Position numbers and translations under genes: made by a program. From a virus, in the IMG/VR virus record IMGVR_UViG_3300043469_000360, positions 1-48,903 of that record: DNA of 48,903 nt. One strand, 5' to 3'. The notes below the pieces were generated by a model. The model was not told where the DNA came from. It ran no database searches and worked only from the letters and a program-made list of their open reading frames with translations. Positions 1-48,903 of this stretch are shown piece after piece (positions within the stretch are counted from its first letter, which is position 1; every line of letters starts with the position of its first letter).

Positions 1-38
1 AAACCTACTACCGTGAAATGAGCGGGCTGCTTCGCTAA
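1..38 (+). CDS. 3' end of a small basic protein (truncated by window start)
   Basis: Only the last 11 codons and the TAA (frame 3-38) are in the window. They are identical to the end of the complete 38-residue gene at 42115-42231. The stop abuts the ATG of the zinc-ribbon gene at 39, so the two are translationally linked. The function is unknown. Confidence 0.7.
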   Translation, partial: TYYREMSGLLR

Positions 39-127
39 ATGCCTGTTTACTCTTTTAGGTGTTCTGAGTGCCGGTCTGAAGAAGACCGGCACTTAGGCTT
101 TGACCACAACGTCATCGACTTATGTAA
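1..127. repeat. 127-bp exact repeat, left copy (matches 42194-42320)
   Basis: Bases 1-127 are identical to 42194-42320 and the match breaks at base 128 (g versus a). It covers the end of the 38-aa gene and the start of the zinc-ribbon gene. The exact length of 127 equals a common largest k-mer in de Bruijn assemblers, so I read it as the graph junction where a circular map closes, not as a biological terminal repeat. Confidence 0.85.
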
Positions 128-242
128 GTGTGGCGGGGAGATGACTAAAGTTTTTCAACTGTCGGGTGTACGATTTAAAGGTGCCGGCTTCTACCGGAAC
201 GACAACCAGGTTAATAAACCAAAGAACGCTGACGATTTGTAA
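39..242 (+). CDS. FmdB-type zinc-ribbon protein (strain A)
   Basis: This 67-residue protein has the FmdB/CxxC zinc-ribbon layout: MPVYSFRC start, Cys8 and Cys11, a second knuckle at Cys29 and Cys31 (C-K-C rather than the usual C-P-x-C), and the family's late Gly-Phe-Tyr-x-x-Asp stretch (GAGFYRNDN). FmdB-like proteins are small, often regulatory or RNA/DNA-binding; the exact role in phages is not known. It follows the upstream stop directly. Its last residues (NADDL) differ from the strain B copy at 42232 because a 3'-flanking gene is absent here, so the frame runs into what is intergenic sequence in strain B. Confidence 0.8.
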   Translation: MPVYSFRCSECRSEEDRHLGFDHNVIDLCKCGGEMTKVFQLSGVRFKGAGFYRNDNQVNKPKNADDL

Positions 243-461
243 CATTTAGACCCGACCATCCGTATAGTTTACAAATATGCGTGCTTGCACAAATTAAGGT
301 ACTTTTGCCTTGTCAAAACACGCTTACAAGCTTTTTTGTGCAAGCTCACGCAGATTCGGAATGTCGGCGTACTCAGACAAACAGTGTTTGTCGGCGTTCG
401 CCTACACTACCGTTTTATCACTTTATACGCTACCGAAATACCATACGATACACTAACTGTC
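243..461 (+). promoter_or_regulatory. Leader/promoter region before the small terminase gene
   Basis: No convincing gene lies in this stretch. A TACGCTA motif at 426-432, 30 nt before the ATG at 462, is read as the -10 (TANNNT); there is no clear -35. A perfect dyad (7-bp arms, GACAAAC/GTTTGTC) lies at 376-392. The parts around 250-342 and 405-461 are conserved in strain B (42722-42906), while the middle holding the dyad is replaced there by a different palindrome. A packaging (pac/cos) site could also lie here, since such sites often sit near terminase genes; nothing in the sequence proves it. Confidence 0.5.
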
Positions 462-1181
462 ATGGATGAATTCGAGCAGTTTGAGGGCGGTGTCGCCGTT
501 CATCTACCTGACGGCAACACCAAACACATTGCAACCCCAGACGGATACACAGACACCGCGTTCCGTGGAACCCTCGCAGCGTTCCACACAGCGTACATGC
601 GAAACGGTAAACGCCCCTCTGTCGATGACGTGCACGAGCTGTGGCCCAAACTGTCAAAAAAAACAATCAGCGGCATTGTCGGTACGCTAGAATTTGGAGA
701 GGCTTTGGCCCACCGAGGCATACACTGGGACCCCAAAGACGGACTCAGCATGGAACAACAAACCGTCCTACTCAAACTATCCGACCCATTCGACAGGCGC
801 GGGCTCGCATCCAAACTCAAAGACCTTGGTGTGCCCATGCCACGTTTTCAAGCCTGGCTCAAACAACCTTTATTTAACGAGTTATATAACCAACACACCA
901 AAAACAATTACGAAGAAGCCCTCCCCGCCATCCGACAAAGGCTCATCGGTAACGCAGAAGCCGGCGACCAGCGGGCCATCGAACTTGTGTTTGCCATGAC
1001 AGGCGAGTGGAACCCCAACCAACAACACCTGGAAGATGCCCGCACTATTGTTTTGAAAGTTGTTGAGGCTATAATTAGACATGTTAAGGACGCAAAAACA
1101 CGCGAGGCAATTCTGTCGGACGTATCCATGTACGCTGGTACTCTGGCAACTATGAATCAGCAAAAAATTTTGGAGACCTAA
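462..1181 (+). CDS. Putative terminase small subunit (strain A)
   Basis: 239 residues. The C-terminal half (about residues 125-220) has the pattern of phBC6A51-type small terminase/HTH proteins: a short specificity helix and W-L-K-Q-x-L-F-N-E-L, then an alpha-helical stretch with 'G-D-Q-R-A-I-E-L-V-F-A-M-T-G-E-W', the usual 'aegD..AiklllemtGr' signature. It would recognise phage DNA and hand it to TerL, though TerL lies 5 kb downstream rather than adjacent. The frame stays open upstream to 285, but the strain B homologue (42907) begins at the same Met and its upstream frame is not conserved, so 462 is the start. By eye only about six residues differ from strain B. A generic phage HTH protein is the alternative. 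Confidence 0.6.
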   Translation: MDEFEQFEGGVAVHLPDGNTKHIATPDGYTDTAFRGTLAAFHTAYMRNGKRPSVDDVHELWPKLSKKTISGIVGTLEFGEALAHRGIHWDPKDGLSMEQQTVLLKLSDPFDRRGLASKLKDLGVPMPRFQAWLKQPLFNELYNQHTKNNYEEALPAIRQRLIGNAEAGDQRAIELVFAMTGEWNPNQQHLEDARTIVLKVVEAIIRHVKDAKTREAILSDVSMYAGTLATMNQQKILET

Positions 1182-2162
1182 ATGGCGACTAACACTACAA
1201 AGCTTGCGCTAGTTAAACCAGATTTTGTTGATGTAGTAGACGTTTCTCAGCTTAACGGTAACGCAGACAAGATTGATGCTGCTGCCGGTTTTAAACTTGT
1301 TACTTCTGCTACTCGACCTGCTACTCCGTGGGCGGGCCAAGCAATTTTTGAGACTGACACGGACCTGGCTTTTGTGTGGGATGGTACTGCTTGGATGCCT
1401 TCTGGTGGTGGCGGGAGCATTGAGATTTCTGCGACAGCCCCGGCAAGTCCCGGTGAGGGCGATTTGTGGTGGGATTCTGATAACGGCAAGCTTTACATTT
1501 ATTACAACGATGGGACGTCTTCGCAGTGGGTTGATGCTGCGGGTCCTTCCGTAGCGGTTCAGTCTTCAGCGCCGACGGGGTATCAGGGTCAGTTGTGGTT
1601 GGATTCTGATGACGGGTCTATGTACGTGTATTACACTGACCCTGGTGGGGGGTCTTCGTCTTGGATTGGTGCTGTCTCGCGGTCTGGTGGGATTCTTCAG
1701 GTTGTTCAAGCCGTCAAGACGGACACTTTTAGCACTACTTCTACATCTTTTACGGCGGTAACTGGCGCTTCAGTATCAATTACGCCAAGGTCTACAAGCA
1801 GCAAAATTCTTATTTTAGGAACTACATTTATTGGTTTTTCAGGCTCCACTAACTCTCGTAGCGCTTTTGTCAGAGTTACTGGTGGTAACTCGGTCAGCTA
1901 TGTTGGTGACGCGGCGGGTAGCCGTATTAGGGCTTTTGGTACTACGGGTGCCAGAGCCACTGATTACGGTATAAACACTGTCAATGGTTTTGCGTCTCTT
2001 TCTTACGTTGACTCACCTTCAACAACTAGCACGGTAACTTATCAGCTAGAGATGATGGTTACGGGTGACACTGGATATATTGGCAGGACAGGAACCGACA
2101 CCGACGCAACTGGCTTTGGCCGTTTTCCAACTACTTTAATTGTTATGGAGGTGGCAGGCTAA
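1182..2162 (+). CDS. Tail fibre / virion surface protein (strain A)
   Basis: 326 residues, no membrane segment. The N-terminal ~40 residues (MATNTTKLALVKPDFVDVVD start) match the strain B protein at 43627 and look like a phage-attachment domain. It is followed by copies of a short aromatic module of the type 'ATxPxxPxxGxLWxDSDxGxxYVYYxDGxxxxW' (about residues 45-70, 85-120 and 125-160), a design typical of phage fibres. The C-terminal ~150 residues (Ser/Thr-rich beta-type) are unique to strain A. It begins immediately after the small terminase stop and ends in a TAATG overlap with the next gene. Likely role: receptor binding or fibre base. Confidence 0.65.
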   Translation: MATNTTKLALVKPDFVDVVDVSQLNGNADKIDAAAGFKLVTSATRPATPWAGQAIFETDTDLAFVWDGTAWMPSGGGGSIEISATAPASPGEGDLWWDSDNGKLYIYYNDGTSSQWVDAAGPSVAVQSSAPTGYQGQLWLDSDDGSMYVYYTDPGGGSSSWIGAVSRSGGILQVVQAVKTDTFSTTSTSFTAVTGASVSITPRSTSSKILILGTTFIGFSGSTNSRSAFVRVTGGNSVSYVGDAAGSRIRAFGTTGARATDYGINTVNGFASLSYVDSPSTTSTVTYQLEMMVTGDTGYIGRTGTDTDATGFGRFPTTLIVMEVAG

Positions 2163-2515
2163 TGGATATTTCTTTGATTCTTTCCCGTAAATACCCCGGT
2201 ACTCAGTGGACTCTAAACGGCGACAATTACAGTGGCCTGACTTGGTTGTCTGACGGTGACGCGCCAACTGAAGCTGAGTTGCAGGCTGAGTGGGCTCAGG
2301 TTGAATACGAGGTTGCGTTTGAGGCTGTCCAGAAGCAACGGCAGGCCGCATACCAGGCCGAGTCTGACCCAGTGTTTTTTGATTACCAGCGTGGTGAGGC
2401 AACGGAGGCTGATTGGTTGGCGGCTGTGGAGGCTGTAAAGATTGCACATCCTTACCCTGTAGACCCTTCCACGGTGGAGCCTGAGCCCGAGGTTACCGAA
2501 GAGGTGGCTGAGTAA
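2162..2515 (+). CDS. Fibre-cassette accessory protein (fibre assembly chaperone-like)
   Basis: 117 residues. It starts in the TAATG of the previous gene. The N-terminus (Y-P-G-T-Q-W...G-L-T-W-L-S-D-G-D-A-P-T-E-A-E-L) resembles the XkdW/YorD-like N-terminus of small proteins next to phage fibres. The middle (R-Q-A-A-Y-Q-x-E-S-D-P-V-F-F-D-Y-Q-R-G-E followed by W-L-A-A-V) is a motif I recall in fibre-associated proteins of environmental phages. The tail is acidic and Pro/Glu-rich. It is absent from strain B, so it belongs with the exchanged fibre set. Function as chaperone or structural part is inferred. Confidence 0.5.
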   Translation: MDISLILSRKYPGTQWTLNGDNYSGLTWLSDGDAPTEAELQAEWAQVEYEVAFEAVQKQRQAAYQAESDPVFFDYQRGEATEADWLAAVEAVKIAHPYPVDPSTVEPEPEVTEEVAE

Positions 2516-3375
2516 TGGCACTCGACTTTCCGGACGCACCGGTAGATAATCAAATTTACGAAGGTTTTGTTTACGATTCAACTTCAGAAACATGGCGCGT
2601 TCGCCCGGATAGTCCATCAATTCCAGTTCAATACTTAATTGTTGGCGGTGGCGGCGGTGGCGGCGAGGGTGACGGAACCTCTCGTGGCGGTGGCGGAGGC
2701 GCTGGCGGATATCGCTGTTCTGTTGTCGGAGAAAGCTCCGGCGGTGGAGCAATTGCTGAGCCAGTTTTTTATGCGCTTCAAGGCGTTTCTTACACGGTTA
2801 GTGTTGGGGCCGGTGGAGCGAGTGGCGTTGGCCGTGGTGGTGGCGTGGGACAACCCGGTGGTAGCTCCCAATTTGGGCCAATCATTTCCATTGGTGGTGC
2901 CGGCGCTCCCGGTGAATACACTGACGCAAGCGGTCACGGTGGCTCTGGTGCCGGTGGTGGCGCACAAAACTTGGTGGTTTTGCGATACGGTAGCCCCGGT
3001 ATCCCCGGTCAGGGTTTTGTTGGCGGAAATATGCAGGGTTCTTCAACAAGTGGTGGCGGGGGTGGCGGTGCCGGTGGTGCTGGCACACAACCAACTGCTG
3101 GTGTTGGGGTTTCGTCTAGCATTACGGGCTCTGCGGTTACTAGGGCTGTTGGTGGCCCCGGAAATAGCAATGCTTCTGGTGCGGCCAACACTGGAACGGG
3201 TGGTGGCGGTGGCCTTAGTGCAAGCGTGGGTTCTGGCGGTTCTGGAATTGTGGTTTTGAAATTGCCGGGTGATTCAACTATTACTGTCGGCGCTGGCCTT
3301 ACTTCAACTAATTCTCTTGTTGGCGGAAATCGTGTTTATGTCTTTACAGCAGGAACGGGAACGGTGACCTTCTAA
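2515..3375 (+). CDS. Glycine-rich tail fibre tip / adhesin 1 (strain A)
   Basis: 286 residues. The N-terminal adaptor (F-P-D-A-P-V-D-N-Q-I-Y-E-G-F-V-Y-D-S...W) is followed by a long Gly-rich region (about 40-270) with runs of G broken by short S/T/A/N motifs, and a closing 'S-G-I-V-V-L-K-L-P' strand. Such domains form bundles of polyglycine-II helices in phage receptor-binding tips (for example the S16 gp38 adhesin fold). It overlaps both neighbours through TAATG and shares its N-terminal adaptor with the following gene, indicating tandem paralogues. Confidence 0.65.
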   Translation: MALDFPDAPVDNQIYEGFVYDSTSETWRVRPDSPSIPVQYLIVGGGGGGGEGDGTSRGGGGGAGGYRCSVVGESSGGGAIAEPVFYALQGVSYTVSVGAGGASGVGRGGGVGQPGGSSQFGPIISIGGAGAPGEYTDASGHGGSGAGGGAQNLVVLRYGSPGIPGQGFVGGNMQGSSTSGGGGGGAGGAGTQPTAGVGVSSSITGSAVTRAVGGPGNSNASGAANTGTGGGGGLSASVGSGGSGIVVLKLPGDSTITVGAGLTSTNSLVGGNRVYVFTAGTGTVTF

Positions 3376-4283
3376 TGCCTTTAAATTTTCCTTCTAGCCC
3401 CACTAACGGGCAAATTTACGAAAACTATTACTACGATTCTGCTAATACTGTGTGGCAGACTTTGGGTTCTAAGTTAGAGACAACAGCGAACATTAGTAAT
3501 ACGCCTACTGGTACTTACACGTCTGGCGGGGTGTCGTACAAGTATGTGTCGTTTACGTCGTCTGGTACGTTGACGGTTACTCGGGCTGGGTTTTGTGATG
3601 TGCTTGTTGTTGGCGGTGGCGGTGGCGGTGGAATATCTGGCACAAACAATTTAGGTGGCGGCGGTGGTGGTGGCGGCGGTTGTATCGCCCAAAGTGTTTA
3701 TCTACCATTTGGCTCTCACTCGGTAACTGTTGGCTCAGGTGGGAGCGGTTACTCTCTGACTAATGCTGGCCGTAACGGTCAGTCTTCAGCCCTTGGTTAT
3801 TATGTTGCTCCAGGTGGCGGTTTGGGTGGCAACAATTTCGGAACAGGAACCGCTACGGACGTTCAGCGAGCTGGCAACGCCGGCGGTTCGGGTGGCGGTG
3901 GTAGTGCTACAAACGGCTTGGCCGGTTCAGGAATTTCCCCAGCGGGAAATAATGGTGGAACGGGCACTGTTACGGCTGGTGGCGGTGGTGGCGGTTCACA
4001 AGAGGTTGGAAATGCCGACGGCGATGGTTACGGCGGAGACGGTATTGAATCTTCGATAACAGGTTCTGTCGCATATTACGGCGGTGGCGGAAACGGTGGA
4101 GGCCAAACTGCTGCGACAACCGGAGGCGGAGGGGTTGGTGGGGCTGACGGTGGTAATAACCCTGGTGGTAACGCTACGGCTAACACTGGTGGGGGCGGCG
4201 GTGGCGGCTGGCGTGAATCCAGTGGTGATGTGGCTGGCGGTAATGGCGCGACAGGTATTGTTATCGTAAGATGGGTCGCATAA
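3375..4283 (+). CDS. Glycine-rich tail fibre tip / adhesin 2 (strain A)
   Basis: 302 residues. The layout matches adhesin 1: adaptor 'F-P-S-S-P-T-N-G-Q-I-Y-E-N-Y-Y-Y-D-S...W', a Thr/Ser-rich beta segment (about 35-75), then a Gly-rich bundle from the 'VVGGGGGGG' at about residue 77 to the C-terminal 'G-I-V-I-V-R-W'. It probably makes an alternative or second receptor-binding tip. The stop overlaps the endolysin ATG (TAATG at 4281-4285). Confidence 0.65.
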   Translation: MPLNFPSSPTNGQIYENYYYDSANTVWQTLGSKLETTANISNTPTGTYTSGGVSYKYVSFTSSGTLTVTRAGFCDVLVVGGGGGGGISGTNNLGGGGGGGGGCIAQSVYLPFGSHSVTVGSGGSGYSLTNAGRNGQSSALGYYVAPGGGLGGNNFGTGTATDVQRAGNAGGSGGGGSATNGLAGSGISPAGNNGGTGTVTAGGGGGGSQEVGNADGDGYGGDGIESSITGSVAYYGGGGNGGGQTAATTGGGGVGGADGGNNPGGNATANTGGGGGGGWRESSGDVAGGNGATGIVIVRWVA

Positions 4284-4846
4284 TGAAACTATCCAACCCC
4301 GCCCCAGGACGCCCCGTAACCTCACAGTACGGTTGGCGCATCCACCCCATCACCAAAAAACGCACCTTCCACAGAGGCACCGACTTCGGAGGCAGCTTCG
4401 ACGTCCTATCAGCCGCCGACGGAACCGTCGTACACATCGGATGGTCACCCAAAGGTGGAGGACACACAGTCACAATCCAACACGAACGCGACCTGTTCAC
4501 CGTCTACTACCACGGGGCAACCAAAACCGGCCTCAAACTAGGTCAGACCGTAAAAACAGGCGACCTCGTATACCGTGCAGGTTCTACAGGCTTGTCTACC
4601 GGGCCACACCTTCACTTTGAAGTGAGAACCAGTCAAAAATGGGGAACCGACGTATCGCCCGACCCTTATTTCACAGAGCAAGGACCAACTAAAATTATTG
4701 TAAACGGCGTAATGGATAAAGAAACCTGGAAAGCCATACAAACTATTCTTCGCAACGCAAAATATTACGAAGGCAAAATTGATGGTGTCGCTGGTAAACT
4801 AACCGTGTCAGCCTTACAGAAATACATTAACGACGGGAAATTCTAA
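4283..4846 (+). CDS. Endolysin: M23 peptidase with C-terminal repeat-binding domain (strain A)
   Basis: 187 residues. An LytM/M23 zinc endopeptidase domain (about 1-118) shows all expected ligands: His30 and Asp34 (HRGTD), and His109-Leu-His111 (HLHFEV), with the catalytic-side His77. It would cut peptide cross-bridges of the host wall. The C-terminal ~55 residues (VNGVMDKETWKAIQ... GKIDGVAGKLTVSALQKYI) look like a peptidoglycan-binding domain. An earlier in-frame ATG at 4271 exists, but the start at 4283 matches the strain B copy (45488) and couples to the upstream stop. It is followed at once by the holin gene. Confidence 0.88.
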   Translation: MKLSNPAPGRPVTSQYGWRIHPITKKRTFHRGTDFGGSFDVLSAADGTVVHIGWSPKGGGHTVTIQHERDLFTVYYHGATKTGLKLGQTVKTGDLVYRAGSTGLSTGPHLHFEVRTSQKWGTDVSPDPYFTEQGPTKIIVNGVMDKETWKAIQTILRNAKYYEGKIDGVAGKLTVSALQKYINDGKF

Positions 4847-5064
4847 TGAACGAACTAGTTACAGCAATCAAGCACACTCAGCGTTACGCAAAAGCCATTG
4901 TTGCGGGAGCCGGAAGTGTACTTGTTGCACTCACCGGAGCCAGCACAGAACTAGGCATCACCCTTGTACCCACCGAAGCGCAAGCGTGGATTACTTTTGT
5001 GATTGCAGCGGTAACGGCTTTTTCTACTTGGGCCGTACCAAATTTTACTCCTGACGGAGAGTAG
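4846..5064 (+). CDS. Holin (strain A)
   Basis: 72 residues with two predicted membrane helices (about 15-35 and 45-64), ending in 'AVPNFTPDGE'. Size, the Ala/Gly-rich helices, the 'W-A-V-P-N' motif after TM2 and the position one TAATG after the endolysin fit the small actinophage holin type. It would form the membrane lesion that releases the endolysin. It is followed directly by a strong terminator. Confidence 0.8.
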   Translation: MNELVTAIKHTQRYAKAIVAGAGSVLVALTGASTELGITLVPTEAQAWITFVIAAVTAFSTWAVPNFTPDGE

Positions 5065-5069
5065 AAAGT

Positions 5070-5100
5070 AAAAAAGCCCCGGTTATGCCGGGGCTTTTTT
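5070..5100. terminator. Bidirectional intrinsic terminator after holin
   Basis: A7-bp perfect stem GCCCCGG (5076-5082) and CCGGGGC (5088-5094) with loop TTATG is followed by six T on the plus strand and preceded by a run of A, which gives a T tail on the minus strand. It ends the lysis operon and, from the other side, the minus-strand microgene. It is conserved in strain B at 46281-46312. Confidence 0.92.
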
Positions 5101-5180
5101 CATTGGCAACTGTCGCACATTAACGCTTCCATAGGGTCTGTTGGGCAAGCATAGCCGTTGACAAGTTCGACATTATCCAT
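5100..5180 (-). CDS. 26-residue cysteine-knuckle microprotein (strain A)
   Basis: This is a minus-strand gene of 26 codons, preceded by AAAAAAGGAATAAAA (an AGGA ribosome site). The protein ends P-M-E-A-L-M-C-D-S-C-Q and has Cys12, Cys22 and Cys25, suggesting a single metal knuckle. The strain B copy (46311-46391) keeps 25 of 26 residues; nearly all base changes are in third codon positions (GTC/GTT, CCA/CCC, CCT/CCA, TGC/TGT, TGA/TAA). That is strong evidence of real coding. It sits between the bidirectional terminator and the exonuclease promoter, opposite to both flanking operons. Function unknown. Confidence 0.75.
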   Translation of the reverse strand: MDNVELVNGYACPTDPMEALMCDSCQ

Positions 5181-5194
5181 TTTTATTCCTTTTT

Positions 5195-5201
5195 TACGCT
5201 A
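5195..5201 (+). promoter_or_regulatory. Promoter -10 (TACGCTA) for exonuclease/terminase operon
   Basis: TACGCTA lies 26 nt before the ATG at 5227, within a T-rich stretch and after the previous operon's terminator. The same motif and spacing are kept in strain B (46406-46412). No consensus -35 is visible. Confidence 0.55.
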
Positions 5202-5226
5202 AGATTGCCCAAACGGTTAGGACAAC

Positions 5227-5961
5227 ATGAAGATACTTTTATTGGACCTTGAAACATCGCCTAACTTGGCGTATGTGTGGGGTCTTTGGAATCAGAATGT
5301 TTCGATAGGTCAAATGATTAGTTCTACCGAAGTTATCTGTTTCGGGGCCCGCTGGTATGGTCAGCGGAAAGTCCAGTTTAGTTCAGTTCAGCATGATGGT
5401 AAAGCCAAGATGCTTAAAGCTATACATGAGCTTTTAGATGAGGCCGACGCTGTTGTGGGTTGGAACAGTGCGGGCTTTGACGTAAAACATTTGTACCGCG
5501 AGTTTATTGAGAACGACATGCTTCCGCCTTCCCCGCACAGGGAGATTGATTTGATGCGTGTCGCTAAGCAACGGTTTAGGTTTCCGTCGAACAAACTGGA
5601 TTATGTGGCTCAGAAACTTGGTATGGGCGCAAAGGTAAAACACAGCGGATTCGATTTGTGGATTAAATGCATGTCGGGTGACGAGAAAGCTTGGCGTGAG
5701 ATGAAGAAGTACCAGATTCAGGACGTCAACCTGCTTGTTGGTTTGTACGAAAAGTTTTTGCCTTGGATTAAAAACCACCCGAACCGGGCACTTATTGATG
5801 GCAGGCCGGACAGCTGTATTAGTTGTGCGTCTGACAAGCTTCAGTCCAGGGGCACAGAAGTTACTGCGACTGGCGTGTTCCGCCGATTTAATTGTGTTGA
5901 TTGCGGTAAGTGGCAGCGTGGCGCTAAAAGCGAAGCAACCAGTACAATGAGAGCTATCTAG
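5227..5961 (+). CDS. DEDDy 3'-5' exonuclease (RNase H-like) with C-terminal zinc ribbon (strain A)
   Basis: 244 residues. Exo I is Asp7-x-Glu9 (LLDLETSP), Exo II is the W-N-S-A-G-F-D block around residues 79-85, and Exo III is Tyr162-x-x-x-Asp166 (YQIQD). All four acidic residues and the Tyr of a DEDDy exonuclease are present. A zinc ribbon follows: Cys197/Cys200 and Cys223/Cys226. Stand-alone proteins of this form occur in phages and may process DNA ends or act in recombination. Its place at the head of the terminase operon, instead of with the replication genes, is unusual and hints at a packaging-linked role. By eye about 14 residues differ from strain B. Confidence 0.8.
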   Translation: MKILLLDLETSPNLAYVWGLWNQNVSIGQMISSTEVICFGARWYGQRKVQFSSVQHDGKAKMLKAIHELLDEADAVVGWNSAGFDVKHLYREFIENDMLPPSPHREIDLMRVAKQRFRFPSNKLDYVAQKLGMGAKVKHSGFDLWIKCMSGDEKAWREMKKYQIQDVNLLVGLYEKFLPWIKNHPNRALIDGRPDSCISCASDKLQSRGTEVTATGVFRRFNCVDCGKWQRGAKSEATSTMRAI

Positions 5962-5970
5962 GAGGTTTAC

Positions 5971-6279
5971 ATGTCTGTATTGTCGTCTGATGATAACGCC
6001 GGTAGTTTTAGTAGTGACGAAAACCCGAAACCGTCTAGCCAGGTTGTTGAGGATTTTCACGAAAACAGTGACTTGGATTCTCGTGCCGAATCACAACACC
6101 ACACGTTAGGCCCGTCACCGACACAGGCGGCACCGGGTAATCACACACATAATGGTGGAGATTCGGCTTTGCTTCTTGAGGGCGAAACTATTTCCGGTTC
6201 TAGGGCGACTGATGCGTGGCGTATCTCAGTCAATGCTATTCTTGTTCGTCTCGGGGCTGTCGACAACAGCACAGCGTAA
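5971..6279 (+). CDS. Conserved acidic His-rich protein before TerL (strain A)
   Basis: 102 residues, preceded by TAGGAGG 7 nt upstream. It is acidic and disordered at first (S-S-D-D-N...D-E-N-P-K-P), then has a His/Gly block (Q-H-H-T-L-G-P-S-P-T-Q-A-A-P-G-N-H-T-H). The C-terminus is an amphipathic helix (A-W-R-I-S-V-N-A-I-L-V-R-L-G-A). Similar 'HHTLG...GNHTHDGGDS' sequences occur in small virion or head proteins of other phages. It overlaps the TerL start by TAATG. The role is unknown, possibly packaging or head. Confidence 0.6.
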   Translation: MSVLSSDDNAGSFSSDENPKPSSQVVEDFHENSDLDSRAESQHHTLGPSPTQAAPGNHTHNGGDSALLLEGETISGSRATDAWRISVNAILVRLGAVDNSTA

Positions 6280-7862
6280 TGCCGTCTAAGCCTCGACAAC
6301 CCACTTCGGCGGAGCTGTTACAGCTCGCCATTAGTGAGCTTGACCAAAGTATTCACAAGCCGAACATTTTAAATTACGGGGAGAAGCCTTACCCGGAGCA
6401 GCTTCGGTTTCACCAATCAACTAAACGCGGACGTTTTATTTCTGGAGGTAACCGTGGGGGAAAAACTGACGCTGAAGTGGTCGAGTCTATTTGGTGGGTT
6501 ACAGACACTCATCCATATCTTAAACGACCTAGTTCATGGGGTTCTGGCCCGATTCAACTGAGATTTGTTGTTGTCGACGTAGCTAAAGGTATTGAACAAA
6601 TTGTTTTGCCTAAAATGAAGAGATGGATTCCGCGTTCATATCTCAAAGATGGTGACTGGTCTAAAAGTTGGGATGCAACCAACTACATTCTCACTTTTGA
6701 GAATGGCTCCACAATCGATTTTGTGACGTGGGGTATGGACATGATGAAACTGGGTGGTGTTCCTCGTCACGGAATTTTCTTTGACGAGGAGCCCCCTCAG
6801 AACATTTTTAACGAATCCATGATGCGTCTTATCGACTACAACGGTTTTTGGGTTATTGCGGCCACCCCGACTAAGGGTATGGGTTGGACGTTTGATTTGC
6901 TGTGGGAGCCGGCCAAAGAGGGCAAGGCTGAAGAAATTGACACGTTTACCCTGTCGGCTGAGCAAAACCCGTACATTCAGGCCGACATGGACGACATGAA
7001 CTTTTACATGATGGGTATGAACAAGGAAGAGCGTGATATTCGTGAAAAGGGTAGTTTTGTTGCTCGCAGTGGTCTGGTGTTTCCTGATTTTGCTCAAAGC
7101 ATTGAACAGTATTTAATTGATTTTGGGCCGGGCGATGTGCCAAAAGACTGGGCGGTTTATGCGTCTGTCGACCACGGATTAAACAATCCGACTGCGTGGT
7201 TGTGGCATGCGGTGTCACCGACAGGCGATATTGTGACGTTTGCGGAGCATTATCAGTCAAACATGATTGTGTCGGAGCACGCACAGCTGGTGAAACAGCG
7301 GGAGCTTAGCTGGGGTCGTAAGCCGGACTCTGTAGAGCGTATGGGTGACCCTGCGATGCGTCAACGCAATGGTGTGACTGGTACATCGATTATTCAAGAA
7401 TATGCGCTTCACGGGGTTTACGTGAACGTAGAGGGCATACCTCACGATGTCATGGTGGGTATTGAGAAGATGCAAGCTTACTTCCGTCGCCGTAACGACA
7501 CCCGTTGGGGTCCCGACAGGCCCAAATGGGTTATTTCCCGCAACTGCGTCAACTTTATCCGTGAACTAAAGAAACTGCGCTGGTCGTCATACAGCTCAGA
7601 CAAGATGGCGTATGACATGAACAAGCAGGAAGTTGTCCACAAGAAGGATGACCACGCTTTTGACAGCGCCCGTTACTTTGCCACCACCCGACCCGACTTG
7701 AAGCCGATAATGGACACTGATGGTGTCAAAGACGCCCCCACTACGCTAAGCTATGAGGAATTGCTTTTGAAGATGCGAGAAGACCCTAATGTTGAGTTCG
7801 CGGAAGACAGAGCATACGATGACGGACCTACCGTCATTGCAGGATATGGAGACTACTACTAA
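6279..7862 (+). CDS. terL: Terminase large subunit (strain A)
   Basis: 527 residues. ATPase: Walker A GGNRGGKT at residues 56-63, Walker B G-I-F-F-D-E-E near 165-170, and the A-A-T-P-T-K coupling motif. Nuclease: Asp298 (S-V-D-H-G), Asp357 (M-G-D-P-A-M) and Asp457/Asp458 with a following Asp (K-K-D-D-H-A-F-D). All are required for packaging DNA translocation and cutting. The start at 6279 overlaps the upstream stop (TAATG) and matches strain B at 47491; the longer frame from 6216 would overlap the previous gene out of frame. It docks on the portal encoded two genes downstream. Confidence 0.95.
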   Translation: MPSKPRQPTSAELLQLAISELDQSIHKPNILNYGEKPYPEQLRFHQSTKRGRFISGGNRGGKTDAEVVESIWWVTDTHPYLKRPSSWGSGPIQLRFVVVDVAKGIEQIVLPKMKRWIPRSYLKDGDWSKSWDATNYILTFENGSTIDFVTWGMDMMKLGGVPRHGIFFDEEPPQNIFNESMMRLIDYNGFWVIAATPTKGMGWTFDLLWEPAKEGKAEEIDTFTLSAEQNPYIQADMDDMNFYMMGMNKEERDIREKGSFVARSGLVFPDFAQSIEQYLIDFGPGDVPKDWAVYASVDHGLNNPTAWLWHAVSPTGDIVTFAEHYQSNMIVSEHAQLVKQRELSWGRKPDSVERMGDPAMRQRNGVTGTSIIQEYALHGVYVNVEGIPHDVMVGIEKMQAYFRRRNDTRWGPDRPKWVISRNCVNFIRELKKLRWSSYSSDKMAYDMNKQEVVHKKDDHAFDSARYFATTRPDLKPIMDTDGVKDAPTTLSYEELLLKMREDPNVEFAEDRAYDDGPTVIAGYGDYY

Positions 7863-8389
7863 TGAGCAGATTCTTCCTGACGGACGCCCCCGCAATGTCA
7901 CCGGGCGTGTGCTGGATTACCAAAACAGGTGTCGGACCATTCATCGACACAGGTGTAGACCTCAGTTTGCACGTCATTGACCGTGGGCGAATGTACATTT
8001 CTGTAGACGCCATTAGGGAAATGGCGCAAATTGCCGGACTATTTGACGAAACAGCCCCTGTTTCTGTCGAACTTAGAAAAAAAGAACTTTATGACCTGGG
8101 CTACAACGATGCCCTGAAGGAGATGAATAAGGATGTTATCAGTAATTTTGTCGAGCGGATTGTCAGTAATGCTGCTAGCTCTGCTGGTGCTGCAACAGCT
8201 GTGGCACCAGAAATCCACCACACAACTGCTGGAGCAGCAGTACCAGACTCTGCAAACGCAGATGCAGGAACACAACAAGACAGTGCAGATGCTGACAAAG
8301 CTAAACGAAAAAGCTCAAGCACTGGTAGCGTCAAGCGACCCGCTAGCGTTTCAACAAATTCAAGCGATGACGCAAACTTTAGATTATAG
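7862..8389 (+). CDS. Hypothetical protein between TerL and portal
   Basis: 175 residues. It starts in the TAATG of terL. Residues 1-105 look like an ordinary globular protein (F-F-L-T-D-A-P-A-M-S-P-G...D-L-G-Y-N-D-A-L-K-E). The last ~70 residues are low-complexity Ala/Ser/Asp/Lys, and there the DNA is shared with another open frame starting at 8133. Small proteins of this position are common between terminase and portal in podoviruses. Function not known. Confidence 0.65.
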   Translation: MSRFFLTDAPAMSPGVCWITKTGVGPFIDTGVDLSLHVIDRGRMYISVDAIREMAQIAGLFDETAPVSVELRKKELYDLGYNDALKEMNKDVISNFVERIVSNAASSAGAATAVAPEIHHTTAGAAVPDSANADAGTQQDSADADKAKRKSSSTGSVKRPASVSTNSSDDANFRL

Positions 8390-8546
8390 TGGTTACCAGG
8401 ACTACGACCCCTCCGATGAGGCTGAATCGGAAAGAATTGCTCTCAGAAACCCTAACCTTGCAGCAGGAGACGACCTAGATGGCCAAGACGCCCGACAACT
8501 ATTCGTCGAACTCACCGGGGTTGACCCAGAGTTCTACGGTAATTAA
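8133..8546 (+). CDS. Membrane-anchored coiled-coil protein in an overlapping frame
   Basis: 137 residues in the +1 frame relative to the previous gene. AAGGAG lies at 8117-8122, 10 nt before the ATG. The protein begins with a hydrophobic helix (about 3-22, V-M-L-L-A-L-L-V-L) and continues with a Gln-rich helix (Q-Q-L-W-H...L-L-E-Q-Q-Y-Q-T-L) that looks like a coiled coil. It overlaps the previous gene by 257 nt and the portal start by 68 nt, and it is the only frame that covers 8390-8478. The combination of ribosome site, membrane-plus-coil design and gap coverage argues that it is real. Confidence 0.6.
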   Translation: MLSVILSSGLSVMLLALLVLQQLWHQKSTTQLLEQQYQTLQTQMQEHNKTVQMLTKLNEKAQALVASSDPLAFQQIQAMTQTLDYSGYQDYDPSDEAESERIALRNPNLAAGDDLDGQDARQLFVELTGVDPEFYGN

Positions 8547-10614
8547 ATTACCCGAGGACGGGCTAAACATTGAGCAGTATCGTGAAAGCGAAGAAGCTCG
8601 CAAGCTAGTTTCTTGGGTACAGTCTGAATGGCAAAAAGCTAAGACGGCGCGTACCCAGAAGCAGTTGCAGTGGTTCCACAACATGTCCATGTTTTATGGG
8701 CACCACTGGGTTGAGCAGACTCGCGGGAATTTTCCTGACGGATACAGGGACAAGCTGTTTACGCCCAGCAAGCCTTACTACCACCAGCGTAAGACCATTA
8801 ACCGTATTAGGTCTTACGTTCGGTGGGAAATGTCTAAGATGCTGTCGTCGTTCCCCTCCGCTATGGCTATTCCCGCGTCAAGCGAGGACGAAGACCAGAG
8901 GGCCGCGTTTGCTGCTGAGCAGGCGTGGACGTCCATTAGCGAGGCTAAGAAGCTTCGCCAGCACATGTCAAGGGCAATGTGGTGGACCATTGTTACAGGT
9001 AACGGTTTTGTAAAAACCCACTGGGACACCACCTGTGTTGACAAAGTTTCTGGCGAAATGGGTGACATTAAGTATGGCCACGTCACCCCGTTCCACCTTT
9101 TTGTTCCCGACATCCGCGAACAGGACATCGAGGACCAGCCGTTTGTCATCAACGCTTATACAAAGACTGTCGAGTGGGCTGAGCACTACTTTGCTAAAGA
9201 ACTTAATGGAATTAGGTTGGCTGCTAGCACGTCCAGCGCCAATCAGATATTAGATGAGGCTTACCTAAATTTGGGCCACACCAAGACGCCTGACAGCGTT
9301 GTCGTGTACGAAACTTGGGTTAAGCCCGGTGCTACCAAACTGCTTCCGCAGGGCGGCGTCATTATTAGCATTGATGACATCCTTATCAGCGTGTACCGCG
9401 AGGGCTTCCCTTACGGTCACGGCATGTACCCGTTCACCAAGTTTGAGCACATCCCCACCGCAACCTTTTACGCTGACAGCCCCATTGTGGACCTGTCGCA
9501 GCTTCAAAAAGAATACAACGGTATCCGTTCGGAGATTGCTGAGGCCGGACGTCGCATGGCTAAGCCACAGCTGATTGCACCAATGGGCTCTATTGTTCCA
9601 TCTAAGTTGACTAACGAGCCTGGTCTTGTGATTCAGTACAAGCCCGGTATGGCACCACCACAGCCTTTGCCTTTGGCACCTCTGCCCCAGTATTACTTGG
9701 ACCAGCAGGACCGCATCCTAAGCGACTGGATTGATATTTCGGGTGAGCGCGAAGTGTCGCGTGGTAGCACGCCCCCCGGAGTCACTTCTGGTACAGCCAT
9801 TTCGTATTTGCAGGAAGCTTCCAACCAGTATTTGACCCCGCAGTACCAGAGCATCGAAGCCGGTGTGGAGAAGATTGCTACGCAAACTGTGGAACTATTT
9901 GTGCAGTACGTAGACCTTCCCCGCAAGATTCGTACTATTGGCGCAGACGGCGCTTTCGACACAATGTTGTTGAAGGGTGCTGACATTGCTTCTGGCACTG
10001 ACATCCGCATTGAGTCTGGTTCTAGTTTTGCCAAGTCCAAGGCGGCTCAGGAAGCCCGCGTAATGGACATGTTTGCTGTCGGTATTATTGACCAGTCAGC
10101 TGCGGCCAGGATGCTGGAACTTGGTGGCGTGCAAAAAATCATGGATGTTATTAACGTGGCGGAGCGTAAAGCTCAGCGCGAGAACATCAAAATGAAAATG
10201 CTTACCGAGGATGATGTTGAAGCTGCCCGTATGGAAACTATGGACCAGATTATGACTCAGTTGCCCCCAGAGGCTATGCAAAACCCTGAGATTATGAACG
10301 AGATTCAAAACATGCCAGCTCCTGCCGTAATTCCTGTCGACGATTTTGATGTGCACGAAGTTCACATTGAGACGCACAACAAGTTCCGTATGTCGCAAGA
10401 GTACGAAATTTTGTCTGACGAGATTAAGGCACAGTTTGCTGAGCACGTGTCACAACACGAACAGGCTATTCAGCAAAAAATGATGGCTCAGATGATGATG
10501 GGTATGCCCCCAGAACAAAACGCAGAGGGTGGCCCACAAATGGGTCCGGGTGCTATGATGGCACCTAACGGGGCCGTACCGGATATGGCTCTTGAACAAT
10601 CACAAGGAGTATAG
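8479..10614 (+). CDS. Portal protein (P22-like)
   Basis: 711 residues. Length and content match P22-type portals: a crown-side N-terminal helical region with W-F-H-N-M-S-M-F-Y-G-H-H-W, then R-I-R-S-Y-V-R-W-E-M, a wing/stem region, and a C-terminal Met/Gln-rich barrel extension (after about residue 640). AGGAG at 8464-8468 serves the ATG. The dodecameric ring is the DNA port, binds TerL on the outside during packaging and later the adaptor encoded at 14100. It is followed by a 63-aa gene after 2 nt. Confidence 0.88.
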   Translation: MAKTPDNYSSNSPGLTQSSTVIKLPEDGLNIEQYRESEEARKLVSWVQSEWQKAKTARTQKQLQWFHNMSMFYGHHWVEQTRGNFPDGYRDKLFTPSKPYYHQRKTINRIRSYVRWEMSKMLSSFPSAMAIPASSEDEDQRAAFAAEQAWTSISEAKKLRQHMSRAMWWTIVTGNGFVKTHWDTTCVDKVSGEMGDIKYGHVTPFHLFVPDIREQDIEDQPFVINAYTKTVEWAEHYFAKELNGIRLAASTSSANQILDEAYLNLGHTKTPDSVVVYETWVKPGATKLLPQGGVIISIDDILISVYREGFPYGHGMYPFTKFEHIPTATFYADSPIVDLSQLQKEYNGIRSEIAEAGRRMAKPQLIAPMGSIVPSKLTNEPGLVIQYKPGMAPPQPLPLAPLPQYYLDQQDRILSDWIDISGEREVSRGSTPPGVTSGTAISYLQEASNQYLTPQYQSIEAGVEKIATQTVELFVQYVDLPRKIRTIGADGAFDTMLLKGADIASGTDIRIESGSSFAKSKAAQEARVMDMFAVGIIDQSAAARMLELGGVQKIMDVINVAERKAQRENIKMKMLTEDDVEAARMETMDQIMTQLPPEAMQNPEIMNEIQNMPAPAVIPVDDFDVHEVHIETHNKFRMSQEYEILSDEIKAQFAEHVSQHEQAIQQKMMAQMMMGMPPEQNAEGGPQMGPGAMMAPNGAVPDMALEQSQGV

Positions 10615-10616
10615 CC

Positions 10617-10808
10617 ATGCCCGATTTTGACGTTATTGCTAGCACTACGCCTCAATTGCGTTTTCGCCCCACCGTACACAACGGACGTAAAAGCGTGTCG
10701 ACTTTGAAGACTGAAGTTCAGGCTCTTGACGCCACGACTTACACCAACAAAGTAGTGAACGACATGACCTATAACGATGTTGTCCACGCAATTAAAGTTC
10801 TCTCTTAA
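10617..10808 (+). CDS. Small hypothetical protein after portal
   Basis: 63 residues with an AAGGAG ribosome site about 8 nt upstream. It is polar with no recognisable domain. It ends before a gap of 89 nt holding a promoter. Possibly a minor head protein by position only. Confidence 0.55.
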   Translation: MPDFDVIASTTPQLRFRPTVHNGRKSVSTLKTEVQALDATTYTNKVVNDMTYNDVVHAIKVLS

Positions 10809-10837
10809 TTAGAGAGTTACATAACAACTAAATACAG

Positions 10838-10843
10838 TACAAT
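10838..10843 (+). promoter_or_regulatory. Promoter for scaffold-capsid genes
   Basis: TACAAT (-10) lies in an AT-rich gap after the 63-aa gene; GTTACA about 16 nt upstream is a poor -35. The start codon of the scaffold gene is 54 nt further on, with an AAGGAG site at about 10885. It would give extra transcription of scaffold and capsid, which are needed in bulk. Confidence 0.5.
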
Positions 10844-10897
10844 AAAATCCACAACAGCTAGGGCCTCACTGGGAGGTACGGCGATAAGGAGAACACG

Positions 10898-11743
10898 ATG
10901 GACGAAACTACAGGTACAGAGATTGACACATCACCGGAAGTGTCTGAATCTTCAGGGCCAGTAGGGGAAACAACCGGGCAGCAATCCTCTGGAGACTCAG
11001 GGGGGAATCCTGCTTGGGATTCATTGCGTTCAAAGCTCGACCCTGTTAGCTTCTATAACATTCAGGAAGACCTTAAAAGCTTCGACAAGAACGCTGAATC
11101 GCGTATCTCTTCGTTGAACCAGCAGCTCAAACAGTACAACGAGTTGGGTTCGCCGGAGCAGTTACAGAACTACGCGATGATTGCTTCGAGGCTTGATACG
11201 GAACCTGAAGTTATTTACAATGCTTTGGGCGAATTCCTGAAGCAGAATGGTCGACTGCCGGAAACTGCACAAGAAATGCAGGATGCGGTAGATGAAGAGG
11301 AAGCTACAAACGAGTCACAGTCACCAGTTGACCCAAGGCTTGCACAGCTGGAGCAACAGCAACAGCAAATGCAAGATTTTCTTGCCCAGCAAGAACAGAT
11401 GCGGGTTCAGCAGGAAGCTGACTACACACTCGAACAGGAAATCAACGAACTAAAGCAGGCTTATCCCGAGTTTTCGGAGGATGACGTGCGGGAAGTTTTG
11501 ATGCGGGCGGCATTTCAACTTCAGAGCAGCGGCAAGACAACGAAGTTGTCGGATGTTGCTCAAGAGTACGTTGATAAAACAGTAAACCGAATTCGCGCAG
11601 TACCGCGACCAGGAGATTCCGCCCCTAGATTGCTTCCCACCTCGGGAGGCATGCCTGGAGGACAACAGGCAAAACCGCTTGGTAAGTTGTCGAGAAACGA
11701 TGTGCAAAGTCTCATCGCCTCGTCAATCGAACAAGGCAGGTAA
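10898..11743 (+). CDS. Capsid scaffolding protein
   Basis: 281 residues, acidic and hydrophilic. The N-terminus is disordered (about 1-45, Glu/Ser/Thr/Gly), a helical Gln/Glu-rich coiled coil follows (about 60-200, with L-E-Q-Q-Q-Q-Q-M-Q), and the C-terminus is short and basic, ending 'S-L-I-A-S-S-I-E-Q-G-R'. This composition and the position directly before the major capsid gene are the standard hallmarks of phage scaffolds; there is no protease motif. It would assemble the procapsid with the capsid protein and leave or be lost on maturation. Confidence 0.75.
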   Translation: MDETTGTEIDTSPEVSESSGPVGETTGQQSSGDSGGNPAWDSLRSKLDPVSFYNIQEDLKSFDKNAESRISSLNQQLKQYNELGSPEQLQNYAMIASRLDTEPEVIYNALGEFLKQNGRLPETAQEMQDAVDEEEATNESQSPVDPRLAQLEQQQQQMQDFLAQQEQMRVQQEADYTLEQEINELKQAYPEFSEDDVREVLMRAAFQLQSSGKTTKLSDVAQEYVDKTVNRIRAVPRPGDSAPRLLPTSGGMPGGQQAKPLGKLSRNDVQSLIASSIEQGR

Positions 11744-11784
11744 CTTAAAGGCTTTATCTCCTTTCAACCCCGAAAGGAAATGCA

Positions 11785-13005
11785 ATGACCGCAACACTCG
11801 CAACAATTGAGTCCTACCTCAAGGAGGTGTACCAGGGTCGTATCCGCGAGCAGCTCAACGAAGAAATCGTTGCACTGAAGCGTATTACTCGCAGCGGCGC
11901 TGGTGTAACCAACGAGGTGGGGGGAAAGTATGTTACTTTCCCAATCCACACCCGTCGTAACAGTGGTATTGGTTCTCGTTTTGAGAACCAGGCCCTTCCC
12001 GTACCTGGTCGGCAGGGACACGCCGCCGCCCGCGTCGGTTTGAAGTATGCTTACGGTGGAGTTCAGCTGACTGGTCAGGCTATCAGCCTTTCCGACACCG
12101 ATGCCAAGGCTTTTGCAAAGGCTTTGGACAACGAGGTCGAGGGTCTGAAGAACGACCTGATGAAGGACATGAACCGTCAGATTTATGGTTCGGGTAACGG
12201 TGCCATTGGTGTCGCTACTGGTGCTAACACTGCTGGTGTCGTACCAGTTGCTGACGCTCGCCTGTTCCAGATTGGTATGGTTTGTGACACGCAGACTGGC
12301 ACCACCGTTGACAACACCAACTTGGTTGTTTCTTCTGTGTCGCTGGCTGCTGGTGCTAACACTGTTACCTTCACCACCACCCCTGGTACTGCCATTGCCT
12401 CCGCAGACATTATTGTCCGTGCAGGTTCGGGTATTGCCGCCGCTGGAACTAAGGAACTCACTGGTCTTGCCGCCATTGTGAGCGACTCTGGAACCCTCTA
12501 CAACATCGACCCCTCTACTGAGCCCGAGTGGAAAGCTTCCGTTAGTTCTAACGGTGGCACCGGACGCGCTCTGTCTGAGGCTTTGATGATTCAGATGACG
12601 GACTCCATCCGTACCAAGGGCGGTTCTACCTCCCTTATCTTGCAGTCGCTCGGCGTTCGCCGTGCGTACTTTAACCTTCTGTCGCAGCTGCGTCAGACGG
12701 TTAACACGCAGGAATTCACTGGTGGATTCTCCGGCCTCGCGTTCACTACTGACCGTGGAGAAATCCCTGTCGTAGCAGACGTCGATGCACCATTGAGTAC
12801 TCAGTGGTTCATTAACGAAGACGCGATTACCTATTACCGCGATGAAGAATGGCACTTCCTGGACAAGGATGGTTCCATGTGGAAGCAGGTTCGTGACGCT
12901 TCAGGTGACTACGACGCATACTACGCTCGCATGGTTGAATACCACGAGCTTGGTACTGACCGTCGTAACAGCCACGGTGTCATCAAGGACATCACTGAGG
13001 CCTAA
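11785..13005 (+). CDS. Major capsid protein
   Basis: 406 residues. The N-terminal arm (about 1-60, with a conserved basic stretch), then P-domain-like and A-domain-like parts fit an HK97-fold capsid protein of the type found beside P22-like portals. An inserted Thr/Ala/Gly-rich beta segment around 165-240 may be a surface I-domain. GAAAGG 6-8 nt before the ATG is a good ribosome site. It is the last gene before a terminator, as expected for a highly expressed virion gene. The long open frame opposite (11764-12855) is a shadow. Confidence 0.9.
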   Translation: MTATLATIESYLKEVYQGRIREQLNEEIVALKRITRSGAGVTNEVGGKYVTFPIHTRRNSGIGSRFENQALPVPGRQGHAAARVGLKYAYGGVQLTGQAISLSDTDAKAFAKALDNEVEGLKNDLMKDMNRQIYGSGNGAIGVATGANTAGVVPVADARLFQIGMVCDTQTGTTVDNTNLVVSSVSLAAGANTVTFTTTPGTAIASADIIVRAGSGIAAAGTKELTGLAAIVSDSGTLYNIDPSTEPEWKASVSSNGGTGRALSEALMIQMTDSIRTKGGSTSLILQSLGVRRAYFNLLSQLRQTVNTQEFTGGFSGLAFTTDRGEIPVVADVDAPLSTQWFINEDAITYYRDEEWHFLDKDGSMWKQVRDASGDYDAYYARMVEYHELGTDRRNSHGVIKDITEA

Positions 13006-13021
13006 ACCCCCTCGCCATGTT

Positions 13022-13064
13022 GATGGCCTGGCCCTATAATGGGGTCAGGCCATCATTATTTTTA
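13022..13064 (+). terminator. Intrinsic terminator after major capsid gene
   Basis: Arms 13022-13034 and 13041-13054 form a stem of about 13 bp (one G-T wobble) around TATAAT, followed by ATTATTTTTA. It begins 17 nt after the capsid stop. The TATAAT in the loop resembles a -10 but has no spaced -35. It is likely a partial terminator, because later structural genes follow. Confidence 0.8.
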
Positions 13065-13073
13065 GGGGCAATC

Positions 13074-13595
13074 GTGGAGTTTGAGTATCCGTTTTATGCG
13101 ACTAGCACCGTTTTACCGGACGGTTTGTCGTTGGACGATTACAGGCACGAATTTTACAAAAACAATCGTTACACGGGTATTGAGCGTCAGTACACTGTTT
13201 TGGGTGGTACTGCGGGAACACAACCTACTTTTAGTGGGGCACCGTTGTTTTCGGGGCGTTATGTAATTATGGGGGCAGCAACTTTCTTTAATATCCAAGT
13301 TGATTTTGACAACATCACATCGTTTGGCACAGGCCAGTATTACGTTACGCTCCCGTTTGCGTCAAAGTATGGTGTCATGTTCCGCAGCGGTTCTTTGTTT
13401 GACGCCAGCACTAGCCGTGAATACCACATTTCTGGGCATGTTGATGCGGGGGCTGACGAGCTACAGTTGTTTACGACAGACACGCAAGGTAATCGTCTTT
13501 ACGATTTTGCTTTTGCACAGGGCGAACCCGTTACATTAAATGTGGCAGACAGTTTCCACATTTCTGGAACATATATTGTCGACGATACCCCCTAA
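13074..13595 (+). CDS. Putative capsid decoration / head-associated protein
   Basis: 173 residues from a GTG at 13074 with AGGGG 6 nt upstream. The frame is open to 13017, but that part is the capsid terminator hairpin, so the GTG is preferred. The fold appears all-beta: 'Y-Y-V-T-L-P-F-A-S-K-Y' and 'Y-H-I-S-G-H-V-D-A-G-A-D-E-L' with a final 'F-H-I-S-G-T-Y-I'. Similar small beta proteins next to capsid genes in environmental phages are likely trimeric decorations. No enzymatic motif is seen. Confidence 0.6.
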   Translation: MEFEYPFYATSTVLPDGLSLDDYRHEFYKNNRYTGIERQYTVLGGTAGTQPTFSGAPLFSGRYVIMGAATFFNIQVDFDNITSFGTGQYYVTLPFASKYGVMFRSGSLFDASTSREYHISGHVDAGADELQLFTTDTQGNRLYDFAFAQGEPVTLNVADSFHISGTYIVDDTP

Positions 13596-13632
13596 AAATT
13601 TTGTGGCGTAATCAATAAGCTAAACTAAGCTC

Positions 13633-14103
13633 ATGGAAACATATTTAGGACAATCCCCCAACGTATACAACCCTGACCTTAAAGAGTTTGTCAGGGAAGA
13701 CCACATGCACTTTGCTCAGATTCTTAAGGACCTGAAGCCCACTTACAACCTGGTGTACGTTCCCGTTAAGGACCGTACAACGCCAGAAGAGAAACAGAAG
13801 CCTTGGGCTATCCTCGACAAGCCAGACAATCTGCCAGAATATGTGGTGCGGTACATGTCTGAGGAGGAAATGAAAACCCCCCATAAGATTATTGCTTGGC
13901 TGTTTGAGGGTGACGTGGTGCGTCACGGCGCTGATAACGTGTTGAAACGTATTGAGGCGGAAGAGAACGCCAAAAAACTTATGGAATTTAAAAGACAAGA
14001 AGATGAGTTAGAGGATAGAATCGAATACGGTGCGTTCCTTATCAGTGGTGGACGGAATAAGTTGCACACAGTTAAACACAACGGAAAGAAGTTTGAGCGA
14101 TGA
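13633..14103 (+). CDS. Conserved hypothetical head/connector-region protein
   Basis: 156 residues. 'D-L-K-P-T-Y-N-L-V-Y-V-P-V-K-D-R' and 'P-W-A-I-L-D' are motifs I have seen in unassigned head-region proteins of other phages. The C-terminal half is charged helix. There is no visible Shine-Dalgarno before the ATG, and a TAAACT hexamer ends only 7 nt upstream, so the message may be leaderless. It overlaps the next gene by 4 nt (ATGA). Confidence 0.6.
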   Translation: METYLGQSPNVYNPDLKEFVREDHMHFAQILKDLKPTYNLVYVPVKDRTTPEEKQKPWAILDKPDNLPEYVVRYMSEEEMKTPHKIIAWLFEGDVVRHGADNVLKRIEAEENAKKLMEFKRQEDELEDRIEYGAFLISGGRNKLHTVKHNGKKFER

Positions 14104-14756
14104 CTTACAGTTCCCCCACTAAAACGGTTGGCGATGTTTACGCCCAAGTTAAACGTGCGTTCGGGGACGAGTCAGGTGTACAGCTAACAAACGACGACAT
14201 TACTCGTTGGATTAATGAGGCACAGGCGGATATTGCTACGCAAAACCAGGTGTTGCAGGCAACAGCTACTATAAATACGGTGGCTAATCAGGCCACGTAC
14301 AGTCTTGCTGCGGTGACTCCGGCTATTGATTCGATTGCGTCTATTTTGCTCGATGGTCGCCGTGTAGGTAATATCCCCATTTCTCAGGCGGAAGAGTCTA
14401 TTTCGTTGGCAGACCCCCAAGGTCTTGAGGTGGGGGCCCCCCAGTTTTGGTACGAGTGGGCCGGTCAAATCATTTTTTGGCCTAAGCCCGGCCAGGTGTA
14501 CAGCATGCTTTTGCGTTACACGGCAGAGCCCGTCCTTGTTACTACTACAACTACTGACCTTCTGTCGGTGCCTGACGAGTGTTTTAGCGACGTTTGCAAC
14601 TATGTTTTGATGCGTGCCTACGAAATGGACGAAAACGCTGAAATGATGGCGGTCAAGCAGGCCGAATACAGCAGCAGTGTTGCCGAACGAGGCGAAACGG
14701 AACGCCAAGCTGCCACCATGACCTACGAGACAACCATCACATTTGAGCTTTACTAG
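14100..14756 (+). CDS. Head-to-tail adaptor (gp4/gp6-like)
   Basis: 218 residues. An N-terminal helical part ('L-T-N-D-D-I-T-R-W-I-N-E-A-Q-A-D-I-A-T') is followed by beta strands and closing helices ('V-C-N-Y-V-L-M-R-A-Y-E-M-D'), the pattern of the podovirus adaptor/connector family (DUF6682-like). It binds beneath the portal and closes the packaged head. It lies directly before the tail tube/needle-type gene and overlaps the upstream stop (ATGA). Confidence 0.7.
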   Translation: MTYSSPTKTVGDVYAQVKRAFGDESGVQLTNDDITRWINEAQADIATQNQVLQATATINTVANQATYSLAAVTPAIDSIASILLDGRRVGNIPISQAEESISLADPQGLEVGAPQFWYEWAGQIIFWPKPGQVYSMLLRYTAEPVLVTTTTTDLLSVPDECFSDVCNYVLMRAYEMDENAEMMAVKQAEYSSSVAERGETERQAATMTYETTITFELY

Positions 14757-14764
14757 GAGCGACC

Positions 14765-16309
14765 ATGCCAGGTGCACCCATACAGGTTGGTCCGTTCATT
14801 GGTGGCCTCAACACATTCAGTGACGCTACAGCTATTGCCGACAACGAACTTACCGTTTGTGAAAACTTTGAACTAGACCTGGACGGCTCCCTCAAATCGC
14901 GCCCGCCAATCGAAAACCTTGCAATTAATTTTCCATTGGACACCACAGGCAACGTGGATTTTTTAGGCAACTTTTTTACCAGTACTGGTGTGTCATATCT
15001 GATTGCTTCAGACGGTAACACCAAAACCTATTATTTTAACGGCACCGCTTGGGTTCTTATTACTAGCACAATGGCCGCTGCCGGGTTCGTACAATTTGAT
15101 GACAAAGCTTGGCTGACAGCCCCTGTTGGCTCGGCTAACCCCGGAGGCTATTGGACACCTTCTGGTGGTTTTGTTGCCGTCAGCAACATGCCTAAAGGCG
15201 AGTGTATTGTCACGTTTAAGGAACGCCTGTGGATTGCCGAGGGTAAAGACAGCACCGTAAACGGTACTAGGTTGTACCGCTCCAAAACTTTGGCCGACCC
15301 GTCATTATGGGTTGTTTCCAACGACTTTGTAGATATTGGTACTGGTGACGGACAAAACATTGTGCAGTTGGCCGTGTATTTCAACACCCTCATTATTTTC
15401 CGCACCGAATCCACGTTTGGTTTACAGTACACGTCCGACCCGGCAGCTGCTGTTGTGTCGCTGATTATTCCTAAAGTGGGGTTAAACTCCAAAGATTCTT
15501 TGACACAGTTTGAAACGTACATCTATTTTATGTACGAAAACAAGGCATACGAGTTTGTGAACAACAGGGCTTCGCAAATTAATGTCAAGGTGCCGTTTGC
15601 GTCAATTAACACGACAGGTGTGTATTTACCTTACGCAGTGTCAGAATTTAACCAACGCATCCTGTTTACATATTTTGACCAGATTTTTGTGTACAACCTG
15701 CGTACACGGTCATGGACTATTTGGAAGTCGTCTACATACGGGTCGCTTGGACAATTCTTTACACGCTCTAACACACAAGATAAAAGCATTGTTCTGGGCC
15801 ACAAAAACACGCTTGTAGCGCCTGGCGGTTCACGTGTTGCCCCGTTGTTACAAATTACTGACGAATACAGTGCAGCCCAAGAAACAATGGAATGTAAGAT
15901 TCAGACCAAAAACTTTAACTACCAAGCTAGTGCTATTTTTAAGCGCCTGTTTTGGTGGGGTTTGGACGCCCAGTTTAAAGGCACTGTCGTTGGCACGGCA
16001 ATCCCCATTACTCAAAGTTTCACCGTTTCCTGGCAAACTCTGTTTAATAACGAAACTTGGAACTCCGTGTTGCAGTACACGTGGGGCAGCCCCCAAGACG
16101 GGTCCCCGCCAATCAATACCTCTGTTACCGAATCTGCTGTGACATTCCGTCGCATATTTGTAAAGTTCTTAAAGTCGCTTCGTTTTCGACAAATCTTCTT
16201 CCGCGTAAGTTTTACCACCAACGGCTCCTCTACCGAGGCACCTGTTAGACTATTCTCACTAACAACATACGTAAATCCAAAGCAAACAGTGTCCAAGGAA
16301 ATTTCGTAA
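14765..16309 (+). CDS. Tail hub / DNA stabilisation protein (P22 gp10-like)
   Basis: 514 residues, mainly predicted beta. 'F-I-G-G-L-N-T-F-S-D' and 'L-D-G-S-L-K-S-R-P-P' at the start are typical of the beta-propeller tail proteins (P22 gp10 family, which also includes environmental homologues). Repeated 'W'-containing blades follow. It would form the lower tail hub below the adaptor, to which fibres attach. The ATG follows GGAGCGACC. The stop overlaps the next ATG (TAATG). Confidence 0.7.
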   Translation: MPGAPIQVGPFIGGLNTFSDATAIADNELTVCENFELDLDGSLKSRPPIENLAINFPLDTTGNVDFLGNFFTSTGVSYLIASDGNTKTYYFNGTAWVLITSTMAAAGFVQFDDKAWLTAPVGSANPGGYWTPSGGFVAVSNMPKGECIVTFKERLWIAEGKDSTVNGTRLYRSKTLADPSLWVVSNDFVDIGTGDGQNIVQLAVYFNTLIIFRTESTFGLQYTSDPAAAVVSLIIPKVGLNSKDSLTQFETYIYFMYENKAYEFVNNRASQINVKVPFASINTTGVYLPYAVSEFNQRILFTYFDQIFVYNLRTRSWTIWKSSTYGSLGQFFTRSNTQDKSIVLGHKNTLVAPGGSRVAPLLQITDEYSAAQETMECKIQTKNFNYQASAIFKRLFWWGLDAQFKGTVVGTAIPITQSFTVSWQTLFNNETWNSVLQYTWGSPQDGSPPINTSVTESAVTFRRIFVKFLKSLRFRQIFFRVSFTTNGSSTEAPVRLFSLTTYVNPKQTVSKEIS

Positions 16310-16506
16310 TGAACAGGTACAGACCAGAATTCAGTGGCCCCGCCCAAGGAGGCGGCGGCTTCAACCCGTATGCCGCAGGAAAAAAGCATTATGGGAGTGG
16401 ACGGCCTATGCCTACTGTTGGTAAGGTAACTGATAAGGGCGGATACAAACAACGCGACGTTAAAGCTGCCGCAAGGCGTGATGCTTTGATGAGGAGAATG
16501 GGATAA
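16309..16506 (+). CDS. Small basic virion protein a
   Basis: 65 residues, Gly/Lys/Arg-rich, net basic, ending in an amphipathic helix 'A-A-R-R-D-A-L-M-R-R-M-G'. It shares the R-x-x-A-[LIM]-M-x-R pattern with four following proteins. Position in the tail/internal-core block suggests a virion component. TAATG on both sides. Confidence 0.6.
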   Translation: MNRYRPEFSGPAQGGGGFNPYAAGKKHYGSGRPMPTVGKVTDKGGYKQRDVKAAARRDALMRRMG

Positions 16507-16688
16507 TGGCCCCAGAAGTGTGGGACACAAAGAACCCGAAGCCTAAAGGCGAACGGAAGTCTTTGTCGTCTGCCCAGAAGTCTGAGGCTAAGTCCCGAGC
16601 TAAAGCTGCTGGTCGTCCATACCCTAACCTTGTTGACAACATGGCAGCAGCCAGAGGAAACGCCATTATGAAAAGGATTAAGAAATAA
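16506..16688 (+). CDS. Small basic virion protein b
   Basis: 60 residues, strongly basic (many Lys/Arg), likely DNA- or acidic-surface-binding. It ends 'A-R-G-N-A-I-M-K-R-I-K-K', the shared motif. TAATG on both sides. Function unknown. Confidence 0.6.
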   Translation: MAPEVWDTKNPKPKGERKSLSSAQKSEAKSRAKAAGRPYPNLVDNMAAARGNAIMKRIKK

Positions 16689-16831
16689 TGTATAGAGATG
16701 CTTCTAGCATGGGTAACCGTCTTGCCCCTCAACGCAACAAGTACCAAGACGATAAAGAGATGCAGAAAAAGGCACGCGAGCGTGCCATGATGAACCGCCT
16801 GTCGTCCATGCCTGGTAAGGCCTCTTCTTAA
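16688..16831 (+). CDS. Small basic virion protein c
   Basis: 47 residues, from the ATG in the TAATG at 16686-16690 to the TAA at 16829-16831. It carries 'K-K-A-R-E-R-A-M-M-N-R-L-S-S-M', again the shared motif, and a helical, charged middle. It is short but fills the gap between b and d exactly. Confidence 0.6.
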   Translation: MYRDASSMGNRLAPQRNKYQDDKEMQKKARERAMMNRLSSMPGKASS

Positions 16832-16840
16832 GGATTAATT

Positions 16841-17149
16841 ATGCCAATGAAACCAGAAACACCTCGTATTCCTTCTCCCCGACAGAGCTATGACGCTCCT
16901 ACTCGTAGGCCTTCTAGTGCTGGTGGTGACCGGGATGCTCGTAACCGAGCAATTATGGGGCGTCCTGAGATGGCTAATGGTGGTAGGGGCCCCACTGCTG
17001 AGGACCTTCCTGGTATGTCTCAACAAGAAATTGATATGTATAACAAGCCTCAGATGGATATTAACGATGCTTTTTTTGGCCCCGATAATGGTGAGCGTTT
17101 TGATATTGTTGAGTTTCTTGTGAATCTTTTTAGGGGGGGTAACCGATAA
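16841..17149 (+). CDS. Virion protein d
   Basis: 102 residues, Pro/Arg/Gly-rich and probably disordered in the first half, with 'D-A-R-N-R-A-I-M-G-R-P-E-M' (shared motif). It closes with a hydrophobic helix 'F-D-I-V-E-F-L-V-N-L-F-R'. AAGGATTAATT precedes the ATG. Confidence 0.6.
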   Translation: MPMKPETPRIPSPRQSYDAPTRRPSSAGGDRDARNRAIMGRPEMANGGRGPTAEDLPGMSQQEIDMYNKPQMDINDAFFGPDNGERFDIVEFLVNLFRGGNR

Positions 17150-17952
17150 TGGCTGTAGTAAACATTGGTGCTATTGAAAGAGCTTCTCGTCCCGGACGAT
17201 ACGTTCCTTCTTATGCTAACCCCGCAGCCACGGCTCGGGCTACGCAAGAGAACATGCGTCTTGGGGCTGACCGCACACCTACTATGACGACACCTCGGCG
17301 GTCTTCGGGTAACATTGAAGCTCCTGAAGCTCCCACAGTGACCCAACCAACCGTGTCTCAAGAACGCGGTCCTTTAAACTGGCGCGACTCTGCCTTTAAT
17401 TCACAAATTGCAGCTATTCAGCGTGCGTTGCAGGACTTTGAAACCGGCGCACAGACCCGCGGTGAGCGTTACGGACAAGACTTTTCTACGGGTCTTGGCC
17501 GCCTAGGTTACCGCCCAGCCGAGGGCTTCCAGGCAATGCCTAACATTTTGGAGCAGCTTGACCAGCCACAGGCCATGTCTGCAATGTCGGCTATTGAAGG
17601 CGAAGAGGGTGCACTTCCCACAATGTCTCTCCCCCCTGTTGCCGGTGCTTTCGACATTGAAGGTCAGTTTGACCCGTACAGCACAGCAGCTCGTGGAACC
17701 CGTGGTGTGCGTGACGAGTTTGCTGGCCGTGGAACTTTGCGCTCTAGTGACTTTGCCCGTAGTTTTGGTGAGTTTCAGAGCCGCCTAAATGACCAACTTT
17801 CCGCTATGGAAACTGCTCGTGGGCGTTTTGGTCAGGACTTGGCTACTGAGGTTGCTCAGCAGCGTACTCAGTCGGAGGAGCGCCGTCAGGCTGCTCAGCG
17901 TGATGCGATGATGCGTGCTGCTGTTGCGGCTGCTCAGAGTGGCGGTTTCTAA
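17149..17952 (+). CDS. Internal virion / ejection protein e
   Basis: 267 residues. The N-terminus is disordered and Pro/Thr-rich (about 1-75). The middle contains a repeated R-G-x-[RY] style ('G-V-R-D-E-F-A-G-R-G-T-L-R-S-S'). A C-terminal helix 'Q-R-D-A-M-M-R-A-A-V-A-A-A' carries the shared motif. Ala/Gln/Arg-rich helical proteins here are typical of cores ejected into the cell with DNA. The role is inferred from order and composition. Confidence 0.6.
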   Translation: MAVVNIGAIERASRPGRYVPSYANPAATARATQENMRLGADRTPTMTTPRRSSGNIEAPEAPTVTQPTVSQERGPLNWRDSAFNSQIAAIQRALQDFETGAQTRGERYGQDFSTGLGRLGYRPAEGFQAMPNILEQLDQPQAMSAMSAIEGEEGALPTMSLPPVAGAFDIEGQFDPYSTAARGTRGVRDEFAGRGTLRSSDFARSFGEFQSRLNDQLSAMETARGRFGQDLATEVAQQRTQSEERRQAAQRDAMMRAAVAAAQSGGF

Positions 17953-19067
17953 TGAGTATGCCTGTTTCTGTTGGTGGTCCCCGACGTATGGACAGGGGAA
18001 GTATTCCGTTTGTTCCTCCGCCACCAGTAATAGATGAAGAGCTATATGGTTTTCCGGCCCTCGTCAGAGAAGTTCAAAATGCTTATCCTGTGGGGGGTAC
18101 TGGGGCAGGCAGAGATTTTTATGATTCTGGTCAAGGAATTAGAGATTATTTTTCTGGTGCGGCCCCCCAAACACCTACTGGTTCTTCGGGATTAACTACG
18201 GCACAAAAGTTAGCTCAGCAAGCTCAGTTTCAAAGAAGTGGTCGTCAAGACCAAAACGCTGTTTATGAAAACCGACTTGCTCAGACAGGTTCTTATTTTC
18301 CGGGGGGCAGTTCCGGCTCTGGCGGCGGGCGCGGCATCGCTGGACCTAATTATGGCCCGTACCGCGAAGCACTTATTGGGCAGGCTGACGCTTTAAACGC
18401 TCGTATCCAGGCAATGTACAGCCAATTAGCTGAGCAGGCCGGGGCTAACGTAGAACGTATTTCCGGCATTTATGGTGGCGCTGGCGAGGGTATTGGCAAT
18501 GTTTACGACAGTGCTGCTGGTAATGTGGCTCAAGCTTTTGGTTCGGCTCAGCAGCAGGCGACTGACCAGTTGGCCCGTCTTGGTATTGAGGCTGCTGCCC
18601 CTGCCGTAGTTAACCCTATGGCTTTGTCTCAGGCACAGGCTGTGTCGGGGCTTGAGCAGGGGCGTGCTAGTGGTCAGGCTGCTGCTCAGCGTTACGGGGC
18701 TACTGCTGGCGGTTTTGGGTCTCAGATGGCTCAGGTTGCTCAGCAGCAGGGTACTGAAATGAACTCTGCTATTTTGGCCGCTCTTCAGCAGCGCTTGAAT
18801 GACTCTCTTCTTATGGAAGAACAGGGGCGACAGGCAGCTGCGGCAGCTTCTGCTCGTTCTGGACCCACGGGACCAAGTTTCCGCGATTTGCTTGCTCAAC
18901 AAGAGTTGGAACTTAAAGCCGCTCAAATAGGCGCAGATAACCGGCTGTCTCAGCAAGATAAGCTGATAACATTGTGGTCAGATATCCGCGATGATTACGA
19001 TAGCGACGATGAAGCACAACTAGCGGCTGAAGAAGCGTTACGGCGAGCCCAAGCATTTTTTGGATAG
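17952..19067 (+). CDS. Internal virion / ejection protein f
   Basis: 371 residues. Residues 1-130 are Gly/Pro/Ser-rich, 140-310 form long Ala/Gln/Gly helices (repeated Q-A-x-x-A type), and the C-terminus is an acidic coil (D-D-Y-D-S-D-D-E-A-Q-L-A-A-E-E-A). A large Ala/Gln-rich internal core protein is expected in podoviruses. It is followed by the giant gene after 8 nt with AGGAG upstream of its ATG. Confidence 0.62.
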   Translation: MSMPVSVGGPRRMDRGSIPFVPPPPVIDEELYGFPALVREVQNAYPVGGTGAGRDFYDSGQGIRDYFSGAAPQTPTGSSGLTTAQKLAQQAQFQRSGRQDQNAVYENRLAQTGSYFPGGSSGSGGGRGIAGPNYGPYREALIGQADALNARIQAMYSQLAEQAGANVERISGIYGGAGEGIGNVYDSAAGNVAQAFGSAQQQATDQLARLGIEAAAPAVVNPMALSQAQAVSGLEQGRASGQAAAQRYGATAGGFGSQMAQVAQQQGTEMNSAILAALQQRLNDSLLMEEQGRQAAAAASARSGPTGPSFRDLLAQQELELKAAQIGADNRLSQQDKLITLWSDIRDDYDSDDEAQLAAEEALRRAQAFFG

Positions 19068-19075
19068 GAGTTTAA

Positions 19076-22000
19076 ATGGCTAAATTGCCACAAAACCCTA
19101 GCCAATTTACAAATTATTACCAACAGTTTTTACCCACTGCCAGTACTGACGTATCTGCTGACGCTACTGTCGGGTTTCCTGAACGAGCCGGTGCCCCCAA
19201 TGAAATGGGTTTTCTTGGCCGCTTAGTTGACATTGCTAGCCGGCCTTTACGAGCTGTCTCTAATCCGGTTATGAAGGCTTTGGAGCTGCCGGAAAAGTTC
19301 GAGGCTCTTCGTATGGAAGAGGCCGCCGGCGGCGAGGTTAGTTTTGGGGAAAAAATTGCCCCTGTGGGTAGCCTAATTGCAGCACCGTTTACTGGTTTGT
19401 TTTCTGACAAAGAAGAAAACAAGCCTTATTGGTCAGACATTATTGAAAAAGCGTCAGATGTCAGTAACCGCAACAACCCTAATTATGTAGATACTGACGA
19501 TAATGTTGACCCGGTACTTAAGGGCGTTTACGGTTTTGTGGGTGACGTGGTTCTTGACCCTTTGTCGTGGGTCCCCGGTATGGGCTTTATCAAAGTTGGA
19601 GAAAAATCTGCTGCTTTGTATAACAAACTGGGTAAGGTCACCGGGGCTACAGCTGTGGGTAAAGCCGCTGGTCGGGTTGCAACTAATATTGCTGAAAAAA
19701 TTCGTGGTCCTAAAGCGCCTGAAACGGTTGAAGACTTGGCTCCCGAAAACTTTGAAGTTTTTATTCAGTACAGCAACGGTAAAAAAGCAACTGTAACTCG
19801 CCCTACGCTTGAAGAGGCCCAAAAGTATGTTGATGGTAAGCGCTCTAAAAGTAAAAGTGCTAGCCCTTGGGTTGAATTGGGCGAAGGCCAGTTGCCGGCA
19901 GGTAAAGCTAATGGTTACCGCATTTCTCAGAAGACTAGCGCTTTGCCAAAGAACCTGGACGAGGTTGAGGGCGGCATAAAGAACAACATTCCTGCTAGTG
20001 CTTTAGGTTCTGACATTACGCAAGCTGTTGAAGAGGCCGCGACGACAGGCGGGATGACAGCTACTGAGGCTGTAGCTAACACCGTTAATGCGGCCATTAA
20101 GAAAAGCAAACTTGCTGATGGTACGCCAATGGTTAAAGCGACGACAGATTTTATTAGGGAGCTGTGGAAGCCGCAGTTTGAGACTGCTGCCCAGGCTACT
20201 AAAGCTGAGAAAGCGGATAGGGCTAAGGTTCGTGCAGAAGCTTTGGGCCTCCCTGCGTGGATTAATAAAACTCAGGAAGCTATTTTAAATGGTGACGAAG
20301 TTGATGCTCCGTTGAAAATTTCTGAACTTGGGTTTGTTTCACCAACTCAGTTAAAGCAAGTTCGTGCCATTAAAACTGTGGGCCAAGCTCTTACAGCTGT
20401 TAACGATTTCCGCGTGGATGGTAAAGTTCGTGCGGCTATTAAAGAACAGCTTAGAAACGAGCTTTATCTTCCTTACGCAAATAGTTTTAAAAAGGGTAAA
20501 GCTTCTACGTTTACGGGCAAGTTGTTGCAGGAAGACCCAATGCAGGCTGCGGCTGCTATACGTATTATTGATGAGGCTAAGGAAGCGTCACCTAAGAGTG
20601 CCGCTGTTACTGCTTTGCAGGAGAAGAGCCGCAGTGTTTGGGGTGCAGCTAAAGATAAATACATTGCTAAACACAAAAAGCGTTTGCGGCTTCCTGTCGT
20701 TAAGTTTGATTTTGCTAATCCTGTTGTGAGTACGCGGGCCGACGAAATGGCCCGTGTGTACAAGGAGCTTGAAAGCGACCCAACTAACCCGGCTGTAATT
20801 AAAGCGTATAAAGCTCTTGTGCGTGAGTCTCGTGAACAGTACGAGTACATGACTAAAGACCTTGGAATTAAAGTCGATTTTGTTGATTATGACCCGTACA
20901 ACATTCCGGGTAAAAACGGTGAAATGGTGCCGGATTCTAAGTCGATGATGGAAGACGTGCTGAACAACAAGCATTTGTTTGTTCGTTCCAGCGCCCCAGA
21001 CTTTGTAGACAACCCGCACCCTATTATGTCGGCTGAAGAAAACGACATCTTCCGGGCAGTACACGAGTTCTTTGGTCACGCCGCATCTGGCAGTAACTTC
21101 CGGGCCGCCGGTGAAGAGGGCGCTTGGGTGTCCCATTCCTCGATGTTCTCTCCTGAAGCTCGCAGAGTTTTGACGACGGAGACTCGCGGGCAGAACAGTT
21201 ATTACAATTTCTTGGACCCGACACTTAAAGAGTTTGCCCCTCAGAAGGCTGCTTTATTCCCCGAAGAGTTTGTTAAGTTGCCTACTACTGCGGAACTGTC
21301 GGCTGGTGGTCGCGGGGCTCGTGCCCTGACTTTGTTGGAGAAGCTTAACAATTTAAGTTTGGAGGCTGCGGCTAAGGCCGAGATGCTGTTTGGCCCTAGT
21401 TTGTTGGCTGATTTACGTGCGATGCAGGATGCACAACTTAACATTTTCTTTGATGATTTGCAGTTGGCTTTGAGCCAAGAGGGTATCCTGCCGGTTCTGG
21501 GGTCGTTCCAAAAAAGTGGCGTTCGCCGGGAGTTGTTGGCTCGTTTTGGTGTCACACCGGAAATTGTTGCAAAAGCGGAGCAGGCTAAGAACGCTAAGAT
21601 TGCCCGGCTTGCTGTGGAACCCGCCAAAAACATTAATCAAAGTATCGATACTTTAGCTGACGACAGATTGTTTACTGAGCAGCTTTACAGCCAACTAGAT
21701 GGCTACACTCCCCGTCAAAAAGATACTGCTTTAAAAGTTATAGAAAATGTGCTTGTCAAAGTTAAATGGATGTTTGACAAAAATTATGTAAACAATCGTT
21801 TTCCAAACCTTACCGCTAATGGTAAGAACAGAAACGACCCCGAATTTGGTGTTGGGGAAGGCCGCAATCTTGAAGAAGCTAACACTCATTACATGTACAC
21901 GATTGTTCGCAGCGCCTTTAAAGAAGTTGAAGAATTATTTGAAGGAATCCCTTTAAAAGACAAAAATGGAAAAATTAAAACTGACGCTGACGGAAATAAA

Positions 22001-25000
22001 CTTTACGAAAAACAACCAGTTTTTGTAAATCCAAAAGATAATAAACCTTTTCAAGGAGTAAAACTTGCAAAAGAACAGGGAGATTATCTTTCTGTAATTA
22101 TTCGTGGAATAGAAACTTTTATGGAAAGTAAAGGTTTTCCTGTTGTTATTGACAGCGCCGTAGATGGAACCATTAGCGCTATTCGAGTAAGCGATATTTT
22201 AGAGGGTATTAAAATTGCTCTTAAATCTAATGCTCAAGACCTTTTTAAACTGTCAAAAGAAGCTGCTGAGTCTGAAATTAATTGGTTTAATCTTTTGTTT
22301 AACAACGCCAACACAGGTGTTGCTTACACCAAAGTTATGGATGCTGTAGCCGAATTAATTAAACCCGGCGACAATTTGACACCAGACGATGTTCTTAAAA
22401 TTATTACTAGCAATACTCGCCGCAATCTTCGCAAAGATGGCAAAGACATACCTATTAATAACTGGCTTGCTAGCGACGATTTTGAAGGCGTGTACGGCCA
22501 CACAGTTTTGTTTAAAAACCAGACTATGCCGACAACAGCCCCTCCTGGCGTGCGTTATGAACCAAACGTCAAAGAAAAAGGCAGAATAGCTGGCTACCAC
22601 ATTTGGTACGAACGCGAAGTAGCTGCCGCTAAATTAGCTGACGCATTGTTTGCTGCTAGAACTGCTTTCCGTGAAATATCAAAGTACAGGTCAGCTGAAC
22701 TGTTTGGCCGTGTTGATGCTGAAGTTGGACAGATTACTCCAGAAATGGCTGACAATTTTATGCGTTTAGCTAAAGACCCTAAGAGCGCCGCTAAAGCAAT
22801 TAGGTTGGCGGGAAAAATTGGTGACATGGCTAAAGATTTTGGCACTACATTAGATGCTTTAAGAGCTTCTGTCGTAGCTTCGGCTGGCCTGGTTCGCAAT
22901 GCTTTGGGTGACCGTGTAGCAAACATGGCTGAGTACACAACAAAAATGGCTGACAGGGCAAACAAGGGCGATACTAAAGGCGCGGGTAAAGCCCGTAAAG
23001 ATTTGATGGATGAGACTGAAGAAGTGCGTAAATCTTATGACGAAGGTACTGAAAAAATTGTTGCCGATGGTGTTGACCCTACAGATGACCCGCAAACTGC
23101 TGGGTTTAAACAGGAAGCTGCTGAAGAAATTAGGGACAACAACACGTCTTCTACTTTCCGTAAAGAACAATCTGAAGGATACTCCTCAATTTGGTCTGCT
23201 ATTCGTGGCTTACTCAATCCTTTAAACCGGGCTTTTAACGCTAAGTACGGCATGAACACTAAAGAGTTTTTGTGGGGTTGGATGACCCATCACGGGCAAG
23301 GAATTGCTATGCGAGATTTTCTTAACGAACGCATTAAAAGTTTAGGTTTATTAAATCAAAAACACAGCAAAATGTTAGACGACAAAACTTCTGTTATTGA
23401 TAGGGCTTGGGACTTTATTAAACGCGGTGTTCGCCCGACAGGTTCAGAGCCAGAAGTTATTGCGGCGTGGACTGATTTAGTGCGGCACGCAGGAAAAATG
23501 TTTAATGTGGGCGACACCGCTATTGATAACATTTTGGGCAATCCTTTATTCCGCAATAACGCTGGACTTGATTACATTAATGATTTGTTGGGGCAGTATC
23601 GAGTATTAGGCAACGATGTAACTCCGCCAAATAATGTTTACATTAACCTTGATGAGGCCCGCGAGGTTTCAAGGACAACAGGTAAAACATTGTTGGAGGC
23701 TGCTGCTGACCAGTGGCGAACATGGCCTGTTAAAGACCCTATTGATTTTCTTGCCCGCATGAACGCAGCGGCTATCCGTATGGCTGCTGACGTAGCATTT
23801 GTTGAAAAGTTTATTGCCCGAGCTAGAAAGGACAATCTTGTTTTCAGCACAAAAGCTGAGGGGCTTGTATCTTTGCGGCCTAGTGGTAAAAGCCGTTATG
23901 GGCGTTTGTTCCCCGAAGAAGAAATTTACGTTCCGCAAGAAATTGCTGATTTGTTTAAACGTATTGATGAAGTTTCTCAAGAAAGTAGGGTTCTTGATAG
24001 CGAGTTGGGTAAATTTATTAATGGAGTTTTAGACCCTATTACAAACACTTGGAAGTACGCTATTACACTGCCCCGTCCCGGCCACCACCTTCGTAACCTT
24101 AACGGCGACTTGTCAATGACATTTACTGCTGAAGGTTTAAGAGAGTTTGCTCAGTCAGCTCGTGACGCTTTTACAGTACTAAGTCTAGAAAACAAGTATG
24201 AAGGCGTAGATTTTCTCAGAGTAGTGACCGGACAAGGTAGGCGGATACCCAAAAACACGACAGTTATTTCTAAAGGTGATTTTGGCGACATCACTGCCGA
24301 CCAAATCTTGCGAGCTGCTAAAGAACGCGGTATGTTGCCCCCCGCCCAAGTAATTGAAGACCTTTACGATGGAGAAATGGGGGCTACCCGTTTTAGGAAA
24401 GCTCTTGAAAAAGGTCAAGCAGTGTTTAGCCTTGGTGCCGCTGCCCGTGGGGGCAAAGTTGAAGAAGTGCTCATGGGAATTTCAGAAGCCCGCGACCACT
24501 ATGCTCGTTTGCAGCACTTTATTCAAATTATTCGTAAAGCCCAAAGGGGCGATTACATTACACGCGGGGTTTTTAGGGTTGCTAAACCTAAAAACCTTGA
24601 AGAACTTTTTGATATTGGTGCTGAGCGAGTGCTTAAGTTTCACCCAGACGTAAGTTTATTGTCAGCTTTTGAAACAAAGTATATGCGCCGCATTATTCCG
24701 TTTTATTCCTGGGTTCGCGGCGCTGTAACGGCTTTGGGAGAGTCAATGATTATGCAGCCGGGACGTTTAAACATTTTTAACAAAGCGGCTTACAACATTG
24801 CTATTGCGAGCGGCATTGACCCTAACTCTTTGTATGACCCGTTCCCTGACGACCAGTTGTTTCCAAGCTTCTTGCGGGAAGAAATGCAGGGGCCTCAGTG
24901 GGAAATGGGGGGGCGTTACTACGGAGTTAGCCCCGGTATCGCATCGTGGGATGTGTTCAACATGCTCGGGCCTGACCCCATTCGGGGTATTGTCGGCTCA

Positions 25001-25357
25001 ACTAACCCGTTACTTCGCGCCCCAATCGAATTACTTGCAGGCTCCAGTTTAGGTACGGGTGCCCGCATTAATGACGTGAGCGACTACGTGGACTCCAACA
25101 TTCCCGGAGTTAACTACATTTCCAGTGTTTCTGGTACAAGTGTTTCAGGAAGTTTGGCAAGCCTTCTTAGTGGTGGTGGCTTTGACCCTCAATATCAGTT
25201 TGCTGCTGGCAACAAGGGGCCTCAAGACCAACTTATGTCTGTCGTTAACTGGCTTACGGGTATTGGTTTGAAAGATTACAGTAGACCTAACTACATCAAC
25301 TATGCTGAAATAGAGTTACGGAACAAAGCGGCAGAAGAGGCACAAAGGAACCAATGA
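19076..25357 (+). CDS. Giant internal virion (polyvalent-type) protein with HExxxH metallopeptidase-like motif
   Basis: 2093 residues, the largest gene, with AGGAG 7 nt upstream. Visible parts: a Gly/Ala hydrophobic zone around 140-225 that may interact with membrane; a small beta segment with Tyr/Lys motifs (about 222-290); a putative metal-binding domain with His663-Glu664-x-x-x-His668, a nearby Gly-Glu-Glu-Gly-Ala-Trp and Thr-Glu-Thr-Arg-Gly-Gln-Asn (about residue 700); long helical tracts; and a conserved-looking C-terminus from about 1870 (F-Y-S-W-V-R-G-A-V-T). I recall HExxxH...ETRGQN blocks in other phage internal proteins but cannot verify this here. A likely role is ejection into the host with peptide-cleaving or cell-wall-remodelling activity. 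Confidence 0.65.
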   Translation: MAKLPQNPSQFTNYYQQFLPTASTDVSADATVGFPERAGAPNEMGFLGRLVDIASRPLRAVSNPVMKALELPEKFEALRMEEAAGGEVSFGEKIAPVGSLIAAPFTGLFSDKEENKPYWSDIIEKASDVSNRNNPNYVDTDDNVDPVLKGVYGFVGDVVLDPLSWVPGMGFIKVGEKSAALYNKLGKVTGATAVGKAAGRVATNIAEKIRGPKAPETVEDLAPENFEVFIQYSNGKKATVTRPTLEEAQKYVDGKRSKSKSASPWVELGEGQLPAGKANGYRISQKTSALPKNLDEVEGGIKNNIPASALGSDITQAVEEAATTGGMTATEAVANTVNAAIKKSKLADGTPMVKATTDFIRELWKPQFETAAQATKAEKADRAKVRAEALGLPAWINKTQEAILNGDEVDAPLKISELGFVSPTQLKQVRAIKTVGQALTAVNDFRVDGKVRAAIKEQLRNELYLPYANSFKKGKASTFTGKLLQEDPMQAAAAIRIIDEAKEASPKSAAVTALQEKSRSVWGAAKDKYIAKHKKRLRLPVVKFDFANPVVSTRADEMARVYKELESDPTNPAVIKAYKALVRESREQYEYMTKDLGIKVDFVDYDPYNIPGKNGEMVPDSKSMMEDVLNNKHLFVRSSAPDFVDNPHPIMSAEENDIFRAVHEFFGHAASGSNFRAAGEEGAWVSHSSMFSPEARRVLTTETRGQNSYYNFLDPTLKEFAPQKAALFPEEFVKLPTTAELSAGGRGARALTLLEKLNNLSLEAAAKAEMLFGPSLLADLRAMQDAQLNIFFDDLQLALSQEGILPVLGSFQKSGVRRELLARFGVTPEIVAKAEQAKNAKIARLAVEPAKNINQSIDTLADDRLFTEQLYSQLDGYTPRQKDTALKVIENVLVKVKWMFDKNYVNNRFPNLTANGKNRNDPEFGVGEGRNLEEANTHYMYTIVRSAFKEVEELFEGIPLKDKNGKIKTDADGNKLYEKQPVFVNPKDNKPFQGVKLAKEQGDYLSVIIRGIETFMESKGFPVVIDSAVDGTISAIRVSDILEGIKIALKSNAQDLFKLSKEAAESEINWFNLLFNNANTGVAYTKVMDAVAELIKPGDNLTPDDVLKIITSNTRRNLRKDGKDIPINNWLASDDFEGVYGHTVLFKNQTMPTTAPPGVRYEPNVKEKGRIAGYHIWYEREVAAAKLADALFAARTAFREISKYRSAELFGRVDAEVGQITPEMADNFMRLAKDPKSAAKAIRLAGKIGDMAKDFGTTLDALRASVVASAGLVRNALGDRVANMAEYTTKMADRANKGDTKGAGKARKDLMDETEEVRKSYDEGTEKIVADGVDPTDDPQTAGFKQEAAEEIRDNNTSSTFRKEQSEGYSSIWSAIRGLLNPLNRAFNAKYGMNTKEFLWGWMTHHGQGIAMRDFLNERIKSLGLLNQKHSKMLDDKTSVIDRAWDFIKRGVRPTGSEPEVIAAWTDLVRHAGKMFNVGDTAIDNILGNPLFRNNAGLDYINDLLGQYRVLGNDVTPPNNVYINLDEAREVSRTTGKTLLEAAADQWRTWPVKDPIDFLARMNAAAIRMAADVAFVEKFIARARKDNLVFSTKAEGLVSLRPSGKSRYGRLFPEEEIYVPQEIADLFKRIDEVSQESRVLDSELGKFINGVLDPITNTWKYAITLPRPGHHLRNLNGDLSMTFTAEGLREFAQSARDAFTVLSLENKYEGVDFLRVVTGQGRRIPKNTTVISKGDFGDITADQILRAAKERGMLPPAQVIEDLYDGEMGATRFRKALEKGQAVFSLGAAARGGKVEEVLMGISEARDHYARLQHFIQIIRKAQRGDYITRGVFRVAKPKNLEELFDIGAERVLKFHPDVSLLSAFETKYMRRIIPFYSWVRGAVTALGESMIMQPGRLNIFNKAAYNIAIASGIDPNSLYDPFPDDQLFPSFLREEMQGPQWEMGGRYYGVSPGIASWDVFNMLGPDPIRGIVGSTNPLLRAPIELLAGSSLGTGARINDVSDYVDSNIPGVNYISSVSGTSVSGSLASLLSGGGFDPQYQFAAGNKGPQDQLMSVVNWLTGIGLKDYSRPNYINYAEIELRNKAAEEAQRNQ

Positions 25358-25358
25358 G

Positions 25359-25658
25359 ATGACGCAAGAGCAGGCTAACGAATTCCTTATGGATTACGGA
25401 CCAGTCATCTGGTTCGTTTTTCTTACTGTCGTATTCTTGGCCGCTATTGTAAAAGCTTGGCCCTTTATTACCAGCGCAGTAAAAACCGTAGAAATTATTA
25501 CAGACCTGCCAGAGCAGATGGCGTACATTCACAACAAACTTGACACACTGGAAATTGGCCTTATTAGTGTGGAACATGAGGTTAAAACCAACAACGGGTC
25601 CAGCATTAAAGATGCTGTAAAAAGAATTGAAGAGCGTTTAGATAATATTAAAAAATAG
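25359..25658 (+). CDS. Single-span membrane coiled-coil protein at end of late operon
   Basis: 99 residues. A TM helix at about 15-35 (V-I-W-F-V-F-L-T-V-V-F-L-A-A-I-V) is followed by a cytoplasmic coiled coil (Y-I-H-N-K-L-D-T-L-E-I-G...). A good Shine-Dalgarno is not visible, as it starts one base after the giant gene's stop (TGAGATG). Small proteins of this shape are sometimes superinfection-exclusion or lysis helpers. Role unknown. Confidence 0.55.
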   Translation: MTQEQANEFLMDYGPVIWFVFLTVVFLAAIVKAWPFITSAVKTVEIITDLPEQMAYIHNKLDTLEIGLISVEHEVKTNNGSSIKDAVKRIEERLDNIKK

Positions 25659-25694
25659 TGTTCCCCCGGCTAGGACGGTAACCGAGGGAACACT
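25657..25694. terminator. Terminator between converging late and early arms
   Basis: A 9-bp perfect stem (AGTGTTCCC at 25657-25665 and GGGAACACT at 25686-25694) has a 20-nt GC-rich loop. On the minus strand it is followed by ATTTTTTAATATT, a good T tract, so it mainly ends the minus-strand replication operon. For plus-strand transcription the T tail is weak. Confidence 0.75.
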
Positions 25695-25702
25695 AAATCT
25701 TA

Positions 25703-26113
25703 TCACAGGGGTTTTGGCTGTAGAAGTCCCTTGGTTTCAAAGTAGTAGTAGCCGTGGTTGTAGGCATCTATGTCGTGGGACTTGCTGTGGTTGCTTGGGC
25801 GCTTAACTCCGCTGTGTAGCGAGGCAACACTTAGGACGTTAGCTGTTTGTAACACAAATTTGGACCCACACTTACGAGCGTAAGCTTTGAGGGCACCAAT
25901 GATTTGTACAGCGACAAAGCGGGAGCCGGTCTGGACCATCTGTTTGCCCTGTCGAAGCCTGTAATCTTCGCACACAACGACGGTGACGTTTTCGAGGCGT
26001 TCTAGTTTGTCGAACAATTCTTCTTCAGTGAGTATTTCTTTTTCAACAAACTCACCTTTATCGCTCCAGTAAGCTATTCCGCTGGACTCGCCGGGGTCAA
26101 CACTAATAATCAT
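25703..26113 (-). CDS. RuvC-like / RNase H-fold Holliday junction resolvase
   Basis: 136 residues. Asp6 in 'S-V-D-P-G', Glu49-Asp50 ('C-E-D-Y-R-L') and the Asp114/Asp116 pair in 'H-D-I-D-A-Y-N-H' form the RuvC acidic set. It would cut four-way DNA junctions in replication or recombination intermediates before packaging. It is the last gene of the minus operon and its start overlaps the DNA polymerase stop (ATGA). Confidence 0.75.
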   Translation of the reverse strand: MIISVDPGESSGIAYWSDKGEFVEKEILTEEELFDKLERLENVTVVVCEDYRLRQGKQMVQTGSRFVAVQIIGALKAYARKCGSKFVLQTANVLSVASLHSGVKRPSNHSKSHDIDAYNHGYYYFETKGLLQPKPL

Positions 26114-27885
26114 TTCCCGCCCTCTTGTGGAACCCAGTAATCTACCTCTACTGCAAATCGAACATCGAAGTCAACATCACCTGTTACGGCGTTGACGTCT
26201 TCCATTAATGTTCGTATCTTTTCAATGTATTGGGGTACTACTGATTCCTTAACCTCAAATGTAATCGAGTCGTGGACTTGTAGCAACATACGACAGTCAG
26301 GTCCTTCCAATTCTTTAAAACATCGCACCATGATTCGCTCCACAATGTCAGCTGCCCCGCCTTGGATAAGACTGTTCATGGCTTTGTATGCTTCGTTGCT
26401 GTTTTCAAAGTGGCGTTTGCGGCCCGACCAAATCATTATTTCGCCAGTCTGTTCAACCTTTGATGTACAGCGTTCGTTTAGTCTGCGAAAGTTTGGGTAA
26501 GTGTCGAAGTAGTTTTGGCGAATTTCTTTGGCTTTGGGTTTGTCGACACCAAAGGCGTTCATTAGGCGTTGCTCTCCGGCCCCGTACTGCATGGAGTAGA
26601 CAAGTGTTTTGGTGTCGTGCCTGGACATGCCAAGTTGTTTGGACATTTCAGTGAAGATGTCACGCCCCTCGTTAAATACTTTTTTAAGTTCTTCTTCGCC
26701 TGCGTAAGCTGTGGCGAGACGTAGTTCGAGTTGTGAAAAGTCTGCGTTAAGTAGGACGTATCCATCTTGGGCGATAAAGCACTCTTTGACTTTACCGTTC
26801 CATGGTTTGTCGGATGTTTTGGGAATTTGCTGCAAATTAGGTTCAGCGCAAGAAAGTCGCCCCGTAGCAGTCCCGTGGAGGCGATAACTGCATCTAAGGC
26901 GACCATCCGTATCAACCAGGTCAATATAGGGCCTGTATGCGGCGCTGACGGCTTTCTGCCACCCCCTGAACTCTTTAATTCGCTTTGCAACGGGGTTTTC
27001 TAGCGATTCCAGCATCGAATCATACGCTAACATAGCTTCTTTATCGAAACTTGGCGCACCAGTAAGTTTGCTACTCTTTACAATCGGCAACCCTAAGTCA
27101 TCAATAAGCAACTTTTTCATTTGCTTTGGGCTTGCAGGATTAATACCTAGCATTTGTTCTATCTGAGACATAGCTTTTTGACCATGTTGTACGTATTCTT
27201 CCGCAAGTTGTACATCAATGCGTACACCTTTACGTTTCATTGACAGAAGCACACGAATTAGGTCTTGCTTGTGTGGCCAAACCGTGTCGGGCAGTTGTTT
27301 CCACTGTTGCGCGTTACGCAACACGTCGTACAAACGCCAAGTTGTTACAGCATCCAGGACCGCATAGTCCCACATTTGTTGCCAAGTAGTGTTCTGCCAA
27401 CCTGTTTTCTTTTCTTTGTCAATCTCTACATCTTTAAGTTTGCCCGGTTCTTTTAGGTAATGCTGGGCAAGCGAGTCAAGCCCCTTGTTGTAGGGTTTAT
27501 TTTCGTTGATGAGGTGAGCCATGGTGGGCACGTCAATGAAGTCAGTGTGCTCCACATGTATGCCAATAGTTTCTAGCGATAGAATGTCGAATTGTGCGTT
27601 AACAAAAATAAGTTTGTTGAGGTTGTTTTCAAGCAGCTCGCCTAACTCAAACACAATTTCTTTGTCGCAGTTGTCTCCTAACGAATGTTGAAAAGGAAAA
27701 TAATGACTATACGCTGTGCCGTCTACGACGGTTGCAATGCTGACACCGATACATTCGTCTTTTCCGCTGGCGACGTTGAGGCCGGTGGCTTCGGTGTCGA
27801 CAGCAATGACAGTGCCGGGGTGTTTAGTTAACTCAGCAATTAAGGTAAGGCTTGCCTCAGTTATGTCATCAAATTGCAAGGTCAT
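26110..27885 (-). CDS. DNA polymerase, family A with 3'-5' exonuclease
   Basis: 591 residues from the ATG at 27885 (AAGGA 2 nt upstream); a TTG at 27897 is the track-style alternative. Exonuclease: D-x-E in 'A-V-D-T-E-A-T-G', N-x-x-F-D and W-D-Y-A-V-L-D. Polymerase: motif A D-F-S-Q-L-E-L-R near residue 386, motif B R-x-x-x-K-x-x-x-Y-x-x-x-Y-G near 426-438, motif C V-H-D-S near 541. The eighth position after the motif B Arg is Tyr (E. coli 762 equivalent). Motif C reads HDS rather than the usual HDE. It is the phage replicase, next to helicase and primase. No 5'-3' exonuclease domain. Confidence 0.92.
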   Translation of the reverse strand: MTLQFDDITEASLTLIAELTKHPGTVIAVDTEATGLNVASGKDECIGVSIATVVDGTAYSHYFPFQHSLGDNCDKEIVFELGELLENNLNKLIFVNAQFDILSLETIGIHVEHTDFIDVPTMAHLINENKPYNKGLDSLAQHYLKEPGKLKDVEIDKEKKTGWQNTTWQQMWDYAVLDAVTTWRLYDVLRNAQQWKQLPDTVWPHKQDLIRVLLSMKRKGVRIDVQLAEEYVQHGQKAMSQIEQMLGINPASPKQMKKLLIDDLGLPIVKSSKLTGAPSFDKEAMLAYDSMLESLENPVAKRIKEFRGWQKAVSAAYRPYIDLVDTDGRLRCSYRLHGTATGRLSCAEPNLQQIPKTSDKPWNGKVKECFIAQDGYVLLNADFSQLELRLATAYAGEEELKKVFNEGRDIFTEMSKQLGMSRHDTKTLVYSMQYGAGEQRLMNAFGVDKPKAKEIRQNYFDTYPNFRRLNERCTSKVEQTGEIMIWSGRKRHFENSNEAYKAMNSLIQGGAADIVERIMVRCFKELEGPDCRMLLQVHDSITFEVKESVVPQYIEKIRTLMEDVNAVTGDVDFDVRFAVEVDYWVPQEGGK

Positions 27886-29107
27886 TGTCCTTTGCAAATT
27901 GGTTAAAGATATTGCCTAGGTCTGTCGTAAAGCTAAGGTCTTCCGGGTTCCTGGTGATGTTGAAGGGCTCGAACGTGGCACCAAGCCGGTTTTTGAGTGT
28001 GTCGACTTGCAGCAGGTTACCGTCAACCGTTTTGAGGGATAGCACAAAGTCGACGTCAGTAGTGATGTAGGTTGACCCGTACACATCCGACAGCTCCACA
28101 CCTTTCTTTTGCCCGTCGTTGGCCTTTTTGCGGTTGTGGTGAATCATAATCATGGCGCACGAATACTTGGCTCGTACTGTCGACAGGTAATGAATAAGGT
28201 TCTTGACAGCCTGCTCGTCGGTTAGTTCTTTAGAGCTAATCTTTTGTAACGAGTCGATAACGAGAATGTCTGGCATGTGGTCATTCATTATCTGGTCAAA
28301 AAAGATTTGGCCTTCAGGCGTGTCAAGGTTGATGGGCGTGCCAAACGGCGCAACAAGGAAGTTACGGTTCAGCGTGTTCTTGTCGTCGTACCCTTTACCA
28401 ATGGTGCCCATAAAAAGGTTTAGTGGGGCCGCTGACATCTCCAACGACAGGAATAAAACCTTTTTATTGCCAGCCACGTTGTCCCAAGTAAGAAACTTTT
28501 TGTTCCCTAACGCCATGTGCGCTCCAAGAGCAATAGACAATTGGGTTTTCCCGGTGCCTGGGTAGCCGGTAATCAAACCGAAGCCACCTTGGGCTAGAAG
28601 GCCTTGCAGTATCCATTCAATCTTGAACTCGGCGTCCACAAAGTCCTGGTAACCATAGATGAGCTTAGACTCACCCATTACTGGAGCCGTCTGATTAGCC
28701 GACTCAATCATCCTGGTCAGGTCAATATTTTGCAGGGAATTGTAGCCATGCTTTTGCCGAGCCCTGTTAATAAAGTCAGTGATGCGCCTGTCGCGGTCAC
28801 GACGGTACTTATACTTACCCCAACGGTCATCAGCGTCATATAGTACAGTAGCTATATTTTCGTCCGACCAGCCAAGCTCGGCACCCATATGTGCTAGCTC
28901 CGACATGGCCGCAGACCTATCCTTCTTCGGAGGCCCCGCGAAATACTGGTCATCCCGACTGAATTTCTCCAGCAACTCGGGCGTCCACGTAGCCAGCGTT
29001 CTCACATCTTCCAAAGCCGGAAGGTCGCCAAGCACTATGTCAGTGCTGACAATCTTTCGGGCAGAGGATATGTGAGCAAAGTCATCGAGACTATACTCAG
29101 TCTTCAC
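27869..29107 (-). CDS. RepA-like replicative helicase (RecA-fold ATPase)
   Basis: 412 residues. A helical N-terminal part (about 1-145, with a W-S-D-E-N-I-A motif) is followed by a RecA-like domain with Walker A GYPGTGKT (181-188), Walker B I-L-V-I-D-S (281-286), and 'M-I-H-H-N-R-K' near 322. The fold is that of RepA-type hexameric helicases. It unwinds DNA for the polymerase, whose start its 3' end overlaps by 17 nt. The primase gene overlaps its 5' end, so the helicase and primase are separate chains. Confidence 0.8.
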   Translation of the reverse strand: MKTEYSLDDFAHISSARKIVSTDIVLGDLPALEDVRTLATWTPELLEKFSRDDQYFAGPPKKDRSAAMSELAHMGAELGWSDENIATVLYDADDRWGKYKYRRDRDRRITDFINRARQKHGYNSLQNIDLTRMIESANQTAPVMGESKLIYGYQDFVDAEFKIEWILQGLLAQGGFGLITGYPGTGKTQLSIALGAHMALGNKKFLTWDNVAGNKKVLFLSLEMSAAPLNLFMGTIGKGYDDKNTLNRNFLVAPFGTPINLDTPEGQIFFDQIMNDHMPDILVIDSLQKISSKELTDEQAVKNLIHYLSTVRAKYSCAMIMIHHNRKKANDGQKKGVELSDVYGSTYITTDVDFVLSLKTVDGNLLQVDTLKNRLGATFEPFNITRNPEDLSFTTDLGNIFNQFAKDNDLAI

Positions 29108-29669
29108 GTTCCCACTCCTTCACAATGACGGGCATATTCCGCTTGTGATTAGTGGTACGAATAGGTCGAAGGATTTGGTCTGCGTCCCAGCCTGATGTAT
29201 CCGCATGCATCACGTAAGCAAGTGCCCTGTTTCGGTCTTCCAGTGTTTCAATATCGTCAATAAAATTGTTTAACTTCCAGTAGCAGTGTTCGTGTCCTTC
29301 AATCGACGACTGAATAATCAGTGTCGGCTTAGGCACAAACATCTTGCCATCCTCAGCTTCTTGCGCCCATTCCGCTGGCGCATTACCGTCGAAGTCTACC
29401 CACAAAACCCAACTGCCTAACACATTCTCTTTAGCAGGGTTAGCAGCCTTAAATAAGGCTGGCGAATAGAATACGTTGGCTTTGATAGCCGACCATTTAA
29501 GCGTGTGTCGAATCACGCCTTCGCGTTGCCTAGGCCACTCAAACATGAACGGCGTCCATTTGCCCTCGTGTTCGACAGGCAAGTAAACAAACGTAGGTGC
29601 CGTAGTAACGGCGTCTTCGCCCCAAACGTAATCGTAAAACTCCCGCAATTCTGTTGTTGCCTCGGTCAT
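29097..29669 (-). CDS. PrimPol / AEP-type DNA primase
   Basis: 190 residues. Motif I is 'W-V-D-F-D-G' (Asp92, Asp94), motif II is 'S-I-E-G-H-E-H-C-Y-W' (123-131), and motif III includes 'D-A-D-Q-I-L-R-P' with a downstream 'T-N-H-K' (about 162-177). These are the AEP/PrimPol catalytic motifs. It would synthesise primers at the fork. It is separate from, but coupled to, the helicase. Length is that of a minimal primase core, so a zinc-binding C-terminal part is absent. Confidence 0.78.
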   Translation of the reverse strand: MTEATTELREFYDYVWGEDAVTTAPTFVYLPVEHEGKWTPFMFEWPRQREGVIRHTLKWSAIKANVFYSPALFKAANPAKENVLGSWVLWVDFDGNAPAEWAQEAEDGKMFVPKPTLIIQSSIEGHEHCYWKLNNFIDDIETLEDRNRALAYVMHADTSGWDADQILRPIRTTNHKRNMPVIVKEWERED

Positions 29670-29691
29670 AATCGTCCTTATTGTGAGGGGG

Positions 29692-29730
29692 GTGGCCCCG
29701 GAGGAAAGTGAGGTAAAACTCCGGGGCCAC
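29692..29730. other. 12-bp perfect hairpin between SSB-like and primase genes
   Basis: GTGGCCCCGGAG (29692-29703) and CTCCGGGGCCAC (29719-29730) pair perfectly around a 15-nt loop. There is no T tract on either strand (the minus strand continues CCCCCTCAC), so it is not a standard terminator. It may stabilise or process the polycistronic mRNA and set different levels for the SSB-like protein and the primase. Confidence 0.75.
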
Positions 29731-29748
29731 CAATGCCCGTCAAGCTAG

Positions 29749-30237
29749 TTATGCGAAGGGGTTACTAGCTGCGGTCTGACGGGCTTTCTTCTCGGCAGGC
29801 TGGGGAGCCGAAGAAGACTTGCTGGCCTTGACGTTCTTAATGTTCTGGAACATTCTACCAGCGTTCTTTCCCTTACCTGCCTGGGAATAAAGCTGGAGAG
29901 TTCCGCGAACACCAATCAAATCGTCGCGGTCCACATCGTTGACCTCATCACGGCTCACGCCAAGGTCAAGCATGCGCTGGACATAGTAGCCCAGCTTCTG
30001 ACGCTCACGGTCAGTGAGGTTTTCAGGGTCCTGGGGAAGTTCAAACAGTTCGCTGTTCTTCTTGCCCTCATCGCCTACCAAGTATTCGATGATGACCCAG
30101 GAGCGGTCAGGGAAAGCTTGGCTTCCCTGTTTGACGTAAACGTCTCCGACAGTGAATTCATAGATGCCGTCCTCCATCTCGTATGACGGAGTTGTTGCTT
30201 CAGATGTATCAATGCCATATTCATCTAGCAGTCCCAT
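29749..30237 (-). CDS. Single-stranded DNA-binding-like protein (DUF669-type)
   Basis: 162 residues. A beta-rich OB-like body (M-E-D-G-I-Y-E-F-T-V-G-D-V-Y and W-V-I-I-E-Y-L-V) is followed by a flexible Ser/Ala/Lys tail ending 'N-P-F-A', reminiscent of SSB tails. Proteins of this type (DUF669/SSB-like) sit next to RecA-like ATPases and replicative genes in phages. It would coat ssDNA at the fork and in recombination. The AAAGGTAACAAACTA before the ATG holds a ribosome site. Confidence 0.65.
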   Translation of the reverse strand: MGLLDEYGIDTSEATTPSYEMEDGIYEFTVGDVYVKQGSQAFPDRSWVIIEYLVGDEGKKNSELFELPQDPENLTDRERQKLGYYVQRMLDLGVSRDEVNDVDRDDLIGVRGTLQLYSQAGKGKNAGRMFQNIKNVKASKSSSAPQPAEKKARQTAASNPFA

Positions 30238-30258
30238 TAGTTTGTTACCTTTCAGTTA

Positions 30259-31164
30259 TCAGTTAGTTTCGCCTACGAATACGGGCTCGTCGTCCTCGAA
30301 GTATTCCTCGGATACGGGCACGCCTTCGTCAGGCAGGTTGTCCAAGGCTAAGTCTTTAGCCTCGGTCACAACACCAGCAAAGTCGTTGCTAAGCCAGTCT
30401 TTGACTATAGCAATGAAATCTTCTGGTGAAGTCATTAGGGGTAGGCCGCCAATACGTGACTTGGCGTCTACTAGGGCTGACGGGTGCGACTGCACCTGTC
30501 GTTCGTAAGTGGTGTTCTTACCAATGCCCTTAATTTCGTTTGTAACGTGAGCCGTTACGTGCATCAGCTTCTGCAACCCATCGTTGTTCTTGGGTGTAAA
30601 GCCGGGCTTAGTTACCTTCATCTTCCTGTGGTCGACAACCTCACGCTCATGTGCGATAAGGATGACGTGAACACCTGGAAGGTTCTGAAACATTTCAATA
30701 GCTTTCCGACACGCATCACCAAGAGGCTTGTACAAGCGGGGGTCCAAAGCACCTGTCGGAATCTCGTCCTTCAACGCGCCAATGTCCTCGCGGAACAAGT
30801 CGTCCAAGAGCATGTCGGCTGCGGTAGAGAACTCGTCAATGATGACAGCTCCCACCTTGTCCAGGCCGTTCTCGCCTTTGGAAATCGCATTTGCGATTAT
30901 CGCAAAGTCAGAGAAGTTTTGGTAGTTCATGCGTACAACGTCATCAAGTAAAGATGGGTGGTTTTGCAACGACACCCAGCCTTCCTTGGTATCGATGTAT
31001 AGCACTTTTTGTTTTGGCCCAACAATTTTCTTTGCCAGAGCGACAGACAGGACAGTTTTGCCAGTTCCCGGCTTGCCATAGAGCATTGCCATTAGATTCT
31101 TAGCAACCTTTTCCGTACCAAGGTCAGCCATTCTAGACATGATTTCATCAAGTCGATTACTCAT
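30259..31164 (-). CDS. RecA-like P-loop ATPase (Sak4/AAA_24-like recombinase)
   Basis: 301 residues from the ATG at 31164 (AAGGA upstream; earlier in-frame Met codons lie in the previous gene). Walker A GKPGTGKT is at 30-37 and Walker B is 'A-V-I-I-D-E-F-S'. The short RecA core with no DNA-binding N-terminal domain fits Sak4-type phage recombinases (AAA_24). It would promote strand annealing or exchange with the SSB-like protein one gene on and the nuclease just upstream. The C-terminus is acidic (E-E-Y-F-E-D-D-E). Confidence 0.7.
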   Translation of the reverse strand: MSNRLDEIMSRMADLGTEKVAKNLMAMLYGKPGTGKTVLSVALAKKIVGPKQKVLYIDTKEGWVSLQNHPSLLDDVVRMNYQNFSDFAIIANAISKGENGLDKVGAVIIDEFSTAADMLLDDLFREDIGALKDEIPTGALDPRLYKPLGDACRKAIEMFQNLPGVHVILIAHEREVVDHRKMKVTKPGFTPKNNDGLQKLMHVTAHVTNEIKGIGKNTTYERQVQSHPSALVDAKSRIGGLPLMTSPEDFIAIVKDWLSNDFAGVVTEAKDLALDNLPDEGVPVSEEYFEDDEPVFVGETN

Positions 31165-32077
31165 TAGTTTCCTTATCATTTGTCGCACCAATAACTCGGC
31201 GCTCTCTTATTTTGTATTCAGTTTTTATCATCAGTTCGGTGTTGCCACCCATTAGTTCAGTCGAGCATACATCACGGAACGAACACGACTGACACACCAT
31301 TTTGTTCGCAGTTCGATACGCCCTATTGCTTTGTTCTTCGATACTGAGTTCTTTTAGTGCTTGTATTTCTGCGGCCACGCCCAGTTGCTCCATAAAAGTA
31401 TTGAGTACCCGGTCCGTGTTCGGCTTGAGAATCATAAAGTAGTTCATTGAACTACTGTCAGGTGTTTTCAGTTTTCTAGTACGGACCATGTTGTATGCGC
31501 CGTAACTAATTTCATAATTCATTGCTCTCAATGCGCCAATATATTTAGGTATCTGCGGTTGCAGGTCAGTTTGCTCTGGTGTGTAAAAGTCATACACAAA
31601 TTTGTGGTCGATAACTACAAAGTTACCTTCGGGGTCTCGAACAATCATGTCTACAACAAACGGGTAGCTACTCCCGTTTTCTTCGTCGTAAACCAAACTA
31701 AATTCTTCTTCGACAGCAAGAACGGTCCAACCTTTGCGAACCAAGAATTCGTTAGCAAAGTATCCCCAATCTTCGTTAAAGAAAATTTCGTAGAGAGATG
31801 CGCGGTTTGGCGCGTCTTCGTACCCTTCTTGAACGATTGCGTCATATTCTTTTTTTGCTTTTTCTATCCCAAGGTCGAAGCGTTCTAGCTGTGCTTGGGG
31901 TGTTGCAGCAAGGTCGAGCAGGTGTCCGTAAAAGGCTTCTAAGATTCTGTGTCCTGCTGTACCTGTTGCGAGGCTGTGGCTTGTCGACACGCGCTCCAGG
32001 CTAAGGCCGTAGCCGTAATAGTGCTTGCGTCGACAAAGCAGGTAACTGTCTACTTCTGAATGGCTGACACTAGGCAT
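31157..32077 (-). CDS. PD-(D/E)XK nuclease, Cas4/RecB-like with probable Fe-S cluster
   Basis: 306 residues from the ATG at 32077, giving an 8-nt overlap with the previous stop, as elsewhere in this operon. One Cys near the N-terminus (Cys15, 'L-L-C-R-R') and three near the C-terminus ('M-V-C-Q-S-C-S-F-R-D-V-C') are the classic Cas4/AddB iron-sulphur cluster set. The active site is F-V-V-D...V-I-D-H-K (D-x-[D/E]-x-K with His in between). It would resect DNA 5' ends for recombination by the neighbouring RecA-like protein. Confidence 0.78.
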   Translation of the reverse strand: MPSVSHSEVDSYLLCRRKHYYGYGLSLERVSTSHSLATGTAGHRILEAFYGHLLDLAATPQAQLERFDLGIEKAKKEYDAIVQEGYEDAPNRASLYEIFFNEDWGYFANEFLVRKGWTVLAVEEEFSLVYDEENGSSYPFVVDMIVRDPEGNFVVIDHKFVYDFYTPEQTDLQPQIPKYIGALRAMNYEISYGAYNMVRTRKLKTPDSSSMNYFMILKPNTDRVLNTFMEQLGVAAEIQALKELSIEEQSNRAYRTANKMVCQSCSFRDVCSTELMGGNTELMIKTEYKIRERRVIGATNDKETNE

Positions 32078-32639
32078 CGAGGTCATCCGTTCTAATGCTG
32101 GAGCCATACTGAAGCTCCTGAACCAGCGCAAGATAGCGCTTGTACAGACCGTATGCGTCTTCTACATCCTGCAATGCCCGGTGAACAGTAGGGCGCACTT
32201 TCTCGCCGTAAGAGTGAAAGCTTGCGTCGTCAAAGAACATGCGAAGCGTGCTGACATCCATGTGCCTGTGCATAAGGCGACGGTCAAGACGTGGCATCCA
32301 GTTGCGGATAAAAGACCTGTCGAAGTGGACGCTGGCACCAGCCAACACGACTACTTCGTCACCCCAAGGCAACATGCTTTCAAGAATCTGGTCTTCTGCG
32401 TCCTCAACCATGATGCTGCCAAAAGTTTCCATGTCTTTCAGCAAGTCGTTTTCGGTGTGCATTGTCTGCACAAACAAGTCCTGTTGCATGAGTTCCCAAG
32501 CAACCTTATCGGGTGTGATAAGAACCGATTGGACTTGGGTGAGCTGAACACAGTCCTCAGAAAGCAACCAGCCCACCTCAATAATGCGGTCATTGTCTGG
32601 GTCGAGCCCAGTAGTTTCAAGGTCAATCCATAAATACAT
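32070..32639 (-). CDS. Oligoribonuclease-like DEDDh exonuclease
   Basis: 189 residues; start M3 of the open frame is chosen because GGACGGAG lies 6 nt upstream of it and 0 nt upstream of M1. 'W-I-D-L-E-T-T-G-L-D-P' at the N-terminus, 'M-H-T-E-N-D-L', 'H-R-H-M-D-V-S-T' and the C-terminal 'H-R-A-L-Q-D-V-E-D-A' match Orn throughout (DEDDh set complete). Orn degrades short RNAs; in a phage it could recycle nucleotides, remove primers or clear cyclic-dinucleotide signal products (pGpG). It overlaps the nuclease gene downstream. Confidence 0.8.
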   Translation of the reverse strand: MYLWIDLETTGLDPDNDRIIEVGWLLSEDCVQLTQVQSVLITPDKVAWELMQQDLFVQTMHTENDLLKDMETFGSIMVEDAEDQILESMLPWGDEVVVLAGASVHFDRSFIRNWMPRLDRRLMHRHMDVSTLRMFFDDASFHSYGEKVRPTVHRALQDVEDAYGLYKRYLALVQELQYGSSIRTDDLDA

Positions 32640-32669
32640 TGTCATCTCCGTCCGTTGTTATGGTAAAGG

Positions 32670-32676
32670 TAGCGTA
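32670..32676 (-). promoter_or_regulatory. Promoter -10 (TACGCTA) before Orn-like gene
   Basis: On the minus strand TACGCTA lies 31 nt before the ATG at 32639. A TTGACA at 17 nt spacing can be paired with TACCTT instead. It falls just after the stop of the HNH gene, so it would boost the downstream half of the replication operon. Confidence 0.5.
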
Positions 32677-32680
32677 CTAG

Positions 32681-33244
32681 CTACTCCGTGTCAACATTAG
32701 CGAGCAACTTATGTTTAGTTGCCCACCATGTTTCGTTGTCTGCTATCTCTTGGTCAGTTGCTTTAGTGCTCGTGTCGTGAGCTTGCCACTTATACTCCGG
32801 CAATGGAGTAAACGGCTCATCAGCTGGAGGCCTTGGGCCGTAATACTTATTGTTTAGGGCGTGCCATCTGTTGTGGCACGTACTACAAATGCGGTGTACG
32901 TTGTCGGGAGCATTGTTGATGACGTTTTTGTCAGGCCCATGATGGCGGTCACCCTTGTCGGGGCCTTTAGTTGGCTGTATAACACTGCCATAACAACCGA
33001 TGATTGGCTCAACTCCACCTCCTGCAAACTTAAGTCCAGCCCACTCACATTTCATATCTTTAAAAATGGGGTACATCATCGCAGCTCGCTTGCGACCCGT
33101 CGACACAATGTCAGTAATCTCTGAAGGCTCAGACATTGGACGACCCACGCCACGCTTCTCAACCTCAATGACGGTGTAGTCATCTTGGTGTGGCTCGTAC
33201 AGGGAGAAGTTCTTGTCAATCCAAAGGTCGTCGACGTCGCTCAC
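32681..33244 (-). CDS. HNH endonuclease
   Basis: 187 residues. The HNH core is 'D-R-H-H-G-P-D-K-N', then 'N-N-A-P-D-N-V-H-R-I-C-S-T-C-H-N-R-W-H' (about 100-130), with a first C pair around 'C-E-W-A-G-L'. It resembles stand-alone HNH nucleases beside replication genes. It may be a free homing-type or recombination nuclease; no flanking intron is visible. Its start overlaps the SNF2 gene stop (ATGA). Confidence 0.72.
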   Translation of the reverse strand: MSDVDDLWIDKNFSLYEPHQDDYTVIEVEKRGVGRPMSEPSEITDIVSTGRKRAAMMYPIFKDMKCEWAGLKFAGGGVEPIIGCYGSVIQPTKGPDKGDRHHGPDKNVINNAPDNVHRICSTCHNRWHALNNKYYGPRPPADEPFTPLPEYKWQAHDTSTKATDQEIADNETWWATKHKLLANVDTE

Positions 33245-35160
33245 AATATCTCACCCGTTCTCATCGCTTCACTCAAGCTATCAGCTGTCATCACAGCACC
33301 CTCATCAACCATTGTATCTTGGAACGCCGACACCATCTGTTCTTTGCGGTGAATCGTGTTGCTCATCCACGTATCTATGGATGCTGGTATCCGGTAAATA
33401 TAAACGTCGTTCTCCAGCTCTTGGCCAATGCGGTCTGTCCTCGCGTAAGCCTGGTCGCGCTTGCCGGGGTTCCACTCCTCGTCGATAATGTGCGTCGCAG
33501 TGGCACTGGTCAGGTTGAGGCCCGTCCCCCCAGTCTTGTAATTGCATAAAACCATGTCCCATTGTGGCTCTTCTCCTCGGGCTAAGTAAAAGTTATTCTT
33601 TATCTCATCGCGTAGCTTACGCGGTGTGGCACCTGTCAAAAGCGCTACACGTAACCCCTTCTCTTCCAGCATGTCTTTAAACGCTTCGAGCGCAGTGCTG
33701 AACTGGCTAAACACCACCTGTCGCCTACCCTCCGCGTGTATAGCAAGTACGTTTTCCAGCGTTGCGTCAAGCTTTGCTGACTCCTGGACCTCGTTCCCGA
33801 CAGAGAACACGACGTTACCCTCAGTATCTTTCAGCTCAATACCAGCAGGCCACACGTTAGCCTGTCGCTTGCGAGTAATCAACGCAATCAAATGCATAAT
33901 CGTCATTGACTCCCCACTATCCAACATAATCTGAGCCCGCTCCGAAAGCTGGCGAATAATTTTGTATTGTTTTTTGTAAGCTTCGGGGTCGAGGTCAACG
34001 CGAACAATATGCTTACGTTGCACAGGCAACACAATGCCAGCATCCTCACGCGACCTAGAGATAAACCGGCCAGCAATCAACGGCTTCAGGTTGTCCAGTT
34101 GCCCATCCCTAAACTCAACCTTGCCCGAGTGATGATTCGTTATACAAAATGTTTGCAAAAACTGTGTCTTTCGAGCAAACAGCATCGGGTCACACAAGTG
34201 CAACAATGCGTAAATGTCAAGCGGGCTATTCAAGATAGGCGTGCCAGTTGTAAAACACACGTTTTTCATGCTCTTAGTCGACAACCACTCATCAAGCTTG
34301 TAAGCGTATCTGACGGGTGTTGGGTCACCCTTTTTCCAATCACACGCTAGACAAGGTTTTAGCTTCTTATCGGCACCGTGCAAGCCTTTAATAGGTGACT
34401 TGCAGCTAGGACACACGTTGTCAACTTTGACCAGCATCTCAATGTACTTAAAGTTTGATGTTTGAGTATTTTTTAAGTTGTGCGCTTCGTCGACAATCAT
34501 TGTGTCAATCTGCCAATCCATTAACTTAGCTAACAAATCCTTGTCTTTGCGCCAAATTTCAAAATTGACAATTACAACAGCTTCATTGCTAGAAATTATT
34601 TTGTCCATCAGTTTGTGGCGTGTTTTAGGGGTTTTCTTGTACAAATTATGTGCGGTGCGGTGAGGTGCCAACGTCATCAGTTCCCCAGCAAACTGGTCAC
34701 AAATATCAGCTTGACAAACTATAAGAACCTTACGAGCTTCCACGAGGTCGAGCCATCCAATTGACTGCCTGGTTTTACCCAAACCCATGCCATCGCCCAA
34801 AATCCAACGTCGAGCACCAGCACCAAATAAAGCACCACGCCACTGGAACGGAAGGATAGGTCCAACTTCACCATTACCGTCATACCAAGGTTTCCTAACT
34901 GCTAGTTTCCGATACTTGTCTTCAAGATTAGAGACATCAGCACGAACCTGCTCAGCCTGCTCCAACGACTCATCACGACGTTGCTGTTGCTCTTCCTTTT
35001 TACGAAGCTCAGCAATCTGCTTCTTCTGGCCTTGCTCAGCCTTATCGTCGTCCTCAACCTGTCGGATAAGTCTCTCAATTTCTTTACGCTTAGAATCAGC
35101 TCTCGCAATATGCTCACGTCGTCTAGTCTCTAGGTCAGATATCTCATCAAACAGCGTCAC
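33241..35160 (-). CDS. SNF2-family helicase/translocase with zinc insertion
   Basis: 639 residues from a GTG start. An N-terminal coiled coil (about 10-85) precedes the helicase. Walker A GDGMGLGKT (122-130), DEAH (224-227), a zinc-knuckle insertion (Cys250/Cys253 and Cys270/Cys273), and motif VI 'D-Q-A-Y-A-R-T-D-R-I-G-Q' near the C-terminus define an SNF2 ATPase. It would translocate on dsDNA to remodel replication or recombination complexes. The GTG overlaps the preceding TGA (GTGA), so translation is coupled. Confidence 0.88.
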   Translation of the reverse strand: MTLFDEISDLETRRREHIARADSKRKEIERLIRQVEDDDKAEQGQKKQIAELRKKEEQQQRRDESLEQAEQVRADVSNLEDKYRKLAVRKPWYDGNGEVGPILPFQWRGALFGAGARRWILGDGMGLGKTRQSIGWLDLVEARKVLIVCQADICDQFAGELMTLAPHRTAHNLYKKTPKTRHKLMDKIISSNEAVVIVNFEIWRKDKDLLAKLMDWQIDTMIVDEAHNLKNTQTSNFKYIEMLVKVDNVCPSCKSPIKGLHGADKKLKPCLACDWKKGDPTPVRYAYKLDEWLSTKSMKNVCFTTGTPILNSPLDIYALLHLCDPMLFARKTQFLQTFCITNHHSGKVEFRDGQLDNLKPLIAGRFISRSREDAGIVLPVQRKHIVRVDLDPEAYKKQYKIIRQLSERAQIMLDSGESMTIMHLIALITRKRQANVWPAGIELKDTEGNVVFSVGNEVQESAKLDATLENVLAIHAEGRRQVVFSQFSTALEAFKDMLEEKGLRVALLTGATPRKLRDEIKNNFYLARGEEPQWDMVLCNYKTGGTGLNLTSATATHIIDEEWNPGKRDQAYARTDRIGQELENDVYIYRIPASIDTWMSNTIHRKEQMVSAFQDTMVDEGAVMTADSLSEAMRTGEIL

Positions 35161-35282
35161 TTACCGGACCTCATACGTGGCTTGTAACACGCTTCATCAA
35201 TCCATTGGACAACACACCACATAGATACAACAAACATAAACACGCTGGCAATAGCCAAAAATGTTGCAACCACATAAATCAT
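35157..35282 (-). CDS. Small single-span membrane protein
   Basis: 41 residues: a hydrophobic helix (I-Y-V-V-A-T-F-L-A-I-A-S-V-F-M-F-V-V) from residue 2, then a short basic C-terminus (Y-K-P-R-M-R-S-G-K). It is fixed between two overlaps: its ATG shares ATGA with the gene before and its TGA shares GTGA with SNF2. That placement supports coding. Role unknown; it could be a host membrane-targeting factor. Confidence 0.62.
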   Translation of the reverse strand: MIYVVATFLAIASVFMFVVSMWCVVQWIDEACYKPRMRSGK

Positions 35283-35497
35283 TGCTTGCTCCTCGCTTCA
35301 AGTATTTTCATCGCTTCGTTGTGTCGCAGATAAGCGAACTGGTAGGCCATATTGTGAGCGCTTGTCGGGTGGGGATACCTACGTGCCAAACGTGCATAAT
35401 GTTCTGCTTCTCTGCGTAGCTGAGCCTCATCCATGTCGTACAAGTCATCAACCCACAACTCGTTATCGTCCATGAACTCGTCATCAAGCACTCTCAT
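35279..35497 (-). CDS. Hypothetical acidic protein
   Basis: 72 residues from the ATG at 35497 (an earlier Met at 35536 is inside the previous gene). Negatively charged at the N-terminus (D-D-E-F-M-D-D-N-E), then helical (R-R-E-A-E-H-Y-A-R-L-A-R-R). No domain recognised. Confidence 0.55.
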   Translation of the reverse strand: MRVLDDEFMDDNELWVDDLYDMDEAQLRREAEHYARLARRYPHPTSAHNMAYQFAYLRHNEAMKILEARSKQ

Positions 35498-35924
35498 CAC
35501 CACCCATAATCGTGAACCAGTCAGGCTTATCAGCATGCGCCTGCAACTGCCTACCTAACAAAATTAGGTTAGTTCCAAGCGCCTCCAACACCATCCCCTG
35601 CTTGCGAACATCCTCCGATAAGCGAGTCTTATCAAGACGCGCAAAATCGGACAGTTTTGGCGCAATTTTGTCTACCCAGCGCACCCACCCTTCTTTAGGT
35701 GTGTCACCGTGCAGCCGGATAACCTGCTCATCCAAAACGTCAGGCTTAGCAAAGTAATACAGTGTCGGATAACCCTCCAACTTGCTAATACGGGTGTCCT
35801 GCTCAACAACTTTCTTCACAGTGTTGTATGAGACACCAGACCTGAAGGCGATGTTGGTGATGTTTAACGGTGTGTTAGCTATCGCCAGCGTAAACAGCAC
35901 CAGGGTGTCTTTAGACTTGTTCAC
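35484..35924 (-). CDS. Winged-helix/HTH-like protein
   Basis: 146 residues. The N-terminal ~55 residues ('N-I-T-N-I-A-F-R-S-G-V-S-Y-N-T-V-K-K-V-V') fit a helix-turn-helix, followed by a wing-like 'L-E-G-Y-P-T-L-Y-Y-F'. The remainder is helical and may form a dimer interface. A transcription regulator of early genes is a fair guess. Its start overlaps the next upstream stop (ATGA). Confidence 0.5.
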   Translation of the reverse strand: MNKSKDTLVLFTLAIANTPLNITNIAFRSGVSYNTVKKVVEQDTRISKLEGYPTLYYFAKPDVLDEQVIRLHGDTPKEGWVRWVDKIAPKLSDFARLDKTRLSEDVRKQGMVLEALGTNLILLGRQLQAHADKPDWFTIMGGDESA

Positions 35925-36130
35925 CAGCCTTCGTTCTCTCTGTCGTGAGCCTCGTCAGCTCTATCCCAGGCACTGTCGTGCCGATACTCGTGATAGGCGT
36001 CGCAACCGGGACATACCCACTCACCAACCTCGACAGAACCGTAAACAGCTACGTCCATGTCGATGCCCTCGTCGAACCCGCACTCAGCGCAGTTCACGAA
36101 ACGCAACACACTCACAGTTTCCTCAAACAT
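35921..36130 (-). CDS. Small zinc-ribbon protein
   Basis: 69 residues. C-A-E-C near residue 14 and C-P-G-C near residue 40 form a zinc ribbon, with an acidic stretch between. The C-terminus is polar (W-D-R-A-D-E-A-H-D). Similar proteins abound in phage early regions; function unknown. Confidence 0.6.
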   Translation of the reverse strand: MFEETVSVLRFVNCAECGFDEGIDMDVAVYGSVEVGEWVCPGCDAYHEYRHDSAWDRADEAHDRENEGW

Positions 36131-36533
36131 TGTCTCTCCTAGGTAACTTCTTGATGAAGTCAGTAATCAGTGAAGGCGCGTAGGCCAGCTCTGACTCAGT
36201 GGACCACCAGTCCATGCCATCAGTGTCATCCCATTCCTGCGTAGGGAAGTTGTCCGGCAATGTCTCGTGGTCATAATTCACCATGTTTTTAAGAAATCGC
36301 AACGTGTCCTTAAACCGTGGACCGCGTGCGTCACGGTGAATCTTCAACGAATGGAACTCCGACGTATCCACAACTGGTAGGCCGTGGATTAAGTCGGTGT
36401 CGGGGTACTCAGCGTCGCTGGGGTAACGCAACGGGTAGAACGTCACGTAAACATACCCATCCTCAGACCAGACATTGATGTCGTAGTCAGGTGTCGTGTG
36501 CAGTACTTTAACCTGCTGATTAATTGCTTTCAT
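36123..36533 (-). CDS. Hypothetical protein
   Basis: 136 residues, a mixed alpha/beta globular look ('V-Y-V-T-F-Y-P-L-R-Y-P', 'W-W-S-T-E-S-E-L-A-Y'). It overlaps the following gene's start by 8 nt. The N-terminal ATG also overlaps the small gene upstream. No family recognised. Confidence 0.55.
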   Translation of the reverse strand: MKAINQQVKVLHTTPDYDINVWSEDGYVYVTFYPLRYPSDAEYPDTDLIHGLPVVDTSEFHSLKIHRDARGPRFKDTLRFLKNMVNYDHETLPDNFPTQEWDDTDGMDWWSTESELAYAPSLITDFIKKLPRRDNV

Positions 36534-36612
36534 TGTCGTCCTCTTTCATTGTTTCAATCGCGGTAAAGAAAGTGTTAATAGCACTTTCCATGTCGTCAAA
36601 AATTTCTTTCAT
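36520..36612 (-). CDS. Small acidic protein
   Basis: 30 residues (M-K-E-I-F-D-D-M-E-S-A-I-N-T-F-F...). AAAGGA lies 6 nt upstream of this Met, which is better than the earlier Met at 36618. It overlaps the next gene by 14 nt. Short, but expressed from the promoter-like site just upstream. Confidence 0.45.
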   Translation of the reverse strand: MKEIFDDMESAINTFFTAIETMKEDDNESN

Positions 36613-36631
36613 TGTCATTCCTTTCATTAGT

Positions 36632-36638
36632 TAGCGTA
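36632..36638 (-). promoter_or_regulatory. Promoter -10 (TACGCTA) for genes 36612 downward
   Basis: TACGCTA on the minus strand, 20 nt before the ATG at 36612 and only just after the stop of the 45-aa gene. It fits the phage-wide motif and orientation rule. Confidence 0.45.
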
Positions 36639-36639
36639 A

Positions 36640-36777
36640 CTAGATACTAGACTCCCACGCACACGCCTTACAAGTCGATACAGGCGTGTCGTGAAAATTG
36701 TGATACCACAGCTCACGGCGCTCGGCACCAGTGGACCTACGAATAAGTCCACCGGGCCAAGGCGTGAACTCCGGCAT
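36640..36777 (-). CDS. Small protein with Cys pair
   Basis: 45 residues from the ATG at 36777, which follows the previous stop by 4 nt. It is Arg/Pro-rich and ends with 'C-K-A-C-A-W' (one knuckle). A longer open frame begins at 36852 but would overlap the previous gene in another frame. Confidence 0.5.
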   Translation of the reverse strand: MPEFTPWPGGLIRRSTGAERRELWYHNFHDTPVSTCKACAWESSI

Positions 36778-36781
36778 ACGG

Positions 36782-36889
36782 TCAGCCACGAGGCTTACCC
36801 AGCTTTGCTTCAAGCCACAGACAATCGTCGCACCAGCCTTCAGGGTCGTCACCTACCCACCCCTCACCGCACACCACACACTTACTCAT
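36782..36889 (-). CDS. 35-residue zinc-knuckle protein
   Basis: 35 residues with C-V-V-C (4-7) and C-D-D-C (20-23), a compact zinc finger. It starts in the ATGA of the previous gene. Short, but cysteine pattern and coupling support coding. Function unknown. Confidence 0.6.
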   Translation of the reverse strand: MSKCVVCGEGWVGDDPEGWCDDCLWLEAKLGKPRG

Positions 36890-37065
36890 GCCTGCACCCA
36901 CTGTGAATAGACATGACCAGCCTGCTCCACAACCGTCGTACGCACAACGTCGCCAGTCTTATGAATAAGGTGCTTAGCAATCTGGTCAGCATCCTCCGGG
37001 TTGGGGTACTCGGTGTGTAGCCAGCCGATAACCCCGTCGTGTGTTTGGAATTGAATTTTAAACAT
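36886..37065 (-). CDS. Hypothetical small protein
   Basis: 59 residues starting at the second ATG (37065; an ATG at 37068 is directly in front). Contains 'D-G-V-I-G-W-L-H-T-E-Y-P' and a helix 'D-A-D-Q-I-A-K-H-L-I-H'. No known family. The preceding gene's stop overlaps. Confidence 0.55.
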   Translation of the reverse strand: MFKIQFQTHDGVIGWLHTEYPNPEDADQIAKHLIHKTGDVVRTTVVEQAGHVYSQWVQA

Positions 37066-37274
37066 CATGCCACCTCCCTATCTTTGCCAGTGTTAACCAG
37101 CTCCTGCATCTGTTCGTTGACCAGCATGACCATGCCAGTCACTCGCTCGACACGAACCTGCATGTCGATGATGTCCTGCTTCAGTTGTGCCTTCTCATCG
37201 CGTAGCTCCCTACGCTTGTCGGCCAGCGCCTTGAACTCCGGTGTGAAGTCAGGCTTGTCAGTTATCTCAGTCAT
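37065..37274 (-). CDS. Coiled-coil small protein
   Basis: 69 residues from the ATG at 37274 (an earlier Met belongs to the gene before). A long coiled coil (about 12-50, 'L-R-D-E-K-A-Q-L-K-Q-D-I-I-D-M') is visible. No enzymatic motif. Overlaps neighbours at both ends. Confidence 0.55.
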   Translation of the reverse strand: MTEITDKPDFTPEFKALADKRRELRDEKAQLKQDIIDMQVRVERVTGMVMLVNEQMQELVNTGKDREVA

Positions 37275-37441
37275 TGTGCAATCAACCCTTCTTCGATGAG
37301 CGCTATTGCTGTGCGCCCGTAGTGGCCCTGCAAGTTCCAAGCTATGCCAGTATCGACAAGGTGCTGAAAGAACTCCAGGGTGGTGTCGTCGTCCAGCTCA
37401 CCGGACTCATAAGCGATGAGGTTATCGATGAAGTTATCCAT
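37271..37441 (-). CDS. Conserved actinophage small acidic protein
   Basis: 56 residues: 'M-D-N-F-I-D-N-L-I-A-Y-E-S-G-E-L', then 'Q-H-L-V-D-T-G-I-A-W-N-L-Q-G-H-Y-G-R-T-A'. I recognise this as a widespread small protein of actinobacteriophages with unknown function. The start at 37441 overlaps the preceding stop (TGATG). It is one of the better hints for an actinobacterial host. Confidence 0.65.
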   Translation of the reverse strand: MDNFIDNLIAYESGELDDDTTLEFFQHLVDTGIAWNLQGHYGRTAIALIEEGLIAQ

Positions 37442-38124
37442 CACGCCACCACCTTCGCACGTTCGCAATACCAGCACTGGTCAGGGTGGTGACCTTCACC
37501 ACTGTTGTAGTGTGCATCCCACGTCGATGACTTTTCGCGCACCAGCTTGATGAGCGCCTCGTCACTGTCGAGATTTTGCCACCCGTCGTACAGGCTGTAA
37601 TAGATGTCGTGCTCGGACATGACCTCCCACAGCACAAGCACCTCCAACCCGTTGTCGGTTGCAAAAGCTTCTACGTAACTATTCTCAGCCTCACCTAGCA
37701 GCTCCATGTAATCACCCTCGTCATACAGGTAGTTGTTGTGCTCCAGGTCGTGAGCAATCTCAATTGCTTCACAGAACGCGGGAGTGATGTGACCCTTGTC
37801 GTTGACCACGCGCACCTTCACGGCACAGAACCTGCTGTAGGTCCAGTGTCCAAAGCTGGCGTCGTCAACGTCATCAGGGTAGGCGTCCTTCAGTGCCTTC
37901 AGAATTGTCCGGTAGTTGGACCAGTCTGCAAGGTAATCGTCAGTCAGCTCGATGTCGGGAGTAGAGAACATCATGGTGTGTGTTTTCCACAGGTCACCAT
38001 CGCTCCAGGCACTATCTGCTGGGTGCTCCAGTGCCTCATGAGCACGCTCCAGAATCGTGTCGTAATCAGTGGACATTGCACCCGTAAACAGTTTGGGTTC
38101 AAAGTCCTTCAGTTTCAGTTTCAT
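37441..38124 (-). CDS. Hypothetical protein with zinc-type Cys pair
   Basis: 227 residues from the ATG at 38124. The decamer GAAAGTGAGC sits 6 nt upstream of this ATG; an in-frame ATG at 38142 would place it inside the gene, so 38124 is preferred. Rich in Asp/Glu/Tyr, it ends with 'P-D-Q-C-W-Y-C-E-R' (C-x-x-C). No domain recognised. Confidence 0.55.
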   Translation of the reverse strand: MKLKLKDFEPKLFTGAMSTDYDTILERAHEALEHPADSAWSDGDLWKTHTMMFSTPDIELTDDYLADWSNYRTILKALKDAYPDDVDDASFGHWTYSRFCAVKVRVVNDKGHITPAFCEAIEIAHDLEHNNYLYDEGDYMELLGEAENSYVEAFATDNGLEVLVLWEVMSEHDIYYSLYDGWQNLDSDEALIKLVREKSSTWDAHYNSGEGHHPDQCWYCERAKVVA

Positions 38125-38142
38125 TGTGTAGCTCACTTTCAT

Positions 38143-38510
38143 ATCAACCGGCGAGACGGTCTCGCGCGATACCCCTATTAAATCACACACTTAGCGTCTT
38201 TGCAATTTTAGTTTGCAAACACGTGGGCGTGTCTCAGCAACAGCAAGGGATACAGCTTGCAACTTTAGTTTTCAAACTTGACCTATTAAATTAAGGGGAT
38301 AAGCTCGGTGTTAACGAGCTTATTCCCCTTAATTAAGGGAAGAACATTACGGGAGTCGCCTCACACACTCCGCCCCCAAGGGGCTACGCGTGAGGCTCCA
38401 CACAGCACACAGCTCCGATACCGATGACACCCCGACGACTCAGATAGTCAATACCAATATGAGGGGTTAATCGTTTCGCGTCAGTGCCGGCTGGAGCAAG
38501 CTAGCAGTTG
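38143..38510 (-). other. Structured non-coding region, candidate leader RNA or replication origin
   Basis: No gene is supported in this 370-nt stretch. It holds: a GCGAGAC/GTCTCGC dyad at 38151-38165; two near-identical 21-nt AT-rich repeats (TTGCAAyTTTAGTTTkCAAAC, about 38200-38220 and 38258-38278); a strong hairpin with about 17-bp arms (38287-38338); and a compound hairpin around 38351-38399 (CCTCAC/GTGAGG outer, GCCCC/GGGGC inner). On the minus strand it would be the 5' leader of the gene at 38124. Iteron-like repeats beside a big hairpin also fit an origin. See findings. Confidence 0.55.
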
Positions 38511-38511
38511 T

Positions 38512-38527
38512 TCCATTTGATTCCAGG
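38512..38527 (-). repeat. 16-bp box, copy 1
   Basis: TCCATTTGATTCCAGG on the plus strand; identical copies at 39302-39317 and 39727-39742, and a 9-bp partial at 40442-40450. It lies just after a terminator and before the next transcription unit. Confidence 0.85.
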
Positions 38528-38535
38528 TGACGACA

Positions 38536-38566
38536 AAAGAAAACCCCCCACCCGAAGGTGAGGGGT
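38536..38566 (-). terminator. Terminator after the 113-aa gene
   Basis: On the minus strand a AACCCC...CACC / GGTG...GGGGTT stem with a TTCG loop is followed by TTTTCTTTTG. It ends the two-gene unit 39215-38587. Confidence 0.88.
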
Positions 38567-38586
38567 TCTCAGTTTGTGGTTAGTTG

Positions 38587-38928
38587 CTAGTTGACCTCCA
38601 TTAGGCAGTCATTGGCGCAGTCCCAGATGGCCTGCTGGTGCCGGTGTCTAGCAGCTCGAAGCGCGTCATCTAATTCGGGGTAATGTCCCGTGGAGTCGAC
38701 GAACACACGACCCGACGATGAAGTCCAGATACCCACGTAATGCACACGCTGGTCCTGAATCATGGCCTGAATGAGTTTGCCGACGTAGGTGGGGTCTGGT
38801 GCGACAATGTTAGTCGACGCTACCCAGTACCCCGTAGAGCGCTTCATGGCAGGGACCAGTTTGGTCCTGCTGAAGTCGACGCGATACGTGCCGTCAACCA
38901 GCTCCAGGGTGTCGCTAATCGCAAACAT
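38587..38928 (-). CDS. Hypothetical early protein
   Basis: 113 residues. 'G-Y-W-V-A-S-T-N' and 'H-Y-V-G-I-W-T-S-S-S-G-R-V-F-V-D-S' suggest a small alpha/beta fold. The ATG overlaps the preceding TGA (TGATG). Ends just before a terminator. Function unknown. Confidence 0.6.
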   Translation of the reverse strand: MFAISDTLELVDGTYRVDFSRTKLVPAMKRSTGYWVASTNIVAPDPTYVGKLIQAMIQDQRVHYVGIWTSSSGRVFVDSTGHYPELDDALRAARHRHQQAIWDCANDCLMEVN

Positions 38929-39215
38929 CAGCGGGCTCCCTCAGCGACGATGGCGTGCCAAGCGCCACGGTCAACCTCGTCCAGCATGACCTCAAGGCGT
39001 CCACGGTAATCGGCAAGGTGAGCCAGGTCACCAGTCTGAATGAAGGTGTCAAGGAAGCGAATAAGCGCTTCAGTGTCGCGCACAGCCTGTCCACGTTTCT
39101 CATCGACATAGTGGCTGGTAGCCAGTCCGTCAACGACGTGTTGGCCAGTGTGGAAGGCGAACTGTGTGGCCCAGTTGGTGCCACGTACCAGCTCGGTAGT
39201 AGTTGTGGTGCTCAT
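38928..39215 (-). CDS. Hypothetical early protein
   Basis: 95 residues, helical ('L-I-R-F-L-D-T-F-I-Q-T-G-D-L-A-H'). It heads a two-gene unit with its own promoter (TACTAT), a 5' hairpin and a terminator. The leader differs from its neighbours: GAAACGGAG instead of GAAAGTGAGC before the ATG. Confidence 0.6.
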   Translation of the reverse strand: MSTTTTTELVRGTNWATQFAFHTGQHVVDGLATSHYVDEKRGQAVRDTEALIRFLDTFIQTGDLAHLADYRGRLEVMLDEVDRGAWHAIVAEGAR

Positions 39216-39232
39216 GGTGTAACTCCGTTTCT

Positions 39233-39317
39233 GTCGGAACCGCTCCGACTACGTCCATAGTACCACACAGCTAGCGTACTAGCGTGCAAGCATACAGTTC
39301 GTCCATTTGATTCCAGG
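39233..39317 (-). promoter_or_regulatory. Box, promoter and 5' hairpin of unit 39215-38587
   Basis: From upstream to downstream on the minus strand: 16-bp box (39317-39302), a TAGTACGCTA stretch, -10 TACTAT (39262-39257), and a hairpin GTCGGA/TCCGAC (39249-39233) beginning 7 nt after the -10, so at or next to +1. Box to -10 is 38 nt counted after TCAAATGGAC. No consensus -35. Confidence 0.65.
39302..39317 (-). repeat. 16-bp box, copy 2
   Basis: Identical to copies at 38512 and 39727. Confidence 0.85.
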
Positions 39318-39324
39318 AGATTTT

Positions 39325-39363
39325 AAAAAAAAGAGAGGCTCCCTTTCGGGGGCCTCTCTTTTT
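39325..39363 (-). terminator. Terminator after the 53-aa gene
   Basis: On the minus strand AGAGAGGC...GCCTCTCT with a GAAA-containing loop and eight T following. It ends the unit 39642-39371. Confidence 0.9.
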
Positions 39364-39370
39364 GGTGATG

Positions 39371-39532
39371 CTAGGGCTTAAACCCTACTGACTGCCAATA
39401 GTCAGCCACTGCTTGACTAGCTTGCTCATTCACAGTCTGTAGCGCCACATGCTCACTAGCGGGCTTAGGGGCCGGGTGACAAGTGCAAGTGCACCCATCA
39501 CAACGGTGGTGGAATCCGGTGTTGCAGCTCAT
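39371..39532 (-). CDS. 53-residue Cys/His-rich protein
   Basis: 53 residues with 'H-H-R-C-D-G-C-T-C-T-C-H' (11-19), a metal-binding cluster, and an Ala/Gln-rich C-terminal helix. It starts in the TGATG overlap of the previous gene. Function unknown. Confidence 0.6.
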   Translation of the reverse strand: MSCNTGFHHRCDGCTCTCHPAPKPASEHVALQTVNEQASQAVADYWQSVGFKP

Positions 39533-39642
39533 CAGTAACCCGCTTTCGTCAGGATGGATAGAACAGTAGCAACCTGCTCATCAGTCAACGCGTCAACCGC
39601 ATCGCCGTTGATGATGTCAGGGTTATCGAATGGATTAGACAT
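39532..39642 (-). CDS. 36-residue small protein
   Basis: 36 residues, 'M-S-N-P-F-D-N-P-D-I-I-N-G' then a UBA-like or small helical end 'L-T-D-E-Q-V-A-T-V-L-S-I-L'. GAAAGTGAGC is 3 nt upstream of the ATG. Real by leader, spacing and coupling to the next gene. Confidence 0.58.
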   Translation of the reverse strand: MSNPFDNPDIINGDAVDALTDEQVATVLSILTKAGY

Positions 39643-39655
39643 GGTGCTCACTTTC

Positions 39656-39742
39656 GGCCAGGACCGTCCCGGCATGCACTAACTATACCACGGTGTTAGC
39701 GTCCAAGCCAGCAGGCAACTAGTATGTCCATTTGATTCCAGG
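39656..39742 (-). promoter_or_regulatory. Box, promoter and 5' hairpin of unit 39642-39371
   Basis: Box 39742-39727; -10 TATAGT (39687-39682) again 38 nt after TCAAATGGAC; hairpin (GCC-GGAC/GTCC-GGC, 39673-39656) 8 nt after the -10; then GAAAGTGAGC at 39655-39646. Same order as the other two units. Confidence 0.65.
39727..39742 (-). repeat. 16-bp box, copy 3
   Basis: Identical to copies at 38512 and 39302. Confidence 0.85.
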
Positions 39743-39755
39743 GGATTCGGGCACG

Positions 39756-39788
39756 AAAAAACCCCCGACCCTTGCGGGCCGGGGGCTT
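39756..39788 (-). terminator. Terminator after the 178-aa gene
   Basis: On the minus strand a stem CCCCCG...CCC / GGG...CGGGGG around GCAA is followed by TTTTTT. It ends the single-gene unit 40337-39801. Confidence 0.9.
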
Positions 39789-39800
39789 CTCCGTCAGTGC

Positions 39801-40337
39801 TTAGTTGACCTCTACCTCCGTCTCATCAGCGCTGTCCCGGTCCAGTCTGTTGTCCTCCAAGAAGGCTTCAACGATGGCGTCATCGCGCTCACTCCCCGTC
39901 AGACCCCCGTCAATCTCAAGGTCAGAGAAATAGAACTTGAGAGTGATGCACCCGTCGACCTTCTCGACACGGTAGTCGGGCAGACCATCGATGGCGTCTA
40001 TGAACAAGCCCCAGGTCTCGTTGCGCTCAATGTCACCATCGAGAGCATCCCACAACTTACGCCACAGGTTCTCAATGCGGTAGTCACCACCATCAGTGAT
40101 GTGGCGTTCTGCCTTGTTACGAAGCATGTAGCTGTAGGCGAATGAGTGCCACACCTCATCCATGGCGTGGTCACCACGACGAAGCAGGTCTTCGGCAAGT
40201 GCCAGTTCGTGCGTCAGCTCGTTGTTGTTTGAACGGTTGTAGCACTTGTCACAGCGGATGCTGTAGCTGTTAGGTATCTCAACGCCACAGTCCTTGCAGT
40301 GGCGGGTATCGCGGGTAGTGATGTCAGTGTTACTCAT
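39801..40337 (-). CDS. Zinc-ribbon early protein
   Basis: 178 residues from the ATG at 40337. A zinc ribbon lies at the N-terminus (C-K-D-C and C-D-K-C), followed by a helical part (L-A-E-D-L-L-R-R-G) and a beta part. GAAAGTGAGC is 9 nt upstream; the in-frame ATG AAA GTG AGC earlier is read as leader. Being the first gene of the minus arm with its own promoter, it is a candidate immediate-early takeover protein. Confidence 0.6.
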   Translation of the reverse strand: MSNTDITTRDTRHCKDCGVEIPNSYSIRCDKCYNRSNNNELTHELALAEDLLRRGDHAMDEVWHSFAYSYMLRNKAERHITDGGDYRIENLWRKLWDALDGDIERNETWGLFIDAIDGLPDYRVEKVDGCITLKFYFSDLEIDGGLTGSERDDAIVEAFLEDNRLDRDSADETEVEVN

Positions 40338-40368
40338 GATGATGATGCTCACTTTCATTTCAGTTACA

Positions 40369-40450
40369 GCCCTCACCGCGAGGGCATAGCACCCACTATA
40401 GCGTACCTCTAGAGATGATGTTGTATCAGGACACGCATACTTCCATTTGA
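40369..40450 (-). promoter_or_regulatory. Partial box, promoter and 5' hairpin of the 178-aa gene
   Basis: A 9-bp partial box (40450-40442) with TCAAATGGA; -10 TATAGT (40400-40395) 40 nt after; hairpin GCCCTC/GAGGGC (40385-40369) 9 nt after the -10. TACGCTA overlaps the -10 at 40405-40399. This is the divergent partner of the plus-strand promoter at 40496. Confidence 0.6.
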
Positions 40451-40495
40451 CCCATGTTTCATGCTTCGAGTTTTCTGGCACTGTAGACGCTAAGG

Positions 40496-40502
40496 TACGC
40501 TA
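40496..40502 (+). promoter_or_regulatory. Promoter -10 (TACGCTA) for the plus arm
   Basis: TACGCTA 25 nt before the ATG at 40527. A TAGACGCTA-like motif is also just upstream. It starts the plus-strand arm opposite the early promoter. Confidence 0.5.
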
Positions 40503-40526
40503 TGCGGATTGGGGGTTTGTGTTGTT

Positions 40527-41426
40527 ATGATTGTGTTTATGGTTCGCCCGCCTTCTGTTGTTCAGCCTCTGAGGAGGCAGCCTAGGCCTACCCCTAGTTT
40601 CTTGGAACCGACAGCTCCTGGGCGTTTGGATTCGTTTGTGGAGTCTTATTCGCGTTCGGCTCCGCAGGTGTATCAGGCGCAGGCCGCTAATAACATTTTT
40701 AACCCGTTTCCTTCAATCGCCCAAGCGGGTGTTGAGGGGCGTATGCCTACTGGTGCTGAGGTGGGTACGGATGCTGGGTTTTTGGCGGCAGGTTTTTTGC
40801 CTGTGGGTAAAGCGGCAAGCCAGTTGGCGGCGATTGTTAACCGTTTGAATAAGTCGACGGATGTTGGCGATTTTATGACGCCTGAGAAAATGCGGTACGC
40901 CTCAAGAGCTAATGATGCGTTTGAGGGGTTGTATAGGCCGGGGGCGCAAAGTTTTGATTACAATAATGTGCCACAGCCGGCTTCAGAGTATTTGTTTGGT
41001 TTGGTTCCGACAGAGAAGTTGTCGCCGTTGCGTGAGTTTGACCGGGCGGCAGAGCTAGAAGGTTTGGGGCGCACGGGACCAGATAATCTTAAGAAACTTG
41101 CAGAGCACATGGCTAAAGGTGGCAAATGGAGCGACCCTACAGCTGTTGGGTATTACCCAGACCAAGAGTGGGCTTATTTGGCTGAGGGTAATCATAGGTT
41201 GGCTTTGGCGGAGGCTTTGGGGTTGGAGCAGTTGCCTACAACATTGTGGCGAAAGCAATTCTACGATTATCCCCCACCAAACAAATTGCCTGTGGGCAAA
41301 CGTGTTGGGCCTTTGGACACGAACCAGTTAGCTCGTCACCAATTTTCTGATTTTCCCGACAGCGTAGGTAATTTTTATGTTCCGCCGGACATGCACCCGT
41401 ATCTTCTTAAATATTTTCAGCCATAA
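40527..41426 (+). CDS. ParB/sulfiredoxin-fold-like protein with virion-type N-terminus
   Basis: 299 residues from ATG 40527 (GGGGG about 12 nt upstream; TTG 40509 and ATG 40539 are alternatives). The N-terminal half is Pro/Arg/Ala-rich with a hydrophobic stretch 'A-G-F-L-A-A-G-F-L-P-V-G' and resembles the starts of ejected proteins. The C-terminal half has 'L-K-K-L-A-E-H-M-A...W-A-Y-L-A-E-G-N-H-R-L-A-L-A-E-A-L-G' (G-N-H-R), the ParB-N motif. It might nick DNA or bind CTP. No neighbour ParA. Confidence 0.5.
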   Translation: MIVFMVRPPSVVQPLRRQPRPTPSFLEPTAPGRLDSFVESYSRSAPQVYQAQAANNIFNPFPSIAQAGVEGRMPTGAEVGTDAGFLAAGFLPVGKAASQLAAIVNRLNKSTDVGDFMTPEKMRYASRANDAFEGLYRPGAQSFDYNNVPQPASEYLFGLVPTEKLSPLREFDRAAELEGLGRTGPDNLKKLAEHMAKGGKWSDPTAVGYYPDQEWAYLAEGNHRLALAEALGLEQLPTTLWRKQFYDYPPPNKLPVGKRVGPLDTNQLARHQFSDFPDSVGNFYVPPDMHPYLLKYFQP

Positions 41427-41447
41427 CAAATAACGCTAATGTTGTGC

Positions 41448-41454
41448 TACGCTA
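41448..41454 (+). promoter_or_regulatory. Promoter -10 (TACGCTA) before the HTH regulator
   Basis: TACGCTA 27 nt before the GTG at 41481; AACGCTA is a weaker copy 17 nt upstream. AAGGAG follows at about 41470. Confidence 0.5.
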
Positions 41455-41480
41455 TCTCCCAATAGGACTAAGGAGACATA

Positions 41481-42008
41481 GTGGACAAAAACCCGTACAT
41501 AAGATTGCGTGAACTGTGTGGCTCATCCCAAAAGGGATTTGCAGCTAAGCATGGTTTTGGCAAGATGACGATGGTGTATTTGGAGTCGGGTATGTACACC
41601 CGTGTTTCCGATAGGCAGAGTATTGCGTTGGGTACGGAGTGCCATGAGAAGGGTGTTGAGGCGCGTGAAATTTTGCGTGAAGAGTTTAATGCTGCTTCTC
41701 TTAATGAGGCTTATTTGGCTTGGCGGAGCGAGGACCGTAAACTCCGCGCCCCAGCCGTTCTTGCAAAGGCTTCGCCACCTTTTGTCGGTGATGCCGATGT
41801 TTCGCCGGTTGCCCAGTTTGTGAAAGATACTGCGGGTTCGTTGCAGGGTTTCTGCAAGCTTCTAAAAGTTCCTTCGATTACGATGACACGCTACATTCGC
41901 GGTGAAACAATTACCGTGCCTGATGCGTTTGTGTCGGCGTTGGAGGATGTGAAGTACCCACACACGGGTGCTTTGATTGATGCACAAGCGAATTGGATTG
42001 GTGCTTGA
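41481..42008 (+). CDS. Double helix-turn-helix regulator
   Basis: 175 residues from a GTG with AAGGAG 8 nt upstream. Two HTH-like units: 'I-R-L-R-E-L-C-G-S-S-Q-K-G-F-A-A-K' (about 7-40) and 'L-Q-G-F-C-K-L-L-K-V-P-S-I-T-M-T-R-Y-I' (about 120-150). Likely represses or activates phage promoters (candidate for binding the 16-bp box, not shown). The stop overlaps the next ATG. Confidence 0.62.
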   Translation: MDKNPYIRLRELCGSSQKGFAAKHGFGKMTMVYLESGMYTRVSDRQSIALGTECHEKGVEAREILREEFNAASLNEAYLAWRSEDRKLRAPAVLAKASPPFVGDADVSPVAQFVKDTAGSLQGFCKLLKVPSITMTRYIRGETITVPDAFVSALEDVKYPHTGALIDAQANWIGA

Positions 42009-42115
42009 TGATTGGGACATTGTTGGGAATGTTGGCCGTGTATGTTGTGGGCGCTTTGATTTTGATGTTGGTGGGTGCCTCGATTCAATACGACAAGAAA
42101 GGCAAGGTAAAATAA
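42008..42115 (+). CDS. 35-residue single-span membrane protein
   Basis: 35 residues: hydrophobic helix 'G-T-L-L-G-M-L-A-V-Y-V-V-G-A-L-I-L' then 'Y-D-K-K-G-K-V-K'. Its ATG overlaps the HTH gene's TGA and its stop (TAA) overlaps the next ATG in TAATG, so it is placed by coupling on both sides. A longer frame from 41977 runs through 42231 but in a different frame from these starts. Confidence 0.6.
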   Translation: MIGTLLGMLAVYVVGALILMLVGASIQYDKKGKVK

Positions 42116-42231
42116 TGTTTGGTGGAGGATACAAAAAGAAGAAGATACTGAAACTAGCACGTGAGTACGCTAGGGTTCGGGAGCTTGGGTGGGAAACCTA
42201 CTACCGTGAAATGAGCGGGCTGCTTCGCTAA
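42115..42231 (+). CDS. 38-residue basic protein (complete copy)
   Basis: 38 residues 'M-F-G-G-G-Y-K-K-K-K-I-L-K-L-A-R-E-Y-A-R...', basic helix. It ends at the ATG of the zinc-ribbon gene. The window starts inside this gene's other copy. Confidence 0.6.
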   Translation: MFGGGYKKKKILKLAREYARVRELGWETYYREMSGLLR

Positions 42232-42320
42232 ATGCCTGTTTACTCTTTTAGGTGTTCTGAGTGCCGGTCTGAAGAAGACCGGCACTTAGGCTTTGACCAC
42301 AACGTCATCGACTTATGTAA
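42194..42320. repeat. 127-bp exact repeat, right copy
   Basis: Identical to 1-127 and thus 42193 bp away; the strains diverge at the next base. Confidence 0.85.
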
Positions 42321-42426
42321 ATGCGGTGGAAAGATGACTAAAGTTTTCCAACTGTCGGGTGTACGCTTTAAAGGTGCCGGCTTCTACCGGAACGACAACC
42401 AGGTTAATAGGCCAAAGGAAGACTAA
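42232..42426 (+). CDS. FmdB-type zinc-ribbon protein (strain B)
   Basis: 64 residues; homologue of 39-242. The C-terminus is shorter ('N-R-P-K-E-D') because the next gene's ATG follows in a TAATG overlap. Zinc ligands Cys8, Cys11, Cys29 and Cys31 are kept. Confidence 0.8.
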   Translation: MPVYSFRCSECRSEEDRHLGFDHNVIDLCKCGGKMTKVFQLSGVRFKGAGFYRNDNQVNRPKED

Positions 42427-42701
42427 TGGAAGACGAAACAACTCCAGACGAGGCCGGAATGGTCGAATCCGAAGAAAAATATTACTACACTGACCGGGCT
42501 ATGGACTGCGACGGGTGGGCTGTAGTCTGCGGCGAAGAGGGCGAAGTAATGTCCTGCCACAAAACCAAACGTGAAGCAGTGCAGGCGCTTGTAGCGGCTT
42601 GCGCCGAAGATGGTTGTGAACCTGGTGGTTACTGGGAAGGCGAAATCGAAACCGAAGACGAGGGCGAAGACAAGCCCAAAGTAGAAATTAAAGTTTACTA
42701 A
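42426..42701 (+). CDS. Acidic protein present only in strain B
   Basis: 91 residues, acidic (Glu/Asp-rich at both ends) with four Cys: 'D-C-D-G-W-A-V-V-C-G-E-E-G-E' and 'A-A-C-A-E-D-G-C-E'. TAATG coupling with the zinc-ribbon gene. Strain A has no trace of it between 'CCAAAG' and 'TGACGATTTGTAA'. Function unknown. Confidence 0.65.
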   Translation: MEDETTPDEAGMVESEEKYYYTDRAMDCDGWAVVCGEEGEVMSCHKTKREAVQALVAACAEDGCEPGGYWEGEIETEDEGEDKPKVEIKVY

Positions 42702-42906
42702 CTGACGATTTGTAAGATTCACGCCCGACCATTTGTATAGTTTACAAATATGCGTGCTTGCACAGATTAAGGTATTTTTGCCCTGTCAAAACACGCTTAC
42801 AAGCTTTTTTGTGTGTGAGCGCACACATTTCTGAATAGCAGAAATTCTGCACTACCGTTTTAACACTCTATACGCTACCGAAATACCATACGATACACTA
42901 ACTCTC
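42702..42906 (+). promoter_or_regulatory. Leader/promoter region before small terminase (strain B)
   Basis: Conserved ends with 243-461, different middle. TACGCTA at 42871-42877 is 30 nt before the ATG. A perfect palindrome ATTTCTG/CAGAAAT (42827-42845) and a GTGTG/CACAC dyad replace the strain A dyad. No gene seen. Confidence 0.5.
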
Positions 42907-43623
42907 ATGGATGAATTTGAACAGTTTGAGGGCGGTGTCGCAGTTCATCTACCTGACGGCAACACCAAACACATCGCAACCCCTGACGGGTACACCGACA
43001 CAGCGTTCCGTGGAACCCTCGCAGCGTTCCACACAGCGTACATGCGAAACGGTAAACGCCCTTCTGTCGATGACGTGCACGAGCTGTGGCCCAAACTGTC
43101 AAAGAAAACAATTAGCGGCATTGTCGGTACGCTAGAATTCGGAGAGGCTCTTGCCCACCGAGGCATACACTGGGACCCCAAAGACGGGCTCAGCATGGAA
43201 CAACAAACCGTCCTACTTAAACTATCCGACCCCTTCGACAGGCGCGGGCTTGCATCCAAACTTAAAGACCTTGGCGTGCCCATGCCGCGTTTTCAAGCCT
43301 GGCTCAAACAATCTTTATTTAACGAGTTATATAACCAGCACACTAAAAACAATTACGAAGAAGCCCTTCCCGCCATCCGACAAAGGCTCATTGGTAACGC
43401 TGAAGCTGGCGACCAGCGGGCCATCGAACTCGTGTTTGCTATGACGGGTGAATGGAACCCCAACCAACAACATTTGGAGGATGCTCGCACTATTGTTTTG
43501 AAAGTTGTTGAGGCTATAATTAGACATGTCAAGGACGTGAAGACACGAGAAGCAATCCTATCGGACGTTTCACTGTACGCTGGTACTCTGGCGAGTATGA
43601 ACCAGCAGAAGACCTTGGAGTAA
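42907..43623 (+). CDS. Putative terminase small subunit (strain B)
   Basis: 238 residues; homologue of 462-1181 with about six changes by eye (such as P/S, A/V, M/L). The start is the first in-frame Met here, which settles the strain A start. Same family reasoning. Confidence 0.6.
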   Translation: MDEFEQFEGGVAVHLPDGNTKHIATPDGYTDTAFRGTLAAFHTAYMRNGKRPSVDDVHELWPKLSKKTISGIVGTLEFGEALAHRGIHWDPKDGLSMEQQTVLLKLSDPFDRRGLASKLKDLGVPMPRFQAWLKQSLFNELYNQHTKNNYEEALPAIRQRLIGNAEAGDQRAIELVFAMTGEWNPNQQHLEDARTIVLKVVEAIIRHVKDVKTREAILSDVSLYAGTLASMNQQKTLE

Positions 43624-43626
43624 TAA

Positions 43627-44022
43627 ATGGCAACCACTACCACTAAGCTCGGGCTAACTAAGCCTGATTTTGTTGACGTTGTAGACATTTCGCAGCTTAA
43701 TACAAACGCAAACAAAATTGATGCTGCTGCTGGTTTTACTATTTGTACTTCTTCGACTAGGCCTTCTACTCCTTGGTTAGGCCAACCAATTTTTGAGACT
43801 GACACGGTGAGTTCCAAGATATGGAACGGCACGGCATGGATTGGCACTACTGGTTTTACTATTTGTACTTCCTCAACTAGACCTTCTGTTCCGTGGTTGG
43901 GCCAACCTATTTTTGAGACTGATACTCTTAAAAGTTTTGTGTGGGATGGTTCCGCGTGGAAAGTTTTGGGCGGCGGGGCTGGCGGCGGTTTTGATAGTGT
44001 ATTCTTATTGATGGGAGCATAA
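43627..44022 (+). CDS. Short tail fibre base with duplicated module (strain B)
   Basis: 131 residues. The N-terminal ~36 residues match the strain A 326-aa protein, then a ~40-residue module 'G-F-T-I-C-T-S-S-T-R-P...W-L-G-Q-P-I-F-E-T-D-T' occurs twice in tandem (about 36-75 and 76-115). The strain A protein has one copy of this type. It ends with a Gly-rich linker. Confidence 0.62.
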   Translation: MATTTTKLGLTKPDFVDVVDISQLNTNANKIDAAAGFTICTSSTRPSTPWLGQPIFETDTVSSKIWNGTAWIGTTGFTICTSSTRPSVPWLGQPIFETDTLKSFVWDGSAWKVLGGGAGGGFDSVFLLMGA

Positions 44023-44026
44023 CAAC

Positions 44027-44350
44027 ATGGCATACAAAGTTCTTGGGCAGTCTGCGCCCGCGGCAACTACTGACACAAATGTTTACACAGTACCTTCTGC
44101 TACCGAAACTGTAATTTCTACGATTGTGATTGCTAACCGGGCCGCTACTGCTGGCACGTTTCGTTTGTCGGTTCGACCTAATGGTGCGACGATTGCTAAC
44201 CAGCACTATCTTGCATACGATGTGCCTATTGCCGGTGCCGATTCTACGACGTTGACGCTTGGTATTACGTTGGATGCTACTGACGTGGTGACGTTTTATG
44301 CGTCAAGCGCCAACATGAGCATTAATGTTTTCGGCACTGAAATCGTTTAG
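44027..44350 (+). CDS. Small beta virion protein (strain B)
   Basis: 107 residues, 'M-A-Y-K-V-L-G-Q-S-A-P...N-V-Y-T-V-P-S' then an all-beta fold with 'I-V-I-A-N-R-A-A-T-A' and 'L-G-I-T-L-D-A-T-D-V-V-T-F-Y-A'. I recognise this as a widespread small phage virion protein that sits among fibre genes. No counterpart in strain A. Confidence 0.6.
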   Translation: MAYKVLGQSAPAATTDTNVYTVPSATETVISTIVIANRAATAGTFRLSVRPNGATIANQHYLAYDVPIAGADSTTLTLGITLDATDVVTFYASSANMSINVFGTEIV

Positions 44351-44362
44351 GGGTAACGACTA

Positions 44363-45175
44363 ATGGCTGTTACCAGTTTTAGAGCATCAAGTATGAGGAC
44401 TTTTGACAAGTCCAACAAAATGAACTTGGGCGCTGGGTTAGTTCAGTGGCTTGTTGTCGCTGGCGGCGGCGGTGGCGGTAACGGCGAGGGTGCCGCTGGC
44501 GGTGGTGGCGGTGGCGGTGGAGCCGGCGGTTACGTTTCTGGCAGTGCTGTTGCTTTTCCGTTTACTAACGCCGATTTTGCTATAGGTGCCGGTGGTGCCG
44601 CTAACCAAGGACAAGGCAACAACAGTTTTGTCTCTAACTTGGCTGGCGCTTTAGGTGGTGGCGGTGGCAGGGCAGACAATGACGGGTCGCTAGGTATCTC
44701 TGGCGGTTCTGGTGGAGGCGGTTGCGGTGACGGTATTGGGCCTGGGCGTGGTCTCTATCCGCAAGGTAATGATGGTGAACCAAACAGGTCGGGAACACGG
44801 TTCGGTGACGGGGGTGGTGGTGCCGGTGAACGAGGTGGCGTTGACGCCGGTGGAGCTGGTGGTGACGGACTTGCTTGGGCTGGTAATGGTGTAACTTACG
44901 CCGGCGGTGGCGCGGGGGGCGGTGCTGGTCAAATTGGCGGCGACGGTGGTGGCGGTAATAGTCAGGTGGCAGGTACGGCCAATACAGGCGGTGGCGGTGG
45001 CGGTGGTGCCGCCAGTGGGGGTTTCGGTGCGGCTGGTGGTTCTGGCATTATTATTTTTATCTACCCAGAGGCAAGAACTTTGACGGTTACTGGTGGGACA
45101 AGTTCCACCACTACGGCAAACGGATTCAAGACTACGACAATTACGGCTGGCACAGGAACATTGGCGGTATCATAA
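44363..45175 (+). CDS. Glycine-rich tail fibre tip / adhesin (strain B)
   Basis: 270 residues, with a short polar start and a long Gly-rich polyglycine-II bundle (about 35-230), ending in a beta strand. Same class as the strain A adhesins but a different protein. TAATG with the next gene. Confidence 0.62.
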   Translation: MAVTSFRASSMRTFDKSNKMNLGAGLVQWLVVAGGGGGGNGEGAAGGGGGGGGAGGYVSGSAVAFPFTNADFAIGAGGAANQGQGNNSFVSNLAGALGGGGGRADNDGSLGISGGSGGGGCGDGIGPGRGLYPQGNDGEPNRSGTRFGDGGGGAGERGGVDAGGAGGDGLAWAGNGVTYAGGGAGGGAGQIGGDGGGGNSQVAGTANTGGGGGGGAASGGFGAAGGSGIIIFIYPEARTLTVTGGTSSTTTANGFKTTTITAGTGTLAVS

Positions 45176-45501
45176 TGGCTCATTACGCTTTTTTGGACAC
45201 AGACAACATTGTTACTGAAGTAATTGTTGGGTGCGATGAAGATGACACATCGCATGGCGTTAGTGGTTGGGAAGAATGGTATAGCGGCTTTCGCAAGCAA
45301 CGGTGTTTGCAAACTTCCTATAACACTCTTGGCGGTGTTCACTTGCTGGGTGGAACACCTTTTCGAGGAAACTATGCCGGTATTGGTTACACCTATGACG
45401 AAACTCTTGATGCTTTTATTCCACCAAAACCTGAACAAGGTCAATGGGTTTTAGATGAAAACACTTATTTATGGAAAGAAGTAATCGATGAAACTGAGTA
45501 A
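45175..45501 (+). CDS. Fibre-associated protein of the QTSYN/AGIGYTYDE type (strain B)
   Basis: 108 residues. 'L-D-T-D-N-I-V-T-E-V-I-V', 'Q-T-S-Y-N', 'N-Y-A-G-I-G-Y-T-Y-D-E...P-P-K-P' and a final Trp motif identify a small family found with phage fibres and in environmental phages. Probably a fibre cap or chaperone. It overlaps the endolysin start by 14 nt. Confidence 0.62.
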   Translation: MAHYAFLDTDNIVTEVIVGCDEDDTSHGVSGWEEWYSGFRKQRCLQTSYNTLGGVHLLGGTPFRGNYAGIGYTYDETLDAFIPPKPEQGQWVLDENTYLWKEVIDETE

Positions 45502-46051
45502 CCCTGCCCCCGGACGCCCCGTAACCTCAACCTATGGATGGCGCATCCACCCCATCACCAAAAAACGCGCCTTCCACAGAGGCACCGACTTCGGAGGAAA
45601 CTTCGACGTACTATCAGCCGCCCCAGGCGTTGTCGTACACATCGGCTGGTCACCCAAAGGTGGCGGTCACACCGTCATCATTGAACACCAACGCGACCTA
45701 TTCACTGCCTACTACCACGGTGCCCACAAAACTAAACTCAACGTAGGCGACATTGTAAAAACAGGCGATGTTGTTTACCGTGCCGGAAACACCGGCGCTA
45801 GCAACGGACCTCACCTTCACTTCGAGGTTCGCACCAGCCGCAAATTCGGCACAGACGTAGACCCCCAACCCTATTTCACTGAGCAAGGACCAACTAAAAT
45901 TAATGTAAACGGTGTGATGGACAAAGAAACTTGGAAAGCCATGCAAACCATTCTTCGCAACGAGAATTACTACGCTGGCAAAATTGATGGTGTCGCTGGT
46001 AAACTGACAATCTCAGCACTCCAGAAATACATTAACGACGGGAAATTCTAA
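45488..46051 (+). CDS. Endolysin: M23 peptidase (strain B)
   Basis: 187 residues, homologous to 4283-4846; His30, Asp34, His77, His109 and His111 are kept. More diverged than TerL or exonuclease, notably in the linker after the catalytic domain. TAATG with holin. Confidence 0.88.
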   Translation: MKLSNPAPGRPVTSTYGWRIHPITKKRAFHRGTDFGGNFDVLSAAPGVVVHIGWSPKGGGHTVIIEHQRDLFTAYYHGAHKTKLNVGDIVKTGDVVYRAGNTGASNGPHLHFEVRTSRKFGTDVDPQPYFTEQGPTKINVNGVMDKETWKAMQTILRNENYYAGKIDGVAGKLTISALQKYINDGKF

Positions 46052-46275
46052 TGAACGAACTCATCATCACCATCAAAAGGGCACAGGCTTACGCCAAAGC
46101 CATTATTGCAGGTGTCGGAAGTATCCTTGTGGCTCTCAGCAGTGTTGGCACTGAACTTGGTGTCACTCTGGTTCCCGCAGAATCACAAGCTTGGGTTACC
46201 TTCGCACTCGCAGCATTGACTGCTTTTTCTACTTGGGCTGTGCCTAACGTCGACCCTGACGGTAAAACGGAGTAA
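46051..46275 (+). CDS. Holin (strain B)
   Basis: 74 residues, two TM helices, homologue of 4846-5064 with a slightly longer end (D-P-D-G-K-T-E). Confidence 0.8.
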   Translation: MNELIITIKRAQAYAKAIIAGVGSILVALSSVGTELGVTLVPAESQAWVTFALAALTAFSTWAVPNVDPDGKTE

Positions 46276-46280
46276 AAAGT

Positions 46281-46312
46281 AAAAAAGCCCCGGTTATGCC
46301 GGGGCTTTTTTT
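46281..46312. terminator. Bidirectional terminator (strain B)
   Basis: Same GCCCCGG/CCGGGGC stem and TTATG loop as at 5070-5100 with T and A tracts on both sides. Confidence 0.92.
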
Positions 46313-46391
46313 ATTGACAACTGTCGCACATTAACGCTTCCATTGGGTCTGTGGGGCAAGCATAGCCATCGACAAGTTCAACATTATCCAT
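46311..46391 (-). CDS. 26-residue cysteine-knuckle microprotein (strain B)
   Basis: Homologue of 5100-5180 with a single amino-acid change (Asn8 to Asp) and several synonymous changes. Cys12, Cys22 and Cys25 are kept. Confidence 0.75.
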   Translation of the reverse strand: MDNVELVDGYACPTDPMEALMCDSCQ

Positions 46392-46405
46392 TTTTATTCC
46401 TTTTT

Positions 46406-46412
46406 TACGCTA
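46406..46412 (+). promoter_or_regulatory. Promoter -10 (TACGCTA), strain B exonuclease operon
   Basis: Same motif and spacing (27 nt to the ATG at 46439) as in strain A. Confidence 0.55.
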
Positions 46413-46438
46413 AGATTGCCCAAACGGTTAGGACAACC

Positions 46439-47173
46439 ATGAAAATACTTTTGTTAGACCTTGAAACATCGCCTAACCTGGCGTATGTGTGGGGCCTGTG
46501 GAATCAGAATGTTTCGATAGGTCAACTTGTTAGTTCTACCGAAGTTATCTGTTTTGGTGCCCGTTGGTACGGGCAACGTAAAGTCCACTTTAGTTCAATT
46601 CATCACAATGGTAAAGCTGAGATGCTTAAGGCTATACATGAGCTTTTAGATGAGGCTGATGCGGTTGTGGGTTGGAACAGTGCAGGGTTTGACGTGAAAC
46701 ATTTGTACCGCGAATTTATTGAAAACGAAATGTTGCCTCCGTCTCCGCACAAAGAGATTGATTTGATGCGTGTTGCTAAGCAACGGTTTAGGTTTCCTTC
46801 AAACAAACTTGATTATGTTGCACAAAAGCTTGGCATGGGGGCCAAGGTAAAACATAGTGGGTTTGATTTGTGGGTTAAGTGCATGGCTGGTGATGAGAAA
46901 GCTTGGCGTGAGATGAAAAAATACCAGATTCAAGACGTCAACCTGCTTGTTGGTTTGTACGAAAAGTTTTTGCCGTGGATTAAAAACCACCCGAACCGGG
47001 CACTTATTGATAACAGACCGGACAGCTGTATTAGTTGTGCGTCTGACAAGCTTCAGTCCAGGGGCACAGAAGTTACTGCGACTGGCGTGTTCCGCCGATT
47101 TAAGTGTGCTGATTGTGGCAAGTGGCAGCGTGGCGCTAAAAGCGAGGCTACTAGTACAATGAGAACTATTTAG
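46439..47173 (+). CDS. DEDDy exonuclease with zinc ribbon (strain B)
   Basis: 244 residues; the longer open frame from 46343 is not used because the strain A gene begins at this ATG. All catalytic acids and the four zinc Cys are conserved. Confidence 0.8.
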   Translation: MKILLLDLETSPNLAYVWGLWNQNVSIGQLVSSTEVICFGARWYGQRKVHFSSIHHNGKAEMLKAIHELLDEADAVVGWNSAGFDVKHLYREFIENEMLPPSPHKEIDLMRVAKQRFRFPSNKLDYVAQKLGMGAKVKHSGFDLWVKCMAGDEKAWREMKKYQIQDVNLLVGLYEKFLPWIKNHPNRALIDNRPDSCISCASDKLQSRGTEVTATGVFRRFKCADCGKWQRGAKSEATSTMRTI

Positions 47174-47182
47174 GAGGTCATT

Positions 47183-47491
47183 ATGTCTATGTTGTCATCG
47201 GAAGATAACCCTGGCACGTTTGGCCGTGATGAGAACCCTAAACCGCCAAGCCAGGTGGTTGACGATTTTCACGAAAACAGTGATTTGGATTCTCGTGCGG
47301 AAGCGCAACATCACACGTTGGGTCCTGCGCCTACGCAGGCAGCTCCAGGCAACCACACGCATGATGGCGGTGACTCTGCGCTTTTGTTAGAGGGGTCAAC
47401 AATTTCTGGTTCTAGGGCGACTGACGCTTGGCGTATTTCAGTTAATGCTATTCTGGTACGTCTCGGAGCTGTCGATAACAGCACTGCGTAA
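47183..47491 (+). CDS. Acidic His-rich protein before TerL (strain B)
   Basis: 102 residues, homologue of 5971-6279; the H-H-T-L-G and G-N-H-T-H blocks are conserved. TAGGAGG precedes the ATG; the TAA overlaps the TerL ATG. Confidence 0.6.
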   Translation: MSMLSSEDNPGTFGRDENPKPPSQVVDDFHENSDLDSRAEAQHHTLGPAPTQAAPGNHTHDGGDSALLLEGSTISGSRATDAWRISVNAILVRLGAVDNSTA

Positions 47492-48903
47492 TGCCGTCTA
47501 AGCCCCGACAACCGACACCGGCTGAGCTTCTTCAGCTGGCCATTAGTGAGCTTGACCAAAGCATTCACAAACCGAACATCCTTAATTACGGGCAGAAAGA
47601 CTACCCGGAGCAGCTTCGGTTTCATAAATCAACTAAACGTGGACGTTTTATTTCTGGAGGTAACCGTGGGGGAAAAACTGACGCTGAAGTGGTCGAGTCT
47701 ATTTGGTGGGCTACAAACAGTCATCCATATCTTAAACGACCTGGTTCATGGGGTTCTGGCCCGATTCAACTAAGGTTTGTTGTTGTTGACGTAGCTAAGG
47801 GTATCGAGCAGATTGTTTTGCCCAAAATGAAAAGGTGGATACCCCGTTCTTACTTGAAAGATGGTGACTGGTCTAAAAGTTGGGATGCAACCAACTACAT
47901 TCTCACTTTTGAGAATGGCTCCACGATTGATTTTGTAACGTGGGGTATGGACATGATGAAACTGGGTGGTGTTCCTCGCCACGGAATCTTCTTTGACGAG
48001 GAGCCCCCACAAAACATTTTTAACGAGTCCATGATGCGTTTGATTGACTACAACGGTTTCTGGGTTATTGCGGCCACCCCGACCAAGGGTATGGGCTGGA
48101 CGTTTGACCTGTTGTGGGAACCGGCCAAAGAAGGCAAGGCAGAAGAAATTGACACGTTTACCTTGTCGGCGGAACAAAACCCGTACATTGAGGCCGACAT
48201 GGACGACATGAACTTTTACATGATGGGTATGAATAAGGAAGAGCGTGATATTCGTGAAAAGGGTGAGTTTGTTGCTCGTAGCGGTTTGGTGTTCCCTGAT
48301 TTTGCTCAAAACATTGAGCGGTATTTAATCGACTTTGGGCCAGGAGATGTGCCAAAGACTTGGGCTGTTTATGCGTCTGTCGACCACGGGTTAAACAACC
48401 CGACGGCTTGGTTGTGGCATGCGGTGTCCCCAAAGGGCGACATTGTGACGTTTGCGGAGCATTATCAATCAAACATGATTGTGTCGGAGCACGCACAGTT
48501 GGTAAAACAGCGAGAACTTAGTTGGGGCCGTAAACCTGACTCTGTAGAGCGCATGGGAGACCCTGCAATGCGTCAGCGCAACGGCGTGACTGGTACATCG
48601 ATTATCCAAGAATATGCGCTCCATGGGGTTTACGTAAACGTAGAGGGCATACCCCACGATGTCATGGTTGGTATTGAAAAGATGCAAGCTTACCTACGCC
48701 GTCGTAATGACACGCATTGGGGACCCGACAGGCCCAAATGGGTGATTTCTCGTAATTGTGTCAACTTTATTCGTGAGATGAAGAAACTGCGGTGGGGTGC
48801 CTACAGTTCAGACAAGATGGCGTATGACATGAATAAGCAAGAAGTTGTCCACAAAAAGGACGACCACGCTTTTGACAGTGCCCGCTATTTTGCTACTACC
48901 CGA
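47491..48903 (+). CDS. terL: Terminase large subunit, truncated by window end (strain B)
   Basis: The first 471 codons of the strain B gene; the remaining ~56 codons are beyond the window. Walker A and the first nuclease motifs are intact, and the K-K-D-D-H-A-F-D block lies just before the end. Few amino-acid changes against strain A (for example S/N near the second motif). Confidence 0.9.
   Translation, partial: MPSKPRQPTPAELLQLAISELDQSIHKPNILNYGQKDYPEQLRFHKSTKRGRFISGGNRGGKTDAEVVESIWWATNSHPYLKRPGSWGSGPIQLRFVVVDVAKGIEQIVLPKMKRWIPRSYLKDGDWSKSWDATNYILTFENGSTIDFVTWGMDMMKLGGVPRHGIFFDEEPPQNIFNESMMRLIDYNGFWVIAATPTKGMGWTFDLLWEPAKEGKAEEIDTFTLSAEQNPYIEADMDDMNFYMMGMNKEERDIREKGEFVARSGLVFPDFAQNIERYLIDFGPGDVPKTWAVYASVDHGLNNPTAWLWHAVSPKGDIVTFAEHYQSNMIVSEHAQLVKQRELSWGRKPDSVERMGDPAMRQRNGVTGTSIIQEYALHGVYVNVEGIPHDVMVGIEKMQAYLRRRNDTHWGPDRPKWVISRNCVNFIREMKKLRWGAYSSDKMAYDMNKQEVVHKKDDHAFDSARYFATTR

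Follow-up and report, generated by a model that had tools for sequence, protein, structure and literature searches.

In this study we analysed a stretch of 48,903 nucleotides, called the window throughout (the whole of IMG/VR record IMGVR_UViG_3300043469_000360), and found that its early leftward transcription units belong to a real and hitherto undescribed control system of a family of actinobacterial phages. The units are built on a repeated cassette, in which the terminator of the preceding unit is usually followed by a conserved box, nearly always in one orientation and upstream of a candidate promoter. The reading we favour, at somewhat short of an even chance, is that these cassettes serve as early leftward promoters in a family of phages resembling the cultured phage Shocker, with the upstream box probably read by a double-XRE protein and with transcripts that begin in a 5' hairpin.

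The leftward genes encode polymerase, helicases, exonucleases and recombination proteins, while the rightward genes encode head, tail, terminase and lysis functions. Between 37.4 and 40.5 kb, the minus strand carries the early units with which the leftward replication operon begins. The boxes, terminators, -10 hexamers, hairpins and decamers that the initial annotation had listed for this region were all found in place in the window sequence. The units, named by the starts of their genes, and their control elements are as follows:

39801-40337, minus strand: early gene 1, 178 aa, with a CxxC zinc-ribbon-like N-terminus (by eye)
39532-39642, minus strand: early gene 2, 36 aa
38928-39215, minus strand: early gene 3, 95 aa
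38512, 39302 and 39727, minus strand: exact copies of the box TCCATTTGATTCCAGG, from a motif search of the window
40442-40452, minus strand: divergent box copy, reading GGTCAAATGGA, at the putative first leftward promoter
39727-39742, minus strand: extent of the exact box copy at 39727, CCTGGAATCAAATGGA
39302-39317, minus strand: extent of the exact box copy at 39302, CCTGGAATCAAATGGA
40395-40400, minus strand: -10-like TATAGT, 40 nt past TCAAATGGA[C/A]
39682-39687, minus strand: -10-like TATAGT, 38 nt past TCAAATGGA[C/A]
39257-39262, minus strand: -10-like TACTAT, 38 nt past TCAAATGGA[C/A]
about 39756-39789, minus strand: intrinsic terminator of the 40337 unit, fold -28.4 kcal/mol, z -4.5
about 39325-39362, minus strand: intrinsic terminator of the 39642 unit, fold -23.1 kcal/mol, z -4.0
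about 38536-38570, minus strand: intrinsic terminator of the 39215 unit, fold -26.0 kcal/mol, z -5.2

Early gene 1 had no relatives by tblastn, and a protein search with the early proteins P0001 and P0004 likewise returned none. The box is asymmetric, TGGA-N6-TGGA, with two TGGA half-sites spaced by 10 bp, i.e. one helical turn; it reads TGGAAWCAARTGGAC and the extension NAACTGNCTGCYTGC is frequent. Three exact copies of a 16-mer are far more than chance would give in 48.9 kb, and the four matches with at most three mismatches found in the window were reached in none of 100 dinucleotide shuffles.

That the cassettes are more than a peculiarity of a single contig is shown by the relatives, which were fetched solely by homology to the double-HTH protein encoded at 41481, so that the box played no part in their choice. 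Besides the window, 20 relatives with the HTH gene were scanned, of which 18 had 1.5 kb or more of early-side flank and were counted as informative. The box was present in all 18, in 1-4 copies per covered flank and 2-5 per phage, nearly all pointing along early transcription; in the informative phages the opposite strand of the early-side flank had none, and copies in the downstream flank were rare. This supports the box as an element under selection in a phage family; the initial annotation had proposed looking for it in related phages. The family pattern is nGGAnnCAARTGGA, with one variant CACRTGGA, and individual forms include GGAATCAAATGGA, GGAAACAAGTGGA, GGAATCAAGTGGA and GGACTCAAGTGGA. 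One phage, L101, was considered as an exception to the linkage of box and HTH gene and rejected as such, as it carries GGACTCAC[AG]TGGA at two places, its variant being GGACTCACRTGGA. That the repeats are chance products of generic AT/GC structure is extremely improbable: short motifs and hairpins are indeed common, and the exact 16-mer occurs in single copies in 18 other IMG/VR viral contigs, about what chance predicts, but the 18/18 linkage, the one-strand bias and the coupling of hairpin and -10 described below exclude this.

The cultured Microbacterium phage Shocker (MW507126) has two boxes heading its early leftward genes, one reading AGGAATCAAATGGAC and the other, at the divergent place, GGTCAAATGGA, both at places that match those in the window, and its record carries no annotation of either. 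Its divergent box is followed by TACAACATGATT, matching TACAACATCATC of the window, and the divergent-type form together with the downstream TACAACATSATT occurs in both Shocker and the relative L077. Shocker shares with the window phage the replication module and the double-XRE family (gp10); by eye, its cassettes show no clear 5' hairpin or T-tract terminator. Between the DNA polymerase of the window and its counterparts in Shocker, Arthrobacter Jasmine-type phages and Cellulosimicrobium phage DS1, identity is 42-44%, and it rises to as much as 91% for uncultured IMG/VR phages. No nucleotide relatives were found among GenBank phages. Neither a tyrosine nor a serine integrase was found in 15 family records, and the phages are therefore probably lytic. 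Outside the family, the extended box gave 6 matches in unrelated species among 84,980 genomes, about the chance level, and only chance-level blastn matches among GenBank phages (Vibrio and Citrobacter phages); a DNA polymerase search of the same 84,980 genomes gave no match.

The -10-like hexamers had been described as lying at a fixed distance from the box, and this holds within lineages only. In the window group the distance is 38-40 nt by the original counting, or 39-41 nt counted from the TGGA end, and in a sister group (L068, L069, L074 and L078) it is 22-23 nt in 9/9 non-divergent coding cassettes, with the hexamers TAGATT, CAGACT, CAGAAT and TAACTT. It is 65-66 nt in L067 and 24 and 28 nt in L076, so that the family as a whole spans about 20-68 nt, and at orthologous promoters of L071 and L073 it differs by 4 nt. 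Nor is the choice of -10 unique, because the 40442 cassette has an extra TANNNT hexamer (TACGCT) 5 nt before TATAGT and the 39302 cassette has TACGCT 23 nt past the box; in the window group, additional TACGCT-type hexamers lie 20-28 nt from the box in several copies. The poor -35 elements noted at the outset found support, as no sigma-70 -35/-10 pair was found on the early strand between 37900 and 42100. Readings as an ECF-type -35 (GGAA...) or a T7-type promoter were tried by eye and dropped for want of a constant partner element.

Shortly after the -10-like hexamers lie GC hairpins:

40369-40385, minus strand: 5' hairpin GCCCTCGCGGTGAGGGC, 9 nt past the -10, -11.5 kcal/mol, z -2.1
39657-39673, minus strand: 5' hairpin GCCGGGACGGTCCTGGC, 8 nt past the -10, -10.8 kcal/mol, z -2.0
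39233-39249, minus strand: 5' hairpin GTCGGAGCGGTTCCGAC, 7 nt past the -10, -9.0 kcal/mol, z -3.5
38151-38165, minus strand: hairpin GCGAGACCGTCTCGC, about 9 nt past TAATAG (38180-38175), read from the sequence

The last of these belongs to the predicted promoter of gene 38124 and has no adjoining box. Taken alone, the window hairpins are modest (z -2.0 to -3.5), and their position was therefore tested on the relatives. In 23 coding cassettes, the mean score of the best hairpin in the leader was 13.39, against 10.85 +/- 0.47 in dinucleotide shuffles, and 0/300 shuffled sets reached the observed mean. When the set was enlarged to 33 coding cassettes, drawn from 19 phages, a strong leader hairpin was present in 18, and a TANNNT hexamer lay 6-10 nt upstream of 12 of these 18, where 0.95 would be expected if the hairpin were moved along the same leaders, although the 12 are not a count of independent events because the cassettes are related to one another. 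No TANNNT was found 0-5 or 11-13 nt upstream of the strong hairpins. The claim that the hairpins share one place thus stands for the predicted transcript start across phages, with the qualification that about one third of the cassettes have a missing, weak or unclear hairpin: the element is common and not obligatory. Many stems share a GTC...GAC base while their inner pairs vary, and the arms change even from one copy to the next within a phage (GCCCTC, GCCGGG, GTCGGA), with pairing and place kept. This fits an RNA structure better than the very unlikely alternative that the hairpins are DNA inverted repeats for a dimeric operator protein, for which the precedent is the ESAS of cluster K mycobacteriophages, which hold inverted repeats at promoters (PMC3203893, PMC11373665).

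The decamer near the gene starts, in contrast, does not recur across the family. Its exact copies number three:

40347-40356, minus strand: GAAAGTGAGC, 9 nt before the ATG at 40337, a probable Shine-Dalgarno region that may be coding
39646-39655, minus strand: GAAAGTGAGC, 3 nt before the ATG at 39642
38131-38140, minus strand: GAAAGTGAGC, 6 nt before the ATG at 38124

In all three copies the GTGAGC of the decamer keeps the reading frame of the ATG, and two of them read ATGAAAGTGAGC, so that the decamer could be coding. The exact decamer is local to the window, and relatives carry AGAAAGG(C) at its position. In Actinobacteria the 3' end of 16S rRNA usually has the complement of AGAAAGG, and the conserved part, GAAAG within the decamer, consequently looks like an ordinary Shine-Dalgarno element. 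In the cassettes such an element and the start codon come after the hairpin.

One exact box copy lacks the rest of the cassette and lies ahead of a conserved non-coding region:

38512-38527, minus strand: orphan exact box copy, lacking a -10 at both usual distances and followed by about 390 nt free of genes
38295-38328, minus strand: conserved non-coding hairpin GGGGAATAAGCTC...GAGCTTATCCCC, behind the orphan box

Comparable last or orphan copies are present in relatives. The hairpin has the pattern GGGGnTAMGCTCC-TTGAT-GGAGCKTACCCC in the window and several relatives, its paired positions covary (ACG/CGT, ATG/CAT, AAG/CTT, AAA/TTT), and A/T-rich repeats come after it. The region is possibly an origin or a non-coding RNA. 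An Rfam search gave no match.

Two proteins of the window were considered as candidate readers of the box:

41481-42008, plus strand: double-XRE protein, the preferred candidate, conserved beside the box in the family
35484-35924, minus strand: winged-HTH-like early protein, the second candidate, apparently conserved in most family members

The AF2 model of the 41481 protein (pLDDT 94.6) has two five-helix HTH domains linked by a long helix, and a single chain of this kind suits the asymmetric tandem TGGA site TGGAAWCAARTGGAC. Its best viral structure match is a Shocker protein (TM 0.90, 32% identity over the aligned fold), which at 171 residues is taken from its length to be gp10, and its second is a protein of Arthrobacter phage GurgleFerb (TM 0.63). 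The Foldseek matches in the PDB are single XRE domains, e.g. SinR and controller proteins, and the TipsytheTRex repressor is absent among the 50 PDB matches listed. The 41481 family co-occurs with the box in 18/18 informative phages, and the gene is encoded in the rightward block, across the divergent region from the units that its product may control. The recognition stretches of the protein, FGKMTMVYLESG and PSITMTRYIRG, are shared without change by the window and L076, although the boxes of the two differ at several positions.

The pathway we envision under the preferred reading is one in which host RNA polymerase would start at the base of the hairpin or within a few nucleotides of it, the double-XRE protein, as the most likely reader, would contact both TGGA half-sites with its two HTH domains, and the resulting 5' hairpin would slow 5'-end-dependent decay and keep the ribosome site open. 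The bound protein would be more likely to raise than to lower initiation, because the box lies upstream of -10 elements without a good -35. Its single orientation and the lack of lysogeny genes also count for activation, whereas the overlap of the extended box with -35 to -18 in one group, the order of terminator and box, the orphan copies and the late-side location of 41481 count for repression or a roadblock; we lean towards activation, not strongly. A rigid activator contact is disfavoured by the variation in spacing between lineages and between L071 and L073. In support of the promoter reading are the deep conservation of the system and the matching places of the Shocker boxes despite only 32% identity of the 41481 homologue; against it stand the persistence of orphan boxes without a promoter, the invariant recognition stretches beside differing boxes, the rightward block as an odd place for an early activator, the apparent conservation of a second regulator (35484) and the third of cassettes with an absent or weak hairpin. 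A more far-reaching version, which we regard as rather unlikely, is a two-headed XRE regulon in which a sequence-variable hairpin launches every responsive mRNA and the orphan box drives or protects the non-coding or origin region. If true, this would amount to joint control of initiation and transcript lifetime.

It could instead be argued that the box is an operator or roadblock, similar to the stoperators of cluster A mycobacteriophages, at which rightward-made double-XRE protein shuts off early transcription or stops read-through of the terminators. We consider this doubtful. The main argument for it is the orphan copies, which show that a box may persist where there is no promoter and which stand ahead of a conserved non-coding region. 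Most boxes also lie directly behind a terminator and along the direction of transcription, the 41481 gene sits in the rightward block, in the group with 22-23 nt spacing the extended box overlaps positions -35 to -18, and stoperators are likewise asymmetric, oriented sites for a two-domain monomer (PMC9283540). However, the divergent copy has no leftward unit upstream of it, the boxes of the window group lie at about -52 and beyond, too far to block polymerase binding directly, the copies number just 2-5 per phage, and the lack of an integrase in the 15 records makes a lysogeny repressor less likely. It is also conceivable, if improbable, that another protein reads the box, be it an activator of the host or the winged-HTH early protein 35484. 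Shocker and the window have the same box core, while the 41481 protein has diverged to about 30% identity, as would fit a host-imposed site, and the 35484 family too is present in most members; yet no box-bearing actinobacterial genome was among the matches from 84,980 species (searched with the extended form only), and box variants do exist (GGACTCAA, GGACTCAC, GGAAACAA).

Early control is poorly mapped in lytic phages of Actinobacteria, and what the promoter reading offers is a cis code common to the family, a specific candidate for its regulator and, for testing them, a phage in culture, Shocker on Microbacterium paraoxydans. The initial annotation knew of no description of this combination of elements, and our literature search found no paper on this box, and nothing on 5' stem-loops and RppH in phages. 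That claim is to be narrowed, since similar cassettes are known from cluster K mycobacteriophages, in which an element repeated at promoters is combined with an inverted repeat and a sequence associated with gene starts (SAS/ESAS; PMC3203893, PMC11373665); the present box and a 5' hairpin tied to the -10 are absent there. ESAS have been read as promoters with an inverted repeat (PMC11373665), and SAS/ESAS have been surveyed in 188 genomes (PMC12699233). The likeness to the SAS/ESAS of TM4, Adephagia and ZoeJ lies in repeated intergenic cassettes in the non-structural arm, at a subset of genes. Each joins a conserved element and an inverted repeat to a promoter and has a start-associated sequence a few nucleotides before the start codon. 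However, the 13-bp GGGATAGGAGCCC at their start codons is absent here, where GAAAGTGAGC or, in relatives, AGAAAGG is found, and ESAS have SigA-like -35/-10 elements with overlapping conserved 17-bp imperfect inverted repeats, neither of which is seen here. The pairing of those repeats as mRNA hairpins was doubted by the ESAS authors, whereas in the present cassettes conservation lies in a separate, asymmetric upstream box, and it is the hairpin, tied to the -10, that varies in sequence.

The cluster A stoperators of L5 and TipsytheTRex resemble the boxes as short, asymmetric, multi-copy intergenic sites oriented with transcription, and their reader, like the hypothetical one here, is encoded by the phage, has about 180 residues and binds DNA through two domains; the TipsytheTRex repressor binds its asymmetric site as a single chain (PMC9283540). 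L5 has more than 20 sites of a different sequence, against 2-5 here, and the stoperator system serves immunity in temperate phages, whereas the family here has no integrase in its 15 records; the cluster A repressor combines an HTH with a Stoperator domain, while both domains of the 41481 protein look like canonical five-helix XRE folds.

In bacterial mRNAs, 5'-terminal stem-loops of the ompA and ermC type are stabilising. The hairpins here resemble these in lying at or near the predicted first transcript base, upstream of the ribosome site, and differ from them in being repeated, with different sequences, on several phage early transcripts. If the hairpin at +1 is confirmed, it would mean that a phage builds protection of the mRNA 5' end into a repeated promoter cassette. 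The features that define SAS/ESAS and stoperators are not all present, and we file the cassettes with neither of these, but as a new variant among the repeated promoter and operator cassettes of phages.

The box, the asymmetric repeated tag ahead of the early leftward promoters, is accompanied in the window by the following elements, which recur in related phage sequences (L-numbers):

38130-38530, minus strand: conserved non-coding region faced by the orphan box (38512); also in L076, L077, L078, L068, L069, L074 and L079.
About 40418-40427, minus strand: element TACAACATSATT; relatives of the L067-L083 type and the cultured Microbacterium phage Shocker have it in their divergent regions too.
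About 41425-41480, plus strand: tandem ACGCTAA-N4/5-GTGSTACGCT; also in the HTH-gene promoters of L076, L077 and L067.

The non-coding region, a candidate replication origin or non-coding RNA, carries in the window and these relatives a covarying 12-13 bp hairpin with the loop TTGAT, together with A/T-rich repeats of the TTTGAAAAATGGTTTTG type. The tandem stands 5' of the double-HTH gene, and in the window group similar pairs, ACGCTA...GTGGTANNNT, are present in the leftward promoters; it may represent either a type of core promoter or an operator. Immediately 5' of boxes in L069 (4987) and L078 (9824) are hairpins (GCACCCTTCGGGGTGC) that lack a T-run, and termination there may therefore be of another kind, or be helped by a bound protein.

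Near-duplicate genes occupy opposite ends of the window contig, one pair at 285-1181 vs 42907-43623 (98% protein identity) and a second at 5227-5961 vs 46343-47173 (94%), and the offsets between the two pairs are different. The contig is probably an overrun of a circularly permuted genome of ~42-43 kb combined with a join of two related strains, so its two ends are not to be read as parts of a single genome. This leaves the 38-42 kb region untouched.

The two ends of the Shocker record overlap, over ~480 bases at each end (L063:1-400 / L097:1-480). Separately, its early region contains several copies of a further repeat, CCTGTAAAGG. The element TACAACATSATT, 9-17 nt past the divergent box and a possible operator of the divergent region, is kept across much of the family, Shocker included.
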